In this document: positions 1-64,000 of the stretch, piece after piece
Layout: every line of letters begins with the position of its first letter
How positions within the stretch are numbered: the first letter of the stretch is position 1
Origin: Kordiimonas laminariae
GTDB taxonomy: Bacteria; Pseudomonadota; Alphaproteobacteria; Sphingomonadales; Kordiimonadaceae
Reading direction: 5' to 3'
DNA: 64,000 bases
Assembly: GCF_023008165.1 (NCBI RefSeq)
Contig: NZ_JAKQZA010000001.1
Coordinates: 420,796-484,795, forward strand
Translations under genes and position numbers: made by a program
The notes under the pieces: generated by a model
Seen by the model: the letters and a program-made list of their open reading frames with translations, nothing else
Told to the model about the DNA's origin: nothing
Database searches by the model: none

Positions 1-30
1 GGAACATAAGCCAGCCAGAAAGTTTTCAGA

Positions 31-888
31 GTGTCAAACGCTGCACCATTTGATGAAGATAGCTGTCCTTGGGATCTTACCGAGGAAGCAAATCTGGTGC
101 AGCATGTGACAGAAGAAGCTGGCCGTATTGCGCTTTCCTATTTTGTACGTGGTGATATCCACCAGTGGGATAAATCCCCCGACAACCCGGTTTCAGAAGC
201 TGATATGGCGGTTGATGAATTTCTCCGCACCACGCTTATGCAGAACCGCCCGGGATACGGATGGCTTTCTGAAGAAACTGAAGATCAGCCTGAACGGCTT
301 CGGTGCGGCAGGCTCTGGATCGTGGACCCAATTGATGGCACTCGCGATTTCCTGGCTGGCGGAGAAAACTGGGGTATTTCAGTTGCGCTGGTGCAAGACC
401 AAAAACCCGTTATCGCCGCATTTTACGCACCTGTTAAAAACGCCTTTTATTTTGCTCAGCGCGGCAAAGGGGCAACCCTGAACGGCAAGCCAATTGCTGT
501 AAGCTGTAACGCCACCCTTGATGAAGCCCGCATGATGGGCGATCCGGAAGCGTTCAAACACACCAGTCCTTTCTGGCCAGTGCCTTGGCCTGAAGGCATG
601 CATACAGAACAAGCCAACAGCATCGCCCTAAGAATATGCCAGATCGCAGACGGGCAGTTTGATTGCTGTGTAACCCTAAGGCCCAAGAATGATTGGGATG
701 TAGCTGCTGCAGACCTGATTTTGGAAGAAGCTGGCGGGCTCCTTACAACTGGTGATCAAGACAGATTGCTCTTCAACCGCAAGAAACCACTTCACGCTCA
801 TATCATAGCATCCTGCCCTAACCTGATTCCTTCCATTATGGACCGCGTTACGCCAGCGCTTGAGAAATGGCGAAATAGAAACAAGTGA
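31..888 (+). CDS. Inositol monophosphatase-family phosphatase (CysQ-like)
   Basis: A 285-residue Mg-dependent phosphatase of the IMPase/FBPase fold. The metal-binding signatures are visible in order: SEE at about residues 80-82, the family hallmark DPIDGT at 99-104, and WDVAAAD with a following EEAGG near residues 221-235. Alphaproteobacterial members with a PDNPVSEAD stretch near residue 50 are usually called 3'(2'),5'-bisphosphate nucleotidase or plain inositol monophosphatase; the exact substrate (PAP, inositol phosphate or histidinol phosphate) cannot be read from sequence. The start is GTG, and the 30 bases before it carry no strong ribosome-binding site, so a start outside the window is possible but the N-terminus looks complete. 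The 118 bp after it hold only an AT-rich leader for the next gene. Confidence 0.85.
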   Translation: MSNAAPFDEDSCPWDLTEEANLVQHVTEEAGRIALSYFVRGDIHQWDKSPDNPVSEADMAVDEFLRTTLMQNRPGYGWLSEETEDQPERLRCGRLWIVDPIDGTRDFLAGGENWGISVALVQDQKPVIAAFYAPVKNAFYFAQRGKGATLNGKPIAVSCNATLDEARMMGDPEAFKHTSPFWPVPWPEGMHTEQANSIALRICQIADGQFDCCVTLRPKNDWDVAAADLILEEAGGLLTTGDQDRLLFNRKKPLHAHIIASCPNLIPSIMDRVTPALEKWRNRNK

Positions 889-1006
889 TTTTCTTTTTAT
901 AAATCAAGTAGAACTGTTTTTACTAAAACTGGCTCTTGTTAACTTTCAATTTCCTTTTTACAGATAAAAATTAGATGGGGTCGAATAGTGTAGAGTTGGT
1001 GAATTC

Positions 1007-3199
1007 ATGCTGAACTGGCGCCATATATATAGAGCGTTTGCTTTTTTATTTATATTCCAGATAGTTACTTTCTATCTGTACACGCCTGTTCATGCGCAAA
1101 ACAGTGCTGCTACCTCAGAATCACTTAAAAAAACCCAAACATTTTTAACTGCCTTTCAAGATGCCAAACAAAATGATGCGTTCCTACACATGCGTGAATT
1201 GGAAGGTCGCCTGTCTGGCGTACAAAATGACCAAGAGCTCGCAGCACTTTATAAAGATCTCCTATACACCGCTATCGATATGAGCGATATCGAACGCCAG
1301 TATAAATATTCAAAACTGGCCCTACCGCTCTCTTTCAGCCTGCCAGATGTAGAACTCCGAGTATTTTCCGAAGTCGCAAACGCAAATGCGCTCTCGCTTG
1401 AAGGGGATTACACCAATGCCCGGGATATTTTTGCCCAAACACGTAAACTTGCTCAAGTTCGTGGTACTGAAGAGCTTGTATTTTTCGTTGATGCTGTTGA
1501 AGCGAATTTAGGGCCAGAAACCGGGAACTATCTTGAAGGTATAGCACGGCTCGTACAGTTTGAACCAACTCTCGATCAAACGCCATCAAGCGACAAATTA
1601 CGCATGATAGCTTTAAACACCATAGCTTTCAGTTACGGTGCCGCTGACGATATAAACGGTATTATAAAATATTATGGTCAAGCCCTTCAAACAGCACAGC
1701 GGTCAAACCTAGCTATTGATCGAGAAACTATTGTTTACAACCTAGCACTTTCCCTAACAAACGAACGGAACTTCGAAGAGGCTGCACTCGCATATCAAAC
1801 GCTCAAGGCCATAATGGACCAAACTCAAAACTATACAAATGAGTTCTACCTATATTCTGGATTAGCGCTGCTTGAATATACCAAAGGAAATTACGAAGCC
1901 TCCAATATACATGCCGAGAAAAGCCTGACTTTAACCGATAAAGGTGCCACACCGCAGCATATAGCAAATATGAATGGCCTTACCGCTTTGAATTATGCTC
2001 GCACAGGAAATCCAGAAAAAGCGGAAAAACGTTTGGCGCTGGAAGAAAGTTTTTATACCAACAACCCAGAAGCAGGCTTGGAATATTTCGAAACCGCTAA
2101 AAAATTGACTCTTGCTTTTATCGCAACAGCACGCAACCAACCAGACCAAGCCTTCCAATTGCTGGATGAAGCACGTAAAGATCAATTGGATGAGCAGTTT
2201 GCAACATTCCGTGACAGCCTTGCTGAACTCCAGTCCAACCTTCAGGTTATTATCGCAAAACAGGAAACAGAATCCAAGCTGGAAGCCGCTGAAACAGCTT
2301 ACCTGAGAGCAACTTGGGTAGCGATCTTCCTTGGGTCTATTGGCCTTGCCATCATCTTTTTCCAACAGCGTAAACATACTCGGCAGTTAACTCAGAGCAT
2401 TGAAGAAGCCAGAACAGCCAATCAAGCAAAATCTGAATTTCTGGCTAATATGAGCCACGAATTAAGAACACCGCTCAACGCCATTTTAGGTTTCTCTGAG
2501 ATGATGTCTCATCAGGTTTTTGGAAAACTGGGCGCACACCAATATGAAGAATATGTGGGCCATATTCATAATAGTGGCACACACCTTCTTGATATCATCA
2601 ACGATATCCTGGATCTTTCAAAAATTGAAAGCGGCAAACTTCAGTTACTTGAAGAAAAAATTGATCTATGTTCCCTGTTCCAGGATGTGAAAGCGGTGCT
2701 GGAGCCAAAAGCTCTAACGCAGCAAATAACCATCTCTGTAGTTGTTGATCATGAAGTACCTTACCTGAAGGCTGACAGGCGCCTGCTAAAACAGATTCTT
2801 CTTAATCTCTTAAGTAACGGTGTAAAATTTACCCCCGCTTATGGCAGTGTTAAAATGCTCGGCCTTATACTGGATGATGGCTGTATTCAGATTGAAGTAT
2901 CAGACACAGGCTCAGGCATGACACCTGAAGAACTGAAAATCGCTTTAACTCCCTTTGGGCAAGCAGGAACTACTTCCACCAGAAGCCACGAAGGGACAGG
3001 CCTGGGCTTGCCCTTGGTGAAAGATTTGGTAGAGCTTCACGGCGGCACACTGAAGATCAACACCTATAAAAGTATCGGTACAAGTGTACTGATTACCTTC
3101 CCGTCAGAACGTTCTGGCGGGCTATGCACGAGCCACTGTGATGACTGTGATTTTAAAGGCGCATCTGACGTTTGTGACAGCACCGAACTGGCTTCATAA
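1007..3199 (+). CDS. TPR-containing membrane sensor histidine kinase with cysteine-rich tail
   Basis: A 730-residue sensor kinase. A signal peptide (cleavage near VHA-QN, residues 29-31) is followed by a long helical periplasmic region to about residue 425 that reads as degenerate TPR repeats, one membrane helix at about 434-453, a HisKA domain with the phosphorylated His near 484 (SHELRTPLNA) and an HATPase_c domain (DTGSGM and GTGLGLPLV). The DHp/ATPase sequence is of the PleC/PdhS type. No response regulator is next door, so it probably phosphorylates a partner encoded elsewhere. The last 27 residues carry four cysteines (CTSHCDDC and a further C), which is unusual for a kinase tail. It ends 2 bp from the convergent porin gene. 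Confidence 0.9.
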   Translation: MLNWRHIYRAFAFLFIFQIVTFYLYTPVHAQNSAATSESLKKTQTFLTAFQDAKQNDAFLHMRELEGRLSGVQNDQELAALYKDLLYTAIDMSDIERQYKYSKLALPLSFSLPDVELRVFSEVANANALSLEGDYTNARDIFAQTRKLAQVRGTEELVFFVDAVEANLGPETGNYLEGIARLVQFEPTLDQTPSSDKLRMIALNTIAFSYGAADDINGIIKYYGQALQTAQRSNLAIDRETIVYNLALSLTNERNFEEAALAYQTLKAIMDQTQNYTNEFYLYSGLALLEYTKGNYEASNIHAEKSLTLTDKGATPQHIANMNGLTALNYARTGNPEKAEKRLALEESFYTNNPEAGLEYFETAKKLTLAFIATARNQPDQAFQLLDEARKDQLDEQFATFRDSLAELQSNLQVIIAKQETESKLEAAETAYLRATWVAIFLGSIGLAIIFFQQRKHTRQLTQSIEEARTANQAKSEFLANMSHELRTPLNAILGFSEMMSHQVFGKLGAHQYEEYVGHIHNSGTHLLDIINDILDLSKIESGKLQLLEEKIDLCSLFQDVKAVLEPKALTQQITISVVVDHEVPYLKADRRLLKQILLNLLSNGVKFTPAYGSVKMLGLILDDGCIQIEVSDTGSGMTPEELKIALTPFGQAGTTSTRSHEGTGLGLPLVKDLVELHGGTLKINTYKSIGTSVLITFPSERSGGLCTSHCDDCDFKGASDVCDSTELAS

Positions 3200-3201
3200 G
3201 C

Positions 3202-3885
3202 TTAGAAGTAGAACTTGGTACCTACAATAAACTGGCCATTGCTTAAGCGGTTATCAAGACTGTTATCTTCAAACGTAAGCGTGAGTTCAAAATCATTCAC
3301 AAAGATTGAAAGCCCTGCTGACCAATCCCACAAATCAGAACGGCCATCGCGAATATCATACCCCACATGGGTAATCAGCGTGAGTTCAGGCATAGTTGGT
3401 ACCGGCACTTCAAGATCCACATAGCTGTAGTAGCTATCAACATCTGGTGTGTTCCAGCGTCCGTCAGGTGCTACTGAAAACCCGGAACTGATGTAAGCAA
3501 GCCCGAAATCTCTCGCGATAGATGCTTTAAACTCCGGGTAATACTGGCTGCCATTACCGTGTATCGCATCAACTTCCGCTGAAAGAGTATAAATGAAATC
3601 ACCTGCATCGATCTGGTAACCCACGAAAAATTCTGTGCGTACATCGCCGCCACGCTGGTCATCAATACGAGCTGCATCAACACCAAAGAACCATCCCTTC
3701 TCATGGGATAGTGAAAGGGAACCATAATAGGATGGATCCCGATCAGAAAGTGTCAGGCCACGGTCTCTGTAATCTGTCGCTAATGCTACATACCCATCTA
3801 ATGACCAAGCGCTTTCACTATCCTGAGCAAAAGCACCTGCACTCGCAGCTACAACCAGTGCTGAACCGATAAAGATATTTTTCAC
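3202..3885 (-). CDS. TorF-like outer-membrane beta-barrel protein
   Basis: A 227-residue protein with a clear Sec signal peptide (MKNIFIGSALVVAASAGAFA) and then alternating hydrophobic/polar beta strands ending in a terminal aromatic (GTKFYF), the usual C-terminal signature of outer-membrane barrels. The stretch ATDYRDRGLTLSDRDP near residue 36 matches the TorF putative porin family (TIGR02001), common in proteobacteria and of unknown cargo. It lies 18 bp downstream of the M23 peptidase stop on the same strand, so the two could be cotranscribed, but their functions do not suggest a pathway. Confidence 0.8.
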   Translation of the reverse strand: MKNIFIGSALVVAASAGAFAQDSESAWSLDGYVALATDYRDRGLTLSDRDPSYYGSLSLSHEKGWFFGVDAARIDDQRGGDVRTEFFVGYQIDAGDFIYTLSAEVDAIHGNGSQYYPEFKASIARDFGLAYISSGFSVAPDGRWNTPDVDSYYSYVDLEVPVPTMPELTLITHVGYDIRDGRSDLWDWSAGLSIFVNDFELTLTFEDNSLDNRLSNGQFIVGTKFYF

Positions 3886-3903
3886 AGAAAATCCCTGTCG
3901 CTT

Positions 3904-4707
3904 TTATTCTTCAAGAGTTAATAGCGGATCAAGCCGCACATTACCCCAATTAATTCGCCAATCTACATGTGGACCGCTTGAACGGCCTTTGGAACCGATA
4001 GTTCCAATCGGCTCTCCTTGCTCGATACGCTGCCCTTCCTGCACATCAACACTGTTCATATGGAAAAGTGTGGAAGAAACACCGTAGCCGTGGTCAATAA
4101 TCACAATTCCCCCTTCAAGGAGAAAATCAGGTGCTGCAAGTGTAACGATACCACCCGCTGGTGCTACAATCGGTGTACCCACAGGTCCTGCGATATCAAG
4201 CCCATAATGCGGGCTGCGCGGTTTACCGTTCAATATACGCTGGCTGCCATAGAAACCGGAAAAACGACCTTCGGCTGGTTTGATAAAACCATTCAACCAA
4301 TCAAGCCGCGTTACAGCACGGGCTGCACGGGCTTTGCGCACACGACCAGTTTCCACCTTACGCCGTTCAGTCCAGCTTGCTGGTGGTGTTACAGTTTTAG
4401 GCGGTAAGCCCTCAATCCGTTCAATATTGAACTTACGCTGCGCTACATTCAACGTGCGCTCTTCGCGCCTGCCATCTCTGTGAAGAATAACCAGCGTTGC
4501 CGTATCCGCCGCATCCCGGCTGAAGCCGAAAACGAAATATCCTTCTTTACCTACATAAACAGGTTTACCGTCTAGCCGCAGTTCGGCGCCGTGCTTGAGC
4601 TGCCCCCAAACAAGGCCACCTTGGGCAATATCTCCCTTAAGCTCGGTCGCCTCAGCAACTGAGCTATAAAATGCCAAAAGTAGAAGAATGTGTTTTAAAT
4701 ATTTCAT
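3904..4707 (-). CDS. M23 (LytM-type) peptidoglycan peptidase
   Basis: A secreted 267-residue protein with a signal peptide (MKYLKHILLLLAFYSSVAEA), a beta-rich middle and a C-terminal M23 domain. The zinc motif HYGLD (H and D ligands) and the catalytic His in TLFHM are present. The canonical HxH ligand pair reads HVD (GPHVDWRIN), so one zinc ligand is Asp rather than His. An in-frame TTG lies 7 codons upstream at 4728, but ATG 4707 begins directly at the signal peptide and is preferred. The expected role is cleavage of peptidoglycan cross-links or activation of another hydrolase in the periplasm. It sits between xseA (23 bp or more upstream on the same strand) and the porin. Confidence 0.85.
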   Translation of the reverse strand: MKYLKHILLLLAFYSSVAEATELKGDIAQGGLVWGQLKHGAELRLDGKPVYVGKEGYFVFGFSRDAADTATLVILHRDGRREERTLNVAQRKFNIERIEGLPPKTVTPPASWTERRKVETGRVRKARAARAVTRLDWLNGFIKPAEGRFSGFYGSQRILNGKPRSPHYGLDIAGPVGTPIVAPAGGIVTLAAPDFLLEGGIVIIDHGYGVSSTLFHMNSVDVQEGQRIEQGEPIGTIGSKGRSSGPHVDWRINWGNVRLDPLLTLEE

Positions 4708-4749
4708 GGGCGCATTTTCACCAGACAATATGGGCGGAATTTTGACACT

Positions 4750-6201
4750 CTAGAACAAACTACCCTGATTGGTATTTTGTGGTTTGGCTTTCGGCTTCGC
4801 TTTTGGCTTTGGAGCTGGTTTTGGCGCTTCAACTGTTTCAACAGGTTCACCATCCAACACTTTCATGCCGCGCGTGCCATCTTTAAAGCGAACACTTACC
4901 TGTTGTTCAGCATGGAGTTCACCTGAGGAAGCAACCGGCTTGCCAGAAGCATCCTCAACAAGGGCAAAACCACGATCCAAAACACGTTCATAAGAAAGGC
5001 TTTCAAGCATTCGGCCTGCACTGTTCAAACGCTGTGACAAATCAGCCAGTTTGCGTTCATAAGCAGGCTCAAGCCGCTTGGTAGTAGTTTCTAGCTGAGT
5101 ACCCTTAAAATTCTTCATCTGGACCAAACGCCCGGCGCTCAAACCACCGGCCAATCTGCTTAGCTGGATATCTTTTTTCTGAGTTACATTCTGCAGGCCG
5201 CGCGGCAGGCGATCAGAAAGTTCATCAAACCGCTGAGACGCCAGCCCCAACAAATCGCGAGGGCTTGGAAGACCGCGCGCAAGGCCTTTCACGCGCTCCA
5301 GACGGTCAGCAATCATGCTTACTTTCAGGCCTGATAGCCTGCGCCCCAGATCAGCTACCGTATAGTTGAGCTCTTCACGGACCGGCACCGCCATCTCTGC
5401 TGCACCTGTGGGCGTTGGCGCTCTCAGGTCAGAAGCATAATCAATAAGCGTGGTATCCGTTTCATGGCCAACGGCTGAAATAAGCGGAATATCACTAGCC
5501 GCTGCCGCACGCACCACAGCCTCTTCATTAAACCCCCACAAATCTTCAATTGATCCGCCGCCACGGGCTACAATCAGAAGATCAGGCCTTAGTAAATTGC
5601 CTGAACCATCGATGGCATTAAAACCTTCGATAGCTTTTGCCACTTGATCAGCAGCCCCTTCACCCTGCACCAACACAGGCCACACCATTACGTGCCGGGG
5701 GAATCTATCATTCAAGCGGTGAAGGATATCCCTGATCACAGCACCTGTTGGTGATGTAACCACGCCAATCACTTTCGGCAAAAACGGGATTGGTTTCTTC
5801 CGGTCAGAATTAAACAATCCTTCTGCCGCCAGTTTCTTTTTGCGTTCTTCAAGAAGCGCCATTAAGGCACCAGCCCCCGCTGGTTCCATCCGGTCCACAA
5901 CCATCTGGTATTTTGAGCGTGCCGGATAGGTGGTTAGCTTGCCCGACGCCACCACCTCGAGCCCATCCTCGGGCACGAAGGAAAGTTTCGTCGCACTACC
6001 GCGCCACATAACACCGTCCATCACCGCACTATCATCCTTTAGCGCAAAGTAGATATGGCCAGATGCCGCGCGTTTTACACCTGATAGTTCGGCTCGAACC
6101 CTTACATATCCGAAACGATCTTCTACTGTGCGCTTTAACGCGCCAGATAGCTCACTAACCGTAAATTCATGGGCATTGGTGGTTGCTTCATTAGAGGCCA
6201 T
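4750..6201 (-). CDS. xseA: Exodeoxyribonuclease VII large subunit
   Basis: A 483-residue homologue of XseA, the large subunit of the single-strand-specific exonuclease VII. The N-terminal OB-fold (FTVSELSGALKRTVED, residues about 13-28) is followed by the catalytic domain with VVTSPTGAVIRDIL, the glycine-rich ARGGGSIEDLWGFNEE and AVGHETDTTLIDYASDLRAPTP. The C-terminal helical region continues to about 440 and ends in a Lys/Pro/Ala-rich low-complexity tail (residues about 450-475). The small subunit xseB is not in the window. It is transcribed divergently from purD with 111 bp between starts. Confidence 0.97.
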   Translation of the reverse strand: MASNEATTNAHEFTVSELSGALKRTVEDRFGYVRVRAELSGVKRAASGHIYFALKDDSAVMDGVMWRGSATKLSFVPEDGLEVVASGKLTTYPARSKYQMVVDRMEPAGAGALMALLEERKKKLAAEGLFNSDRKKPIPFLPKVIGVVTSPTGAVIRDILHRLNDRFPRHVMVWPVLVQGEGAADQVAKAIEGFNAIDGSGNLLRPDLLIVARGGGSIEDLWGFNEEAVVRAAAASDIPLISAVGHETDTTLIDYASDLRAPTPTGAAEMAVPVREELNYTVADLGRRLSGLKVSMIADRLERVKGLARGLPSPRDLLGLASQRFDELSDRLPRGLQNVTQKKDIQLSRLAGGLSAGRLVQMKNFKGTQLETTTKRLEPAYERKLADLSQRLNSAGRMLESLSYERVLDRGFALVEDASGKPVASSGELHAEQQVSVRFKDGTRGMKVLDGEPVETVEAPKPAPKPKAKPKAKPQNTNQGSLF

Positions 6202-6312
6202 AAAAGAAGTTCGCTCAATTAAAAAGAATCTATCAATGTGCTTGTTTCACAGTGAACCTATGATACAAGGAGCCAGCCTACAAGCTTACACCACACGATA
6301 GGGCAAAAAATT

Positions 6313-7587
6313 ATGAATATTTTGCTGATCGGCTCTGGGGGCCGTGAACATGCATTGGCATGGAAGATCGCACAAAGTCCACTCCTGAAAACTCTCTACT
6401 GCGCACCGGGTAACGGCGGCATCGCTGATGTTGCAAACTGTGTCACACTTGATGCAGCAGATCATGGTGCAGTGATTGAATTCTGCCGTGATCATGAAGT
6501 TGATCTGGTTGTTGTTGGCCCGGAAGCACCACTGGTTGCCGGCCTCGTGAATGATCTGAAAGCCGCAGACATTCTGGCCTTTGGCCCAACCAAGGGTGCC
6601 GCACAACTGGAAGGGTCAAAAGGCTTTACCAAAGATATGTGCGCCAAGTACGGTATCCCAACAGCCGCTTACGGCCGTTTTGAAGACCCGGAGTTTGCGA
6701 AAGATTATATCCGCAAACAGGGTGCACCTATTGTTATTAAGGCTGACGGCCTGGCCGCTGGTAAGGGTGTGATTATCGCGCAGACGCTCGATGAAGCACT
6801 GGACGCTGTTGATTATATTTTCGACGGTGCATTCGGCGACGCGGGTGCTGAAGTTGTTGTGGAAGAATTCATGACAGGTGAAGAAGCCAGCTTCTTCGCA
6901 CTCTGCGACGGCGTGAACACGCTCGCACTTGCCACTGCACAAGATCATAAAGCTGTTGGTGAAGGCGATACGGGCCCCAACACAGGCGGCATGGGCGCTT
7001 ACTCACCAGCGCCAGTAATGACAGATGATATGTGCGAACGGGTAATGAAGGAAATTATCCTTCCGACCACAGAAGCCATGGCTGATATGGGCCATCCGTA
7101 CACGGGTGTGTTCTTCGCAGGGCTTATGATCACTGATACCGGCCCTAAACTTATCGAATATAACTGCCGTTTTGGTGACCCTGAATGTCAGGTACTGATG
7201 TCACGCCTTGATAGCGATATCATTCCTCTTCTTGAAGCGACAGCTAACGGCACACTGGCGGAGCACACTGCAAGCTGGAACGATAAAGTTGCCCTTACTG
7301 TTGTGATGGCCGCGAACGGCTATCCGAGTTCTTACCAAAAAGGTACAGAGATCAGGGGCCTTACAGCCGCAGAAGCAACGGGCGCAAAAATCTTCCATGC
7401 GGGCACAAAGCAGGAAGACGGCCATGTACTTGCCGTTGGCGGACGCGTTCTAAACGTAACCGCCCTTGGTGAAACTGTTACTGAAGCTCAAGCCAAAGCT
7501 TACACTGCTGTGGATACACTTAAATGGGATGATGGCTTCTGCCGTCGAGATATAGGCTGGCGTGCTGTTGCCCGTGAAAAAGCTTAA
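6313..7587 (+). CDS. purD: Phosphoribosylamine-glycine ligase
   Basis: A 424-residue GAR synthetase, the second step of purine biosynthesis: it joins phosphoribosylamine and glycine with ATP in the cytosol. The N-terminal [17 protein letters not shown] signature, the ATP-grasp domain ([11 protein letters not shown] near residue 145, [12 protein letters not shown] near 220) and the metal-binding [10 protein letters not shown] near 285 are all intact, and the length is normal. It is a single gene here with no other pur genes nearby. The stop is followed by a hairpin that also overlaps the 3' end of the convergent kinase gene. Confidence 0.98.
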
Positions 7588-7590
7588 TCA

Positions 7591-7623
7591 AAAAACCGAA
7601 AGCCTAGATTTGATCTAGGCTTT
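7591..7623 (-). terminator. Intrinsic terminator shared by convergent genes
   Basis: A perfect 10-bp stem (AAAGCCTAGA / TCTAGGCTTT, 7599-7608 and 7614-7623) with a 5-base loop. Read on the minus strand it is followed by a run of six T, so it best terminates the kinase gene, whose last codons lie inside the stem. On the plus strand the T tract is weak. Confidence 0.75.
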
Positions 7624-9178
7624 CATCTTCATAGCTATCTTTAACTTTCTCCCGCACCTTTTCAGGCGGGAACAGGATATTCACCCGTGTGCCGATACCT
7701 GGCTGGCTATCGATTGTCATCGTAGCATTCAGTTTTTCAGTAAAGGCAGTCACCAGCGGTAAGCCAAGCCCCGAGCCTTCATGACGCTTGCTCAGGCTGG
7801 TATCCACTTGCCCGAACGGACGCTTCGCGATTTTAATTTCATCTGGTGTCATGCCAATACCCGTGTCAGAGATACTGAGGCACAGCCCCGCATTCCCTGT
7901 ACGAGACAGGCACATTTTCACATGCCCGCCCGGCTCAGTGAACTTCACTGCATTTGAAAGAAGATTCAAACCAATCTGCTTGATAAGGCGTTGATCAGCC
8001 TCAAGCTCAACTGTCTCGTCCATATCCTTCTCAAGCGTAATATCATTTTCAAACGCACGCTGCTGCACGAGTGTCATACACATATCAAGGCTATTGGTTG
8101 GATCAATCCAATGTAAATACGCTTCAAGCCGTCCTGCTTCTACCTTCGACAGATCAAGGATATCGTTGATGATGGAAAGAAGATGCGTACCACTTTCATG
8201 AATATCCTGTGCATATTCACAGTAACGATCATTCCCAATCGGCCCAATAATCTGGTCTCTAAGAATTTCAGCAAATCCAAGAATTGCGTTCAGTGGCGTT
8301 CTAAGCTCGTGGCTCATATTCGCGAGGAATTCGGATTTCGCACGGTTCGCAAGTTCTGCCGAATCCTTACTTCGCTGCAGTTCCTGCGCCTGAATAAGTT
8401 CATCCGTTACATCGCGGCCAATAAGCAAAAGAAGCTGTTCGCCAGCATGGTCAATCTTCTGTGCATTCAACTGAAAATGCCTAATCATATTGCCGCGTGT
8501 ACGTACCGTTGCTGGCACGTTTGTCATGGAAACTGTCATCTTCAGTTCTTCAACAAACCTGTTAAGGAAGGTCGAGTCTGCCCAAATACCGAGCGCCTCA
8601 GATGTGCGGCCAATGACATCATCTCTGCGGTAACCAAACACATTCAGGAAAGCCGGGTTTACATCAAAAATGCGGCCATCTGTGAGGCTTGAGAGCAACA
8701 TGACCTCAGGGGTAATACGGAAAATATTCTGGAACAACTGCTCGGAACGGTCGTGGGCATGCGCCACTTCCTTCTGGTCTGTCACGTCATAGAGCGATGC
8801 AACAACAGCTTCATGGCCTTCCCAAACGACAGGCTTCACGGTTCCACAGAACCAGCGCATTTCAGTTGAGTTCACAAGGAAACGGAATTCAAACGTGCCG
8901 CCGTCAGATTTACCTTCAAGGCAATTTTCGAGTTTTTGTTGAAGAAGAATGCGATCTTCAGGGAAAACCCATCCCATAAAATATGATAAATCGCTGATAT
9001 TTTCTGCATCTGTATCAGTGAACAATGCCTTCGCTGCACCGTTCATAAATAACATTGTCTCTCTGTTACTTACAAAAACACATTCCGTAATAGCATCAAG
9101 GAGCATCGCCATCTCGGGCCTGCTGTTTCTTTTAACAGCTTCCTCACCTTGATTTTGCGTATCTGAACCCTGCGACAC
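7604..9178 (-). CDS. Cytosolic PAS-domain sensor histidine kinase
   Basis: A 524-residue kinase with no membrane helix or signal peptide. Two PAS-like domains (about residues 25-135 and 145-270) precede a HisKA domain with the phospho-His near 289 (SHELRTPLNAILGF) and an HATPase_c domain (DTGIGM, GSGLGLPLV). The DHp/ATPase region is closely similar to those of the kinases at 1007 and 29544 and is of PleC/PdhS type. The start is GTG, with GGGG eight bases upstream. There is no adjacent response regulator. What the PAS domains sense is unknown; a flavin, haem or metabolite ligand cannot be told from sequence. Confidence 0.9.
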   Translation of the reverse strand: MSQGSDTQNQGEEAVKRNSRPEMAMLLDAITECVFVSNRETMLFMNGAAKALFTDTDAENISDLSYFMGWVFPEDRILLQQKLENCLEGKSDGGTFEFRFLVNSTEMRWFCGTVKPVVWEGHEAVVASLYDVTDQKEVAHAHDRSEQLFQNIFRITPEVMLLSSLTDGRIFDVNPAFLNVFGYRRDDVIGRTSEALGIWADSTFLNRFVEELKMTVSMTNVPATVRTRGNMIRHFQLNAQKIDHAGEQLLLLIGRDVTDELIQAQELQRSKDSAELANRAKSEFLANMSHELRTPLNAILGFAEILRDQIIGPIGNDRYCEYAQDIHESGTHLLSIINDILDLSKVEAGRLEAYLHWIDPTNSLDMCMTLVQQRAFENDITLEKDMDETVELEADQRLIKQIGLNLLSNAVKFTEPGGHVKMCLSRTGNAGLCLSISDTGIGMTPDEIKIAKRPFGQVDTSLSKRHEGSGLGLPLVTAFTEKLNATMTIDSQPGIGTRVNILFPPEKVREKVKDSYEDESLDQI

Positions 9179-9464
9179 TAGCTAAACCCCAAATGAAAGA
9201 ATCGTGTAAACATAAAGACATACACCTAACATCTCATCGATCCTTACTACACATAACATGCTCACCAAACATGGACGTTCGTGCACATGTTCACCATTGA
9301 AATACTATTCCACATACTTTTCAAGAGCTTATAAAATATAACTCGTAATTTTAGGTTAAGTTTCCTAAATAATTTAAAGGTCGACTCTTGAGGCCGACTG
9401 TTATATAACGAAAAAGATAAATAAGAAGTGGCACAAAGCCACACTAACATATGCGAGGATAGCA

Positions 9465-10649
9465 GTGAGGAAGATTGCAAAGATTGCAGCGCCTATTTCG
9501 GTCGTTGTGGCTGCCGCCATTGGTTTAAATGTGCTTGCAGCATCGAAAGAAGCTCCAGAAACTACGCCAGAAGCGCCACGTACGGTTTCCATGTATGTTG
9601 AGCAAGTTCGTGCGGAAAATGTAACGCTTTCCGTTACCACGCAAGGCGAAGTAACACCCAAGACACAAATCAACCTTGTGCCGCAGGTGAATGGACGCAT
9701 CGTTAAAGTTTCTGATGTATTTGCGGAAGGCGGGGCCTTTGAGCCAAATACAACACTCATCCAGATTGATGACTCAGATTATAAACTTGCCGTAATCAGC
9801 CAGGAAGCTCGTGTAGCACAAGCTAAAGTGCAGCTGGAGCGCCAACTTGCTGATGCCCGCATCAAAAAGAAGCAGTGGCAAGACTGGGTTAAAGACGGAA
9901 CACCAACCCCCCTAGCCCTAAACGCACCACAGGTTGCTGAAGCTCAGGCAAATATGCGTGCAGCAGAAGCTGATCTTGAAACAGCTAAACTCAACTTAGC
10001 CCGTACAACAATTTCAGTGCCATTTAAAGGCCGTGTCGCAGAGCGCAGCATTGGTCTTGGTCAGTTTGTATCGCAGGGCACACAGCTTGGCCGCGTATTC
10101 GCGACAGATACTGTTGAAGTAAGACTACCACTTACAGATGCCCAACTTGCTGAACTAAACCTGCCAATCGGCTTTATCGCTGGTGAAATTCCGGCGCCAA
10201 ACGTAACATTCTCAGCATCCATGGGCACAAAAACTTTCCAGTGGGAAGGTAAGATCGTACGCATCAATGCTTCCATCGATCAGCAGACACGCCTTGTGTA
10301 CGCAATCGCTGAAGTGAACGATCCTTACGGTGCCGCAGCAGATCATAATGTACCGCTAGCAGTAGGCATGTTTGTAAACGCTGAAATCCAAGGTGTTGCA
10401 CCGCGCAACGCAATGGTACTGCCTCGTCTGGCTCTTAGAAGCGAAGACAAGGTTTACGTAATCAGCGACAGCAAACTACAAATCCGTACAGTAGACATTA
10501 TGGCGACAACACGTGATCACCTTTATGTTTCATCAGGCGTTCAGCCAGGTGACCAAGTGGTGACATCACCTGTATTATCTGCGGTTGAGGGCATGTCAGT
10601 GGAAGCCATTACAAAGACTGCTGACGCCCAAAACACTACCTCAGAATAA
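9465..10649 (+). CDS. RND efflux periplasmic adaptor (membrane fusion protein)
   Basis: A 394-residue HlyD/AcrA-type adaptor with an N-terminal membrane anchor or signal (residues about 5-26), a lipoyl half-motif (TTQGEVTPKTQINLVP), a coiled-coil hairpin rich in Ala/Gln/Glu (residues about 110-170), a second lipoyl half (VPFKGRVAERSIGLGQFVSQG) and beta-barrel and membrane-proximal domains. It starts at GTG 9465, with GAGGAT six bases upstream; the ATG at 9451 is closed by a stop after two codons. It is 12 bp upstream of the pump gene and clearly in one operon with it. No outer-membrane channel gene follows, so a shared TolC-type protein is expected. The 286-bp upstream region carries short repeats. 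Confidence 0.93.
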   Translation: MRKIAKIAAPISVVVAAAIGLNVLAASKEAPETTPEAPRTVSMYVEQVRAENVTLSVTTQGEVTPKTQINLVPQVNGRIVKVSDVFAEGGAFEPNTTLIQIDDSDYKLAVISQEARVAQAKVQLERQLADARIKKKQWQDWVKDGTPTPLALNAPQVAEAQANMRAAEADLETAKLNLARTTISVPFKGRVAERSIGLGQFVSQGTQLGRVFATDTVEVRLPLTDAQLAELNLPIGFIAGEIPAPNVTFSASMGTKTFQWEGKIVRINASIDQQTRLVYAIAEVNDPYGAAADHNVPLAVGMFVNAEIQGVAPRNAMVLPRLALRSEDKVYVISDSKLQIRTVDIMATTRDHLYVSSGVQPGDQVVTSPVLSAVEGMSVEAITKTADAQNTTSE

Positions 10650-10661
10650 GGGGAGGCCAAC

Positions 10662-13600
10662 ATGAATGGTTTAATTGAATGGTGGGCGCGTAATACCGTT
10701 GCTGCTAACCTATTGATGGTTGGTATCATCTTGGCTGGTATTTTCGGCTTTACGTCCATGGAAAAGGAAATGTTCCCACAGGTACGTTTCCCTGGCCTTC
10801 AAATTCAGGTGGCATGGCCTGGCGCTGGCCCAACTGAAGTGGAAGACCAAATCGTAGCCCGGATTGAAGAATCTGTGCGTGACCTTGATAATGTTGAATG
10901 GGTTCGCTCTTCTTCATCTGAAGGGTTCGGTGCGGTATATATCCTTGCAGAGCAAAGTGTTGATTTCACACAGTTCATGAACGATGTGAAAATCCGTGTA
11001 GATTCCATTTCCAGTTTCCCGCGTGATATTGAACCGCCACAGGTTCAACAGTGGGTAAACAGAGATGAATTTATCCGTGTGGCCCTTTCCGGCCAACTGC
11101 CTGAACGTGATTTGAAACGTTTAGCAGAAAAGCTGCGCCGTGAAGCCGCTCAGTTACCAGGGGTAAATCTGGTAGAATTGTTTGGTGTTCGCCGTGAAGA
11201 AGTTTCAGTTGAAGTTTCCGAGGAAAACCTGCGCCGCTATAATCTTTCTTTTGCAAATGTAGCTACTGCTATCCGTAACAGCTCTATCAACCTTTCTGGT
11301 GGTAATGTTCGGACAGATGCCGGTGCTTATACAATTGCAATTCGTAACCGTGCGGATACGCAAAAAGAGTTCGGCGAAATCATTGTTCGTCAACAGCCTG
11401 ATGGCGGTACAATCCGCGTGAAGGATGTGGCAACTGTAGTAGATGGTTTTGAAGATTTCGATATTCTTGCAACCTTGAACGGTGAGCCTGCAGTATTACT
11501 GCAAGTGATGACCACAGAGGTTATGGATATTGTAAAAGCTTCCCAGTCTGTAAATGAATGGATTGAGAAACGTCAGGAATCGCTTCCAGTTGGCGCGACA
11601 TTAACTCTTTGGACTGATGAAGCCGAAGCCTACAACGGCCGTATGACAACAATCACTAATGCCGCTGGTTCCGGCCTTATTCTGGTATTAATCGTACTAT
11701 TATTGTCACTACGTCCGAAAGTAGCTTTCTGGGTAGCAGCTGGTATTGCAACAGCATATGCTGGTGCCTTCGTATTCCTGCCTGCACTTGATGTATCCAT
11801 CAATATGCTTTCAACATTCGCCTTCCTGCTTGTGCTGGGGATTGTGGTGGATGATGCCATTGTAGTGGGTGAAAGTATTCACACAGAAAGCCAGAAAACT
11901 GGTGGCGGTATTACGGCAGCAGTATTTGGTACACAGCTTGTTGCCAAGCCAGTGGTATTCGCGGTTCTAACCACCATTATCGCGTTCGTTCCGTGGATTA
12001 TGATTGATGGTTCAACAAGCGAATTTACACGTCACATTACATGGGTGGTTATCACTGCTCTATTCTTCTCGCTTGTAGAATCTCTTCTTATTCTACCTGC
12101 TCACCTTTCACACCTGAAACCACGTGAGAAGGTTGGTGCATTTGGCAGGTTCCAAAAGAAAATCGCTGGCGGTATTATCAGCTTCGCTGAAAACCACTAT
12201 CGCGGCATGGGTCAGTGGTCAGTTAACAACCGTTATCTAACTACTGCTATCTTCATTGCTGTCTTTATGACTGCTATGACTCTCTTCAATGCTGGTTTTG
12301 TGAAGAAAAGCTTCAACCCTGATTTCGAAGAAGATGAAATCAGAGTGAATGTGAACATGCCTGAAGGTTCTCCATACAGCCGTGCTCTCGAAGTATTAAC
12401 GCAGCTTCAGGATGCTGAGCGTACGCTTGTAGAAGAAGTAGAAGCGGAAGAAGGTAAAAAAGGTACTCTTATTGAAAACTGGTACACTCGCTCACGCGCA
12501 GAAAATATTCTTGCGATTGTGAAGCTTGCGCCGCCAGAAGTGCGTACCCTTACTACAAAAGATGCCGCTATTCGTCTTCGCGAACTACTTGGTGAAATCC
12601 CAGATGCCAAATCAGTAACCGTTGAATATAAAGATGGAAACAATGACCCGGGCTTCGAACTTTCTGTTCGTCACCCTGACCTTGATATCCTTCGTGAAGC
12701 GGTAGCTGACCTTGAAGACAAGATGCGTACGTACGACATTCTTTATGATGTACGTAACAACCTTGCAGCCGCTTCTGAGGAAATTCGCTTAACACTGCGC
12801 CCTGGTGCAGAGAAACTAGGCCTTAACCTTGCTGATGTTTCTCGTCAGGTTCGTCAGGCATACTTCGGTGAAGAAGTACAGCGCCTGCCACGTGCTGGTC
12901 AGGATGTAAAAGTAATGGTTCGCCTGCCTAAGAGCGACCGCCGCAGTGTGGAAAGCCTTGAGCATCTGCGTATCCGTACAAATGATGGCCGTGAAGTACC
13001 GCTTCTATCTGTTGTTCAGGTAGAGTTTGCACCTGGTATCAAGAGCATTCAGCGCTGGAACTTCAACCGTGCAGCACGTGTTTCTGCTGACATGAAAGAA
13101 AACAAGCGCGGCGAAATCATGGAAGACCTGGAAAAGAACTTCTTCCCACAGTGGGAAGAAAAATACCCAGGCCTTATCCGTGGCTCTATCGGTCAGGCTG
13201 AAGGTGAAGCACGTTTCGTTTCTCAGGTTATCAAACTTTACCTAATGGCGATTTTCGCGATGTATATGCTGATTGCTGTTGCCTTCAAGAGCTACTGGCA
13301 GCCAATCGCGATCCTTGTGGCAATCCCGTATGCGTTTGCCGGTGCGGTATTCGGTCACTTTACAGCTGATCTAACTATGGCAATCTTCAGCTACTTCGGT
13401 ATCGCCGCTGCAGCTGGCGTAGTGGTGAACGATAACCTTGTACTTATGGATTATTGTAACCGCCTGCGTGAGCGTGGCTTGAATGCTTATGAAGCAGTGG
13501 TAGAAGCAGGTGTGGCGCGTTTCCGCCCTATCCTTCTAACATCGGTAACAACGTTTGTTGGCCTTGTCCCAATGATGCTTGAAAGGTCAATTCAGGCAGC

Positions 13601-13781
13601 ATTCCTGAAGCCAATCGTTGTATCCCTTGCTTCTGGTGTACTTATCGCCTTCTTCGTAACATTGTTTATGGTGCCTGCACTTTATGCAATTGGCGAAGAC
13701 CTTGGCAGCTTCTTCAGCAACTTGAAGAGCCGCATGAAAGGTCGTGGTAAGCGCATTAGCCAAGGCGCACCAGCTGAATAA
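10662..13781 (+). CDS. RND-family efflux pump permease
   Basis: A 1039-residue inner-membrane proton antiporter of the AcrB/HAE superfamily. The two halves are visible, each with one N-terminal helix, a large periplasmic loop and five further helices. The proton-relay acidic pair in TM4 is present (LGIVVDDAIVVGE, near residue 395). A strong Shine-Dalgarno (GGGGAGG) precedes the ATG. It pairs with the adaptor just upstream. Substrate (drug, bile, solvent or metal) cannot be inferred; the sequence lacks the Met/Glu triads that mark CusA-type metal pumps as far as I can see. It ends in a basic cytosolic tail and is followed by a good terminator. Confidence 0.95.
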   Translation: MNGLIEWWARNTVAANLLMVGIILAGIFGFTSMEKEMFPQVRFPGLQIQVAWPGAGPTEVEDQIVARIEESVRDLDNVEWVRSSSSEGFGAVYILAEQSVDFTQFMNDVKIRVDSISSFPRDIEPPQVQQWVNRDEFIRVALSGQLPERDLKRLAEKLRREAAQLPGVNLVELFGVRREEVSVEVSEENLRRYNLSFANVATAIRNSSINLSGGNVRTDAGAYTIAIRNRADTQKEFGEIIVRQQPDGGTIRVKDVATVVDGFEDFDILATLNGEPAVLLQVMTTEVMDIVKASQSVNEWIEKRQESLPVGATLTLWTDEAEAYNGRMTTITNAAGSGLILVLIVLLLSLRPKVAFWVAAGIATAYAGAFVFLPALDVSINMLSTFAFLLVLGIVVDDAIVVGESIHTESQKTGGGITAAVFGTQLVAKPVVFAVLTTIIAFVPWIMIDGSTSEFTRHITWVVITALFFSLVESLLILPAHLSHLKPREKVGAFGRFQKKIAGGIISFAENHYRGMGQWSVNNRYLTTAIFIAVFMTAMTLFNAGFVKKSFNPDFEEDEIRVNVNMPEGSPYSRALEVLTQLQDAERTLVEEVEAEEGKKGTLIENWYTRSRAENILAIVKLAPPEVRTLTTKDAAIRLRELLGEIPDAKSVTVEYKDGNNDPGFELSVRHPDLDILREAVADLEDKMRTYDILYDVRNNLAAASEEIRLTLRPGAEKLGLNLADVSRQVRQAYFGEEVQRLPRAGQDVKVMVRLPKSDRRSVESLEHLRIRTNDGREVPLLSVVQVEFAPGIKSIQRWNFNRAARVSADMKENKRGEIMEDLEKNFFPQWEEKYPGLIRGSIGQAEGEARFVSQVIKLYLMAIFAMYMLIAVAFKSYWQPIAILVAIPYAFAGAVFGHFTADLTMAIFSYFGIAAAAGVVVNDNLVLMDYCNRLRERGLNAYEAVVEAGVARFRPILLTSVTTFVGLVPMMLERSIQAAFLKPIVVSLASGVLIAFFVTLFMVPALYAIGEDLGSFFSNLKSRMKGRGKRISQGAPAE

Positions 13782-13805
13782 TCAGCGCTGATATAAAGAA
13801 ACAAG

Positions 13806-13836
13806 AAAGGCTGCGTTTTTCGCAGCCTTTTTTTAT
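13806..13836 (+). terminator. Terminator of the RND efflux operon
   Basis: A perfect 10-bp stem AAAGGCTGCG / CGCAGCCTTT with a five-T loop, followed directly by a T-rich run, 24 bp after the pump stop codon. Confidence 0.9.
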
Positions 13837-13873
13837 TTGCCTCGTGTGATAAACCCTGCGCCGTTCGCGAATA

Positions 13874-14929
13874 ATGAAACATAAGCAACAACACACAGCG
13901 AGCGACACAATGCAGGACAAAAAACCAACGAGTTTCATTAAACGCACCTTCACTACCTTAGCCGTGGTTGCCCCAATTTTATTCGGAGCGGCTGCTGCCA
14001 TGGTTCATATAGATAATCCAGATTTCTCTGATGCAGGCCCAAGAGAACCAATGAGTGCTCAGATGGTTGCTGATTTAGGGTTCGAACAAAAATTCAGCCA
14101 TGAACCTCATCCTTTTACTGTCAGAGACGGCACTAAAATTTTCGGGCGAAAATACGCTAGCAAGAACGCAGATACGGTTATCATCCAACTCCACGGCGTT
14201 TTGGCAGACGGTTTTCAAAGCAACCAATTTGCTGGCAACATTCGAAACGCCACGAATGCAACGGTCTATTCCATTGACCTGAGAGGCCACGGTATGTCTG
14301 GCGGCAAACCGGGTGACCTAAGCTACACAGACCAGTACCGGGATGATGTGGCTGATATTGTTAAGCATGTACGAACCCTACATCCAGACAGCAAAGTGAT
14401 GGTCGCGGGCCATTCGATGGGTGGCGGCATCCTTCTCCGTTACGCCATGATGGATGATGCGCCACAGGTGGACGGCTATATCCTGTTCGCCCCGCTTCTC
14501 GGGCAAGATGCGCCCACTATGGAGCAGCCAAACAGTGTCGAGAAACAAAGCGGCGGCTTTATGAAAGTGCATATTCCGCGCCTTATCGCGCTGGGTTTCT
14601 TAAATATCTTCGGTTTTGATGCATGGAACCATAAGCCTGTGATGTTCTTTAACTTGCCTGAAGAGGCGCCTCTGAACACATACAGTTTCAATGCCGCTGC
14701 CAGCATGTCACCGGCCCACTATAAAGACGGTTTGCAAGCAATTGATAAACCCCTGTTCGTAACTATAGGCAGCCATGACACCACCTTTAATTCAATGGTT
14801 TACGGCCCAGTAGTGCGAAACAACACAGATGGCACCTTCTACCTCACTGAAGGCGCATCCCACAACGGCGTGCGGCATGATAAGAAAGCAATGGAAGCTT
14901 TAGGGAAGTGGATTAAGGCAAACAACTAA
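13874..14929 (+). CDS. Membrane-anchored alpha/beta hydrolase (monoacylglycerol lipase-like)
   Basis: A 351-residue serine hydrolase of the S33/hydrolase_4 group. An N-terminal hydrophobic segment (about residues 27-45) probably anchors it on the periplasmic face. The nucleophile elbow is GHSMGG (Ser near 181), the acid is probably Asp in GSHDTTFN (near 299) and the catalytic His is in GASHNGVRHD (near 330). Family members cleave monoacylglycerols or lysophospholipids; the actual substrate is not known. A second in-frame ATG 15 codons in (MQDKKPTS) is a possible alternative start. It stands alone between two terminators. Confidence 0.85.
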   Translation: MKHKQQHTASDTMQDKKPTSFIKRTFTTLAVVAPILFGAAAAMVHIDNPDFSDAGPREPMSAQMVADLGFEQKFSHEPHPFTVRDGTKIFGRKYASKNADTVIIQLHGVLADGFQSNQFAGNIRNATNATVYSIDLRGHGMSGGKPGDLSYTDQYRDDVADIVKHVRTLHPDSKVMVAGHSMGGGILLRYAMMDDAPQVDGYILFAPLLGQDAPTMEQPNSVEKQSGGFMKVHIPRLIALGFLNIFGFDAWNHKPVMFFNLPEEAPLNTYSFNAAASMSPAHYKDGLQAIDKPLFVTIGSHDTTFNSMVYGPVVRNNTDGTFYLTEGASHNGVRHDKKAMEALGKWIKANN

Positions 14930-14953
14930 CCTACAAAAGGCCAGTTTAAGCAC

Positions 14954-14985
14954 TGACCTTTCAAGGTCAGCTTCTCTTTCTGTAA
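14954..14985 (+). terminator. Probable terminator after the alpha/beta hydrolase
   Basis: Stem CTGACCTT / AAGGTCAG (about 14953-14970) followed by a C/T-rich tail. It lies 24 bp after the hydrolase stop and overlaps the stop codon of the small opposite-strand gene. Confidence 0.55.
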
Positions 14986-15179
14986 ATTATGTATGCCACT
15001 ATCAAAAGAATGCTTGAGAGAAAGAATGTTTTCAATGTGTCCACCCAAGAAAAGGTACTCAAGAATACCGTAAAGATAGACACCGCAAAAACGGCCAATC
15101 CTAACATCAAAGGCCATTGGTAAATCCTTCTTATGAAACCTCTTCTTATATGTTCGCGATTAAACACATCTATCCTCAT
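14967..15179 (-). CDS. Small two-helix membrane protein, unknown
   Basis: A 70-residue protein beginning at ATG 15179 (a TTG one codon further up is less likely). A basic N-terminus (MRIDVFNREHIRRGFIRR) is followed by two hydrophobic segments, about residues 24-41 and 46-64, and a basic end (YRKRS), which is the pattern of a small inner-membrane protein with both ends in the cytosol. I do not recognise the family. It lies just downstream of the ggt terminator on the same strand, and its Shine-Dalgarno is weak. The hydrophobic pattern and lack of any competing gene support it, but a chance ORF is possible. Confidence 0.5.
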   Translation of the reverse strand: MRIDVFNREHIRRGFIRRIYQWPLMLGLAVFAVSIFTVFLSTFSWVDTLKTFFLSSILLIVAYIIYRKRS

Positions 15180-15180
15180 C

Positions 15181-15213
15181 AAAAAAAGCTGCCTGCATCA
15201 TGCAAGCGGCTTT
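15181..15213 (-). terminator. Terminator of ggt
   Basis: A near-perfect 13-bp stem (15185-15197 and 15201-15213, two G-U type mismatches) with a 3-base loop. Read on the minus strand it is followed by seven T, 26 bp beyond the ggt stop. Confidence 0.85.
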
Positions 15214-15238
15214 AGTGTTTGTCTAGCTTTCGCTGTAC

Positions 15239-16990
15239 CTAAAAACCAGCAGCATGGGAGCCCGGTCTACGCGGGTCTGCAGCACCTGTGATATAGCCGT
15301 CCGGTGTCATCATTACTGATTGTTCAGCGCCAAGCACACCAACACGGCCCTTAACCGGGTCAAGACTTACATCATGGCCCATCTTCGCGAGAATACGGCG
15401 CGTATCCAGGCTGAAGCCAGCCTCTGTGTAAATCTTATCAGGGAACCACTGGTGGTGGAAACGAGGTACGCTGGTTGCCGCCTGCGCATTCATACCGAAA
15501 TCCATCACGTTCAGGATTGTTTGCAATACTGTAGTGATAATGCGCGAACCACCTGGGCTACCTGTTGCCATCAGTGGCTTACCGTCTTTGAACAGGAAGG
15601 TTGGTGTCATCGAGGATAGCGGACGCTTACCCGGCTCAATAGCGTTTGCTTCACCACCAAGAAGACCAAAGGCATTTGGCACACCCGGTTTTGCAGAGAA
15701 ATCATCCATCTCATTATTAAGAAGGAAACCAGCTTTATCCACCGATTTACTGTTACCGTATGTGAAGTTCAGCGTGTAGGTGTTTGCCACCATATTACCC
15801 GCCTTATCCATCACAGAGAAGTGGGTGGTATCATGGCTTTCGCGCGGTAGCTTTGGTGCTGGTGCGATTTCTGTTGATGGCGTAGCACGATCCAGCTTGA
15901 TTTTGCCTCGGATTTCAGCGGCGTAGTTTTTATCTGTAAGCGCAGCGCGCGGTACGTTGAAATAATCAGGGTCACCGAGCCACTTGGAACGGTCCGCATA
16001 CGCATATTTCATTGTTTCCGTAAGACGGTGAATATAGCCCGCACTGTTATGGCCTTCTGCTGCCATATCATACCCTTCAAGCACATTCAGCATCTGCACA
16101 ACGTGGATACCACCAGATGATGGCGGCGGCATTGTTACCACCTTGAACCCACGGTATGTACCAACGATTGGTTCACGCTCTTTGGCAACATAGTTTTCAA
16201 GGTCTTTGTGGGTTATCAATCCACCGCTTGTTTTCATTTTTTCAACAATGGCATCCGCTACCCAGCCTTTATAAAAACCGTCAGCGCCTTTGTTCGCGAT
16301 CTCTTCAAGGGCATTTGCAAGCTCAGGCTGTTTGAAAACCTCACCCGCCACATAAGGGCTGCCATCTGCTTTATAGAAAAGCTTCAGGCTAATCGGGTCA
16401 CGTTCAAGGCGAGGCTTATAACGGGTCAAACTGTCCTGCAGGGCCCATGTCATTTCAAAACCATCACGGGCAAGGCGAATAGCAGGCTGCATAACTTGCT
16501 TCAACGGTAAAGTTCCGTATTTTTCAAGCGCCTGCGTGAGGCCCATTACAGTGCCCGGCACACCAGATGACTTTAGGCTGAAACGCGCGAGCGCATTATC
16601 AACATCACCGTTCGCATCAAGGAACAAATCCCGGTGCGCGGCCGCTGGCGCCATTTCACGGTAATCAATAGCGATGGTTTTATCTTCTTCCGCCAGATAA
16701 ACCATCATGAAACCACCACCGCCGATATTACCAGCTTGTGGGTGAGTAACCGCAAGGGCAAAACCCGTTGCCACCGCGGCGTCCACCGCATTACCACCAG
16801 CCCTTAAAATTTCAAGACCAGCTTCACTTGCATGATATTCCTGAGAAACCACCATGCCGTTCTTGGCGATAGTTGGGTGATACTGAATGTCATATGTAAT
16901 AAGCGGGGTTGGAGATTTTGTCTGAGCAGACACACCAAAGGTGGCGCTAACCCCAATAACAAGAGCTGAAACCAAAGACATCAAACGCAT
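15239..16990 (-). CDS. ggt: Gamma-glutamyltranspeptidase precursor
   Basis: A 583-residue periplasmic Ntn-hydrolase that cleaves gamma-glutamyl bonds of glutathione and related compounds. A signal peptide (residues 1-22, ends VSAQ) is followed by the N-terminal large subunit with GNAVDAAVATGFALAVTHP and then the autoprocessing site, where the nucleophile Thr is residue 388 in HDTTHFSV. The small subunit includes the substrate-binding SSMTPT and GSPGGSRI motifs. Length and motif order are typical. It is monocistronic: a terminator lies on each side. It probably lets the cell salvage glutathione as an amino-acid and sulfur source. Confidence 0.97.
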   Translation of the reverse strand: MRLMSLVSALVIGVSATFGVSAQTKSPTPLITYDIQYHPTIAKNGMVVSQEYHASEAGLEILRAGGNAVDAAVATGFALAVTHPQAGNIGGGGFMMVYLAEEDKTIAIDYREMAPAAAHRDLFLDANGDVDNALARFSLKSSGVPGTVMGLTQALEKYGTLPLKQVMQPAIRLARDGFEMTWALQDSLTRYKPRLERDPISLKLFYKADGSPYVAGEVFKQPELANALEEIANKGADGFYKGWVADAIVEKMKTSGGLITHKDLENYVAKEREPIVGTYRGFKVVTMPPPSSGGIHVVQMLNVLEGYDMAAEGHNSAGYIHRLTETMKYAYADRSKWLGDPDYFNVPRAALTDKNYAAEIRGKIKLDRATPSTEIAPAPKLPRESHDTTHFSVMDKAGNMVANTYTLNFTYGNSKSVDKAGFLLNNEMDDFSAKPGVPNAFGLLGGEANAIEPGKRPLSSMTPTFLFKDGKPLMATGSPGGSRIITTVLQTILNVMDFGMNAQAATSVPRFHHQWFPDKIYTEAGFSLDTRRILAKMGHDVSLDPVKGRVGVLGAEQSVMMTPDGYITGAADPRRPGSHAAGF

Positions 16991-17009
16991 ACAAATACTC
17001 CCCGATCAT

Positions 17010-17037
17010 TTAAAAGGGCTGTGAAACCACAGCCCTT
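17010..17037 (-). terminator. Terminator between the VOC gene and ggt
   Basis: Perfect stem AAGGGCTGTG / CACAGCCCTT (17014-17023 and 17028-17037) with loop AAAC. On the minus strand it is followed by TTTTAAAT. It lies 118 bp after the VOC stop and 20 bp before the ggt start. Confidence 0.75.
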
Positions 17038-17154
17038 ACATAATTCCATCCTACATTAGGGCATATTCGCCAGAAAAGGAAAGCCCTGCATTGCAAGAAT
17101 ATGTTGAAACCTGTGCTATAAAATATTGTTTTATTGCTCAGATTTTCCAATGAA

Positions 17155-17649
17155 TTATTGCCCGCGGCGTTTTCCGCCCGGCACGATGAACTCAAGGCGA
17201 ACACCTGATGGCTCGCGGATCATCATATGTGTGGTTGGTCCGTTACCCAAAAATTCAGGCGCGAATTCAATTTCCACACCATCCACTTTCTGGAACTTGG
17301 CGTGCAGATCATCCAGATCTTCAAGCGTATTCACAGTAATGGCCAAATGGTGCAGGCCCACGTTCTTGCGGCGATCAAACGGTGTTGCTGTTGCAGGATC
17401 TTCCACCTGCCAAAGAGTTAAAAACAAACTGCCGTCTGTCACAAAAATCGCTGGGTAGTCCGGGCGCCCACCCGCTTCTTTCCAACCAAGTGTTTTTGTG
17501 AAAAAGGCCGCTGTCTTCTTCAAGTCACGTACAGCTAAACCAAGGTGATTAACACCTTTTGTAACGATTTCTGTCTTTTCCTGTGCCACTACCGGGCTTG
17601 CGATAAGGGAAGACACCACGATGGATGCTGCCGCCAGGATTGCTTTCAT
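17155..17649 (-). CDS. Periplasmic VOC (glyoxalase-fold) protein
   Basis: A 164-residue protein with a clear signal peptide (ends PVVAQ near residue 23) and a single vicinal-oxygen-chelate domain: GVNHLGLAVRDLKKT at the first metal-ligand position, HHLAITVNTLEDL in the second half and RLEFI near the end. A Sec signal on a VOC domain is less common than the usual cytosolic form. The reaction cannot be assigned. It lies 54 bp downstream of the YHS gene, separated from it by a terminator, so it is probably read from its own promoter or by read-through. Confidence 0.85.
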   Translation of the reverse strand: MKAILAAASIVVSSLIASPVVAQEKTEIVTKGVNHLGLAVRDLKKTAAFFTKTLGWKEAGGRPDYPAIFVTDGSLFLTLWQVEDPATATPFDRRKNVGLHHLAITVNTLEDLDDLHAKFQKVDGVEIEFAPEFLGNGPTTHMMIREPSGVRLEFIVPGGKRRGQ

Positions 17650-17663
17650 TTCATTAGTCCTTA

Positions 17664-17696
17664 AGTAAAAAAGCCTGCCTCAAATGAGACAGGCTT
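17664..17696 (-). terminator. Terminator of the YHS gene
   Basis: Stem AAGCCTGCCTC / GAGACAGGCTT (17671-17681 and 17686-17696, one G-U) with a 4-base loop. On the minus strand it ends in a six-T run, just past the YHS stop codon. Confidence 0.8.
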
Positions 17697-17703
17697 GTTT
17701 GCA

Positions 17704-18171
17704 TTATTTCGCCGACTTCAAGTCCACCAAGCCAGGGTAATTTTTATCCCCATCCTTGATGTATGTTGGAATATCTTCTGACCAGCGCTCCTGAACATGC
17801 TTGTTGTAGTTCAGGTAAAGCTTGTTATCCACAATCTTCCATGCTTCCGGATCACCAGATGCTGTGTAACCGTGGCCTACAGCCCACGCGCAGTAACCGC
17901 CATATTGCGGTGCATATTTCGCAGGATCTTTCTTAAACAGCTCAAGATTCTTCTTTGAAGAAAACAGCCATTCAGCTCCCATATATTTTGTTGAAAACTC
18001 GTCAGAGCCTTTAACGGCTTTACCTTCAGTAAAATAAGCAACCGTATCATAACCGCTTACCGCTTCACTGCTTAGAAGGCCTGTATAAATCGCATCTTCT
18101 TCTGCTGATGCTGCAGCCGCACCGCCAAATACCAATGAAAGTGCGATGAAAATATTTTTTACAAATTTCAT
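17704..18171 (-). CDS. Periplasmic YHS-domain protein
   Basis: A 155-residue protein starting at ATG 18171 (four codons inside the longest frame), where a signal peptide begins (MKFVKNIFIALSLVFGG, cleavage near ASA-EE). The mature part is a YHS-type domain with GYDTVAYF near the start and FKKDPAKYAPQYGGYCAWAV in the middle. Similar YHS proteins are found beside metal or redox genes and are thought to bind metal, but no function is established. The single Cys (GYCAW) is conserved in the family as I remember it. It is divergent from the nitrilase, with 153 bp between starts. Confidence 0.85.
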   Translation of the reverse strand: MKFVKNIFIALSLVFGGAAAASAEEDAIYTGLLSSEAVSGYDTVAYFTEGKAVKGSDEFSTKYMGAEWLFSSKKNLELFKKDPAKYAPQYGGYCAWAVGHGYTASGDPEAWKIVDNKLYLNYNKHVQERWSEDIPTYIKDGDKNYPGLVDLKSAK

Positions 18172-18324
18172 GTCTCTACCCATGACTAAAAACTACTCCA
18201 CCCTCAATAGGATTTTTAATACAGAGAGTCCCCTAACGTCAGGTAAAGATTTCGTGTATCAGAAACTATTCCATAAGGTGCTGTTTCGTGGAAAACTGCA
18301 GCCACGTTTTAGGGAGGGTATATC

Positions 18325-19299
18325 GTGACAGAAAATCCAAAACTCGCCATTGTTCAGGAAGCACCTGTTTTCCTGAATCTTGAAGCCAGTACTGAGAAAG
18401 CAGTAAAGCATATTCGGGAAGCAGCCAACCAAGGCGCAAATATCATCAGCTTCGCAGAATGCTGGTTACCGGGCTACCCAGTATGGCTGGATTTTTCGCC
18501 GGAAGCTGCGATCTGGGATCATGCTGGCGCCAAAGCCCTATTCCGCACCCTATATGAAAACTCTGTGGTACGCGGAGACAAACACCTGAAAGCTATTCAG
18601 GATGTCTGTAATGAAACAGGCAGCTATATCGTAATCGGTACCCACGAACGGGACGGTAACACGCTTTATAACACCACCTTCACCTTCACACCGGGTGCGG
18701 CAGAACCAGTACCCCACCGAAAGCTGGTACCAACTTATACAGAACGCCTTGTGTGGGGCCGCGGTGATGGCAGCACAATGGAAACGGTGGAAACCCCGTG
18801 GGGCACATTAGGCAGCCTGATTTGCTGGGAACACTGGATGCCGCTCGCGCGGGCTGCCATGCATGCCAAGCACGAAACCTTCCATATCGCTCAGTGGCCG
18901 ATTGTAAAAGATATGCACCAAGTGGCCAGTCGCCACTATGCATTTGAAGGCCGCTGCACGGTTGCAGCTGCAGGCTCGATCATGACACGAGGCGATGTGA
19001 TTGAAGGCTATAAATCGCTCGGAAACACAAACGCTGAAGCGCTTGCAATGCTGGAAGCCATGCCAGGTAAAAACAGTGATTTCATCCATAATGGCGGCAG
19101 TTCAATCGTCGCAGCTGATGGCAGCTATCTGGCAGACCCGCTCTTTGATGCAAGCGGTATTGTGATTGCAGAGGTAGATACCAGCCTTCTCAAAGAGCAA
19201 GCACAAACCCTTGATACAAATGGGCATTATAGCCGTCCTGATATCTTTGAGCTTTCAGTAAATACCCGCCCGATGGACGGGGTGAAGTTTGAGGGGTAA
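18325..19299 (+). CDS. Nitrilase (carbon-nitrogen hydrolase superfamily)
   Basis: A 324-residue cytosolic enzyme converting a nitrile, or possibly an amide, to the acid and ammonia. The Glu-Lys-Cys triad is visible: Glu in SFAECWLPGYP (near residue 47), Lys in HRKLVPTYTERLVWGRG (near 133) and Cys in LICWEHWMPLAR (near 166). The CWEH form of the Cys box points to true nitrilases and cyanide-active relatives rather than amidases. The GTG start has a strong upstream AGGGAGGG. The natural substrate is unknown. The stop codon sits in the loop of a strong hairpin, and no other nitrile-pathway gene is adjacent. Confidence 0.92.
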   Translation: MTENPKLAIVQEAPVFLNLEASTEKAVKHIREAANQGANIISFAECWLPGYPVWLDFSPEAAIWDHAGAKALFRTLYENSVVRGDKHLKAIQDVCNETGSYIVIGTHERDGNTLYNTTFTFTPGAAEPVPHRKLVPTYTERLVWGRGDGSTMETVETPWGTLGSLICWEHWMPLARAAMHAKHETFHIAQWPIVKDMHQVASRHYAFEGRCTVAAAGSIMTRGDVIEGYKSLGNTNAEALAMLEAMPGKNSDFIHNGGSSIVAADGSYLADPLFDASGIVIAEVDTSLLKEQAQTLDTNGHYSRPDIFELSVNTRPMDGVKFEG

Positions 19300-19313
19300 A
19301 GCACCCCTCAAAC
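19287..19313. other. Hairpin with the nitrilase stop codon in its loop
   Basis: A perfect 10-bp stem GTTTGAGGGG / CCCCTCAAAC (19287-19296 and 19304-19313) whose 7-base loop holds the TAA stop of the nitrilase. There is no T run on either strand, so it is not a standard intrinsic terminator; it could protect the 3' end of the mRNA or slow ribosome release. It also lies 10 bp from the stop of the convergent DUF2306 gene. Confidence 0.6.
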
Positions 19314-19322
19314 CCCATCGGG

Positions 19323-20171
19323 CTATTGCATTATTTTCGGAATCCAGTTCGCGGCAGTTACCGCGAACACACCGAATGCCATAGCACTTGTTGCAAGAAA
19401 CAGTGTGCCCGAAACTACGAACTTTCCTGTTTCCTGCGCCCGTTCCTGTGCCCAAAAATAGGCCTCAAGCAGTAGTAGAGGCAACAACCACTGACCGTAT
19501 GAGGTGAAATACAGGAACGGGCCGGAGAAGGTTTTAAAATCAATCCCGATACCGCCAGTGGCGAATATCCAGCCAAAAATCATAAGCCGCACAAACCATA
19601 CGGCGCTTACCATCATGAAGAGCCTTAAGGCCCACTTTCGGTGTGCTTTAAAATCCCGGTTGCGAGCCGTGAAATATGCTTTCCACGCGAAGATAAATAT
19701 CAACACACCTGCACTACTGGTACCAATATGCTGGATGGTATCCCCAATACCACCTTCCCGAAACCAGGTCATATAAAGCCCAGCTGCGCTCACAAGCAGG
19801 GAAGCCAACATATAAAATCGGCCATTCCACCGGTGAAAGGTTGGGAATTTTGCCCTGAATTGGGACCACAGCTGAAGTGGCCCACCGCCAATAATAATCG
19901 CTGCCAAGAGCACATGGGTTGCCACCGCTAAATTACCAACGACATCACCTTCCACATAGCCTGAAGGAAGGTGTGTATTTTCAAACGCAGCTACACCGCC
20001 CGCGAAAAAGCGGCTACCAAAAAATACCGCGATATAGGCCGTGAAAAACCACTGGCCAACGGCTGTCACGAGCCACCAGTATTTTGCTGCCATATCAAGA
20101 GAACGTTTCGCCGCTCGCTTGCGCGTGTTCTTGCTGCCCGGCGCCAAACCGGGGGCCGTCATATCTGTCAT
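19323..20171 (-). CDS. DUF2306 multi-helix membrane protein
   Basis: A 282-residue integral membrane protein with a basic cytosolic N-terminus and about seven hydrophobic segments starting near residue 33. The central region with conserved His-bearing helices (AVATHVLLAAIIIGGGPLQL, FHRWNGRFY, IQHIGTSSAG, FKAHRKWALR) matches DUF2306, a family distantly like cytochrome b561 in His placement. The His residues on helices could bind haem, but this is not proven for the family. A good AGGAAA site precedes the start. It is divergent from the AraC gene with 143 bp between starts. Confidence 0.8.
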   Translation of the reverse strand: MTDMTAPGLAPGSKNTRKRAAKRSLDMAAKYWWLVTAVGQWFFTAYIAVFFGSRFFAGGVAAFENTHLPSGYVEGDVVGNLAVATHVLLAAIIIGGGPLQLWSQFRAKFPTFHRWNGRFYMLASLLVSAAGLYMTWFREGGIGDTIQHIGTSSAGVLIFIFAWKAYFTARNRDFKAHRKWALRLFMMVSAVWFVRLMIFGWIFATGGIGIDFKTFSGPFLYFTSYGQWLLPLLLLEAYFWAQERAQETGKFVVSGTLFLATSAMAFGVFAVTAANWIPKIMQ

Positions 20172-20314
20172 GGGGTTTTCCTCGCATTATATTTTTATCG
20201 TTATTTCCTTTATGTAAGGGTCCCCATCCAGCATTCCCATGACTGCAGCAATCAAACTGTTGGCATCTCGTAACGCGGTCTTTAAACTAAGAAAAAAACA
20301 ATGAGGAAACGCTC

Positions 20315-21328
20315 ATGAATATAGCGACAGTCTCCGCAGGATATTTTTCTGCTCACCTTGAATTTGCCTGCGCCCACGGCGCGAACCGGGAAGATCTTCT
20401 TACCCGTGCTGGTGCCAGTGCTTCCCAGCTTGAAAACCCTGATAACCGAATTCCGCTTGAAGGCTATATCGCCCTTACCCGCGCTGCAAAGGAGCTAACC
20501 GGTGATCCCGCATTGCCGCTTAAATTAGGGGCGAATGAAAACTTCAATGAAATCTCTGTGGTGGGCATGATGTGCTATTCAGCGCACACTATGGCAGAGG
20601 GCTTAAACCTTCTTAACAGATTCGGTTACCTGGTTGCCGAACTGGATGTGCCAGAAAAAGACGACCGTTTCCAGATTGTACGCGAAAGCGGTAAAACATG
20701 GATGGTAGACACCCGTTTTAACGCGAATGATTTCCCTGAAATGACAGAGGAAACATGGTCACGCTTTGTGGCAGAAACCAAACGCACCTTCCCTGATGAA
20801 CCTCATGTGATTGAAGTGCATGTTACCCACGCCGCACCAGCACACGCCGCAGAATATGAAAAATTTATGCCCGGCCCTGTGGTGTTCGGCAGTGACAGAA
20901 ACGCCCTTCTTATTCACGAAAGCTGGCTTGATATTCAGCTCCTTTACCCGAATGTTTATATCCTCGGGGTACTGTCCGAACATGCGCAAAAGCTGCTGGA
21001 TGAACTACAGCACGGTAAAACCACCCGCGCTCAGGTGGAAAGCCTCCTGATTCCAGTTCTGCATAAAGGCAATTATAATATGGATACGGTGGCAGAGCAG
21101 ATGAACATCAGCCGCCAAACGCTATACCGGAACCTGAAAGCTGAAGAAATAAATTTCGAACAGCTTCTTGATGAACTTCGGGAAAAAATGGCGATCCACT
21201 ATCTGAACGGACAAAAAGCTTCTGTAAATGAAACCGCCTTTCTGGTTGGTTTTGCTGATCCGAGCTCCTTTTCGCGTGCCTTCAAGCGCTGGACAGGGCA
21301 AACACCGGGCAGCTTCAGGAAAGGCTGA
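20315..21328 (+). CDS. AraC-family transcriptional regulator
   Basis: A 337-residue regulator with an N-terminal arabinose-binding-like domain (residues about 18-205, with NPDNRIPLEGYIALTRAAKEL) and a C-terminal double helix-turn-helix (residues about 240-335: NMDTVAEQMNISRQTLYRNL and ETAFLVGFADPSSFSRAFKRW). The AraC/OruR-type sensing domain in this subfamily often responds to fatty-acid-like or amino-acid-derived ligands. A strong GAGGAA site precedes the ATG. It is divergent from the DUF2306 gene, which makes that gene the first candidate target. A GC-rich inverted repeat (21364-21394) lies after the stop. Confidence 0.9.
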   Translation: MNIATVSAGYFSAHLEFACAHGANREDLLTRAGASASQLENPDNRIPLEGYIALTRAAKELTGDPALPLKLGANENFNEISVVGMMCYSAHTMAEGLNLLNRFGYLVAELDVPEKDDRFQIVRESGKTWMVDTRFNANDFPEMTEETWSRFVAETKRTFPDEPHVIEVHVTHAAPAHAAEYEKFMPGPVVFGSDRNALLIHESWLDIQLLYPNVYILGVLSEHAQKLLDELQHGKTTRAQVESLLIPVLHKGNYNMDTVAEQMNISRQTLYRNLKAEEINFEQLLDELREKMAIHYLNGQKASVNETAFLVGFADPSSFSRAFKRWTGQTPGSFRKG

Positions 21329-21363
21329 TTTGCTAATTTTTTAGCGTGCGGATACAGTTAAAT

Positions 21364-21394
21364 CACGCCCCTGTCGCGTCATGGCGGGGGCGTG
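21364..21394. other. GC-rich inverted repeat after the AraC gene
   Basis: Arms CACGCCCC / GGGGCGTG enclose 15 bases that can form a further short stem. It sits 35 bp past the AraC stop and lacks a clear T tract, so it may be a weak terminator or only an mRNA 3' hairpin. Confidence 0.4.
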
Positions 21395-21452
21395 TCGTGG
21401 TTTATAACCCCGTGTTTCCAATATGCATCAGGCATCAACAACGGAGCATAGT

Positions 21453-21968
21453 ATGAGTGTACAGAAATACCGCTTAGAGAAAGCCTGGTCACAAGAAGAA
21501 CTCGCATTTCATGCGGGAGTTAGCGTGCGCACAATTCAGCGTATTGAAAGCGGCAAAACCGCTAGCCTCGAGACACTTAAATGCCTTGCGGCCGTTCTTG
21601 AAACTAACGTCAGCGATTTAATGACACAGGAAAGAACGATGTCTGAAAAAACAGAAACACGGCCCGAGAACACGACAGAAAACCACCCAAGCTTCAGCAG
21701 CCTTAAGGCATCACGCGAAGCAGAAGCTATTGAGCATGTAAAAAACCTGAAAGGCTTTTACACACACCTTCTGGTGTTCGTGCTGGTTATGCCGGGCCTT
21801 ATCCTTCTCAATCTTTTGCTTACACCCGTATTCCACTGGTGGATTTTTGTATTGGTGCCGTGGCTGTTTGCCATTGCACTGCAAGGGGCAATTACTTGCA
21901 ATTTCTTCAAATTCCTTGGCCCAGAATGGGAAGAACGGGAATTCCGCAAACGCATGAACCGGGATTAA
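21453..21968 (+). CDS. XRE-type HTH protein fused to a 2TM domain
   Basis: A 171-residue protein from ATG 21453, chosen because GGAG lies six bases upstream; the frame opens ten codons earlier. The N-terminal HTH (residues about 1-60: RLEKAWSQEELAFHAGVSVR then IQRIESGKTASLETL) is a Cro/C1 repressor domain. A linker leads to a 2TM domain (residues about 95-171) with two hydrophobic helices and the typical ending GPEWEEREFRKRM. Such HTH-2TM proteins are presumably membrane-bound regulators. It ends tail-to-tail with the PACE gene, their stop codons overlapping by 3-4 bp. Confidence 0.87.
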   Translation: MSVQKYRLEKAWSQEELAFHAGVSVRTIQRIESGKTASLETLKCLAAVLETNVSDLMTQERTMSEKTETRPENTTENHPSFSSLKASREAEAIEHVKNLKGFYTHLLVFVLVMPGLILLNLLLTPVFHWWIFVLVPWLFAIALQGAITCNFFKFLGPEWEEREFRKRMNRD

Positions 21969-22396
21969 GGTATCTGGCTTGCCTTCTGCTGCGTCACCAT
22001 CCGGTGGCGCACCACATCATACACCCAGTTGAAGATAAACGCATAAACAAGGAAGAAAGCCACCCCACCGATATCAAGCAGCAGAACGGTAAGGAAATCT
22101 TTATCAAGCACATACATGATAAGCGGGAAGGAGCTGATAATCATCGCCGCTTCAAACCCTACTGTATGAAGGATGCGGATTTTCACGGTGCGTTTAATGC
22201 GTTCATGCCCGAACACAATATCGAAACCCCAGTTATAGAGAAAATTCATCAACATCGCGATAAGCGACAGACCGATGCTCAGCCCCGCCATAGCACCCGC
22301 GCCTTCCCCAGTTGCCAGCATCGCCAGCGGGATAAACAGTAGAAGCGCAATGGCTTCAAACAGCACCATATGAAACAGGCGTTCCTTAACAGACAT
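21965..22396 (-). CDS. PACE-type efflux protein (bacterial transmembrane pair)
   Basis: A 143-residue inner-membrane protein with four helices made of two tandem bacterial-transmembrane-pair repeats, each carrying the hallmark (FLYNWGFDIVFG near residue 51; FIFNWVYDVVRHR near 120). This is the family of AceI-like exporters of chlorhexidine and short diamines. The start is ATG 22396, with AGGAG directly upstream; the longer frame begins 14 codons earlier. It is convergent with the XRE-2TM gene. Substrate is not determined, but polyamine-like compounds are a fair guess from the family. Confidence 0.88.
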   Translation of the reverse strand: MSVKERLFHMVLFEAIALLLFIPLAMLATGEGAGAMAGLSIGLSLIAMLMNFLYNWGFDIVFGHERIKRTVKIRILHTVGFEAAMIISSFPLIMYVLDKDFLTVLLLDIGGVAFFLVYAFIFNWVYDVVRHRMVTQQKASQIP

Positions 22397-22456
22397 ACTC
22401 ACTCCTAAACATGCCTGCACCATAACGGCGGGCGGCATCTTTGGAAATGAAATACT

Positions 22457-22837
22457 TCAGGAAAGGCTATCAAGCAGCTGTTCCACAAGCGGCGCCATGC
22501 GCGCCCGGTCTGAAACCCGCATGCGCTCCACACCCGTAATCTCAGCCTGTACTTTCACATCCGGCACATGGGGCGCGCGGTAACAGATAAGCTCTGCCTC
22601 TGCCGTACGGTCATGGTTCGGGCCGGAAACGGTGCCTATATGCTCAAACTCAGCGACAGAAAGCACGATACCCAGTTCTTCTTCAAGCTCGCGGGAAAGG
22701 GCTTCAGTGGGCGTTTCACCCGCATCAATCTTGCCGCCGGGGAAATACCACACATCATTATCCCGCGCGCGCACCAAAAGCACAGTATCCCCCACAATAT
22801 CCACAAGGCACGCGCATCTGATCATAAAATCCCCCAT
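22457..22837 (-). CDS. Nudix hydrolase
   Basis: A 126-residue single-domain Nudix protein. The Nudix box is complete, matching GX5EX7REUXEEXGU with GKIDAGE, then REL and EEELGI at about residues 35-57. It is similar in size to MutT-like (deoxy)nucleoside triphosphate pyrophosphatases, but substrate cannot be told. An internal ATG four codons in (MIRCACLV) has GGGGGAT just upstream and may be the true start (22825). It lies 60 bp upstream of the PACE gene start on the same strand, so cotranscription is possible. Confidence 0.9.
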   Translation of the reverse strand: MGDFMIRCACLVDIVGDTVLLVRARDNDVWYFPGGKIDAGETPTEALSRELEEELGIVLSVAEFEHIGTVSGPNHDRTAEAELICYRAPHVPDVKVQAEITGVERMRVSDRARMAPLVEQLLDSLS

Positions 22838-22983
22838 CTATCCGGCTGCTCGAAAGGCCATGATCATAGGCATGCACCAGCTGGCACAGCAAGGCCAAAA
22901 TCATATCTTTGTCAGCCAATTGATTTCGCGGAAGAAGCTTCCTAAATAAAGTTTACGCCAACAGGAAACCGGAAGGACAGCTC

Positions 22984-23460
22984 ATGTCAAACACGCCCGA
23001 AAAACCCGCTTTTGATGCCGCAAGTGCCGAGCCGCGCAAAGTGAAATCTGTGTACCCACAACAGTTCGCCACGCGTATGGAAGGCCGCACCAAACGGGTG
23101 CTTGGGGATGTGTTTGATCTGAAGAACTTCGGCGTGAACCACACCACGCTCGCGCCGGGCGGGGAAAGCGCCCTCCTTCACAAACATTCAAGCCAGGATG
23201 AATTTATCTATATCCTCGCGGGCGAAGTGGTGCTGGTAACCGAAAGCGGTGAGCAAGTGATGAAAGCAGGCATGTGCGCGGGCTTCCCTGCGGGCGGTGA
23301 GGCCCACCAACTGGTGAACCGTTCTGGTGCTGATGCTGTGATCTTAGAGGTAGGTGACCGCAGCGCCGACGACACCGTTCAATACCCGCAAGATGATATG
23401 AAAGCCACCTTCACCCCAGACGGCTGGGTGTTCACGAAGAAGGATGGGAGTGGGTATTAA
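22984..23460 (+). CDS. Cupin-domain protein
   Basis: A 158-residue cytosolic protein with a single beta-barrel cupin. Motif 1 shows the metal-ligand pattern HKHSSQDEFIYILAG (His, His, Glu) near residues 66-80 and motif 2 is FPAGGEAHQLVN with its His near 111. A metal-dependent isomerase, dioxygenase or sugar-binding role is possible. The N-terminal stretch PRKVKSVYPQQFATRMEGRTKR is like that of stand-alone cupins described as of unknown function. GGAAGGA precedes the ATG. The stop is 5 bp from the convergent AT-rich gene. Confidence 0.85.
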   Translation: MSNTPEKPAFDAASAEPRKVKSVYPQQFATRMEGRTKRVLGDVFDLKNFGVNHTTLAPGGESALLHKHSSQDEFIYILAGEVVLVTESGEQVMKAGMCAGFPAGGEAHQLVNRSGADAVILEVGDRSADDTVQYPQDDMKATFTPDGWVFTKKDGSGY

Positions 23461-23464
23461 CGTT

Positions 23465-23743
23465 CTATAAAGCCTTAGCTGTGATTGAAACATTCATGAA
23501 ATAGTCGATAGAAAATGTTTGTAGCTCCTCAATGGAAATCTCACAAAGCTCACATATTATGGGTTCCGCTAACTCCACTGCCTTGGAAAAGCCTATATCT
23601 CCATCCGGTGCAGCAGGATTATCAACTTCAACTGTAATTGGTTCAAATAATTTGATGCCATCTGTTTTCTCAACATTTTTGAGATCATTACGTGAAGCTA
23701 TTATGCGTATTTTATCAGCATATTCTTTGCGAAACGCAGTCAT
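23465..23743 (-). CDS. Unrecognised small protein in AT-rich patch
   Basis: A 92-residue protein starting at ATG 23743, chosen because a strong GGAGG lies five bases upstream; the frame extends 19 codons further but without a signal. It is acidic and soluble, with a phrase VEVDNPAAPDGDIGFSKAVE in the middle and two Cys in a cluster (ICELCEISIEEL). I do not recognise it. Base composition is clearly more AT-rich than the genes on both sides, matching the next gene at 23893, so the two may have been acquired together. Confidence 0.6.
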   Translation of the reverse strand: MTAFRKEYADKIRIIASRNDLKNVEKTDGIKLFEPITVEVDNPAAPDGDIGFSKAVELAEPIICELCEISIEELQTFSIDYFMNVSITAKAL

Positions 23744-23892
23744 ATATCCTCCTATTGCACTATTGTCTTTTAATAATATACACTCAATTATATAAGTCAA
23801 AAAACCCCTATAAAGTGCATTTAGATCGTGAATTTCTATCTAATGGACTTTTGAGAAATTAGCCACCGCTACTAGAGGCCATTCATCGTCAC

Positions 23893-24654
23893 ATGAAATC
23901 TTTTAAAGGACACTTCAACTTGTCACTAACTTTATTAATTCTTGGAATTATAGTGTTAATCCTAACTTATATCAGCCAAGAAAATTCGAAAGAAGAAGCA
24001 AAAAAAGAAAGAGATGAAGTAATAGAAAAGCTGGATCAGGCGAATATTGAAACAGGAAAAATCTCTAAGAAACTTGAAGCTGCTAATCTGGAAATCAAAT
24101 CATTACGCGAAGAAAATAAAGAGCTTTTCAACGACAACCAAAAATTAATTACACTCAAAACTGGAGAGTTAAAAGGTATAACCGATAGATTCTACAATCT
24201 ATATATCCGAAAAAATACACCCAAAGTCTCCATTTCAGGACTAACCATAAACGACACTCAAGATGCGTTGATTTTTCAGATTACAAATACCGGAAAATAT
24301 GAGCTTTCCAATGTTAAATTTCTATACAGAAATAGCATACGCTATTTTCAAAATAACAAAATAATTAAAGAAATAGAAAAAACCCCTAATGGCAGGGTGT
24401 ACATCAAGACGCAGGCAGGTGAAGCATTAAAATTAACAGAAAATCTAACTGTTAACTTACCATTTCAACACGAAATTTTTCCTCTACCTAAAGGCTGTGA
24501 TCGCGTAGAAATCGAGACCATGTACAATATAAGAAATCAAGATTTCTTCACAGCTGATACAAAAGTTACGCTAGTTTATCTACCTTACAAAAAACACTGG
24601 AATACAGATACTTCGGAACATAATGCAGTTCCTCGCTTCGGTATTTCACCATAA
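23893..24654 (+). CDS. Membrane-anchored coiled-coil protein, unknown
   Basis: A 253-residue protein with one N-terminal membrane helix (about residues 9-28), a charged coiled coil to about residue 90 (many Lys/Glu heptads such as EEAKKERDEVIEKLDQAN) and a C-terminal domain of about 150 residues predicted by eye to be beta-rich (ALIFQITNTGKYELSNVKF). I do not recognise the family. The gene is AT-rich (roughly one third GC in the coding lines read) beside genes of about half GC, a sign of foreign origin. No strong Shine-Dalgarno precedes ATG 23893. Confidence 0.65.
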   Translation: MKSFKGHFNLSLTLLILGIIVLILTYISQENSKEEAKKERDEVIEKLDQANIETGKISKKLEAANLEIKSLREENKELFNDNQKLITLKTGELKGITDRFYNLYIRKNTPKVSISGLTINDTQDALIFQITNTGKYELSNVKFLYRNSIRYFQNNKIIKEIEKTPNGRVYIKTQAGEALKLTENLTVNLPFQHEIFPLPKGCDRVEIETMYNIRNQDFFTADTKVTLVYLPYKKHWNTDTSEHNAVPRFGISP

Positions 24655-24673
24655 ATAGCAAGGTAAACTTTCT

Positions 24674-26107
24674 TTACTTTACCAAAACCTCCAACCTTCG
24701 CTTCGCATAACCATGCTCTGGGTTCAATTCAACAGCCTTCTTATAATAACTGATGGCTTTTGCTGTATCGCCCAGATGCTCCCACTGCTCGGCGTGGTGG
24801 CTCCATGCATTAGCGGAGTTTGGGAAATGGTCAGTAAGCATTTTAAAGGCGGGAATAGCGGCTTTCTGGCCTGCGGCATAGCGTACGGCGTATGCCCGGT
24901 TGGTGATAAAACTTTCTGCTGCCGCAGCGCTCCCCACCGCCTTGAGGATATCCCCATATAGCGCCGCTGTGCTTTCGCCAGCATGCTCCAGCATATGGGC
25001 CATAAAGGCTTCTGTAATATGGGCGCGGGCGAACTGCCCCTTGTTCACACGGGCCATCACGCTATCAGCGAAAATATCGGTCCACACACCGTGTGCATAG
25101 CCGTTTGTGAGGTAGGCGAGTGTGTAGCTATCACCCTCACCGCTTATGGGAAAATAATGCCGCAGTTTCACCCGGTTGCCGCCATCATGGCCCACCTGGA
25201 TATAACCGTCCCGCTCCGCATATTCGAAACCGAAAGCATAGTGGCCCTTGCTGCCATCCGCGAGCGCCATAGGCTGCCAGAAGTTTTTGAGCGCTGAAAG
25301 CGGCACCAGTTTGCCGCCCACGAGGGCTGTCATAAATTTAGTGAGGTCTTCCGGTGTTGAATAAAGCGCTGAGTGCGAGAAGGTGTAAATGGGCCAGTCT
25401 ACATCAATGTTTTTGCGCACGGTGCCATCTGCGCCCTGATAGCTGGAAACCATATTTTTAACCACCGCTTTTGCGCTGGCGTGCCCTGTGTGCTTTAGCC
25501 CAAGCGGGGTGATGATGCGCGCGTTCACAAGCGTTTCAAAACTTTCGCCACTTACCTCTTCAAGGATGGCAGCCAGTACCAGATAATTGGTATTGTTATA
25601 GCCGTTCCGGGTACCGATTTTAAAATGCTCTGGCGCATCTGCGAAGGCTTCAAAAACCGCGGCTTTGGAAGGCAGGAATTTATTCCTGGTGATGGCATCA
25701 TCAATATAGCGCGGGATACCTGATGTATGGTTCAGCACATGCGCCACGGTGATAGGCTGCCAGCGCTCCGTAAGGGTTGGCAGATAGGTGCGGATAGACA
25801 CGCCCGTATCAACCTTGCCTTCTTCCACCATCTGCATCACCAGCACACTGGTGAAAAGCTTTGCCACCGAATAACTGGGGAACAGGTGATTTTCTGCCAC
25901 CGGCACATCCAGTTCCAGATGCGCGAGGCCCGCCTTGCCGCGGTAAAGCGGTTCACCATTCTTCAGCAGCATGACAGATTGGCCCACGATGCCGTACCGC
26001 GCTTCATTTTTTAGAAGCTGGGCATCAAGCGCGGCCTTCAGGCCATCATCCGCCCGAAGCGGTAGGCCACAAAAACAAACCAGTAAAAAAGCGGTGAAAA
26101 AACGCAT
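24674..26107 (-). CDS. Periplasmic serine hydrolase of the class C beta-lactamase fold
   Basis: A 477-residue protein from ATG 26107, where a signal peptide starts (MRFFTAFLLVCFCGLPLRA). The serine-hydrolase motifs are SVAK (nucleophile Ser near residue 74), YNN (near 168) and HDG (in VGHDGGN, near 308). The C-terminal 100 residues hold a TPR-like repeat (AWSHHAEQWEHLGDTAKAIS). Family members include DD-peptidases, esterases and D-amino-acid amidases; the target is not known. It stands alone on the minus strand downstream of the CoA-transferase terminator. Confidence 0.87.
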   Translation of the reverse strand: MRFFTAFLLVCFCGLPLRADDGLKAALDAQLLKNEARYGIVGQSVMLLKNGEPLYRGKAGLAHLELDVPVAENHLFPSYSVAKLFTSVLVMQMVEEGKVDTGVSIRTYLPTLTERWQPITVAHVLNHTSGIPRYIDDAITRNKFLPSKAAVFEAFADAPEHFKIGTRNGYNNTNYLVLAAILEEVSGESFETLVNARIITPLGLKHTGHASAKAVVKNMVSSYQGADGTVRKNIDVDWPIYTFSHSALYSTPEDLTKFMTALVGGKLVPLSALKNFWQPMALADGSKGHYAFGFEYAERDGYIQVGHDGGNRVKLRHYFPISGEGDSYTLAYLTNGYAHGVWTDIFADSVMARVNKGQFARAHITEAFMAHMLEHAGESTAALYGDILKAVGSAAAAESFITNRAYAVRYAAGQKAAIPAFKMLTDHFPNSANAWSHHAEQWEHLGDTAKAISYYKKAVELNPEHGYAKRRLEVLVK

Positions 26108-26168
26108 CTGATATTCCCCAATTGCGGCGTGCCGCGAACCCCGAAACAATGTGAAAGCCTTTTAAAGG

Positions 26169-26193
26169 AAAAGCTGGCACGGGGCCAGCTTTT
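26169..26193 (-). terminator. Probable terminator of the glutarate operon
   Basis: Perfect 10-bp stem AAAAGCTGGC / GCCAGCTTTT around a 5-base loop, 25 bp after the CoA-transferase stop. The T run on the minus strand is short. Confidence 0.65.
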
Positions 26194-26217
26194 ACCGTTT
26201 CCTTAATAGTCTCGGGC

Positions 26218-27372
26218 TTAGCCCAATTCTTTCATCACATCTTCTGTATCAGCACCCAGATGGGGTGGGGCTTTGGTGAATTCGAGCGGTGTTCCAGACA
26301 TTTTAATGGGGTTCGCCACAGAAGGCATTTTACCTTCAAGCAACAGTTCCACACCGCGCGCTTTTACCTGCTCATTCGCAAACACAGCATCCAGTTTGTT
26401 GATAGCACCGCACGGCACACCCACACCTTCAAGAACCGTGATCCATTCTTCCGTGGTTTTGCCTTTTATAATGCTGGCAACAATGGGCACCAGCTCCGCC
26501 CGGTGCGCCACACGGTTTGGGTTCGTGCTGTAACGTTCATCACTCGCTAAGCCCGGCATACCAGCGGCTTCGCAGAAATGCTTGAACTGGCTATCGTTCC
26601 CCGCCGCCAAAATCATATGGCCATCTTTCGTCGCGAACGACTGATACGGTACAATGGAAGGATGGCTGTTGCCTTGGCGTTCTGGCGGTGTGCCTGAAAC
26701 CAGATAGCTGGAAGCTTGGTTCGCCAGCATCGCCACCTGTGTATCCAAGAGCGCAACATCAATATGCTGGCCCTCGCCCGATACGCTCCTGTGGTGAAGC
26801 GCGCCGAGAATACCGATCGTGCTATAAAGCCCCGTGAACAGATCAGACACGGCAACGCCTGCGCGCTGTGGCCCGCCGCCCGGCACATCATCAGGCTCAC
26901 CGGTGATGCTCATCAACCCGCCCATGGCTTGGATAATCAGATCATACCCTGCGCGTTTGGCATACGGCCCGGTTTGCCCGAACCCTGTGATAGAGCAGTA
27001 AATAAGGCCCGGATTAATGGCCTTCAGGCTCGTGTAATCCAGCCCATATTTTCCAAGCCCGCCAACTTTGAAGTTTTCCACAACGATATCCGCGCGGGCT
27101 GCAAGCTTTTTGATAAACTCCTGCCCTTCTGGCGTGCGCATATCAGCGGTGACCGAGCGTTTGCCGCGGTTCGCTGTCATGAAATAGGCGGAGATCTCGC
27201 GGTTACCATCTTTGAAATATGGCGGGCCCCACTGGCGGGTATCATCCCCCGCGCCGGGGCGTTCCACCTTCACCACATCTGCGCCTAAATCAGCCAGCGT
27301 TTGCGCGGCCCACGGCCCCGCAAGCACCCGGCTCAGGTCAAGAACCTTTATGCCTTCAAGCGGTCCTGCCAT
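26218..27372 (-). CDS. CaiB/BaiF CoA-transferase (probable succinyl-CoA:glutarate)
   Basis: A 384-residue class III CoA-transferase. The N-terminal [20 protein letters not shown] and the RGKRSVTADMRTPEG region are typical, with the catalytic Asp expected in HIDVALLDTQ or the preceding loop. Its start overlaps the stop of gcdH by one base (TAATG), so the two are translationally coupled. In lysine and glutarate degradation a family III enzyme (human SUGCT and its bacterial homologues) charges glutarate with CoA from succinyl-CoA, and the product is the gcdH substrate; the coupling strongly suggests this role. A terminator follows. Confidence 0.9.
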   Translation of the reverse strand: MAGPLEGIKVLDLSRVLAGPWAAQTLADLGADVVKVERPGAGDDTRQWGPPYFKDGNREISAYFMTANRGKRSVTADMRTPEGQEFIKKLAARADIVVENFKVGGLGKYGLDYTSLKAINPGLIYCSITGFGQTGPYAKRAGYDLIIQAMGGLMSITGEPDDVPGGGPQRAGVAVSDLFTGLYSTIGILGALHHRSVSGEGQHIDVALLDTQVAMLANQASSYLVSGTPPERQGNSHPSIVPYQSFATKDGHMILAAGNDSQFKHFCEAAGMPGLASDERYSTNPNRVAHRAELVPIVASIIKGKTTEEWITVLEGVGVPCGAINKLDAVFANEQVKARGVELLLEGKMPSVANPIKMSGTPLEFTKAPPHLGADTEDVMKELG

Positions 27373-28550
27373 TACATGAAGGCCTGCAGGCCAGTTTGAG
27401 CACGGCCAAGGATAAGGGTGTGGATATCATATGTGCCTTCATAGGTGTTCACTGTCTCCAGGTTCACCATATGGCGGATAACATGGAATTCATCGGAGAT
27501 ACCGTTACCGCCGTGCATATCCCGCGCCATACGGGCGATATCCAGCGCCTTACCACAGCTGTTGCGCTTGATAAGGGAGATATTCTCAGGCGCTGTTTTA
27601 CCTTCATCCAAAAGGCGACCCACACGGTGACAAGCCTGAAGGCCAAGGGTAATTTCTGTCATCATATCCGCGAGCTTACGCTGCACCAGCTGGGTTTGCG
27701 CGAGTGGGCGACCAAACTGCGAACGGTCCAGCGTATACTGGCGGCCTGCATGCCAGCAATATTCCGCTGCACCAAGGGCACCCCACGCGATGCCATAGCG
27801 CGCTTTGTTCAAGCAACCAAACGGGCCAGAGAGGCCAGACGCGTTCGGTAGAAGATTTTCTTCCGGCACAAATACATTATCCATCACAATCTCACCGGTG
27901 ATAGAAGCGCGTAAGCTCATCTTGCCTTCGATTTTCGGAGTTGAAAAACCTTCCATACCGCGCTCAAGAATGAAACCGCGGATTTTACCGTCAAGCTTGC
28001 CCCAAACAACGGCTACATCAGCGATTGGGCTGTTGGTGATCCACATTTTTGCGCCTGTGAGGCGGTACCCGCCATCCACTTTTTCCGCACGCGTTTTCAT
28101 GCCGCCCGGATCAGAACCATGATCAGGCTCAGTAAGGCCAAAACAACCCACAAATTCACCAGACGCCAGCTTTGGCAAGTATTTCTTGCGCTGCTCTTCA
28201 GTGCCGTAAGAATAAATTGGGTACATCACGAGAGATGACTGCACACTCATCGCAGAACGGTAACCACTGTCCACACGCTCAACCTCACGGGCGATCAGGC
28301 CGTAAGCCACATGGTTCACACCAGCGCCGCCATACTCTTCAGGGATGGTTGCGCCAAGGAGGCCCATTTCACCAAGCTCTGTCATGATAGCGCGATCAAA
28401 CACCTCATGGCGGTTGGCTTCAAGAATGCGGGTTTGCAGCTTATCTTGGCAATAATCCCGCGCGCTATCGCGGATCAGCCGCTCTTCTTCTGTAAGCTGT
28501 TCCTCAAGCAGGAATGGATCTTCCCAGTTAAACTGCGGCTTCGATGACAT
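27372..28550 (-). CDS. gcdH: Glutaryl-CoA dehydrogenase
   Basis: A 392-residue flavin acyl-CoA dehydrogenase that oxidises and decarboxylates glutaryl-CoA to crotonyl-CoA, a step of lysine, tryptophan and glutarate catabolism. N-terminal and middle domains show [17 protein letters not shown] and [14 protein letters not shown], and the C-terminal domain has the catalytic Glu in [17 protein letters not shown] with the Arg typical of GcdH. Full length. It is the first gene of a two-gene operon with the CoA-transferase and is divergent from a LysR-type gene. A TTAAT-G-ATTAA palindrome lies just upstream of its start. Confidence 0.96.
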
Positions 28551-28571
28551 GGCTACTTCCCCGTAGGCTGA

Positions 28572-28583
28572 ATTAATGATTAA
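28572..28583. promoter_or_regulatory. Palindrome upstream of gcdH
   Basis: TTAAT-G-ATTAA, a perfect 5-1-5 inverted repeat, 23 bp before the gcdH start in the AT-rich divergent region shared with the LysR gene. It could be an activation half-site or a promoter element. Confidence 0.45.
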
Positions 28584-28635
28584 AGATCATAAAACACCAT
28601 AAAAACCCTGTATTGAAGTGATTAATTCTGATAAA

Positions 28636-28656
28636 TTCATTACAAAATGTAATGAA
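28636..28656. promoter_or_regulatory. LysR-type operator (TTCATTAC-N5-GTAATGAA)
   Basis: A perfect inverted repeat with 8-bp arms and a 5-base spacer, directly upstream of the LysR-type start codon. It has the T-N11-A form typical of recognition sites for this regulator family. The position fits autoregulation plus control of the divergent gcdH pair. Confidence 0.7.
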
Positions 28657-28662
28657 AGAGCA

Positions 28663-29529
28663 ATGATGCGTCGCCATTTACCTTCCCTCATAGCCTTAGA
28701 ATGTTTCGAAAGTGTAATGAAGCATGGGTTGGTGACCAAAGCAGCAGAGGAACTCAACCTCACCCAAAGTGCTGTGAGCAGGCAAATTGGCAATCTGGAA
28801 GATTTCACTGGAAAGCCCCTGTTCGCACGAGAAAGGAAACGGTTAATCCCTACCCCCGCAGCGGAAGAATTCCTTCGCACACTTTCCCCAACCCTTGAAA
28901 CGCTTGAACGCTCTGTAAGCAGGCTTATCAGCTACGGGGCGGATGCAAACATTTTAAAGCTCGGTCTTCTGCCCACCTTCGGCAGCCGTTGGCTTATTCC
29001 CCGGCTTGGTGGTTTCACGGAGAAGCACACCAGTGTGCAGCTCAATATTATCTCCGGCCTTACGTTTGAGGATTTTGATAGTGCGCAGGTGGATGCAGCG
29101 ATTATTTACGGGAGCGGTGATTGGCCTGATTACATCAGCCATAAGATACTGGATGAGCATTTAGTGCCCGTGATCGCACCAGCCCATTACAGCGCAGACG
29201 ATATCTTCAGCTACAGCCATTTGCAGATGACAACGCGGCCAGCTGCATGGAGCGAATGGTTCGCCGCCCAAGGCATGAGTGCCACGCGCCAAAAAACCGG
29301 CCCGAAGTTTGAGAATTTCACCATGATGATCGAAGCGGTGATGAGCGGTCTAGGCGTTGCTATCATGCCTAAGCTTTATGTGGAAGCAGACCTGAAGGCA
29401 GGCCGCCTGATTGCCCCATTTGGTGAACCCGTACGAAGCCAAGAAGGGTACCATCTTGCATACCCCGCCGCCATGGCACACAGCAGCAAGGTTCATATCT
29501 TCAAAGATTGGCTGTTGGGGTTAGGTTAA
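28663..29529 (+). CDS. LysR-type regulator, probable glutarate-pathway regulator
   Basis: A 288-residue LTTR with a winged HTH at the N-terminus (MRRHLPSLIALECFESVMKHG, then EELNLTQSAVSRQIGNLE) and an effector-binding domain from about residue 90 (LKLGLLPTFGSRWLIPRL). The start used here is ATG 28663 (or 28666), where family members begin; the frame opens at GTG 28618, but that extra stretch overlaps the palindromic operator. It is of the GcvA/GcdR-like group and is divergent from gcdH, so it probably activates that operon in response to glutarate or a CoA ester. Confidence 0.87.
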   Translation: MMRRHLPSLIALECFESVMKHGLVTKAAEELNLTQSAVSRQIGNLEDFTGKPLFARERKRLIPTPAAEEFLRTLSPTLETLERSVSRLISYGADANILKLGLLPTFGSRWLIPRLGGFTEKHTSVQLNIISGLTFEDFDSAQVDAAIIYGSGDWPDYISHKILDEHLVPVIAPAHYSADDIFSYSHLQMTTRPAAWSEWFAAQGMSATRQKTGPKFENFTMMIEAVMSGLGVAIMPKLYVEADLKAGRLIAPFGEPVRSQEGYHLAYPAAMAHSSKVHIFKDWLLGLG

Positions 29530-29543
29530 CAAAACCCCTGCGA

Positions 29544-30887
29544 TTATGCGCGGTGCACTCTGTCTTCAGGAAATACGACTGTTACTTCAGTGCCTACATT
29601 TTCTTCGCTGTGGATATAAAGCGCCCCTCTATGCAATACTATCATTGCATTGGCTAAACTAAGACCCAATCCTGTGCCCCCTTTGGTTTTTGCATATGAA
29701 TCCTCTCCCTGTACAAACGGTTCGAGGACTCGCTTAATGGTAGCCACCCCCATACCAATGCCGTTATCTTCAATAGAGACAGTTAATTTACCGCTTTCAT
29801 GTACTTGGCTGGTTATTTTTATTATCCCCTCAGGATCAGTGAACTTAATGGCGTTGGAAATAAGGTTAACAAAAACCTGTTTAACCATCCTCGCATCAAC
29901 ACTTAGAAAAACACCCTTTTCCACACCATCTGTTAACAGTTGCAATTTCTTCTCTTCTATCAAAGGTGAAAGCCCCTGCACCGTAGACGAAACAATTTCA
30001 TGTAATGAACAGTTTTCTTCATCAAGCCGCATCCGACCCGCTTCAATTTTAGCGAGATCAAGCATATCATTCACAATACTCAGGAGATGACTCCCCGCTT
30101 CTAGGATATATTGACCATATTCTATATTTTTGCCCGACGGATCTGTCTTCTGAACACCCGAGCTAATCATTTCAGAAAATCCAATGATCGCGTTCAAAGG
30201 GGTGCGTAATTCATGACTCATATTCGCAAGGAATTGAGATTTCATTCTGTTCGATCTGTCAGCTTCCTGCCGTGCCTGCTCCGCCGCCTCGGCAATATTT
30301 TTGGCAATTTTAGCCTGCTCTTTTGTTTTCTTCAGTTTGATATTCACAATTTGAAGGAACCCAAAAAGCTTGAGAATGGAGAACTGGCTGATTATTGCAG
30401 CAACCATAAGAATCGTTCGGCGATCATTCCATGCAAAAGGCCCTAAAATAAGAGCGATGATAATGGCCGCACTGGAACCAAGAAAAAACCAACGCTCCCA
30501 TCTTATCTTCTCTAAATTAGCATCAGAAAACATAAGCATCAAATAGTAAGGAGATAGCATCAAAAGATAAAATTCTACATTTGCCTTTTGAAAGAAAGAG
30601 GCTTCCAAAAGTCCACTTAGAAGCATAGCCCCGGACGAAACTTTAAATACAAATCCTAGTCGTTGATCAAAACGGACAGGAAGAAACGCAAACCCCAGAG
30701 CCAGCATGAAAAAAATAACAGTTGTGATTGGTGCGGTATAACGCTCTACAGGCGTAATATAATCAAACCTAAAACCTAAAACCACGCACAGCCCAACCAT
30801 CAAAGAAAGCAAGCCGCATGCGATGGCCATATTTCTTTTAGCTTTCGTTATGCTAAGAACTTGTTGTATTTTCTTAAACGCGGACAT
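29544..30887 (-). CDS. Six-helix membrane sensor histidine kinase
   Basis: A 447-residue kinase starting at ATG 30887 (GAAGGAAG six bases upstream; the frame opens ten codons earlier). The N-terminal third holds about six hydrophobic helices (residues about 18-190) without a large periplasmic loop, so sensing is probably within the membrane. A short coiled linker leads to HisKA with the phospho-His near 225 (SHELRTPLNAIIGF) and HATPase_c (DNGIGM, GTGLGLSLA). The DHp is of the PleC/PdhS type shared with two other kinases here. No response regulator is adjacent. Confidence 0.9.
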   Translation of the reverse strand: MSAFKKIQQVLSITKAKRNMAIACGLLSLMVGLCVVLGFRFDYITPVERYTAPITTVIFFMLALGFAFLPVRFDQRLGFVFKVSSGAMLLSGLLEASFFQKANVEFYLLMLSPYYLMLMFSDANLEKIRWERWFFLGSSAAIIIALILGPFAWNDRRTILMVAAIISQFSILKLFGFLQIVNIKLKKTKEQAKIAKNIAEAAEQARQEADRSNRMKSQFLANMSHELRTPLNAIIGFSEMISSGVQKTDPSGKNIEYGQYILEAGSHLLSIVNDMLDLAKIEAGRMRLDEENCSLHEIVSSTVQGLSPLIEEKKLQLLTDGVEKGVFLSVDARMVKQVFVNLISNAIKFTDPEGIIKITSQVHESGKLTVSIEDNGIGMGVATIKRVLEPFVQGEDSYAKTKGGTGLGLSLANAMIVLHRGALYIHSEENVGTEVTVVFPEDRVHRA

Positions 30888-31080
30888 TCTTCCTTCACCC
30901 CTGAAATTCAGAATCATGTTTACTGCTCCAATTTAAAGAATAAATGCTTAATTTCATGATAACGATAACAGTGTTTTGGGTTCTTTTATCCATCATACTC
31001 ACACTTACACTTATTACCTTTCACACCATTGCTTTCCTTACCTACTGCCCTCAAACTAAAGTTGAATAGAAGGGATAGGC

Positions 31081-31467
31081 GTGAAACAGCATCTTATCAC
31101 TGGATTATACCTAATCGTTGGGCTGATTAACTTCACACCGCTTATGGGTGTTCTGGGGCAAGACCAATTGTCTGCGCTTTACCAGATTCCGGAGCAACCC
31201 AAGGACATGCTTCTTCTTTTGCAGCACCGGGCCGTTTTATTCGGCATTATTGGTGGGTTTATAATGCTGTCAGCCTTTCAGCCAAAGCACCGCCCCACAG
31301 CAAGCATTATGGGATTGACCAGCATGCTGAGTTTCATTCTGCTGTATCATCTGTTGGAGCCCTTAAATTCGTCACTCACGAAAGTGTATTGGATAGATGT
31401 CATAGCATCGGGGATGCTGATAGTGGCCGCTAATTTAAGCGCTCAGGAAAAGCCTCTAGCAGAATAA
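31081..31467 (+). CDS. Small four-helix membrane protein, unknown
   Basis: A 128-residue protein with four hydrophobic helices (about residues 4-24, 48-66, 76-93 and 104-120) and short polar loops. The phrase LLQHRAVLFGIIGGF is what I remember from a small proteobacterial membrane family often mislabelled as phosphopantetheine adenylyltransferase; nothing here supports that enzyme. The start is GTG 31081, with GAAGGGA about eight bases upstream. It is alone between two plus/minus neighbours with no clear partner. Function unknown. Confidence 0.75.
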   Translation: MKQHLITGLYLIVGLINFTPLMGVLGQDQLSALYQIPEQPKDMLLLLQHRAVLFGIIGGFIMLSAFQPKHRPTASIMGLTSMLSFILLYHLLEPLNSSLTKVYWIDVIASGMLIVAANLSAQEKPLAE

Positions 31468-31571
31468 ACCCAAGCCTTGAAATCATGCGGGGATAATGCC
31501 ACATCATATCTTATGATGAAAAATACCTTTAAACACATAAATGCCCTTCGGCAGCAAAAGCGAATTACCAT

Positions 31572-31607
31572 CCCGGTCTGATCGATCGGGCCGGGTTAAG
31601 CCTTTTT
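31572..31607 (+). terminator. Possible terminator after the small membrane protein
   Basis: A 24-base near-palindrome (31572-31595) that can fold in RNA as a 10-bp stem with two G-U pairs and a UCGA loop, then a short spacer and TTTTT at 31603-31607. The gap between stem and T run makes it a weak candidate. Confidence 0.4.
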
Positions 31608-31653
31608 AAATTATGTGAAATATACCGCATACGCGGAAACCAAGGTTTTTATC

Positions 31654-32151
31654 ATGACACCTGCATACCCAACGCTGCACATGCTGTGCGGCAAAATCGC
31701 TTCTGGAAAATCAACCCTTGCTGCAAAACTTGCGGCGGCCGAGAAAACTGTTCTTATCTCTGAGGACGACTGGCTTGGCACATTGCACGGCGCGGAAATG
31801 TCTACAGTCGCGGACTATGTACACCGCTCTGGCAATCTGAGGAAAATAATGGGGCCACACATCACTGCGCTTCTTAAAGCTGGTGTTTCAGTGGTACTGG
31901 ATTTCCCGGCAAATACAGTTGAGAACCGCAACTGGATGCGTTCAATCACCAAAAACTCTGGTGCAGCCCATACCCTTCATGTTCTTGAAGCACCGGATGA
32001 TCTGTGTCTGAAACGGCTAAAAGCGCGAAACGCAGCAGGCGAGCATGCTTTTGCTGCAACAGAAGAACAGTTCCACCGTATCACCAAGCATTATGCACCA
32101 CCCACCGCAGAAGAAGGTTTTAAGGTGCAAATACATAAAGTGGACGCATAA
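31654..32151 (+). CDS. P-loop small-molecule kinase (AAA/zeta-like)
   Basis: A 165-residue protein from ATG 31654 (the frame opens at GTG 31615, but the P-loop domain begins at the later start). Walker A is GKIASGKST near residue 12, and a SEDDWL stretch follows as in nucleoside/antibiotic-type kinases of the AAA_33 group. A second signature DFPANTVENRNWM is near residue 88 and the lid with KRLKARNAAG near 120. The substrate is unknown; homologues are described only as ATP-binding proteins. There is no antitoxin-like gene beside it, so a toxin role is not supported. Confidence 0.75.
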   Translation: MTPAYPTLHMLCGKIASGKSTLAAKLAAAEKTVLISEDDWLGTLHGAEMSTVADYVHRSGNLRKIMGPHITALLKAGVSVVLDFPANTVENRNWMRSITKNSGAAHTLHVLEAPDDLCLKRLKARNAAGEHAFAATEEQFHRITKHYAPPTAEEGFKVQIHKVDA

Positions 32152-32180
32152 ACAAAAAAGGGCCGCATAAGCGACCCTTT
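32152..32180 (-). terminator. Terminator of the M13 peptidase gene
   Basis: Stem AAAGGGCCGC / GCGACCCTTT (one mismatch, loop ATAA; 32157-32180). Read on the minus strand it ends in a six-T run, 25 bp past the peptidase stop. Confidence 0.75.
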
Positions 32181-32204
32181 CCAAAACTTTTTAAAACAGC
32201 CTGA

Positions 32205-34295
32205 TTACCAGATCGCTACACGCTCTTCTGGTGCTAGGTAAAGCGCATCGCCTTCTTTCACACCAAACGCTTCATACCATTCTGGCATGTTACGAACGAT
32301 ACCGTTCACACGGAACTCAGATGGTGAGTGCGGATCAGATTTTAGGCGGTTGATCAACTCTGCTTCACGGTACTTACGCTTCCAAACCTGTGCCCATGCA
32401 AGGAAGAAACGCTGATCGCCTGTAAGACCATCAATCACTGGCGCTTCTTTACCGCCAAGGGAAAGTTTGTAAGCGTGGTACGCCATTGCAAGGCCACCAA
32501 GGTCACCGATGTTTTCACCAAGTGTGAAGTTACCGTCTACGAAGTTACCAGGAACCGCTTCAAATTTGTCATACTGAGCTGCAAGAGCTTTTGTACGCGC
32601 TTCGAAGTTTGTGCGGTCTTCATCAGTCCACCAGTTACGCTGAACGCCTTCGCTATCAGATTTGGAACCCTGATCATCAAAACCGTGGCCCATTTCGTGA
32701 CCGATTACAGCACCAATACCACCGTAGTTTACAGCAGCGTCAGCAGCCGGATCAAAGAATGGTGCCTGAAGGATTGCCGCAGGGAACACAATCTCATTAT
32801 ACGCAGGGTTATAATAAGCGTTCACTGTTTGCGGTGTCATGAACCATTCGTCTTTATCTGTCTTCTTGTGAAGGCGAGATTTTGTATCTTCATAGTTATA
32901 AAGACGGATAGATTTGGCGTTACCGAACAGATCACCCGCTTTAATTTCCATGGAAGACAGGTCTTTCCACTTGTTCGGGTAACCAATTTTCGGGTTGAAA
33001 GACGCAAGCTTCTTACGTGCTTCTACCTTCGTGTCATCGCCCATCCACTCAAGGCCATCAATACGCTGACCAAGTGCTGTGCGGAGGTTTTCCACAAGCT
33101 CAGACATTTGTGCTTTAGAGCTTTCAGGGAAGTGACGTTTCACATAAACCTGTGCAATCGCTTCACCCAGCGCATTTAGAGCACCAACACGGCCAACAGC
33201 ACGTTCCCAGCGCGCACGCTGCTGTGGCTGACCGCGAAGTGTTTTACCGTAGAAATCAAACGCAGCCTGATCAATTTCTTCAGGAAGAACCGCAGAGTGA
33301 TCTGAGATCAGGTGGAAAGTCATGTATGCTTTCCAGTCTTCAATCGGCAGGGTGTTGATCAGCTCAATCGCATCCTTCACAGCAGATGGCTGTGATACGT
33401 TCAGGTCAGCAAAATCAGCATAGCCTGCTGCTTTGAACATCGCATCCCAATCAATGCCCGGATATTCTGTTGCCAGATCAGCATAATTGATTGGGTTAAA
33501 TGTTTTATCACGGTTACGGCGATCAGCACGTTCCCACTGCTTTTCAGCAAGCTTTGTTTCAAGCGCCATTACCGCCTGTGCTTTTTCCGCTGCGCCTTCA
33601 ACGCCCGCGAATGTCAGCATCTTTTCGATATATGCTACATAAGCTTCGCGGATTTTCACAAAGCGCTCTGCTTCGTTGAAATAATAATCCTTGTCAGGAA
33701 GGCCCATGCCGCCAAAACCAAGGTTCATTTGGTATGCATCAGGGTTCGTGCGGTTAATGCCCGGACCAAAACCAAGTGGCGATGTGATGCTATCAATATC
33801 CTGACGACCGAATGCCTCTGTAAGGCCAGCTACATCGCTAATGCCCGCGATATAATCAAGCGTTGGCTGAAGCGGTGCGATGCCAAGCTTGTTGATTGTC
33901 TCAACATCCATATAGCTGTTGTAGTAATCAGAAATTTTCTGCTCAACAGAGCCAGCCGCGTATGAACCGGAGGCAAGTTCATCAATGATTGCTTTTACCT
34001 GATCACGAGAACGATCACCAAGTACGTTGAAAGCACCATAATTTGTTTTATCTGCTGGCAGCTCAAATGTGTCGAGCCATGTGCCGTTTGCATACTGGAA
34101 GAAATCATCCCCCGGCTTAATGCTGGCTTTCTGCGCTGTCATATCAACGCCCCACGTGCCAAGCTCAGGCTTTGCAGCGGCAACCTGTGTTGCTTTTTCT
34201 TCTGCTGGAGCAGATGCAGTTTCTGTACCTTCTGAGCATGCGCCCGCAATCAAAAGGGCTGCTGTCGCAACAGACATTTTCAGTAAATTCTTCAT
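32205..34295 (-). CDS. M13 (neprilysin/PepO-type) metalloendopeptidase lipoprotein
   Basis: A 696-residue secreted peptidase starting at ATG 34295 (AGGGGGAA upstream; the frame opens nine codons earlier). The signal peptide ends in a lipobox (LLIAGAC), so the protein is a lipoprotein. The zinc site is HEMGHGFDD near residue 540, with the third ligand Glu in GENIGDLGG near 600. The large helical domain before it is typical of M13. It degrades peptides in the periplasm; the family has no specific known target in these bacteria. It is monocistronic. Confidence 0.95.
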   Translation of the reverse strand: MKNLLKMSVATAALLIAGACSEGTETASAPAEEKATQVAAAKPELGTWGVDMTAQKASIKPGDDFFQYANGTWLDTFELPADKTNYGAFNVLGDRSRDQVKAIIDELASGSYAAGSVEQKISDYYNSYMDVETINKLGIAPLQPTLDYIAGISDVAGLTEAFGRQDIDSITSPLGFGPGINRTNPDAYQMNLGFGGMGLPDKDYYFNEAERFVKIREAYVAYIEKMLTFAGVEGAAEKAQAVMALETKLAEKQWERADRRNRDKTFNPINYADLATEYPGIDWDAMFKAAGYADFADLNVSQPSAVKDAIELINTLPIEDWKAYMTFHLISDHSAVLPEEIDQAAFDFYGKTLRGQPQQRARWERAVGRVGALNALGEAIAQVYVKRHFPESSKAQMSELVENLRTALGQRIDGLEWMGDDTKVEARKKLASFNPKIGYPNKWKDLSSMEIKAGDLFGNAKSIRLYNYEDTKSRLHKKTDKDEWFMTPQTVNAYYNPAYNEIVFPAAILQAPFFDPAADAAVNYGGIGAVIGHEMGHGFDDQGSKSDSEGVQRNWWTDEDRTNFEARTKALAAQYDKFEAVPGNFVDGNFTLGENIGDLGGLAMAYHAYKLSLGGKEAPVIDGLTGDQRFFLAWAQVWKRKYREAELINRLKSDPHSPSEFRVNGIVRNMPEWYEAFGVKEGDALYLAPEERVAIW

Positions 34296-34517
34296 GTGTT
34301 CCCCCTTTGGAACTGTAACCATTTTTGTTGATTTTTATAGCGCTGACCCACCATGCGCCACTGGGGCCACATTAAGCGCGGCTTACACTGTTACGTCAAT
34401 AAACTTTAGTAATAGAACCCTGCATTTCCTCTGATTTAACTTTCGTTTCGCCGTGTTTTCCCGAAATTGTGAAAAAGTACCCCATCTTGCCCCGACATTT
34501 ATTTAATGATACACATT

Positions 34518-34539
34518 ATTTAAATCATATGATTTAAAT
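34518..34539. promoter_or_regulatory. 22-bp perfect palindrome upstream of the DUF3604 operon
   Basis: A perfect 11+11-bp palindrome; each arm reads ATTTAAATCAT from outside in. It lies 40 bp before the DUF3604 start in the 284-bp region between this gene and the divergent M13 peptidase. The length and symmetry suit an operator for a dimeric regulator, overlapping the likely promoter. Confidence 0.6.
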
Positions 34540-34579
34540 TGATCAAAGACATGGATCAACCAAAGGGAAGCAGGGAAAA

Positions 34580-36469
34580 ATGATAAAGAAATTACTTAGT
34601 GGCTGTGCGCTACTCGCGCTTTCATTCACGGTGGCTGCACAAGATACAGAACCCACAAATCTTTATTGGGGGGATACTCACCTTCATACTTCCTATTCCT
34701 TTGATGCCTTCATGAACGAGAATAAGTCTGCTGATCCGGATACCGCCTACCGCTGGGCCAAAGGCCAACCTGTGATCCACCCTTATAACCGGGCGCGGGT
34801 GCAGCTTGAGCGCCCACTGGATTTCCTTGTGGTGGCTGATCATGCAGAACTGATGGGCGTGATCCGCGCTATTAATTTTGATTTGGTTGAAGAACTGCCC
34901 GAGATGGGATGGTGGGATAGCCTGTACCGCTGGTTTGCTATCAACACCCTGAACGATAAGATTGAAGAAGGTACGGCTGCTGATGTTTTCGTGGATCTGC
35001 TCCCAAAGGAAATGGCCAACCCGGGTGGCGATCCGGTACAAGATCCAAACAACCGCATGCCTACCCGCACCTTTGGCAACACAAACGCCATTGAACAAAT
35101 TGCCTGGAATGAAATTGTTGATGCGGCGGAAAAACACAACGAACCGGGTAAATTTACCAGCCTGATCGGTTGGGAATGGAGCAGTATTCCAACGGGCGCT
35201 AATCTCCACCGGATTGTTATGTCCCCTGATGGCGGCGATACCGCCAAGCAGTATCTACCCTACGGTTCAGATGAAAGCCAATACCCGGAAGACCTATGGG
35301 CATGGCTTGAAGCAACATCAGAGCGCACAGGCGCCAAGTTTTTGGCCATCCCGCATAATTCCAATATTTCCAAAGGTTATATGTTTCAGGAAACCACCCT
35401 GAAGGGTGAGCCAATAACCGAAGAATACGCCACCCGCCGCAGCTTCTGGGAACCAGTTACCGAGATCACTCAGATCAAGGGAGACAGCGAAACACACCCT
35501 AACCTTTCACCAGAAGATGAATTTGCTGATTTTGAAACTTACGGCTTCTATATCCAAAACAGCGAAAAGCCCTACACCTATAAACCGGGTAAGGGAGATT
35601 ATATTCGGTCAGCCCTGAAAACCGGCCTTAAGCTTGAAAGCAAAGTTGGCGTGAACCCATACCAGTTTGGTGTGATCGGCTCTACTGATAGCCACAGCGG
35701 GCTGGCGTCTGCTGATGAAGATAATTTCTGGGGCAAAATGGCACGAGATAGCATACCGGAGGCGAAAAAAGATTTCGGCATTGGCCGCCGCACTGTAAAC
35801 GGCTGGAACATGGCGGCACAGGGTTTAGCTGCCGTGTGGGCAGAAGAAAATACCCGCGAAAGCATCTTCAATGCTTTCAAACGTAAAGAAGTTTACGGCA
35901 CCACCGGCCCACGCATGCGTGTGCGTTTCTTCGCTGGCTGGGGCTTTGATGGTTTTGATGCTGAAGCTGGTAACATTGCAGAAGTTGGCTATGCGGGCGG
36001 TGTGCCTATGGGCGGCGATTTCTCAAGCTCAAATGAAGAAGGCGCAACGCCAGAATTCCTCATTCAAGCGGTGAAAGATCCGGTTGGCGCAAACCTTGAC
36101 CGCGTACAAGTGGTAAAAGGTTGGCTGGATGCTGGTGGGCAACTTCATGAAAAGGTATTTGACGTTGCGTGGTCGGGCAGCCGTACCATCGGTGCGAATG
36201 GCAAACTGCCTGCGATTGGCGATACGGTAGACCGTACAACAGGAAAAACCGACAACACCATCGGTACACCTGAGCTGATCACCAAATGGAGCGACCCTGA
36301 ATTTAACCCGAATGAACGCGCCTTTTATTATGTGCGGGTGCTTCAAATTCCAACCGCACGCCATTCGCTTCTTGATGCTATAGCACTGGGGCTGGATAAC
36401 GCGCCGGAAGAAGGCCCGGAAGTGATACAGGAACGTGCCTACACATCCGCCATCTGGTATAAACCGTAA
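34580..36469 (+). CDS. DUF3604 periplasmic metal-dependent hydrolase-like protein
   Basis: A 629-residue secreted protein with a signal peptide (residues 1-20). Its core has the metal-site pattern of PHP-like domains: DTHLHTSYSFDAF near residue 32, VVADHAELMG near 93, IPHNSNISKGY near 257 and GSTDSHSGLAS near 370. A C-terminal beta-rich portion follows (PEFLIQAVKDPVGANLDRVQVVKGW). Family members are annotated only as DUF3604. It is the first gene of a tight operon with a PpiC isomerase and a HupE-like protein. Substrate is unknown; a metal-dependent phosphoesterase or hydrolase is the best guess. Confidence 0.9.
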   Translation: MIKKLLSGCALLALSFTVAAQDTEPTNLYWGDTHLHTSYSFDAFMNENKSADPDTAYRWAKGQPVIHPYNRARVQLERPLDFLVVADHAELMGVIRAINFDLVEELPEMGWWDSLYRWFAINTLNDKIEEGTAADVFVDLLPKEMANPGGDPVQDPNNRMPTRTFGNTNAIEQIAWNEIVDAAEKHNEPGKFTSLIGWEWSSIPTGANLHRIVMSPDGGDTAKQYLPYGSDESQYPEDLWAWLEATSERTGAKFLAIPHNSNISKGYMFQETTLKGEPITEEYATRRSFWEPVTEITQIKGDSETHPNLSPEDEFADFETYGFYIQNSEKPYTYKPGKGDYIRSALKTGLKLESKVGVNPYQFGVIGSTDSHSGLASADEDNFWGKMARDSIPEAKKDFGIGRRTVNGWNMAAQGLAAVWAEENTRESIFNAFKRKEVYGTTGPRMRVRFFAGWGFDGFDAEAGNIAEVGYAGGVPMGGDFSSSNEEGATPEFLIQAVKDPVGANLDRVQVVKGWLDAGGQLHEKVFDVAWSGSRTIGANGKLPAIGDTVDRTTGKTDNTIGTPELITKWSDPEFNPNERAFYYVRVLQIPTARHSLLDAIALGLDNAPEEGPEVIQERAYTSAIWYKP

Positions 36470-36479
36470 GGCTGCCGGT

Positions 36480-37337
36480 ATGCGCACCCTGATAAAAGAA
36501 CCGCTCGTCCAGTTTGTTATTGGCGGGCTGCTGTTCTATGCATTCCTGAACCTGAAAGCTGGTGAACCTGAGGTCAATCCTTACATGATTGAGGTGAGTG
36601 AAGAAGCCCTTCTCACCTACCTTCAGTTCCAGAACAAAAGCTTTGATGCGGCAAGGAGTACTCAGCTGCTAGGCAGCATGGATGCAGATCACCGCACCCG
36701 CCTTGAAGCTGATTTTATCCGCGATGAAATATTGGTGCGTGAAGCTGAAAACCTTGGCCTTAGCAAGGACGATGAAATCATCCGGCGGCGATTGATCCAG
36801 AAAATGGATTTTATCATTGAAGGCTTTACCACCGCAGATCAGCAGATTACGGAACAGGAACTGAAAACTTTTTATGAAGCCAACCACCGGGATTACACAC
36901 TGCCTGCAGAAGCCAGCTTCACCCACTTGTTTTTCTCAAAAGAAAAAGGTGGCCTAGATGTCGCGAAAGATCGTGCTGAACAAGCACTTTTGGCTCTGAA
37001 AGCAGGCAGCACACCCTCTGCAGACCGCTTTTATTTCCACCGCAATTATATTGAGCAACCCCGTGCGCTTATCAATGATCATTTCGGATCAGAAATAACC
37101 TCATATCTTTTTAGCGCAGCACAGACAGGCAAATGGCAAGGGCCGCTACAATCTGAATATGGGTATCACCTGATATATGCCCAAAACATTAAGCCCGAAC
37201 GCCAGCCATTGCTCGAGCAGGTAGCAGCCCGTGTGCTTAATGATTTGAGGCGCACAAGGCGAGACCAGGCAAAAGCGGAAGCTATTGAAAAGCTCAAGCG
37301 TAAATACACCATCATCCGCAAAAACGAGGCCAATTAA
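36480..37337 (+). CDS. PpiC/parvulin-type peptidyl-prolyl isomerase
   Basis: A 285-residue protein from ATG 36480 (15 codons inside the longest frame; 10 bp after the DUF3604 stop). An N-terminal membrane anchor (QFVIGGLLFYAFLNL) leads to a helical chaperone part (EADFIRDEILVREAENLGL, similar to SurA/PpiC N-domains) and a degenerate parvulin-like domain (SFTHLFFSKEKGGL and SEYGYHLIYAQ, residues about 140-255). It should face the periplasm and help fold or mature an exported or membrane partner. Its place between DUF3604 and HupE genes suggests those two proteins are its clients. Confidence 0.88.
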   Translation: MRTLIKEPLVQFVIGGLLFYAFLNLKAGEPEVNPYMIEVSEEALLTYLQFQNKSFDAARSTQLLGSMDADHRTRLEADFIRDEILVREAENLGLSKDDEIIRRRLIQKMDFIIEGFTTADQQITEQELKTFYEANHRDYTLPAEASFTHLFFSKEKGGLDVAKDRAEQALLALKAGSTPSADRFYFHRNYIEQPRALINDHFGSEITSYLFSAAQTGKWQGPLQSEYGYHLIYAQNIKPERQPLLEQVAARVLNDLRRTRRDQAKAEAIEKLKRKYTIIRKNEAN

Positions 37338-38306
37338 ATGCGCCTGTTATTTGGATTATTACTGCTTGTTTTCTCGTTACCCACCGGTGCACACGAAGGC
37401 AGGCCGGTTTATGTGGAAGTAATTGAAGGAACAGAGAACCGGTGGCAACTGCGCTGGAAAATCCCGCCTGTACTACCCACAGGCGCTGAACCCAACATTG
37501 AACTGATGGGAGATTGCCAGTTAACCGCAGGCACCCACCGCCCCCAGCTTCTTGGCGCAAAGCTTTATGAATGTAGAGGCAGTGTTTCAGCGGTTACGCT
37601 CACCTACCCTCACACCAACCCTGCGCTTTCCACGCTGGTTCTCTACCAAAAGCTTTCAGCAGAGGAACGCACAATTATCAAAGGCCCCGAAGAGCTTACA
37701 ATTCCTCTTCCCGAAGCGCACACCTTTTGGAGCGTGGCCTATGATTATACTGTCATCGGCGCAGATCATATTCTTGAAGGGTATGACCACCTATTGTTTG
37801 TGCTGTGCCTTATGCTGTTGGCTGCCGCACCAAAGCGGGTTCTTTTAACTGTAACCGGCTTCACGCTTGGGCATTCCATCACCCTCGGCATGTCGGCGCT
37901 TGCGCAACTAAGCTTGCCGTCTGAGCTGGTGGAACCCCTTATCACCTTCAGCATTCTTATGCTTGCCGCAGAAATTATGAAAGGCGATAAAACCACACTC
38001 ACATACCGCTACCCTATTCTGGTGGCCGCAGGGTTTGGGCTTCTCCATGGTTTCGGGTTTGGCGGTGCACTCATGGAAATCGGCCTGCCTTATGGTCTCC
38101 AGCTACAGGCGCTTGCTTTCTTCAACATCGGCGTGGAAATCGGGCAGATAATTTTCGTGCTGCTGGCTTATGGTTTCTACTGGCTGTTACTGCATATAAA
38201 ACCGCTCGCCACCCATAAAAAACAGCTACAAAAACTCGCACTTTACCCCACAGGTTCCGTCGCGGCATTCTGGACAATTGAACGGATAATTAGCGTTTTA
38301 GGTTGA
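37338..38306 (+). CDS. HupE/UreJ-family membrane protein
   Basis: A 322-residue protein. A signal peptide (ends PTGA-HE) is followed by a periplasmic beta-rich domain of about 110 residues, and then a membrane region of six helices with the His-bearing motifs of HupE/UreJ (GADHILEGYDHLLFVL, FTLGHSITLG and LLHGFGFGGAL). HupE and UreJ are nickel or cobalt importers; this long variant may move the same or another metal. Its ATG follows the PpiC stop with no gap. With DUF3604 and PpiC it forms one operon whose joint function has not been described to my knowledge. Confidence 0.88.
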   Translation: MRLLFGLLLLVFSLPTGAHEGRPVYVEVIEGTENRWQLRWKIPPVLPTGAEPNIELMGDCQLTAGTHRPQLLGAKLYECRGSVSAVTLTYPHTNPALSTLVLYQKLSAEERTIIKGPEELTIPLPEAHTFWSVAYDYTVIGADHILEGYDHLLFVLCLMLLAAAPKRVLLTVTGFTLGHSITLGMSALAQLSLPSELVEPLITFSILMLAAEIMKGDKTTLTYRYPILVAAGFGLLHGFGFGGALMEIGLPYGLQLQALAFFNIGVEIGQIIFVLLAYGFYWLLLHIKPLATHKKQLQKLALYPTGSVAAFWTIERIISVLG

Positions 38307-38360
38307 AACCGAAAGCTGCTGCCCTAGCCTCAGTGTAAACAAAATTTGAAGGGAAGCAGC

Positions 38361-39437
38361 ATGACTGAAATGACACATTTCCTCGTGGACCGCGCGGATA
38401 TCCACAAACATACGGTTGAAAACTCTGGTGATACGGAAATAGCAGAGGGTGAAGTGCTTTTGAAAGTGGATCATTTCGCCTTCACGGCCAACAACACCAC
38501 CTATGCCGCCTTTGGTGTGCATATGAAATATTGGGATTTCTTCCCAGCGCGCGAAGGCATGGGCCGGGTACCAGTGTGGGGCTTTGCTGATGTAGTGGCA
38601 TCAAAATGCGAAGGCGTGGAAGTGGGCGAACGGCTATATGGTTACTATCCCATGTCATCACACCTGAAGGTACAGCCAGTGAAAGCCTCTGCCGCTGGTT
38701 TCTTTGATGGTGCCGCCCACCGCCAACACCTGAGCCCCATTTATAATTTCTATAACCGCACAACGGGTGATCCAGCATACCGCGCGGATATGGAAGGGCT
38801 GCAGATGGTGTTCCGTCCACTGTTTATGACCAGCTTCCTCATTGATGATTTCCTTGATGACAACGGCTTCTTCGGCGCGGAACAGATTGTGCTTTCAAGT
38901 GCTTCTTCCAAAACCGCTTACGGCCTTGCTTTCCTTCTCGCCATGCGCGGCAGTGTAAAGGTGATCGGCCTTACATCAGGCGGCAATGTTGATTTCGTGA
39001 AAGGCATGGGCAGCTACGGTGAAACGGTTACCTACGGTGATATCAGCACCTTAGACGCGAGCAAACCAACTGTTTATGTGGATATGGCCGGGAACGGCGA
39101 TGTGCGCCGTGATGTGCATGTGCATTTCGGGGATAATCTGAAATACAGCTGCTCAGTAGGCGCTTCCCACTGGGACCAGATGGGATCAAATGATAACCTG
39201 CCAGGCGCGCAACCAACACTGTTTTTCGCACCAGCCCAAGGCCAAAAACGCCAGCAGGATTGGGGCGCGGAAGGTTTTCAGGCCCGCACCGCAGACGCAT
39301 GGATTAAATTCATCACCAAAGCGAGCGGCTGGACCAACATCGTAACCTCAGAAGGCACAGATAAAATGGGCGAGATTTATGATGCTGTCACCCGCGGCAC
39401 CGCCAGCCCACAAGACGGCCATATCCTGAAGTTTTAG
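38361..39437 (+). CDS. DUF2855 family protein
   Basis: A 358-residue cytosolic protein from ATG 38361 (AAGGGAAG upstream; the frame opens five codons earlier). The family DUF2855 resembles medium-chain dehydrogenase/reductases in its N-terminal half (EVLLKVDHFAFTANNTTYAAFG and GFADVVASKCEGVEVGERLYG), with a Rossmann-like stretch (SSASSKTAYGLAFLL) near residue 177. It probably binds NADPH, but no reaction is established. It lies 54 bp after the HupE gene and could be read from the same promoter. A bidirectional terminator follows. Confidence 0.85.
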   Translation: MTEMTHFLVDRADIHKHTVENSGDTEIAEGEVLLKVDHFAFTANNTTYAAFGVHMKYWDFFPAREGMGRVPVWGFADVVASKCEGVEVGERLYGYYPMSSHLKVQPVKASAAGFFDGAAHRQHLSPIYNFYNRTTGDPAYRADMEGLQMVFRPLFMTSFLIDDFLDDNGFFGAEQIVLSSASSKTAYGLAFLLAMRGSVKVIGLTSGGNVDFVKGMGSYGETVTYGDISTLDASKPTVYVDMAGNGDVRRDVHVHFGDNLKYSCSVGASHWDQMGSNDNLPGAQPTLFFAPAQGQKRQQDWGAEGFQARTADAWIKFITKASGWTNIVTSEGTDKMGEIYDAVTRGTASPQDGHILKF

Positions 39438-39444
39438 AAATAAG

Positions 39445-39476
39445 AAAGCCCTTCAAACCTGAAGGGCTTTTCTTTT
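39445..39476. terminator. Bidirectional terminator between DUF2855 and TRIC genes
   Basis: Perfect 11-bp stem AAAGCCCTTCA / TGAAGGGCTTT (39445-39455 and 39460-39470) with a 4-base loop and a T-rich tail (TCTTTT). It closes the DUF2855 gene on the plus strand and lies at the end of the TRIC gene. Confidence 0.85.
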
Positions 39477-40086
39477 AGTAAAGTGCTTTCGGCAAGCGCC
39501 AGCCGTATTTGATGCCAGCAGCACGCGTAAGGAAGGCGGCTAACATACCTGCCCAAAGGGCGTAGGTTGGGGGAAGTGCGAAGAAAATCATGATGCAGTA
39601 AAGGCCTGCGCCCACAAAAGCTGCGGTCGCATAAATCTCGCTCTCACTTTTCAGCACAAGAGGGATTTCATTGCAAATGATATCGCGCACAATACCGCCC
39701 GCAACCCCTGTTGCTACGCCGAGCATCACTGCGATCAGCGGACTACCCGAAACGGTTAAAGCTTTCTCAGCCCCCACCACACAGAAAAGCGCGAGCCCCG
39801 CAGCATCCGCCCAGATGAGCCATTTCATCCGGCTTTCAAGCTTTGGTGCCACAAAAAATGTAAGCGTTGCTGCAGCAAGGGCTGCCCAGATACTGGCCGT
39901 ATTCTGCACCCAGAAAACAGGCTCGCCAAGCACCAGATCACGGAGTGTACCGCCGCCTACGGCAGGCATAAGCGCAAGCACCATAATGCCGAATACATCC
40001 ATACCTTTGCGCACAGCTGCAAGCGCACCAGAGATGGCGAACACAAACACACCGGCGAGATCAAAGAATGTCAGCAACTGCTCCAT
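39475..40086 (-). CDS. TRIC-type cation channel (UPF0126)
   Basis: A 203-residue protein with seven helices arranged as two UPF0126 repeats: GVFVFAISGALAAVRKGMDVFG at the start (shown here in part), GGGTLRDLVLG, and VAGGIVRDIICNEIP in the second repeat. The family forms trimeric, monovalent cation channels. It lies 65 bp after cobQ on the same strand, so it may be the last gene of the riboswitch operon, but the gap and unrelated role leave this open. Confidence 0.92.
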   Translation of the reverse strand: MEQLLTFFDLAGVFVFAISGALAAVRKGMDVFGIMVLALMPAVGGGTLRDLVLGEPVFWVQNTASIWAALAAATLTFFVAPKLESRMKWLIWADAAGLALFCVVGAEKALTVSGSPLIAVMLGVATGVAGGIVRDIICNEIPLVLKSESEIYATAAFVGAGLYCIMIFFALPPTYALWAGMLAAFLTRAAGIKYGWRLPKALY

Positions 40087-40151
40087 AAGGTTTTCTTTCA
40101 GCTAAATACCGTTAACCGCCAAATGCCCGAAGGCAGCTTGCGGGTCAACCA

Positions 40152-41609
40152 TCACTGAGCGTGCAGCAGCATTGCATCAAGGTCAAGATGCTCCTCAAGC
40201 GCGTCAGCGAGAGCATCCAGCGCTGCTTCCACCTTGGGGCCAAAATCCGCGCCCGAGATTTCCGCACCGATACCAGCGAAGAAGCTTTTTCTGAAGGCAC
40301 CATTTTCAAACAGGCCATGTAGATATGTGCCCCAGACAGGGGCGCCCATGGCCTTTAAACCAATAAGTTCATTGCCCACAGTCATGAAAGGTTCGAACCC
40401 ACCACCAGCGTCACTTTCCCCCGAATGGATTTCATAGCCTGTAATACTGCCCTCCAGCCCCATCACCGTCGCTTCACACACTCGGGTTTGTTTTTCTTCC
40501 GCCAGCAGCGTACTGATAGGCAAGAGACCAAGGCCGTTTTCGTGGGTTACCTGCCCCTCAATTCCTTTTGGGTCTGCCACTACGTCACCCAGCATTTGGT
40601 AGCCACCGCATATGCCGAGCACAGCACCGCCCGCGCGGGCATGGGCCAGAATATCAATATCCCACCCTTCCGATTTCATAAAACGGAGATCGGCGATGGT
40701 GGCTTTACTGCCAGGGATGATGATGAGATCAGCATCTCTTGGCAGTGGCGTACCGGGCCTGCAGAAAACCACCTCAATATTTTCTTCATTCTTTAAGGGA
40801 TCAATATCATCAAAATTCGCGATGCGCGGCAGCATAGGTATCGCCACACGGAATTTTTCCTTCTGCGAATACGCGGATTTTTCGAGCACCACCGCATCCT
40901 CGGGCGGCAAATCACCAACGCACCTGAGGAATGGCACCACGCCAAAGTTTGGCCATCCTGTTTCTTCTTCCATGCGCAAAATCCCGCCATCAAAAAGACG
41001 TACATCCCCGCGGAACAGATTGATAATGGTACCTTTAATAAGCGCCTGCTCTTCGGGCGGCAGTAGCTTATGCGTGCCAGCAACAGCCGCAATTACGCCG
41101 CCCCTGTTTATATCCCCGATCAGCACAACAGGTGTATTGGTTGGTAGCGCAAAGCCCATGTTGGCAATATCGTTCGCACGGAGGTTCACCTCAGCGGGGC
41201 TACCTGCCCCTTCGATCAGTACGAGATCAGCTTCTCGCTTAAGCTTGGTGAAGCTTTCCATCACAGCGCCAAGCAGGTGCTTTTTCATAGCTTGATAAGA
41301 TCCTGCTTCGGCACGGTCATACCGCTTGCCGTGCACCACCACTTGTGCGCCCGTATCGCTTTCAGGCTTCAAAAGCACCGGGTTCATATGCACCGTAGGT
41401 TCAGCTCGCGCCGCCAGTGCTTGCAGGTGTTGGGCACGACCAATTTCACCGCCACACGGGGTAACAGCTGCATTGTTTGACATATTCTGCGGCTTAAACG
41501 GCAATACCTTTAGCCCGCGCCGGGTATAGGCACGGCACAAACCAGCCACGAGGATAGATTTCCCTACATCAGACCCCGTACCCTGAAACATCAATGATTT
41601 CGCGACCAT
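40152..41609 (-). CDS. cobQ: Cobyric acid synthase
   Basis: A 485-residue glutamine amidotransferase that amidates carboxylates of adenosylcobyrinic acid diamide in B12 synthesis. The N-terminal dethiobiotin-synthetase-like domain has QGTGSDVGKS, and the C-terminal class I-type domain has the Cys in LGICGGYQML (near residue 330) and the His in TYLHGLFEN (near 427). All motifs are intact. It is 3 bp downstream of btuD in an operon controlled by a B12 riboswitch. The host therefore has at least late steps of corrinoid assembly or salvage. Confidence 0.96.
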   Translation of the reverse strand: MVAKSLMFQGTGSDVGKSILVAGLCRAYTRRGLKVLPFKPQNMSNNAAVTPCGGEIGRAQHLQALAARAEPTVHMNPVLLKPESDTGAQVVVHGKRYDRAEAGSYQAMKKHLLGAVMESFTKLKREADLVLIEGAGSPAEVNLRANDIANMGFALPTNTPVVLIGDINRGGVIAAVAGTHKLLPPEEQALIKGTIINLFRGDVRLFDGGILRMEEETGWPNFGVVPFLRCVGDLPPEDAVVLEKSAYSQKEKFRVAIPMLPRIANFDDIDPLKNEENIEVVFCRPGTPLPRDADLIIIPGSKATIADLRFMKSEGWDIDILAHARAGGAVLGICGGYQMLGDVVADPKGIEGQVTHENGLGLLPISTLLAEEKQTRVCEATVMGLEGSITGYEIHSGESDAGGGFEPFMTVGNELIGLKAMGAPVWGTYLHGLFENGAFRKSFFAGIGAEISGADFGPKVEAALDALADALEEHLDLDAMLLHAQ

Positions 41610-41612
41610 GAT

Positions 41613-42386
41613 TTAACCTGCAGCTCTTGGGGCAATGTACTCAAGACCATTTTCCGACCAGCGGGTAACAGCAACACCGAAAGCCGTTTTCAGGTTCTCA
41701 TCTGTCAGCACCTCAGCGGCTGTACCCTTGGCGAGCACAGCACCATCATGCATCAACACAAGCTTATCACAGGTCTGAAGCGCGAGGCTAAGATCATGCA
41801 TCACGATAAGCACACCCACGCCAGCCTTCGCTTGCGCTTTCATAATATCCATCACCTGTAATTGGTGAAACGGATCGAGGGATGCAGTTGGTTCATCCGC
41901 CAGCATATATTCAGCACCCACCGCCATAGTACGCGCTAGCATTACCCGCGCCCGTTCACCGCCAGAGAGATTGGTGACTAACCTGTCCTTCAGATGCCAG
42001 CAATCAGTTTGCTTCATGGCTTTCCTGATTGCTGTTTGATCTTCATCCCGCATATCCTGCCAGGGGTTTAGGTGCGGCGTGCGCCCAAGCGCTACCGTAC
42101 GTTCTGCGGTAAGTGGCCAGTGGATCGGCGCACCTTGCGGCACATAGGAAATTTTCCTCGCCCGTTCCTTGGCTTCAAATTCATCGGTGCCAACACCGCT
42201 TAGAAGCACATCGCCTGAAGCTTTTTCTACAAGCCCCAAAATGGCTTTAATCACCGTGCTTTTCCCCGCGCCGTTAGGGCCAATAAGGCCCACAATTTCA
42301 CCGGGCTTTACGGTGAAGCTAGCGCCGCGCACAATCTCTCTCCCAGAAAGCACAACGCCAAGGTTATTGATCTCAAGACCAATCAT
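41613..42386 (-). CDS. btuD: Cobalamin-type ABC transporter ATPase
   Basis: A 257-residue ABC protein with Walker A (GPNGAGKST near residue 36), the signature LSGGERARV (near 142), Walker B (EYMLADEPTASLD) and the switch His (VMHDLSLAL). Its start overlaps the stop of the permease (ATGA). It belongs to the FecE/BtuD group, and assignment to corrinoid rather than haem or siderophore import rests on the riboswitch upstream and cobQ downstream. Confidence 0.93.
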   Translation of the reverse strand: MIGLEINNLGVVLSGREIVRGASFTVKPGEIVGLIGPNGAGKSTVIKAILGLVEKASGDVLLSGVGTDEFEAKERARKISYVPQGAPIHWPLTAERTVALGRTPHLNPWQDMRDEDQTAIRKAMKQTDCWHLKDRLVTNLSGGERARVMLARTMAVGAEYMLADEPTASLDPFHQLQVMDIMKAQAKAGVGVLIVMHDLSLALQTCDKLVLMHDGAVLAKGTAAEVLTDENLKTAFGVAVTRWSENGLEYIAPRAAG

Positions 42387-43390
42387 CTCATGCTCTCCCG
42401 CGTTTTAAAGATTATGTAGATAAAGACTGGCGCGCCGATAACCGCCATAACCACACCGAGCCTGAGCTGGCCGTGGCCAATAGGCAGGCGAGTGAGGATA
42501 TCGGCAGCCGTCATAAGCACAGCACCTGCGAGTGCGCTCGGAAGCAGAAGTTTACGCGGTTCATACCCAATAAGCGCCCGAATAAGATGCGGCACCACTA
42601 GGCCAATGAAGCCAATTGCACCGCATACAGAAACCGTCGCCCCTACTGAAAGCGTTGTACCCAGCACCACGCGCCACCTGAGACGTTTGAGATCAATCCC
42701 CAAAGTATGCGCAGCTTCTGAACCAAGGCTAAGCGCGTTAAGCCCTTGTCCTACACCAATCATCATCAACCAGCCGACGATAATAAACGGCCCTGCAAGC
42801 ATCAGGTCATCATAGGTGCGGTTCTCAAGGGAACCCAGCATCCAGAAAATCATATCCTGAAGGGAAATAGGATTAGGCGCAAAATTCATAATGAGCGAAA
42901 TGCCAGCCGTTGCGATACTGGAAATACCCACACCGGCAAGAATAAGCGTGAGCACACTGCTGTCCCGTGATGCAAGCAGCATCAAAATCAAGGTCGCTAC
43001 CAACGCACCCATCATCGCCATACCCGGAATTGCCATCGCTGAATAAGCACTTAACCCCAGATAAATAGCAGCCACCGCACCAAAGCTTGCAGAAGATGAA
43101 ACCCCAATCACACCGGGATCAGCAAGTGGGTTCCTGAGCAGACCCTGAAGTGCGGCCCCTGTATACCCGAGCGTAGCGCCAGCCATAAGACCAAGGATAA
43201 TGCGCGGCATTCTGAGTTCCTGCACAATGATATTCACACCCGTATCGCTACCACCAAATAGCGCCTCAATCACTTGGCTAAGGGACAGGTTCACAGCGCC
43301 GAACATGCTGGAAGCTAATACAGCAACCAGGAGAAGCCCCGAAAGACCGATAAGCAGCATATTCTGCTGTAGTCTGGAAACAGATTTCAC
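42383..43390 (-). CDS. btuC: Cobalamin-type ABC transporter permease
   Basis: A 335-residue FecCD/BtuC-type permease with about ten helices and the family signatures LGLMAGATLGYTGAALQGLLRN, GVISSIATAGISL and FIGLVVPHLIRAL. It overlaps btuF by 4 bp (ATGA) upstream and btuD by 4 bp downstream. Two copies would assemble with two BtuD subunits. The corrinoid role is inferred from the B12 riboswitch. Confidence 0.94.
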   Translation of the reverse strand: MKSVSRLQQNMLLIGLSGLLLVAVLASSMFGAVNLSLSQVIEALFGGSDTGVNIIVQELRMPRIILGLMAGATLGYTGAALQGLLRNPLADPGVIGVSSSASFGAVAAIYLGLSAYSAMAIPGMAMMGALVATLILMLLASRDSSVLTLILAGVGISSIATAGISLIMNFAPNPISLQDMIFWMLGSLENRTYDDLMLAGPFIIVGWLMMIGVGQGLNALSLGSEAAHTLGIDLKRLRWRVVLGTTLSVGATVSVCGAIGFIGLVVPHLIRALIGYEPRKLLLPSALAGAVLMTAADILTRLPIGHGQLRLGVVMAVIGAPVFIYIIFKTRESMR

Positions 43391-44241
43391 CGGCTTTCTC
43401 CTTCTGTTTTAAGCCCGAGCAGCTTGGCTTGCTTTCGAATATCTTCGACAGCATCTACCGCGAAGGTACTGCCGCAGGAAAAATAACGGCTTGGCAGGTG
43501 AATGGTTGGGATATCGGCCATAAGACGGCGATAGATAGGGTGCCTGCCACTGCTCCAGTGGGAGATATGCACATCTTCATCACCGAAGAAACTGGCGATC
43601 ACCACATCTGGTTTGTTGTTGGCAATATGCTCAAGAGAAAGCGGTGCCCAATACTGAAGCCCATAATCAGCCACATAAGGTTTGAACCCTGCCAGCTCAA
43701 TCATTTTGGAAATATAAGTTTCCGTGCCTGCGGTGAACCCGCTTGGCGTTACATACACTGCCTTAAGCCCATAGGATGAAAGCTTCTGCAACTCTTTCAA
43801 GCGCTGGCTATAGATCGCTCGTAGTTTAGCGCCGTTGGCCCTTTCGCCGATGAGCTCACCTACCTTTTCAAAATTCTCGATCGCTGCTTCAAAAGTAGCA
43901 GCATAGGGCGGTTGGATAGCTTCAATACCTGCTTTTTTTAGAAGGACGTCTCCACGTGAACTCCCCCGCCACGAACGCAACACATAGGCCGGATCAAGCA
44001 ACAGTAATTCTTCAAGATTGGCGGACACAATCTTTAAGTCACGTGCTTTTTCCCGGAACATGGACCGGTCCCCCACCGCATCTTCCGAAACGCCAGCGAT
44101 CCGTTTATTTTCTGTAAGCGCGAGCAAATATTGATCCGCGCAAAAATCAATAGACGCTATTCGGTCCGTTTCCTCTGCGACAACAGCGCGAGAGAAGAAC
44201 AACATCCCTACAAAACTTATGAATATCAATACGATATTGGC
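43387..44241 (-). CDS. btuF: Cobalamin-type periplasmic binding protein
   Basis: A 284-residue binding protein of the BtuF/FhuD fold with a signal peptide (ANIVLIFISFVGMLFFSRAVVA). The phrases RIASIDFCADQYLLALTENKRI and FKPYVADYGLQYWAPLSLEHI are typical of class III binding proteins. I use GTG 44241, with GGAG nine bases upstream; a GTG six codons earlier (44259) is also possible. It is the first gene behind the riboswitch, so translation start and RNA switch are close together. It lacks neighbouring TonB-receptor genes in this window. Confidence 0.9.
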   Translation of the reverse strand, partial: ANIVLIFISFVGMLFFSRAVVAEETDRIASIDFCADQYLLALTENKRIAGVSEDAVGDRSMFREKARDLKIVSANLEELLLLDPAYVLRSWRGSSRGDVLLKKAGIEAIQPPYAATFEAAIENFEKVGELIGERANGAKLRAIYSQRLKELQKLSSYGLKAVYVTPSGFTAGTETYISKMIELAGFKPYVADYGLQYWAPLSLEHIANNKPDVVIASFFGDEDVHISHWSSGRHPIYRRLMADIPTIHLPSRYFSCGSTFAVDAVEDIRKQAKLLGLKTEGESR

Positions 44242-44272
44242 CACAATTACAATCTCCACACATCATGGGATT

Positions 44273-44328
44273 GTCGCCAATACGGATTTCCGCTTTCACC
44301 TGGCTAACCCGGCCTGTGAAAAGGCGAC
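44273..44328 (-). promoter_or_regulatory. Probable expression platform of the B12 riboswitch
   Basis: A hairpin between the B12 box and the btuF start, with an outer stem GTCGCC / GGCGAC (44323-44328 with 44273-44278) and an inner stem TTTCAC / GTGAAA (44316-44321 with 44294-44299). It lies about 14 bases before the btuF Shine-Dalgarno and could act by blocking translation or as a terminator-like switch; no T run is seen, so translational control is more likely. Confidence 0.5.
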
Positions 44329-44332
44329 ACGG

Positions 44333-44486
44333 TGGCAGGTTTCCTGGCTTATGGATCAAACACCTGACTGCCCTTCCCAAACACAGAAATGTGTTCAGTG
44401 GTTTTGCAGTAAAGCTTTCCATTCACAGTTGCGGGTACAGCCCCAGACAAACCAAGCTGGCATCCTGAGTTCCCTTTTAACCTCAA
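44333..44486 (-). promoter_or_regulatory. Cobalamin riboswitch
   Basis: On the minus strand the aptamer reads in order: a GGTTAAAAGGGAA start, GGGGCTGTACCCGCAACTGTGA, a CCACTG ... GGGAAGGGCAG segment, and the B12 box AAGCCAGGAAACCTGCC (44333-44349). These are the conserved blocks of the AdoCbl riboswitch. It precedes btuFCD-cobQ by about 90 bases and should repress them when cobalamin is plentiful. Confidence 0.95.
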
Positions 44487-44611
44487 TGATATAAGGCACC
44501 ACCGCTTATGGATATACCGTGAAGATGTGGGCAGCTGCAAGTAGAATGAAGCTTTTGCTTATTGTACAGGCTTGTAACAGTCTCTTAACCATTATAGGTT
44601 TTATTCGTTTC

Positions 44612-44627
44612 TTGACTTTATAGTCAA
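44612..44627. promoter_or_regulatory. Palindrome upstream of the chemoreceptor gene
   Basis: TTGACT-TTAT-AGTCAA, a perfect inverted repeat with a 4-base spacer, about 115 bp before the chemoreceptor start. The arms resemble an FNR site but the spacing is two bases too long (TTGA-N8-TCAA), so it is recorded only as an unexplained operator-like element. The rest of 44490-44742 shows no gene. Confidence 0.4.
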
Positions 44628-44742
44628 AAACTGGGTTCGTGGAAAACTGGTGAAACCATGCAACATTGGGGAAGCATGATTGTTTTACCTTCCACTGTAA
44701 TGAATTTATAAACCTCCATCACGGGGGTTAGGGTATGCTCGT

Positions 44743-46521
44743 ATGTCAGGTTCACCAACGTCAAAATTTGATAACCTCCCAATCACTCGGAAACTCTCAC
44801 GCGGCCAAGGAGCTCTTGTAGGGCTCTTTGCTTTGCTTCTCATCGTTATCTGGGCACAGATTCTCTATGTGCAGAACACAGCGAATGAAGCAACAAACCG
44901 CCTGAAATCCACCGCTATGTTACGCCAGGTTCAGTATGATGTAACAGATATGCTGGCGCTTACCCGTGGTGTAATGCTGACAAAAAATGATTTTCTAAGC
45001 GGGCTTTATAAAGAACGCGAGCAAACCTTTAACCAGGACCTTGCCGAACTAAAAAAACTGTTCGCTGAAAACCCTGAAGGCCTGAAGCTTGCTGGTGAAC
45101 TTGGCCGCAATGTTACTGCTATGAGTAAAGTGTTTGCAGAACAGATGGAGCTGGCGCTCAGCGATGCCACTGATGGACAACAGCAAGCCATTCAAATGGA
45201 GATCGACGGCGTTAGTTGGCCTCCGCTTGAGAAGGTGCTGTTCTCCATTAATGATCTTGTGGAGCTGCAAACAAAGGAGCAGGCACTCACAGATTCTAAC
45301 ATGTCGAATGCCTTCCTTGTGCAGAACATCTCCCTCGCTGTAGCCTTTATCGCTGGCGTATTCCTCGCTATATATATTGCGCGTTTCATCGGCCGTTCTA
45401 TCGCGCCGCCACTTCAGGAAATCACGGGCACTATGCGCTCACTCGCGGCTGGCAAACTGGATACCGATATCCCTTATGCGGACCGTGATGATGAAATCGG
45501 TGATATGAGCAAAGCTCTCAGTTTCTTCCGCGATGAACTTTCCAAATCAGAAAAGCTCACAGAAGAAAGAGAAGCAGCACAACAAGCACAAATCAGAGAG
45601 TCCGAGCTACGACAGCAAGAAGAACGCGAGAAGATGGAGCGAGAACGCCTTGCTTCAGAAAGCCGCCAACGCCAAGCGGAACGCGTGGAACAGCTTATTG
45701 CCCAGTTTGACGAAACCATCTCTAACGCCATTGGCCGTTTGGATGGCAATGCCGGGCAAATGCGTAATACCGCAGGAAATATGGTGTCTATTGCAGATAT
45801 GACCCGTGATCAAGCTGGCACGGTAACAGCCGCTTCCAACGAAATGCAGGGCAATATCTCAACCATGGCATCAGCCATTGAAGAGTTCGCAGCATCCATT
45901 GCAGAAGTTTCCAACCAGATCCAGAATGCAGGCCGTATGTCTTCGGAGGCAGTAAATGTGGCAAACAGTGGTTCTGATGCTATCTCTACCCTCTCTGCTG
46001 CTTCCAGCAAGATTGAAGACGTGGTTAAGCTGATTAATGATATCGCAGAGCAAACCAACCTTCTTGCCCTTAACGCAACTATCGAAGCTGCCCGTGCGGG
46101 TGATGCCGGTAAAGGCTTTGCCGTGGTAGCAAGCGAAGTAAAATCGCTCGCAAACCAAACAGCCGGTGCGACAGAAGAAATCACGAACCAGATTGCTGAG
46201 ATGCAGGGCCTTACAGGCAAGGCAGTTGAAGCCATGAGCGCCATTGATGAAACCATCGGAAGTCTTAACGAACTTACTCTTGCGGTTTCTGCTTCTATTG
46301 AAGAACAGGAAGCAACGACACAGGAAATCAGCCGTAGCGTTCAGTTTGCCTCTGAAAAAACCAATGAAGTGACAGAGCAAATCGCTATGGTAAGCGACGG
46401 CGCGAACCAGACAGGCGAAGCATCAGGAAACGTACAGCAAGCATCCGAGGAACTTGAAGCGCTATCCACCGACATTTCAAATAATGTACATGATTTCTTG
46501 GCACAGGTACGCGCTCAGTAA
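44743..46521 (+). CDS. Methyl-accepting chemotaxis protein
   Basis: A 592-residue receptor with membrane helices at about residues 26-46 and 194-213, a periplasmic helical domain of about 145 residues like the four-helix-bundle type, a HAMP domain ([20 protein letters not shown]), a long coiled cytosolic part and the conserved hairpin tip [18 protein letters not shown] near residue 438 with [13 protein letters not shown]. It has no CheR-binding pentapeptide at its C-terminus. No che or flagellar genes are near. Ligand unknown. A terminator follows. Confidence 0.95.
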
Positions 46522-46540
46522 ACACCAATCAATCTTTCAG

Positions 46541-46576
46541 AAGCCAGTACTGCAAACGCGGTGCTGGCTTTTATTA
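46541..46576 (+). terminator. Terminator of the chemoreceptor gene
   Basis: Stem AAGCCAGTAC / GTGCTGGCTT with a 10-base loop (46541-46570), followed by TTATTAT; it overlaps the last codon of the convergent Lrp gene. Confidence 0.7.
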
Positions 46577-47035
46577 TAGACTTACATTGAACTTAGTGGT
46601 GTTTTTCCAGTTGGTCAGCGCGATAGATGAGCTGATTTCCCGAACCCCTTCAATAGGTGATAGTTTGTTCCAGAAGAAGTCTTCGTAGGCCTGTACATCT
46701 TTCACTCTGATTTTCAGGAAGAAGTCTACATCCCCCATCAGGGTATGACACTCTACCACCTCATCAAACTGCCTCACCTTTTCAATAAACAGGGGCAAAC
46801 TATCACGGGTATGGGCCTGCATTTTCACTTGGGCAATCACCATTACTCCAAGGCCAACCTTCTCCGGGTTCAGGATAACTGTATGACGTTCAATCACACC
46901 ATCCTGCTCCAGCTTTTGGATACGCCGCCAAACAGCAGACCTGCTTGAAGCTACTTTTTCGGCCAAATCCACAAGCGGGATTCGAGCATCTTCTTGCAGC
47001 TCATTCAGGATTTTTGCATCAAGATCATCATACAT
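46574..47035 (-). CDS. Lrp/AsnC-family regulator
   Basis: A 153-residue regulator with a winged HTH (LDAKILNELQEDARIPLVDL and SSRSAVWRRIQKLEQDGVI, residues about 5-55) and a RAM/AsnC domain from about residue 65 (VMVIAQVKMQ, VVECHTLMGDVDFFLKI). It binds amino acids in this family, leucine-like ligands being the usual case. Its start lies 3 bp from the first of three GAGA-N5-TCTC boxes, so it probably represses itself. It is divergent from a small ACT-domain gene. Confidence 0.92.
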   Translation of the reverse strand: MYDDLDAKILNELQEDARIPLVDLAEKVASSRSAVWRRIQKLEQDGVIERHTVILNPEKVGLGVMVIAQVKMQAHTRDSLPLFIEKVRQFDEVVECHTLMGDVDFFLKIRVKDVQAYEDFFWNKLSPIEGVREISSSIALTNWKNTTKFNVSL

Positions 47036-47037
47036 AC

Positions 47038-47121
47038 GAGATAAATTCTCACATTAGCTAAACTAACCGAGATATGTTCTCATATTTTTTTATATATCGT
47101 CAATATTAGAGATTTTTTCTC
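47038..47121. promoter_or_regulatory. Three phased GAGA-N5-TCTC boxes between Lrp and ACT genes
   Basis: Three copies of a GAGA-N5-TCTC palindrome at 47038-47050, 47069-47081 and 47109-47121. The centre-to-centre distances are 31 and 40 bp, close to three and four helical turns, so all could lie on one face, as expected for wrapping by an Lrp-type multimer. The first box is 3 bp from the regulator start, the third is 50 bp from the ACT gene start. Confidence 0.75.
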
Positions 47122-47170
47122 AGCGGGTTTTGGCTATTTTTCTTGCAGCCATAATGAAGGGAGAAATCAA

Positions 47171-47437
47171 ATGGTTTTGTTAGGATCAACTAAAACGAAA
47201 TTTTCCGTGCAAGCGGAATATGAAGCCAGCACCCTTGCCCGAGTGCTTGAGCTATTCTCTATCCGCGGCCTAGCGTGTGATAGTGTATCTGCCCGCCGTA
47301 CAGTCGACGGCATGCAGTGGATTGAACTGGATTGCACAGATGTAGCAGACCAACATGCCAACGTTCTTCTTAACAAAATCAAACAGATTATTACCGTCCG
47401 CAGTGCGCGGGCGGAAACGCTGGTTCTTGCCCTATAG
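47171..47437 (+). CDS. Small ACT-domain protein
   Basis: An 88-residue single ACT domain (FSVQAEYEASTLARVLELFSIRG, shown by position 12-34, here cited for its start and end only) of the acetolactate-synthase regulatory-subunit type (IlvN/IlvM-like). It has no catalytic ilv gene beside it. GGGAG precedes the ATG by six bases. It is divergent from an Lrp-family regulator with three operator boxes between, suggesting amino-acid-responsive control. Function is uncertain: an orphan regulatory subunit or a free-standing amino-acid sensor. Confidence 0.8.
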   Translation: MVLLGSTKTKFSVQAEYEASTLARVLELFSIRGLACDSVSARRTVDGMQWIELDCTDVADQHANVLLNKIKQIITVRSARAETLVLAL

Positions 47438-47460
47438 ACAAAAGCGCACTTCCTTCAGAG

Positions 47461-47492
47461 AAGGTGTGGTCATCTAGACCACACCTTTTTTT
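47461..47492 (+). terminator. Terminator of the ACT gene
   Basis: Perfect 11-bp stem AAGGTGTGGTC / GACCACACCTT with loop ATCTA, followed by seven T. Confidence 0.92.
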
Positions 47493-47497
47493 ATTAT

Positions 47498-47869
47498 TCA
47501 CTGCGATAGATCTTGCGCCAGCATCAGGGCATTTCCATCAGGGTCATAGAACGTCGCAATGCTAACCATGCCTTCAATCGTTTCTGTCGGCCCATCAAAC
47601 TTCACACCAGCCTGCTCCAGGGCTTTCCGTCCTGACGCAATATCCGCAATACCAAACACCGGAACACAGTTTCCCGGTGTGGGCTCTACCTGTTCACCAA
47701 GGCCTAGCGTTACACCTTCTGTGTTGGTTTGCATCTCGCTCCAGCCAGCTTCATCAATATGGAACAGAAGTTTAAAGCCGAGGTTTTGTTCATACCACTC
47801 AGCACTTGCATGCCTATCCTTCACAGAAAGTGAGAGTGTGATTGTTTTATCTAGCGATACTACCGACAT
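47498..47869 (-). CDS. VOC (glyoxalase-fold) protein
   Basis: A 123-residue cytosolic VOC domain. The start is ATG 47869 with AGGGGAAG upstream; the open frame runs 141 codons further on the minus strand but that part is only antisense to the regulator gene. Features are the paired beta-alpha-beta units with the expected metal-ligand positions (TLSLSVKDRHASAEWYEQNLG at the start, and YDPDGNALMLAQ near the end). Reaction unknown. It is divergent from an HxlR-like regulator with a perfect palindrome between, so that regulator is the likely controller. Confidence 0.87.
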   Translation of the reverse strand: MSVVSLDKTITLSLSVKDRHASAEWYEQNLGFKLLFHIDEAGWSEMQTNTEGVTLGLGEQVEPTPGNCVPVFGIADIASGRKALEQAGVKFDGPTETIEGMVSIATFYDPDGNALMLAQDLSQ

Positions 47870-47888
47870 AATGCTTCCCCTTGTAGCA

Positions 47889-47909
47889 AAAGTATAGTAA
47901 CTATACTTT
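47889..47909. promoter_or_regulatory. Perfect 21-bp palindrome between VOC and regulator genes
   Basis: Ten-base arms (AAAGTATAGT and its complement) around a central A at 47899. It ends one base before the start codon of the regulator at 47910. TATAGT hexamers within it can serve as a -10 element for both directions. Binding here would block both genes. Confidence 0.8.
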
Positions 47910-48446
47910 ATGAATATTGCGTACCTTGTCAAGCTCACATCAAAAGCCTGGTCTCTTAAAATTCTGGCTTTACTGCATTCAGGCACCCCAGCGCGGCAAG
48001 CGCCGCTTTTGGCTGCGACTGAGGCAAGCCGCAGTTCTTTCACATCCAGCCTTGCGCACCTGATGGAACTTGGCCTTGTTGAGAAAAACCCGGGGCACGG
48101 CCACCCTCTAAGGCCTGAATTCAGGCTTACACCAGAAGGCATTATCGCAGCAGCAATGGCCAGCCGTATTATTGAAATTGTAACTAAGGAAACTGATTTT
48201 TCGCTTATCCGCCGCAACTGGGCTGTACCAATTCTTGCTGTAACACAAACACCGCAGCGCTTTTCCCATATTAAAACAGGACTTGAAACCATAACAGATC
48301 GGGCGCTATCAAAATCTCTTGGTATTCTTGAAGAACAAGAATGGCTAAAACGCGATATCGACCTATCCCACCGCGCACCTTTTCCGACCTATCATGCCAT
48401 CAACAAAGGCTTGAAAATCAATCAAGCCGTTAATCTGCATATATGA
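47910..48446 (+). CDS. HxlR/MarR-like winged-helix regulator
   Basis: A 178-residue regulator with a winged HTH at the N-terminus (WSLKILALLHSG and EASRSSFTSSLAHLMELGLV, residues about 14-57), with the typical RPEFRLTPEG wing at about 68-77, and a C-terminal helical half of unknown role that may repeat an HTH-like pattern. No Shine-Dalgarno precedes ATG 47910 because a palindromic operator occupies that space; the -10-like hexamer at 47893-47898 would place the transcript start at or very near the ATG, so a leaderless mRNA is likely. It is divergent from the VOC gene. Confidence 0.8.
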   Translation: MNIAYLVKLTSKAWSLKILALLHSGTPARQAPLLAATEASRSSFTSSLAHLMELGLVEKNPGHGHPLRPEFRLTPEGIIAAAMASRIIEIVTKETDFSLIRRNWAVPILAVTQTPQRFSHIKTGLETITDRALSKSLGILEEQEWLKRDIDLSHRAPFPTYHAINKGLKINQAVNLHI

Positions 48447-48621
48447 ACAAAACAGATCAAAAGATAGTTTCACTGCTCGAAGTAACCACAGGCAAAACTT
48501 CTCCCGGTTTTGTAACAGCATTTTGTTTTTACTGTGCAACTATCTATTTTATCATGTAATTATACGCTTAGTTAACTTTCCCATACCAAGATGATTAAGG
48601 AATGATCATGAGGATAGAAAA

Positions 48622-50118
48622 ATGAGAAAGCTTCTAAAGACGCTATGTGCTCTGGGAACATTATGTTTTTTCTCAGTTTTAAGTACAGCTGAAGAGGTAA
48701 AAATTCTCTATATTTCCTCATTACCTGAGATCATAAAAAACAAGCATGACTTTTCTTTAGCTCAAATTGCTACAGCCGTGCGCGAAGAACGCGCTAAATC
48801 CGATAATATTATTTTTGTCCACGGCGGTGCCTCTCTTGGGCCTTCTATCCTGGGTGCAATGGATAATGGCGCGCATATGATTGATGTCTTAAACATCCTT
48901 GAACCTGATGTGATGGGCGTTGGCAAACGGGAGTTTTCCTACAAGGAAGATCAATTTTCCCTCCATGCACAATCAGCAATGTTCCCTTTCATTTCCTCTA
49001 ATATCCAGTTGAAAGAAGGCCAAACACCTATTGTGGGGCTGGAGCCATATTATGTGATTGATACACTGGCCCACAGCATCGGCTTTATGGCGGTAACATC
49101 TGAAAATGTTATCGACGAGTATGGTTCTTATAAGTTGGAAGCTTTACCTCTTGAAAATTCCATAAAAAAAACCGCCGATCAGCTTCGCTCTGAAGGCGCT
49201 GAATATGTCGTGCTTATGGCAGATACAGACTATGATGATCTTTCAACCTATACAGCGGACGGCACAGTTGATCTGATCCTTTATGCACATAATATCGGCA
49301 ACCCCTATTCTGTGGATACTGGTGTGGAAAAACTCAGCAAAGGTATGCTGGACGGTCAACTCATCACCATCAACGTGGATCTGGATAATCCTGAGGGCAA
49401 AAAAGCTTCTATTGAACTGTCAGATATTGCCTCCTTTGAAGAAGATCCAGAGATCAAATCAATCGTTGAATCCTATGGTGCGCGATTAAACATTCTCTTC
49501 AGACAACAGCTCGGCACAACAGACACCGCCATGAATACCGAGCGCAACACCGTACGTACTGGTGAGAATGCTTTTGGGAATTTTGTAACCGATTCAATTC
49601 GAAACGCGATGAAAGCAGATATTGCCTTTATTAACAGCGGGGGCATTAGAGGAAACACCCGGTATCCTGCAGGTACTATTTTAACCCGCGAGCATATTCA
49701 ATCAGAATTGCCTTTCAATAATACGGTGCAGCTTTTTGAAATTACGGGTGAGCAAATTCAGGGAGCGCTTGAACACGGCTTGAGCTGCCTTGATGAAACA
49801 GATGGCTGCTTCCTTCAGGTTTCAAACATTCAAATGGAATATAACAGCAAAGCGCCCTCTGGGCAGCGTGTTATTAATGTTCTTATTGGCGGGCAGCCGC
49901 TGGAAACCGGAAAAACCTATACAGCTGCAACATTAAACTTCCTCGCAAATGGAGGTGATGGTTTTAAAATGCTACAAAACATGCCAAAGAAAACTAATCT
50001 ATTATCAGGTAAACTACTCTGGGAAGTTGTGGCAAATCAGTTAGAAGAACAGCAAACCATAGCTCCCAAATTAGAAAACAGGTTAAATGATCAGGCAACA
50101 GGAAGCTCTGCTTCATAG
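48622..50118 (+). CDS. 5'-nucleotidase-fold secreted protein with decayed metal sites
   Basis: A 498-residue secreted protein (signal peptide residues 1-23, ends STA-EE) with the two-domain plan of UshA/5'-nucleotidases. The N-terminal metallophosphoesterase part aligns end to end, but its ligands are gone: the usual DxH is ISSLPE, DxGD is HGGAS, GNHEFD is GKREFS, and the GHxH is YAHNIG (first His kept only). The C-terminal substrate-binding domain looks intact (NAFGNFVTDSIRNAM, INSGGIRGN, LPFNNTVQLFEITG, NFLANGGDGF). It is probably a non-catalytic nucleotide or ligand binder. The next gene, a hybrid kinase, begins 8 bp downstream. Confidence 0.87.
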   Translation: MRKLLKTLCALGTLCFFSVLSTAEEVKILYISSLPEIIKNKHDFSLAQIATAVREERAKSDNIIFVHGGASLGPSILGAMDNGAHMIDVLNILEPDVMGVGKREFSYKEDQFSLHAQSAMFPFISSNIQLKEGQTPIVGLEPYYVIDTLAHSIGFMAVTSENVIDEYGSYKLEALPLENSIKKTADQLRSEGAEYVVLMADTDYDDLSTYTADGTVDLILYAHNIGNPYSVDTGVEKLSKGMLDGQLITINVDLDNPEGKKASIELSDIASFEEDPEIKSIVESYGARLNILFRQQLGTTDTAMNTERNTVRTGENAFGNFVTDSIRNAMKADIAFINSGGIRGNTRYPAGTILTREHIQSELPFNNTVQLFEITGEQIQGALEHGLSCLDETDGCFLQVSNIQMEYNSKAPSGQRVINVLIGGQPLETGKTYTAATLNFLANGGDGFKMLQNMPKKTNLLSGKLLWEVVANQLEEQQTIAPKLENRLNDQATGSSAS

Positions 50119-50126
50119 GAAATAGC

Positions 50127-53100
50127 GTGCAACATCAGGTTATTAGTAAAAGTAAACTCGGCATCAGCGTTCGTATTACCCTTGGGGTTTTAACTCTGGT
50201 GGCCCTTGTTTTACTGCTTGCTTCCATTTCTTATTACTCACTGACACGGTTCCAGGACGATGTAAAAAGCCTGTCTTCCGAAGCATTACCAGCATTGTCT
50301 GGTGCCGCCCAACTCAACACTGAACTTGAAAATGTAGTATTGAATGTTGTGCAATTGGCTAGAGTGCAAAGCCATGCGGAACGGCGGATCAGTATCTCAG
50401 AAAGCCGCGAAGCGCTTGAGCGCGTACAGCTGATTACCGATAACCTGAAGGGGCAGTATAAAGACCTGTTATTCACTTCGATGGTTGAGGTGCTATCCAT
50501 CTCTGTCGAGGACCTGAACACCATTAAATCCCGCCATCTGGATAAGTCTGTTGAAATTAATAAAATCGAAGGAGACTTGAACACCTTCACCATCGAGATC
50601 GGGCAGTATCTTCAAGAGGTTGAAGATAATTTTGACGACAGCCCTCTTCAACACAAGCTCTTTAAATGGCAGTCAAATTTATCCCTGATTACACTGGAAT
50701 CTTTCCAGATCAGCCGCACTGAAAACCTGAAGAATATCCGTTCTATACAGAAGGAAATCAGGCGCGAGTTCACTTCTTTTGAAGCTAATCATCTTAGCTC
50801 AAATCCTGAACTGCTATCATATCAGCTCGCGACCGAAAATAAATTGAAGCAGATTATTTTAGGCCGTGAAGGGCTTTTTAAAACGGCAACAGATGCCGTT
50901 CGTCTACGCCTCAGGGTACAAGGCCTGGAACGCCAGACGAGAGTACTTGTAAATGAAATGATTAAGTCGATGGCAACCTTGTCAGAGACAATCAACAGTA
51001 CCGCTTCAGAAAACACATCAGAACTCATTACTCTGGCTGACGAGCAAATTCAGTATATCATGGTTGCATCACTCCTGGCCTTTACCATCGGCATTGTTAT
51101 TTTTGTTTATTTTGACCGTAACATTACCAGCCGCTTATTAGATCTCAATGTGGCCGTGGTTGCTCGCGCTGAAGGGGAAGCCAAACCAATTCCAACTTCG
51201 GGCAATGATGAAATCGCAGAAATTGGTAATTCCGTTAGCTATTTCATCAAGGAAATTGATGAACGGCAGGAACGTATTCTGGCGAACGAACGCCAGTTCC
51301 GCTCTATCGTTGAAGGCTCAGTTCAGGCGATTATCATTATCGCCGATGATAGCCCTTTATTCTGGAATAGTGCTTTCTCGAAATTGTTTGGCTTGAATAC
51401 AGATGACAATATGGAAAGCCATAGAGACATTTTCAAAAAACTTCCAAAAACAGTCTTTTCCGTTCCAGAACTTGGTGAAGTAAACAGCTATAGCCGTATT
51501 CATCTGGACGATATAGACGGCGAAGAAAAATGGGTGGATTTGGTTACCACAGGATTGATCTGGAACGACACTCCTGCATTGCAAATGATCTTAGCTGATG
51601 TAACCCAACATATGCTTGCTGAAAAATCTCTCGCCTCAGCAAAAGCTCGCGCGGAAGAATTAACTGAAGCTAAGAGCCAATTCCTTGCTACTATGAGCCA
51701 TGAAATCCGTTCTCCTATGAACGGTATCATTACCATGTCTGACCTGCTGTCGCAGAGCAAACTGGATTCAGAGCAGGCAAATATGACGGGCGTTATTAAC
51801 CGTTCGGCCCAAGCGCTTTTATCTATCATCAATGACATTCTTGATTTCTCTAAAATCGAAGCTGGCAAACTTGATATAGAGAAAACGCCGTTCAATCTTC
51901 ATACCCTTATCAGGGAAGTGGCCGACCTTATGGCCCCTAAATTCTCGGAGAAAGGGCTTGAACTGATTGTGGATGTAGATATCTCCATTCCTTCTCTGAT
52001 CAATGGGGATCCTAACCGTCTCAGACAGATTTTGATCAATCTTATCGGGAATGCTGAGAAGTTTACAGAAACTGGCCATGTAACACTAAAAGCATCTCAT
52101 ATGATGGCTGCTTCGGTTCCAAATGTAGCCGAAGTTACATTTCAGGTTGTTGATACCGGCATTGGTATTGATGAACACGTACTGCCAAGACTTTTCACAC
52201 CATTTGAACAGGCAGAAACCTCAACTGCTCGCAGGTTTGGAGGTTCTGGCCTTGGGCTAAGCATTTGTAAGCGTCTCACAGAACTTCAAGGTGGGTCTAT
52301 CGGTGTAAACAGCATTGTTAATGTTGGCAGCGACTTCTTTTTCACCATTCCTTACGAAGTGGTAGATGAGCGTTCAAGGCAAACCTTAGCTCCGCTGAAT
52401 AACGCTCATATCATTATGCGCAGCCGAGCAGAAAACACCGATCTATGGAAAGAATGGATAGAATTGGCGGGCGGCAATGCTTTTGTTGCACAGCGACATG
52501 ATGATATCAGTAAGCTATCCACACGTGATACGATCCTGCTTCTGGATTATGACCAGCTAAGTGATGATGAGGTTCTGCGAACCCTAGTGCGCCGCACAGT
52601 CAGCCAAAAAGGCTGTAAAGTAGCCCTCCTCACTCCTGCAGGCCTTTACGGTAATTCTCTACAAAATCTCCTACCTTTTGACGGGAACATCAGCAAGCCA
52701 GCCCACCCACAAACACTTACTGAATTGCTTGCATCTGTACGTGATGGTGTTCACCTAAACACCGTGAGAGCTGAAGAAATATCCGCATTGAATTACACTC
52801 AACCAAGTGATGCTCACGCAGCTTCTCATGGGTGCCTGATATTGGTGGTGGAAGATAACCCTGTTAACCAGATCGTAATTCAAAAGACCCTGAAGCACCT
52901 TGGCTTTGCGTTTCATATAGCTTCCAACGGCGAAGAAGCTTTGGAAAAAATACAGCAGAATAACTATGGTCTAATTTTATCTGATCTTCATATGCCGGTT
53001 ATGAACGGTATGGATTTCACAATTGCTTTGCGGCAACTAGAGAATAAACGGCATACCAATATTCCTGTGATCGCCCTTACAGCGGATATCTTGAAAGAGA

Positions 53101-53666
53101 CCAAGGATAAATGCCGAGAAATCGGCATGAATGGTTTTCTAAGTAAACCTATTGAAATGGATGACCTTGAAGCTACTATTTGTGAATGGCTGCCAGCAGC
53201 AGATCAATTAAGACGCACACAAGGCGAACCAGTGGCACTTCAGGAAGCACCAAATACAAACGGCGAAAATAAAACAGAACCAACGCCCGACCATATGCTG
53301 GATATTGAAGCTTTGTTTGATTCAAGTCGGATAGATTTCATTTTTGAAACCGATGTGGCCGAGGGACAATTACTGGTCTCCAAGTTTCTTCAAACTTTAG
53401 CGGAAAAATTAGCTGAAACCCAAGCTACCCTGCACAAACAAGACTATGAAGCAGCAAAAGCCAGTGCCCACGCGGCAAAAGGTGCAGCAGGCTCAGTTGG
53501 CGCTTTGGAAATACATGCTACCTTTAAACAGATGGAAGAAGCACTAACAAACCAATCATACGATTATGCTGTGAAACTACTAGCTGCGACCCCTCAAAAA
53601 CTTAATGATTTTGAGCGCGCAGTCATTCTTACTTATTCGTTAGAACAATCACTTAGTGGCGCATAA
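50127..53666 (+). CDS. Hybrid sensor kinase with periplasmic domain, two receivers (one decayed) and HPt
   Basis: A 1179-residue kinase starting at GTG 50127 (AGGA upstream). Domains in order: helix 1 (about 12-35), a helical periplasmic domain of about 270 residues, helix 2 (about 309-331), HAMP, PAS (about 390-500), HisKA with phospho-His near 524 (SHEIRSPMNG), HATPase_c (DTGIGI, GSGLGLSICKRL), a receiver-like domain without a full acidic pocket (about 760-890), a normal receiver (VVEDNPVN, phospho-Asp near 953 in LSDLHMP) and an HPt domain (His near 1113 in SAHAAKGAAG). The layout is TorS/BarA-like. It is coupled to the preceding secreted protein. Confidence 0.95.
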   Translation: MQHQVISKSKLGISVRITLGVLTLVALVLLLASISYYSLTRFQDDVKSLSSEALPALSGAAQLNTELENVVLNVVQLARVQSHAERRISISESREALERVQLITDNLKGQYKDLLFTSMVEVLSISVEDLNTIKSRHLDKSVEINKIEGDLNTFTIEIGQYLQEVEDNFDDSPLQHKLFKWQSNLSLITLESFQISRTENLKNIRSIQKEIRREFTSFEANHLSSNPELLSYQLATENKLKQIILGREGLFKTATDAVRLRLRVQGLERQTRVLVNEMIKSMATLSETINSTASENTSELITLADEQIQYIMVASLLAFTIGIVIFVYFDRNITSRLLDLNVAVVARAEGEAKPIPTSGNDEIAEIGNSVSYFIKEIDERQERILANERQFRSIVEGSVQAIIIIADDSPLFWNSAFSKLFGLNTDDNMESHRDIFKKLPKTVFSVPELGEVNSYSRIHLDDIDGEEKWVDLVTTGLIWNDTPALQMILADVTQHMLAEKSLASAKARAEELTEAKSQFLATMSHEIRSPMNGIITMSDLLSQSKLDSEQANMTGVINRSAQALLSIINDILDFSKIEAGKLDIEKTPFNLHTLIREVADLMAPKFSEKGLELIVDVDISIPSLINGDPNRLRQILINLIGNAEKFTETGHVTLKASHMMAASVPNVAEVTFQVVDTGIGIDEHVLPRLFTPFEQAETSTARRFGGSGLGLSICKRLTELQGGSIGVNSIVNVGSDFFFTIPYEVVDERSRQTLAPLNNAHIIMRSRAENTDLWKEWIELAGGNAFVAQRHDDISKLSTRDTILLLDYDQLSDDEVLRTLVRRTVSQKGCKVALLTPAGLYGNSLQNLLPFDGNISKPAHPQTLTELLASVRDGVHLNTVRAEEISALNYTQPSDAHAASHGCLILVVEDNPVNQIVIQKTLKHLGFAFHIASNGEEALEKIQQNNYGLILSDLHMPVMNGMDFTIALRQLENKRHTNIPVIALTADILKETKDKCREIGMNGFLSKPIEMDDLEATICEWLPAADQLRRTQGEPVALQEAPNTNGENKTEPTPDHMLDIEALFDSSRIDFIFETDVAEGQLLVSKFLQTLAEKLAETQATLHKQDYEAAKASAHAAKGAAGSVGALEIHATFKQMEEALTNQSYDYAVKLLAATPQKLNDFERAVILTYSLEQSLSGA

Positions 53667-53767
53667 TTGCGTTATGCGCATCTGAATTTACACAGAAATG
53701 TGTTCAAGTCTTTCTTTAAATCTTCAAAACTTTAGTTTGAAATAGCAGATAGGGTTGAATAGTAAAC

Positions 53768-53792
53768 GCAAACATTTGACCGCGGTGTTTGC
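53768..53792. promoter_or_regulatory. Inverted repeat upstream of the RTX protease
   Basis: GCAAACA-N11-TGTTTGC, perfect 7-bp arms, ending about 20 bp before the RTX start codon, next to the Shine-Dalgarno (AGGTGAG). A plausible operator. Confidence 0.5.
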
Positions 53793-53811
53793 CTCAATCA
53801 GGTGAGATATA

Positions 53812-56565
53812 GTGCATAATCATAATAACGGTAGTTGCCAGACATGCGGCAGCTCATGTGGTTCTAGTAAATTTTGCAGCGATGATTGTAAGTCGTCCTA
53901 CGATACATCAAAAAATGAAACTGAAACAACAACCCTGCCAGCGTCACAGGTAAAACCCAGTGATCTGTTATTACTAGGCAACAGTAACAGTTGCCAAACA
54001 TGCGGTAGCTCAAGCGGTTCCAGCGATTTTTGTAGTGATGAATGCGCTTCCTCTTTTGATGCTCAGGCATCCACGGATACAGAGGCAACAAACCAGACCA
54101 CCGGCAGCGCTCAAGCAACAACGGGCGATACCCAAACCGCCCAAATGACAGCCGAAGCCAGTGTTACTGTAGGAAGTAGCGTTACAGGAACGATTAGCGT
54201 TGAAGGCGAAGTAGACTTTATTGAAGTAGTTCTTCAGGCTGGTGTTACCTATCAAATTGACCTTGAAGGAACTCCCACTGCATCAGGCACACTAACCGAT
54301 CCATTACTCACAGGCATTTTTCTGGAAGATGGTGTTACACGTGTTGCAAACGGTAATGATGATGGTGGCTTGGTTACAAACAGCCGTATTTTATTCACGC
54401 CGACCGTATCAGGTACATATTTGATTGGAGCTTCACACTTTGACAACACCAATCAAATCGATACAGGGAGTTATACGCTGTATGTCGATACAGAAGAAAA
54501 CTCCACGCGCCCAGATCAACATGAAACTGAATTCACACCAAACAGTGGCAATAATGTTATCAACGGCCTAACAACCACACAGCAATTTTCACCAAGCGAT
54601 GATGGCATCACACGAGTTACTTTCAGTTTCCCAGATGAAGATGCAACTTTTACAGCACCGTTTATTTTAGATGACGAAGATGCAGGCACAGAGATAGATC
54701 TAACTGAAACCAATGTTCCTGCCTCAGCAAGAGCCGTTGAAATCTTCAGGAATGGGCTAGATTTTATTTCTGAGGTTGCCAATGTTCAATTCGAGGAAAT
54801 TCAGGAGGACGGAGCCAACTTTGGTGTCCTAAGGCTTTCGGGCAACAATGCTGATTCAGGAAACGTTCTGGGTATAGCAGGCCTGCCTAGTCGGTCGAAT
54901 ACTGCGGGCGATATTTTCTTGTTTGAAGACTTTATCGGCGACAATTCACGACTGGATTTTGTCACTCTTCATGAACTTGGGCACGCTCTTGGACTTAGCC
55001 ATCCAACAGACGAATTTCCGAGCCAGTTCTTTGGTGCAGAGTTCACATTACTTGTCCCAAGTTTTCAATCTGCCTTCTTTGACGATGTTACATCGGCGGA
55101 CCTTTTCCCCACGACATTCGGATATGCAGATATTTTAACACTTCGCCATATATATGATGGCCTTGATACAGCCTTCAGCGGTGATGATACCTATGTATTC
55201 GACCTGTCCAATCGTTATTTTGAGACCATTTATGATTTAGGTGGTACAGACACTATCAGGATCACCGGGGCAGGCACTGGCGTGGACATTAACCTCACCC
55301 CTGATCAAGATAACCTTGGCGGTGCTTTTATCAATGTAGGTACGACCATTCGCTATTTTGGTGGCGGCAGAGTTGTTGGAACCAGGACCGAAACTGTTTT
55401 TGTATCGCCGGAGACTGTGATCGAAAATATCATCGCTTCAGTCGAAGATGACCGTGTTATCGGAAATGCAGCTGACAACTTGATTGAAGGTGGCGAAGGT
55501 GACGATACGGTGCAAGGCGCAGACGGCAATGATCGTATTCGCGGTGAAGAAGGTGATGACAGGCTTCAAGGCAATGACGGAAACGATTTCATCGTTGGCG
55601 GCGCAGGAAACGATACAGTTTCGGCTGGTAGAGGTAATGATGAAGTCTTTGCTGGGAGCGGTGATACCGGGAATGATGTTCTGGTAGGTGAAAGCGGTAA
55701 TGATATCCTTGCTGGCGGCGGCGGAAATGACCTTATTGTTGGTGATGCACTAACCAGCAGTTTCCAAGGCCTTGCTAATATCGAAGGCGTTTCAACAGCA
55801 GCAGGCTCTGACACTCTTTTCGGAGGCTCTGGGAATGATACGATAATTGCCGCTAAATTCGATGATAGCGACGGCGATCTGATTGTAGATTCAGGTGAAT
55901 TAGTCTTCACGAATTCCTCTTCCAATACCGCTTTTGCTGGCTCAGGTGATGATGTGCTCTACGGCGATGCGGGGTCAGATATTCTTGGGGGCGGAATAGG
56001 TAATGACACAGTATTGGCTGGTGATGGCAACGACGTCATTTTTGGTGGTCGCGATACGGATTCAGGCGTTCTAAATGATGTGCTGGATGGTGAAGATGGC
56101 AATGACGAAATCTTTGCCTCTTTCGGAGATGACAGCGTTCTAGGTGGAAACGGTAGCGATACTATCTTTGGCGGTAGCGGCTCAGACACTATTGACGGCG
56201 GTGCCGGAGACGATGATCTATTTAACAGTGCAGGCAATGATACCGTTACCGGTGGAAGCGGGGACGATACTCTGCGTGCTAACGCAGGAGACGACCAACT
56301 TACTGGCGGTACAGGTAGTGATACCTTCTTCTTCAACGGAAACAGTGGAGATGATGTTATTACCGATTTCAACACCGCGAATGATGTACTGGATATCTCA
56401 AATACAACAACAGATTTTACTGATCTAGCTTCTGTCACCGCAGCCGCTAGTGAAACCACGATAAGCGGTATATCTGGTGTGTTGATCGATTTAGGAGGAG
56501 GAAACAGCGTTTTCCTTCAAGGCCTCACTCTTAATACACTTAATAACGCTGACTTTACTTTCTAA
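53812..56565 (+). CDS. Secreted RTX metalloprotease (serralysin-like) with tandem cysteine modules
   Basis: A 917-residue protein from GTG 53812 (AGGTGAG upstream), without a Sec signal. N-terminus: two copies of a Cys module, CQTCGSS ... FCSDDC (residues about 8-30) and CQTCGSS ... FCSDEC (about 61-83); a PPC-like beta domain (about 120-225); a zinc metalloprotease domain with HELGHALGLSHP (near 387); and RTX repeats of GGxGxDxU type from about 557 to 846, some 20 copies, ending in a VITDFNTANDVLDIS-type C-terminal secretion domain. Calcium-dependent folding after type I export is expected. No type I exporter genes are in the window. A strong terminator follows. Confidence 0.92.
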   Translation: MHNHNNGSCQTCGSSCGSSKFCSDDCKSSYDTSKNETETTTLPASQVKPSDLLLLGNSNSCQTCGSSSGSSDFCSDECASSFDAQASTDTEATNQTTGSAQATTGDTQTAQMTAEASVTVGSSVTGTISVEGEVDFIEVVLQAGVTYQIDLEGTPTASGTLTDPLLTGIFLEDGVTRVANGNDDGGLVTNSRILFTPTVSGTYLIGASHFDNTNQIDTGSYTLYVDTEENSTRPDQHETEFTPNSGNNVINGLTTTQQFSPSDDGITRVTFSFPDEDATFTAPFILDDEDAGTEIDLTETNVPASARAVEIFRNGLDFISEVANVQFEEIQEDGANFGVLRLSGNNADSGNVLGIAGLPSRSNTAGDIFLFEDFIGDNSRLDFVTLHELGHALGLSHPTDEFPSQFFGAEFTLLVPSFQSAFFDDVTSADLFPTTFGYADILTLRHIYDGLDTAFSGDDTYVFDLSNRYFETIYDLGGTDTIRITGAGTGVDINLTPDQDNLGGAFINVGTTIRYFGGGRVVGTRTETVFVSPETVIENIIASVEDDRVIGNAADNLIEGGEGDDTVQGADGNDRIRGEEGDDRLQGNDGNDFIVGGAGNDTVSAGRGNDEVFAGSGDTGNDVLVGESGNDILAGGGGNDLIVGDALTSSFQGLANIEGVSTAAGSDTLFGGSGNDTIIAAKFDDSDGDLIVDSGELVFTNSSSNTAFAGSGDDVLYGDAGSDILGGGIGNDTVLAGDGNDVIFGGRDTDSGVLNDVLDGEDGNDEIFASFGDDSVLGGNGSDTIFGGSGSDTIDGGAGDDDLFNSAGNDTVTGGSGDDTLRANAGDDQLTGGTGSDTFFFNGNSGDDVITDFNTANDVLDISNTTTDFTDLASVTAAASETTISGISGVLIDLGGGNSVFLQGLTLNTLNNADFTF
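53832..54061. repeat. Imperfect direct repeat encoding two Cys modules
   Basis: About 70 bp at 53832-53901 repeated at 53990-54061, 158 bp apart, with many silent and some coding differences (TGT versus AGC at one Cys). The protein copies share C-x2-C then FCS-x2-C spacing, so the module arose by duplication inside the gene. The spacing resembles treble-clef zinc-binding knuckles. Confidence 0.75.
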
Positions 56566-56570
56566 GTAAA

Positions 56571-56603
56571 AAGGGCCGGAAATTCCGGCCCTTCTTCTTT
56601 TCG
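56571..56603. terminator. Terminator between RTX protease and cytochrome c
   Basis: Perfect 9-bp stem AAGGGCCGG / CCGGCCCTT with loop AAATT (56571-56593), followed on the plus strand by CTTCTTCTTTT. It separates two convergent genes. Confidence 0.9.
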
Positions 56604-56622
56604 TATGGTATTGGCTATTTCT

Positions 56623-57000
56623 CTAACCACCATTCGCGCGCAGGTATGCAAGAAGGTCGGCAACATCTTGTGGCTTTTTAAGGCCAACAAACGCCATCTT
56701 TGTGCCTTTCACAAATTTACGTGGGGATTTCATATATTCGCTAAAGTTTGCATCATCCCAAACAAAATCAGCCGCCTTCATAGCTTTGGAATATTTGTAG
56801 CCATCGAGACCACCAGCCTTGCGGCCAATAAAACCAGAGAGTGATGGACCAACACGGTTTTTACCTGCCTCAAGAGTGTGACACGCTTTACACTTACGGA
56901 ACACTTTTTCACCTTTGGCGGCATCGCCTTCCGCAAAACTACTTACTGAAGCTACTGTTGCAAGGGCTGCTACCGCTGCCACTTTAACGAATGTACGCAT
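56623..57000 (-). CDS. Periplasmic class I cytochrome c
   Basis: A 125-residue cytochrome from ATG 57000 (AAGGA seven bases upstream; the frame opens 11 codons earlier). Signal peptide (residues 1-23, ends SFA-EG), the haem site CKACH near residue 37, and the axial Met in GTKMAFVG near 100. It is like cytochrome c550/c2, a soluble electron carrier that could feed a cbb3 or aa3 oxidase. It is convergent with the RTX gene and divergent from the Crp/Fnr gene with about 250 bp between starts. Confidence 0.93.
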   Translation of the reverse strand: MRTFVKVAAVAALATVASVSSFAEGDAAKGEKVFRKCKACHTLEAGKNRVGPSLSGFIGRKAGGLDGYKYSKAMKAADFVWDDANFSEYMKSPRKFVKGTKMAFVGLKKPQDVADLLAYLRANGG

Positions 57001-57202
57001 AAAAAATCCTTCCGGACATAGGGGACCTGACAAATTATTTACGCTACCATAGCAAATTCAGATTAAATCGGAAGAGAAACGCGACAATTCGCGCACTTTG
57101 ACAATAAGAAGAAACTTGCTGTGTTAATTGCAATTTAACGGCTTAATACATACACTATCGTATGAGTGCGCCACGTTGCCGCATTGCAAAATAACGCGAT
57201 CA

Positions 57203-57228
57203 CGGTTATGTGAGCACTGAAATAACCG
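57203..57228. promoter_or_regulatory. Inverted repeat upstream of the Crp/Fnr gene
   Basis: CGGTTAT-N12-ATAACCG, 7-bp perfect arms, ending 25 bp before the start codon at 57254. It is unlike the FNR consensus, and may be an operator for another regulator or for autoregulation. Confidence 0.45.
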
Positions 57229-57253
57229 AATGTGTAAAGACAGGGGTACACAT

Positions 57254-58000
57254 ATGGCTGCCGTGAACTGCAAAAAAGCAGATACAAAATTCTGCTTTGA
57301 AGACATTATTGCCAGACATTCTTTATTTGCTGCAATGCCTGATACACTTGTAGAAGGTTTTGTTCAGGCAGCTCAGCCTATTACTGTCTCAAAGGGTTCA
57401 ACCCTTTTCATGCAAAATGACGAAGCCGAATGGTTTTATATCATCACTAAAGGCTGGGTGAAGCTGTTCCGCGAAACACTGGACGGCGATGAAGCAGTGA
57501 TCGACATGGTAACCACTGGCCATATATTTGGTGAAAGTGCGATTATTGATGACGGCATTCACTCCTTTGGTGCCACTGCTGTTGAGGAATGCGATCTGCT
57601 GCGGTTCCCATCAAAAATGCTGAAGGCAGCTGTAGCAGAAAACCATGCTGTGGCTCTTGCAATGCTGGGCTCCATGTCACGCCACCGCAAACAGCAAACA
57701 CGGGAAATCGAAAGCCTGAACCTTCAGAATGCGTCACAGCGTATTGGCTGCTTCCTGTTGCGCCTGTGCCGGGTGAATGATGTTGAACCGATCAGCCTTC
57801 AATTGCCGTATGATAAATCATTGATCGCAGCGCGCCTTGGTATGAAAAGCGAAACCTTTTCCCGCGCGCTTAACAAGCTTAGGAATGATACGAGCATTGC
57901 GGTTAAGGGTTCAAACGTAGAAATACCGGAAATTGACGCTCTGTCACACTATGCCTGTACTGCTTGTTCCAGCGAATTTCCCTGCGACGACCTTCATTAA
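57254..58000 (+). CDS. Crp/Fnr-family regulator with C-terminal Cys cluster
   Basis: A 248-residue regulator from ATG 57254 (AGGGG upstream; the frame opens eight codons earlier). A cyclic-nucleotide-fold domain (GSTLFMQNDEAEWFYIITKG, GHIFGESAIIDDG) is followed by the dimer helix and a winged HTH (YDKSLIAARLGMKSETFSRAL, residues about 178-198). Two Cys near the N-terminus and three at the extreme C-terminus (YACTACSSEFPC) could bind an iron-sulfur cluster, but not in the classic FNR arrangement. It lies beside cytochrome c, hemN and the cbb3 assembly genes, so an oxygen or redox response is likely. Its last 57 bp overlap the opposite gene. Confidence 0.9.
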   Translation: MAAVNCKKADTKFCFEDIIARHSLFAAMPDTLVEGFVQAAQPITVSKGSTLFMQNDEAEWFYIITKGWVKLFRETLDGDEAVIDMVTTGHIFGESAIIDDGIHSFGATAVEECDLLRFPSKMLKAAVAENHAVALAMLGSMSRHRKQQTREIESLNLQNASQRIGCFLLRLCRVNDVEPISLQLPYDKSLIAARLGMKSETFSRALNKLRNDTSIAVKGSNVEIPEIDALSHYACTACSSEFPCDDLH

Positions 58001-58354
58001 AGAGCATTTGCAATCTTTTTCTGGTGAAAATTGGAGCCAATCCCAATTGATGAGGGTTGGATTTTCAATAAATTTAGCCGGATTGTCGACCACAGAACGT
58101 ACGTAATCTTCTGTGAAGCGTACCGTCAGGCATGCTGCCTCTGACTGAAGCGGATATATACGCCCATCATGAAGCGTACAGGAATAAAATTCCAACCTGC
58201 CCTCGACATTAATTTCAAACCGGAAACAGCGACCAAACAGTTTTTGTTCTGCCGCCTCCCAAATTTGTCCGTATGGAAATCTATCCCGATTTGCACTGAT
58301 CACATCATTACAAACCGTGACATAGCTTTCCAAAAGCTTTTCCAAAGCTGTCAC
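57944..58354 (-). CDS. Unrecognised protein between the Fnr gene and hemN
   Basis: A 136-residue protein from GTG 58354 (AAGAG upstream). The frame opens at TTG 58426 but that start falls in the FNR-type box. The sequence has a mixed alpha-beta look with FRFEINVEGRLEFYSCTLHDG in the middle and several Cys, two near the C-terminus (DCKCS). I do not recognise the family. Its last codons overlap antisense the C-terminal Cys tail of the Fnr gene. Being opposite hemN with a shared FNR-type box between, it may be induced under low oxygen too. The support is good coding character but no homology. Confidence 0.55.
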   Translation of the reverse strand: MTALEKLLESYVTVCNDVISANRDRFPYGQIWEAAEQKLFGRCFRFEINVEGRLEFYSCTLHDGRIYPLQSEAACLTVRFTEDYVRSVVDNPAKFIENPTLINWDWLQFSPEKDCKCSLMKVVAGKFAGTSSTGIV

Positions 58355-58412
58355 ACCATTGCTCTTTTCTCTTCCCTTGCGCGCAGAAAACCACAAGGTG
58401 AAGCAGATGCAA

Positions 58413-58426
58413 TTGACATGAGTCAA
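58413..58426. promoter_or_regulatory. FNR/FixK-type box upstream of hemN
   Basis: TTGACATGAGTCAA, matching TTGA-N6-TCAA without a mismatch and with a palindromic core. Its centre is 67 bp before the hemN start, and if activation is class II the transcript would begin near 58461, 26 bases before the GTG. It also lies 65 bp upstream of the opposite unknown gene. Confidence 0.85.
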
Positions 58427-58486
58427 ATACCCCTATTCCCGGCTGTTTTATAGGAGGATCGTGAGACAAATTTGTGAGATAAAACC

Positions 58487-59845
58487 GTGGAAGCAACAAC
58501 CTTAAAAGCATTACTCAAGCACAATAATCAAGTGCCTCGATATACCAGTTATCCAACCGCCCCGCATTTTTCAGACGCGGTAGATAGCGAAACTGTATCT
58601 TCATGGCTGAGCACACTTGATGATGGCACTAATCTGTCCCTTTATTTTCATGTGCCTTTTTGCAAGAAAATCTGCTGGTATTGCGGGTGCCACACTAAAG
58701 CGACAGAAAAGTATGATCCGGTTGCCACATTTGTTTCTTACCTTAAGAAAGAGATTGAGGTAACGGCATCCAAGCTGCAAGCCGCACCAAGTGTAACCCA
58801 TATTCATTTTGGTGGCGGCTCGCCCAGCTATCTACAGCCTGATGATTTCAGAGATATTATGAGCACGGTGCGTGCGCACTTTAAGATTGCGCATAACTGT
58901 GAAATCGCCATTGAGATGGACCCTCGTGAGATCACTGAGCCCAAAGTAGCAGCATATGCGCAAGCGGGGGTGAATCGTGCGAGCCTGGGTGTACAAGATT
59001 TCCACCGAGACACGCAAAAGGCTATCAACCGTATTCAGCCCCTTCACGTAGTATTTGAATGCGTTAGCCTGCTTCGAGCGTATGAGATCAGCGATATCAG
59101 CATTGATCTGCTTTATGGCCTTCCGCATCAGAACATTGAAAAGATCAGAGAGAATGTTCGTATCGCCGCCGGGCTCTCGCCAAACCGTATATCGCTCTTT
59201 GGGTATGCACATGTGCCCTGGATGAAAAAACATATGCAGCTGATTGCTGAAGAAACACTACCTGACGGCAAACAACGCCTGTTGCAGTTTGAAGCAGCGC
59301 GCGAAGCCCTCCTTGAAAAAGGATATGTTCAAATCGGGCTCGATCATTTTGTTCAGCCGCAAGATACAATGGCGCGCGCCTACCTAAAGGGTGAACTACA
59401 ACGCAACTTCCAAGGTTACACAACAGATAAAGCCCCAGCTCTTATCGGTTTTGGGCCATCCGCGATCAGTAGCCTACCACAGGGCTATTACCAGAATACA
59501 CCAAACAACCGAGATTATTACCGCGCGCTAGATGACAACGATCTGGATATTGCTCGTGGCTTGGAGCTCTCAGACGATGATAAGGCCCGACGTTCTCTTA
59601 TTGAACATATCATGTGCTACCAAAGAATAGATGTTGCTCGCTTTTGTGAGGAACACGGTATCAATCATGCTTCCCTCGGCGATTACATGGCGGAACTTAC
59701 ACCACTGATTGCTGATGGTCTTGTGGAAATGCGTGGTTCTGAAATCCGCATCAAAACTGATGCAGCGCAGGTTTCCCGAATTGTTTGTGCCGCCTTTGAT
59801 GCCTACATTCAGCCGCAGGCAGCCCAACATTCACAAGTGGCTTAA
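58487..59845 (+). CDS. hemN: Oxygen-independent coproporphyrinogen III oxidase
   Basis: A 452-residue radical-SAM enzyme that decarboxylates coproporphyrinogen III under low oxygen in haem synthesis. The cluster motif is CKKICWYCGCHT (C-x3-C-x2-C) near residue 62. The domain HFGGGSPSYLQPDDF near 107, EMDPREIT near 144 and LGVQDFHRDTQKAINRIQP follow, and the C-terminal HTH-like part has IGFGPSAISSL. The start is GTG 58487. An FNR/FixK box upstream fits oxygen control. A terminator follows. Confidence 0.97.
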   Translation: MEATTLKALLKHNNQVPRYTSYPTAPHFSDAVDSETVSSWLSTLDDGTNLSLYFHVPFCKKICWYCGCHTKATEKYDPVATFVSYLKKEIEVTASKLQAAPSVTHIHFGGGSPSYLQPDDFRDIMSTVRAHFKIAHNCEIAIEMDPREITEPKVAAYAQAGVNRASLGVQDFHRDTQKAINRIQPLHVVFECVSLLRAYEISDISIDLLYGLPHQNIEKIRENVRIAAGLSPNRISLFGYAHVPWMKKHMQLIAEETLPDGKQRLLQFEAAREALLEKGYVQIGLDHFVQPQDTMARAYLKGELQRNFQGYTTDKAPALIGFGPSAISSLPQGYYQNTPNNRDYYRALDDNDLDIARGLELSDDDKARRSLIEHIMCYQRIDVARFCEEHGINHASLGDYMAELTPLIADGLVEMRGSEIRIKTDAAQVSRIVCAAFDAYIQPQAAQHSQVA

Positions 59846-59942
59846 ACACTTACCTATCCGGGAACGGCTTTAAGAATAGCCGTTTCCTCATCATATTTGC
59901 TCCTTTGCAGTGTCTTAGCCAGCAATAAACTGCTTACAAACA

Positions 59943-59980
59943 AAAACACCCTGCAGGATCATCCCGCAGGGTGTTTTTTT
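59943..59980. terminator. Terminator after hemN
   Basis: Perfect 12-bp stem AAAACACCCTGC / GCAGGGTGTTTT with an 11-base loop and T run on the plus strand and A run before it, so it can also serve the OmpW gene on the minus strand. Confidence 0.9.
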
Positions 59981-59999
59981 GCTCTAACCTGTCAGGGGT

Positions 60000-60629
60000 T
60001 TAGAAGCGGTAACCGAAACCAGCACCAAACACCCATGGGTCCAGATCAACATCAGCAGTTACAGCACCGCCGTTAATCTCAACATCTGTGTTCAGCCATA
60101 GCTTTTTGGCATCAATATTAAATACCCAGTTGTCATCAATCTTGAAATCTGCGCCAGCTTGAAGTGCCCAACCGAAGCCGTCATCATATTCAACAGAATC
60201 CACATCACCTTCATCACCGCCGTAGAAGATTGTGTAGTTGATACCCGCACCAACATATGGGCGAACACCACCTTCAGGGTTAAAGTGATACTGGAATGTC
60301 AAGGTTGGAGGCAGAACCCAAGTATCGCCAAGGCTCAGATTACCAAGAGCAGTACCACGAGCACCCATATTGTGCTTCGAAGTTGCAAGGATCAGCTCAG
60401 TCGCAAAATTCTTTGACCAGAAGTATGTGATATCCAGCTCTGGCACGATAGAACCGTCTGCTGTCGCCTCTCCGCCGATTGATGTTGTGCTGCTCTCATC
60501 TGGAGTTACAGAAATCGCACGCACACGGATTTGCCATGGGCTTTTTTCGTCGTCAGCAAGAGTTGCTACAGCGCCCATTTGAAGTGCAGCAGCGCAAGTT
60601 AGGATCTTAAATAAAGGAGAAATACGCAT
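60000..60629 (-). CDS. ompW: OmpW-family outer-membrane protein
   Basis: A 209-residue barrel from ATG 60629 (AGAGGA eight bases upstream). Signal peptide (residues 1-25, ends TLA-DD), then eight-strand-like repeats with WQIRVRAISVTPDES, ITYFWSKNFATELI, PPTLTFQYHFNPEGGVRPYVGAGINY (cited by start and end) and the C-terminal aromatic GYRF. It moves small hydrophobic compounds in other bacteria. The frame opens 24 codons earlier at a TTG inside an FNR-type box, so the later ATG is right. Confidence 0.93.
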   Translation of the reverse strand: MRISPLFKILTCAAALQMGAVATLADDEKSPWQIRVRAISVTPDESSTTSIGGEATADGSIVPELDITYFWSKNFATELILATSKHNMGARGTALGNLSLGDTWVLPPTLTFQYHFNPEGGVRPYVGAGINYTIFYGGDEGDVDSVEYDDGFGWALQAGADFKIDDNWVFNIDAKKLWLNTDVEINGGAVTADVDLDPWVFGAGFGYRF

Positions 60630-60687
60630 CTCTTTTTCCTCTCTGATAGTGTATGAGTGGAATTTAGCGATTCTAGCGTATTTCACT

Positions 60688-60701
60688 TTGATGAAAGTCA
60701 A
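60688..60701. promoter_or_regulatory. FNR-type box upstream of ompW
   Basis: TTGATGAAAGTCAA, fitting TTGA-N6-TCAA. Its centre is about 65 bp before the ompW start. OmpW is an FNR target in other proteobacteria, which supports the reading. Confidence 0.8.
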
Positions 60702-60740
60702 TTTTTCCTAAGAAAACCAACGTTTTCAGACGATTTTCAA

Positions 60741-60884
60741 TTATTCATCGTCATCCAGTAGAATGCGGTGTGCGGCCCCCTCCAGATCATCATATTGACC
60801 AGACTTCATAGACCATAAAAACGCCGCTAAACCGATCACACCAAGGGACAATGCAATAGGAATTAAATAAGCGAGAACACCCAT
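60741..60884 (-). CDS. ccoS: cbb3 oxidase assembly protein CcoS
   Basis: A 47-residue protein missed by size cutoffs: one N-terminal membrane helix (MGVLAYLIPIALSLGVIG ...) then a short acidic tail (QYDDLEGAAHRILLDDDE). The family CcoS/FixS is small, with a helix and acidic C-terminus, and is needed for haem/copper insertion into cbb3 oxidase. Its ATG overlaps the ccoI stop by one base (TAATG), so it is translationally coupled. Confidence 0.93.
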   Translation of the reverse strand: MGVLAYLIPIALSLGVIGLAAFLWSMKSGQYDDLEGAAHRILLDDDE

Positions 60885-63214
60885 TAGTTTTTGCTCCTTA
60901 AGTTCAGACGGAACGCATTCAAAATTACCACAAGCGACGAACCAGACATAGCTGCCGCAGCCACCATCGGGGTAACATACCCCATAATCGCAAGCGGTAT
61001 AGCGATAATATTATAGATGATCGCCAGCCCAAAGTTTTGCGCAACCAATTTGGTGGAATAACGCGCCACGGAAACTGCTTCATAAACTGGCATCAGTTTT
61101 TCACCCTGAAAAACAATATCCGCTGTATTCTGGCTGATATCCACGGCGGTTGACGGCGACATGGAAGCATCCGCTGCTGCGAGCGCTGGTGCATCGTTAA
61201 GACCATCTCCGACCATAAGCACTTTTTTGCCTTGAGCCTGCAAGTCTTTAAGGAAAGCACTTTTTTCTGTCGGATTAACCTCTGCAGTTACATGGTCGAC
61301 ACCAGCCTCACGGCCAATTTCATCCGCAACTACCTGTCTGTCACCAGAAAGGAGATATGTATCCACACCCAATTTCTTCAGCTTCTTAATCACATCCACA
61401 GTATCGCGGCGCAGTTGATCTGCGAAGGCAAACCGCGCTTCAGGCTTACCGTCGATGGCGAGCCATAGTTCAAGAACCGCATCACCACCGTGGTTTTCAT
61501 CACCACACCAGCGGCGGCTACCCAGTTGGACGTTTTTCCCGTCCCATTCAGTTTGCAAACCCTTGCCCGGAAGCTCTTTCACATCAAGAGTTTCAATTTC
61601 ACCATCGTACGCTCGAGTAATTGCCTGAGAAAGCGGGTGGTTACTTTTACCGGCAAGTGACGCCGCCAGCTTTAGATGCTCAGGCGCGTAATCACCATCA
61701 AGCAGCTCCGGTTTACCGAGAGTAAGCGTACCGGTTTTATCAAACACAATGGTATCAACAGTCGCCAATCGTTCAAGCGCATCACCGGATTTAAGCAGAA
61801 TACCAGCTTTCAGGAGATTGCCAGACGCAAGTACCTGCACAACAGGCACCGCAAGGCCAAGCGCACAAGGGCACGTAATGATTAGAACAGTAACAGCGTT
61901 TAACAGTGCTACTTGCCAATCCGCCCCCATCAAGAGCCACCAACCAAGGAATGTAAACAGGCCAAATGTGTGCACAACTGGTGTGTATAATTTTGCAGCA
62001 CGATCAGCGAGACGCACATATTTGGCGGCTCCCTGTTCGGCCACTTCCATCATGCGTACGATTTCACTAAGGAGACTGTTTTCAGATGCCTTAGTGACCA
62101 CCATCTCAAACGGCGCCGATAGATTAAGAGTTCCGGCAAATACTTGCCCATCTTCCTGCACATGCTGCGGCAGGGTTTCACCTGAGATGAGTGACATATC
62201 AACCTCGGTTTCACCCTTGGTGATTGTACCGTCTGCAGGAATATTTTCCCCGACAGCAACAACAACAGTCATGCCGCTGTGCAGTTCCATGATCGGTACG
62301 CGCTTAATTTTACCTTCTTCGAGTATCGCAGCGGTTCCGGCGAGTTTTGAAAGAAGCCTAGAAGCAGAGGTGCGAGCCTTTCCTTTCGCGCGTGCGTCCA
62401 GATATCGCCCAATCAGAAGGAAGAAAAGAAGCATCACAGCGGAATCAAAATACACATGCTCACCACTGCGCATCACTTCTGAAATACTCATAGCGGAGGC
62501 AAGAACAACCGCCAGCGAGATCGGCACATCCATATTGGTATGGCCTTCCTTTAGTACAGAAAGCGCAGAGCGGAAAAACGGCATACCAGAATAAATGACA
62601 GTAGGAAGTGCAATCAGCGCAGATACCCAGTGGAACAAATCCCGTGTTGCAACACCCATGGTTACAGCATCTGTGGACCAAAGTCCGATGGAAACCAGCA
62701 TAAGGTTACCTGCCGCGAAGCCAGCTACCGCAATGGCGCGGATCAAATTCTTTTCGGTTTCAGAAGTTTCGCCGTGCTTGTCATTATCCCCAAGGGCATG
62801 GAGCTTATAACCAAGCTTGCTAACTTTAGCAGAAAGCGCATCACCACGCTCGCGTACCCCCTTCCAGGAAAAGGAAAGGCGTTCTGTTGTCATATTCACG
62901 CGCACATAGGTTACTTCATTTTCTGAAGCGAGCGCGTTTTCAATCAAGCGAATACAGGATGCACAGTGAATACCTTCAGCCCCTAACTCAAGGCGGTATT
63001 CACCATCCTCAAGCTCGTGCGCCAGACCAGAGAAAATGGTCGACTGATGTGCTTCTGCGGCAGCATGATACGCCGCTTCACAGCCAGAGCAGCAAAAACC
63101 GTTCTCGCCCGCAGGTTCACCGCAGTGTTTACACTCTATTTTTGTTTTGCAACAAGTCGTGTCGACGCTTGATAGGTTTGCTGCTTCCACTCTACAAAAA
63201 CCCTCACATTCCAT
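60884..63214 (-). CDS. ccoI: Copper-translocating P1B-type ATPase CcoI
   Basis: A 776-residue pump that moves copper towards the periplasm for cbb3 oxidase. The N-terminus has a Cys-rich ATPase-cation-binding domain (CKHCGEPAGENGFCCSGC), an HMA domain with the CASC site, then TGES-type ISGETLP, the TM metal motif TCPCALGLA, the phosphorylation site DKTGTLT and GDGLNDAPALAAAD. The start is given as ATG 63214, which overlaps ccoH by 79 bp; a GTG at 63190 is the alternative. The gene overlaps ccoS at its end. Copper is inferred from the family and operon. Confidence 0.96.
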   Translation of the reverse strand: MECEGFCRVEAANLSSVDTTCCKTKIECKHCGEPAGENGFCCSGCEAAYHAAAEAHQSTIFSGLAHELEDGEYRLELGAEGIHCASCIRLIENALASENEVTYVRVNMTTERLSFSWKGVRERGDALSAKVSKLGYKLHALGDNDKHGETSETEKNLIRAIAVAGFAAGNLMLVSIGLWSTDAVTMGVATRDLFHWVSALIALPTVIYSGMPFFRSALSVLKEGHTNMDVPISLAVVLASAMSISEVMRSGEHVYFDSAVMLLFFLLIGRYLDARAKGKARTSASRLLSKLAGTAAILEEGKIKRVPIMELHSGMTVVVAVGENIPADGTITKGETEVDMSLISGETLPQHVQEDGQVFAGTLNLSAPFEMVVTKASENSLLSEIVRMMEVAEQGAAKYVRLADRAAKLYTPVVHTFGLFTFLGWWLLMGADWQVALLNAVTVLIITCPCALGLAVPVVQVLASGNLLKAGILLKSGDALERLATVDTIVFDKTGTLTLGKPELLDGDYAPEHLKLAASLAGKSNHPLSQAITRAYDGEIETLDVKELPGKGLQTEWDGKNVQLGSRRWCGDENHGGDAVLELWLAIDGKPEARFAFADQLRRDTVDVIKKLKKLGVDTYLLSGDRQVVADEIGREAGVDHVTAEVNPTEKSAFLKDLQAQGKKVLMVGDGLNDAPALAAADASMSPSTAVDISQNTADIVFQGEKLMPVYEAVSVARYSTKLVAQNFGLAIIYNIIAIPLAIMGYVTPMVAAAAMSGSSLVVILNAFRLNLRSKN

Positions 63215-63642
63215 TGGCCCTGTTCCAGATCAACCGGAAGCGCATAATGGCCATCACCGTTTTCAGTTAAGGACACGGTGAAATCCTTGCCGCTTACAAC
63301 AGGGCGCATAAAAAAGGCACTTACCTTCGCCCCGTTAATCGGATTTTGATTTGCATCCAGAAGGCGTGTTTTAATCATACCGCCTTCCAGAGAGATATCG
63401 CTCGACCAGCCCAGTGCTTCCTGCTTAGCCGCTGCGGTAATCGTTTCGTTATAGTTCAGGCCTTCATTATAGGCATCATCTGTAACCACCCCTGTATGAG
63501 TCGTTGTGGCTACATAAACGAAGATACCGTCGAGGACCGCGAGCACAACAAAGAACGCGACAAAATACCAAGGGATCAACCTGTCACGCTTACGTGGGCC
63601 GCCCTCTGCCATATCAGCATTATGTTTTGTCGCGTCAGTCAT
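63136..63642 (-). CDS. ccoH: CcoH/FixH-family membrane protein
   Basis: A 168-residue protein with a single membrane helix near residues 23-43 (PWYFVAFFVVLAVLDGIFVY) and a periplasmic part with the NEGLNYNETITAAAKQEALGW pattern of FixH, where NYN ... I...A is conserved. It assists cbb3 oxidase assembly together with CcoI. Its ATG overlaps the ccoG stop (TAATG), and its end overlaps the ccoI start. Confidence 0.92.
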   Translation of the reverse strand: MTDATKHNADMAEGGPRKRDRLIPWYFVAFFVVLAVLDGIFVYVATTTHTGVVTDDAYNEGLNYNETITAAAKQEALGWSSDISLEGGMIKTRLLDANQNPINGAKVSAFFMRPVVSGKDFTVSLTENGDGHYALPVDLEQGQWNVRVFVEWKQQTYQASTRLVAKQK

Positions 63643-64000
63643 TATGGTTTCTCGCTAATAAAGACACTGTCATATGTTTCAACAAGTGCGCCAGATGTAT
63701 CACGAAGTTCGAATACAATCTCATGCCTTTTTGCCGCAGGTTTCGGCGCAGAAAGGAACAAGCGGAAATGGCCCACGCTATCTGCAAACACTGTCAGATC
63801 ATCTGCTTCGATTTTACCAGCGCCCTGCATACGGATTTTCGCACCGTCAATCCCTGCGGCACTCAGTATGAAATGCCTGTCCGCATGGGTTTTATTCAGG
63901 ATTTTGATATCATAGCCGTTCCGCACAGTACCGTCAGAAAGCTGAACAAACAGCGGGTTACGGTCATGAAGCACATGCAATTCTGTTTCCGCACGGTTCA
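63642..64000 (-). CDS. ccoG: CcoG/FixG (C-terminal part, cut by window edge)
   Basis: The last 119 codons of a gene that continues beyond 64000. The visible part is the C-terminal immunoglobulin-like domain of FixG: NRAETELHVLHDRNPLF leads to VQLSDGTVRNGYDIKILNK and later strands. The N-terminal ferredoxin-type part, expected upstream, is outside the window, and ccoNOQP may lie there too. The stop overlaps the ccoH start. The frame has no stop to the window edge, which confirms continuation. Confidence 0.92.
   Translation of the reverse strand, partial: NRAETELHVLHDRNPLFVQLSDGTVRNGYDIKILNKTHADRHFILSAAGIDGAKIRMQGAGKIEADDLTVFADSVGHFRLFLSAPKPAAKRHEIVFELRDTSGALVETYDSVFISEKP

Follow-up and report, generated by a model that had tools for sequence, protein, structure and literature searches.

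A metal-less 5'-nucleotidase homologue paired with a TorS-like hybrid kinase is a likely two-gene periplasmic co-receptor

Kinases and c-di-GMP enzymes that are fed by periplasmic binders are already known, the binders being TorT, LuxP, AioX and NspS, and the known binding-protein-coupled sensors use periplasmic binding proteins. In the TorT/TorS system of E. coli and Vibrio, the periplasmic binding protein TorT works with a hybrid kinase, which has an all-helical sensor and a HisKA-HATPase-REC-HPt plan. In LuxP/LuxQ and AioX/AioS, a membrane kinase relies on a secreted binder to sense the ligand (PMC5908839, PMC8534201). The LuxQ sensor has a double PDC fold, AioX is a PhnD-like binding protein, and neither the LuxP nor the AioX binder has the fold of a 5'-nucleotidase. 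In NspS/MbaA of Vibrio cholerae and Sinorhizobium meliloti, the c-di-GMP output of the membrane partner is set by NspS, a polyamine-binding periplasmic protein (PMC5646818, PMC9993111). The 5'-nucleotidases themselves are best approached through E. coli UshA, in which the base stacks between F429 and F498, domain closure is established, and a large domain rotation brings the terminal phosphate to the metal site (PMC7922932, PMC8475336). In the structures of UshA, R375, R379, R410, N431, G458 and D504 also touch the substrate.

The locus described here lies in a window of 64,000 nucleotides (the whole stretch of DNA that was analysed) and resembles TorT/TorS in its pairing of a periplasmic binder with a hybrid kinase of the same general plan. 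TorT is a periplasmic binding protein, whereas the proposed binder of this locus has a 5'-nucleotidase fold. It is likely that the two genes encode a TorT/TorS-like periplasmic co-receptor, in which a non-catalytic 5'-nucleotidase would serve as the binder, its ligands probably being nucleosides or nucleotides from outside the cell, although there are no binding, activity or interaction data. An earlier note, made from the sequence alone, knew of no described case of a nucleotidase-fold binder, and no description of such a binder coupled to a kinase or a diguanylate cyclase was found in the literature searched either. This absence is weak, as most subscription journals were outside the search.

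The binder gene (48622..50118, plus strand) encodes a secreted, metal-less homologue of the UshA-type 5'-nucleotidases of 498 amino acids; its proposed role draws on Pfam, a predicted model, the fold match and 38 other sensor-linked homologues. A Sec-type signal peptide without a lipobox was inferred by eye from the sequence at about residues 1-23 (48622..48690, plus strand). The AlphaFold2 model of the protein (pLDDT 84.6) matches the UshA/CD73 5'-nucleotidases over the full length, with the same two-domain fold. The best match in the structure comparison is the E. coli protein 3ivd/3ive, the structures of which were solved with uridine and cytidine, followed by a snake venom enzyme, CD73 and UshA. 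Pfam detects 5_nucleotid_C with E = 3e-41 and gives no match to a metallophosphatase domain at E<=1. No second 5_nucleotid_C protein is present in the same genome.

The N-terminal, former catalytic domain (48694..49431, plus strand) has lost its metal site. In the alignment to UshA of E. coli MG1655, the residues D41, H43, D84, N116, H117, H217 and H252 correspond to S, P, A, K, R, D and H (the replacements being S33, P35, A70, K102-R103 and D201), and H252 is the sole one of these seven dimetal-ligand or catalytic-histidine positions to be kept. The motifs now read SSLPE, HGGAS, GKREFS and AHNI. As the dimetal ligands and the catalytic histidine are lost, we infer from the sequence that the protein is a 5'-nucleotidase homologue and do not class it as an active 5'-nucleotidase. 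Binders of this type share the full-length two-domain fold and the nucleotide-pocket residues with UshA, CD73 and 3ivd; they differ in having neither metal site nor catalytic histidine and in being always paired with a sensor protein. Metal-less binders score well on 5'-nucleotidase models, and we infer that they are probably misannotated as enzymes.

The C-terminal substrate domain (49510..49977, plus strand) has retained the nucleotide pocket. The alignment places R308, R312, R343, F365, N367, G395, F440 and D446 at UshA R375, R379, R410, F429, N431, G458, F498 and D504, with all eight residues identical. Thus two claims of the earlier note held: 1) the two-domain UshA plan with all metal motifs replaced is borne out by the fold match and the alignment, to which the change of H217 to D201 adds a loss that had not been listed; 2) the C-terminal substrate domain is intact, as judged from the Pfam match and the eight pocket residues. 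In all 39 sensor-linked proteins R379, R410, G458 and D504 (UshA numbering) do not vary, and the two stacking positions always hold F or Y. N431, which contacts the base in UshA, is replaced by G in three kinase-linked proteins and by S, T or A in most of the GGDEF-linked proteins described below, so that base recognition may differ among them. The conservation of the pocket strengthens the suggestion, put forward in the earlier note, that extracellular nucleotides may be sensed, although ligand binding and the class of the ligand remain inferred. The K102-R103 pair occupies the place of N116-H117 of the metal site and might possibly hold an anion without metals; this too is an inference.

Full-length relatives of the binder are carried by 19 genomes of the same order, with identities of 35-98%. 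The losses of the metal motifs are common to all 20 homologues of the order (this protein included), in which new residues have become fixed: UshA N40 is replaced by S, N116 by K and H217 by D in every one, and H117 by R in 90%. Between the binder gene and its nearest relative (98% identical in protein), dN/dS is 0.037 overall and lowest, 0.018, in the former catalytic N-domain, so that selection in this closest pair is strongly purifying. Positions fixed in the active alphaproteobacterial relatives are lost in 2 of 39 cases in the C-domain versus 13 of 34 in the N-domain. The N116-H117 pair is absent from all sensor-linked proteins (0/39), none of which has restored metal ligands, while relatives of the class without a sensor nearby retain theirs, 44 of the 47 scored having both N116 and H117. 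As the sequences counted are related, the counts do not stand for independent events. The conserved losses and the purifying selection support the earlier proposal of a selected non-catalytic binding role, in which both binding and inactivity are inferred.

Other altered copies of the fold were met in passing. Genome G371 has three UshA-like copies (L114 5001-8236 and L115 5070-6701); in two of them some of the metal ligands are missing and no sensor gene adjoins, possibly through independent decay. In genome G438, a nucleotidase-fold protein (L126 4682-6538) retains neither metal ligand and is without most of the pocket residues; no sensor partner is found nearby, and it is another derived use of the fold.

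The pairing of binder and sensor genes is invariable: in all 39 sensor-linked cases checked the binder gene adjoins the gene of a sensor protein, and the pairing is kept in every relative found. In all 19 relatives from the order, the binder gene is directly followed on its own strand by a histidine kinase gene, often with an overlap of a few bases. The binder profile and the kinase-sensor profile pick the same 20 of the 298 genomes of the order, with the two genes adjacent, which argues that the pairing is not due to chance. In one further genome of the 298 the sensor profile finds no more than a weak match (38 bits), towards the membrane end. A scan of genome contigs returned only two loci, one of which is a true relative. 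Evolutionary distances of the binder correlate with those of the sensor (r 0.94) and of the catalytic part of the kinase (r 0.88); this could fit co-evolution, but mostly reflects shared ancestry and is not counted as evidence.

The hybrid histidine kinase (50127..53666, plus strand; 1179 amino acids) consists of TM1, a periplasmic all-helical sensor, TM2, HAMP, PAS, HisKA, HATPase, REC and HPt. It starts with GTG at 50127 and the binder stop ends at 50118, leaving eight bases between the genes. TM1 spans about residues 16-40 and TM2 about 307-329, and the predicted periplasmic sensor domain, which has the TorS fold in the structure model, comprises residues 41-306 (50247..51044, plus strand), about 266 residues. 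Domain searches place HisKA with the phospho-acceptor H525 at 51669..51866, HATPase_c at 52005..52358, the receiver domain with the phospho-acceptor D953 at 52839..53180, and HPt with the motif AHAAKG (H1115) at 53373..53606, all on the plus strand. Pfam recovers the HisKA-HATPase-REC-HPt plan, and the PAS and HAMP matches are weak. The output of the kinase would be a His-Asp-His relay through H525, D953 and H1115; its pathway and target are inferred, and no cognate response regulator is encoded near the pair. In the alignment of the kinases, HPt is also found in three relatives (L034, L036 and L037) and is absent from the others. The partner kinase of one of the 19 relatives, at L039 11966-14613 (genome G015), is split between the HATPase and receiver domains into two ORFs, which might be due to a frameshift or an assembly error or might represent two proteins.

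With both aligners, the model of the sensor (kinase residues 1-388, pLDDT 83.3) is closest to the TorS sensor domain; 3i9y gives Z 21.1 and an rmsd of 2.0 Å over 224 residues. The first five places are taken by TorS chains, with Z of 17.5-21.1, and the TorS-TorT complexes 3o1h, 3o1i and 3o1j match at Z of about 19.5. McpZ, McpS and PilJ come next at Z of 14.8-16.8, and unrelated helical proteins appear from about 14.5. Only 19-20 sequences were used for each structure model. When the sensor was compared by sequence and profile with PDB chains and with TorS of E. coli, no similarity emerged outside the HAMP region, and for this reason the link to TorS rests on predicted structure alone. The kinase also differs from TorS in its extra PAS region and in the absence of tor genes alongside, and its score of 428.9 bits falls short of the cut-off of the NCBIfam TorS equivalog model, which is 676.5. 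It is therefore not classed as TorS, although on the basis of the model it is predicted to have the TorS sensor fold and to work like TorS. Of the earlier claims about the kinase, the start eight bases after the binder stop held, the 270-residue periplasmic domain held approximately, and the TorS-like nature, proposed from architecture alone, is supported by the predicted structure, in which the closest solved folds are those of TorS, complexes with TorT included.

A related sensor that is joined to a diguanylate cyclase output in another class is an addition to what had been noted before. In another alphaproteobacterial family, genome G109 carries a diverged pair, in which the binder again has no metal site and the kinase has a sensor of this kind (215 bits). 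When the whole phylum was scanned, the sensor also turned up in a family of another class, where 18 of 18 metal-less homologues directly precede a protein of 532-578 residues that joins the sensor to GGDEF (diguanylate cyclase) in place of a kinase; GGDEF was called by Pfam in the three proteins tested, and the others were assigned with a home-made profile. The kinase is thus not obligatory. NspS/MbaA is an analogue of this GGDEF-linked form, with the difference that NspS binds polyamines and the GGDEF-linked binder is a metal-less nucleotidase. In the FastTree phylogeny all 39 linked binders form one clade (support 0.998) within free-standing enzymes, and IQ-TREE without the GGDEF-linked set recovers the 20 proteins of the order and that of G109 as a clade (100/88); owing to long branches, the exact placement of the clade is less sure. 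The simplest history, which is inferred, would have the metal site lost once, together with capture of the binder by the sensor, and the output exchanged later.

Among kinases that are more distant but have related sensors, five loci (L184, L186, L187, L190 and L196) include a neighbouring SBP_bac_3 solute-binding protein. These neighbours fit coupling to a binding protein as a possible general design of this sensor type, and the five loci hint that kinases coupled in this way may form a wider family.

By combining these observations it is possible to propose how the pair might work, each step being inferred. A 5'-nucleotidase that lost its dimetal centre would have been retained as a secreted binder. 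A nucleoside, nucleotide or nucleotide-like ligand would enter the conserved pocket of the C-domain, with its base between F365 and F440 and its phosphate or ribose held by R308, R312 and R343 and by D446. The hinge between the two domains may then switch between open and closed states, as in UshA. The binder would rest on the TorS-fold periplasmic domain encoded by the next gene, in a physical complex that is itself inferred, and the ligand-driven change would be passed across the membrane by the sensor, as in TorS. The output would be the phosphorelay of the hybrid kinase in this locus and its relatives, and a diguanylate cyclase in the family of the other class.

Four other explanations can be considered. 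The one that survives best, although unlikely, retains the co-receptor design with a ligand that is neither nucleotide nor nucleoside, the pocket being kept for the sake of the fold or re-tuned to another small molecule. The variation at N431 among the linked proteins speaks for it, as does the gain of the fixed K102-R103 in the former catalytic cleft, by which the whole binding site is altered. Against it, R379, R410, G458, D504 and the aromatic stackers are kept throughout, though the metal-site positions were free to change. A second, very unlikely alternative is that the metal-less protein binds no ligand and serves the sensor as a constitutive partner or inhibitor (a scaffold or a reporter of envelope state). 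The strong constraint on the N-domain in the closest pair and the new fixed motifs are compatible with a protein-protein contact, but the conservation of the C-domain pocket would then be needless, and related sensors adjoin solute-binding proteins.

Still less probable is that the protein has remained an enzyme, working without metal or by an altered chemistry, so that the pair would link hydrolysis to signalling. New fixed charged residues in the cleft (K102, R103 and D201) could be taken in its favor, but almost none of the metal-binding residues remains, the catalytic H117 is lost, and the single substitution H117A in CpdB left that enzyme essentially inactive on 3'-AMP (PMC7922932). A decaying enzyme or recent pseudogene that lies upstream of the kinase by accident would account for the lost catalytic motifs, but is all but excluded by the low dN/dS, the unbroken pairing and losses common to a clade across two classes with new fixed residues, and recent decay was rejected on the motif alignment, dN/dS and the clade.

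The preferred reading of a nucleotidase-derived co-receptor can be put more boldly, and here the balance tips only slightly in its favor: the pair may represent a class of bacterial receptors, so far undescribed, that detect nucleosides or nucleotides outside the cell. The TorS-type sensor of such a receptor would have a non-catalytic 5'-nucleotidase fold as its ligand-binding subunit and would feed either a phosphorelay or c-di-GMP synthesis. If true, a nucleotidase recruited as a binder would be a receptor that arose by losing chemistry and retaining recognition, and bacteria would possess a dedicated sensor for dissolved nucleotides or nucleosides, which supply phosphorus, nitrogen and carbon. 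As the same input module is joined to two outputs, the kinase and the diguanylate cyclase, the question of the ligand is directly testable.

In the relatives, the conserved neighbours of the pair are annotated as unrelated metabolic, transport or housekeeping genes, and the gene context thus does not name a regulon. Downstream of the kinase, 53812-56565 encodes a protein of RTX type that has a Peptidase_M10-like region and, in its N-terminal part, repeats of a Cys-rich motif (CQTCGSSxGSSxFCSDxC); it is also found in L034, L036 and, further on, L037, and could be a target or a mere neighbour. Upstream of the pair, a minus-strand ORF at 47498-48292, with a C-terminal part that looks glyoxalase-like by eye, shares close to 400 bases with the gene of an HxlR-type regulator on the plus strand (47910-48446), and its real start probably lies well inside the longest ORF. 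The binding-protein-like gene of an ABC importer cluster (43387-44259) has a homologue in L035-L037 that is adjoined by an ORF of 630-656 residues, and in the window a chemoreceptor-like gene stands in that place.
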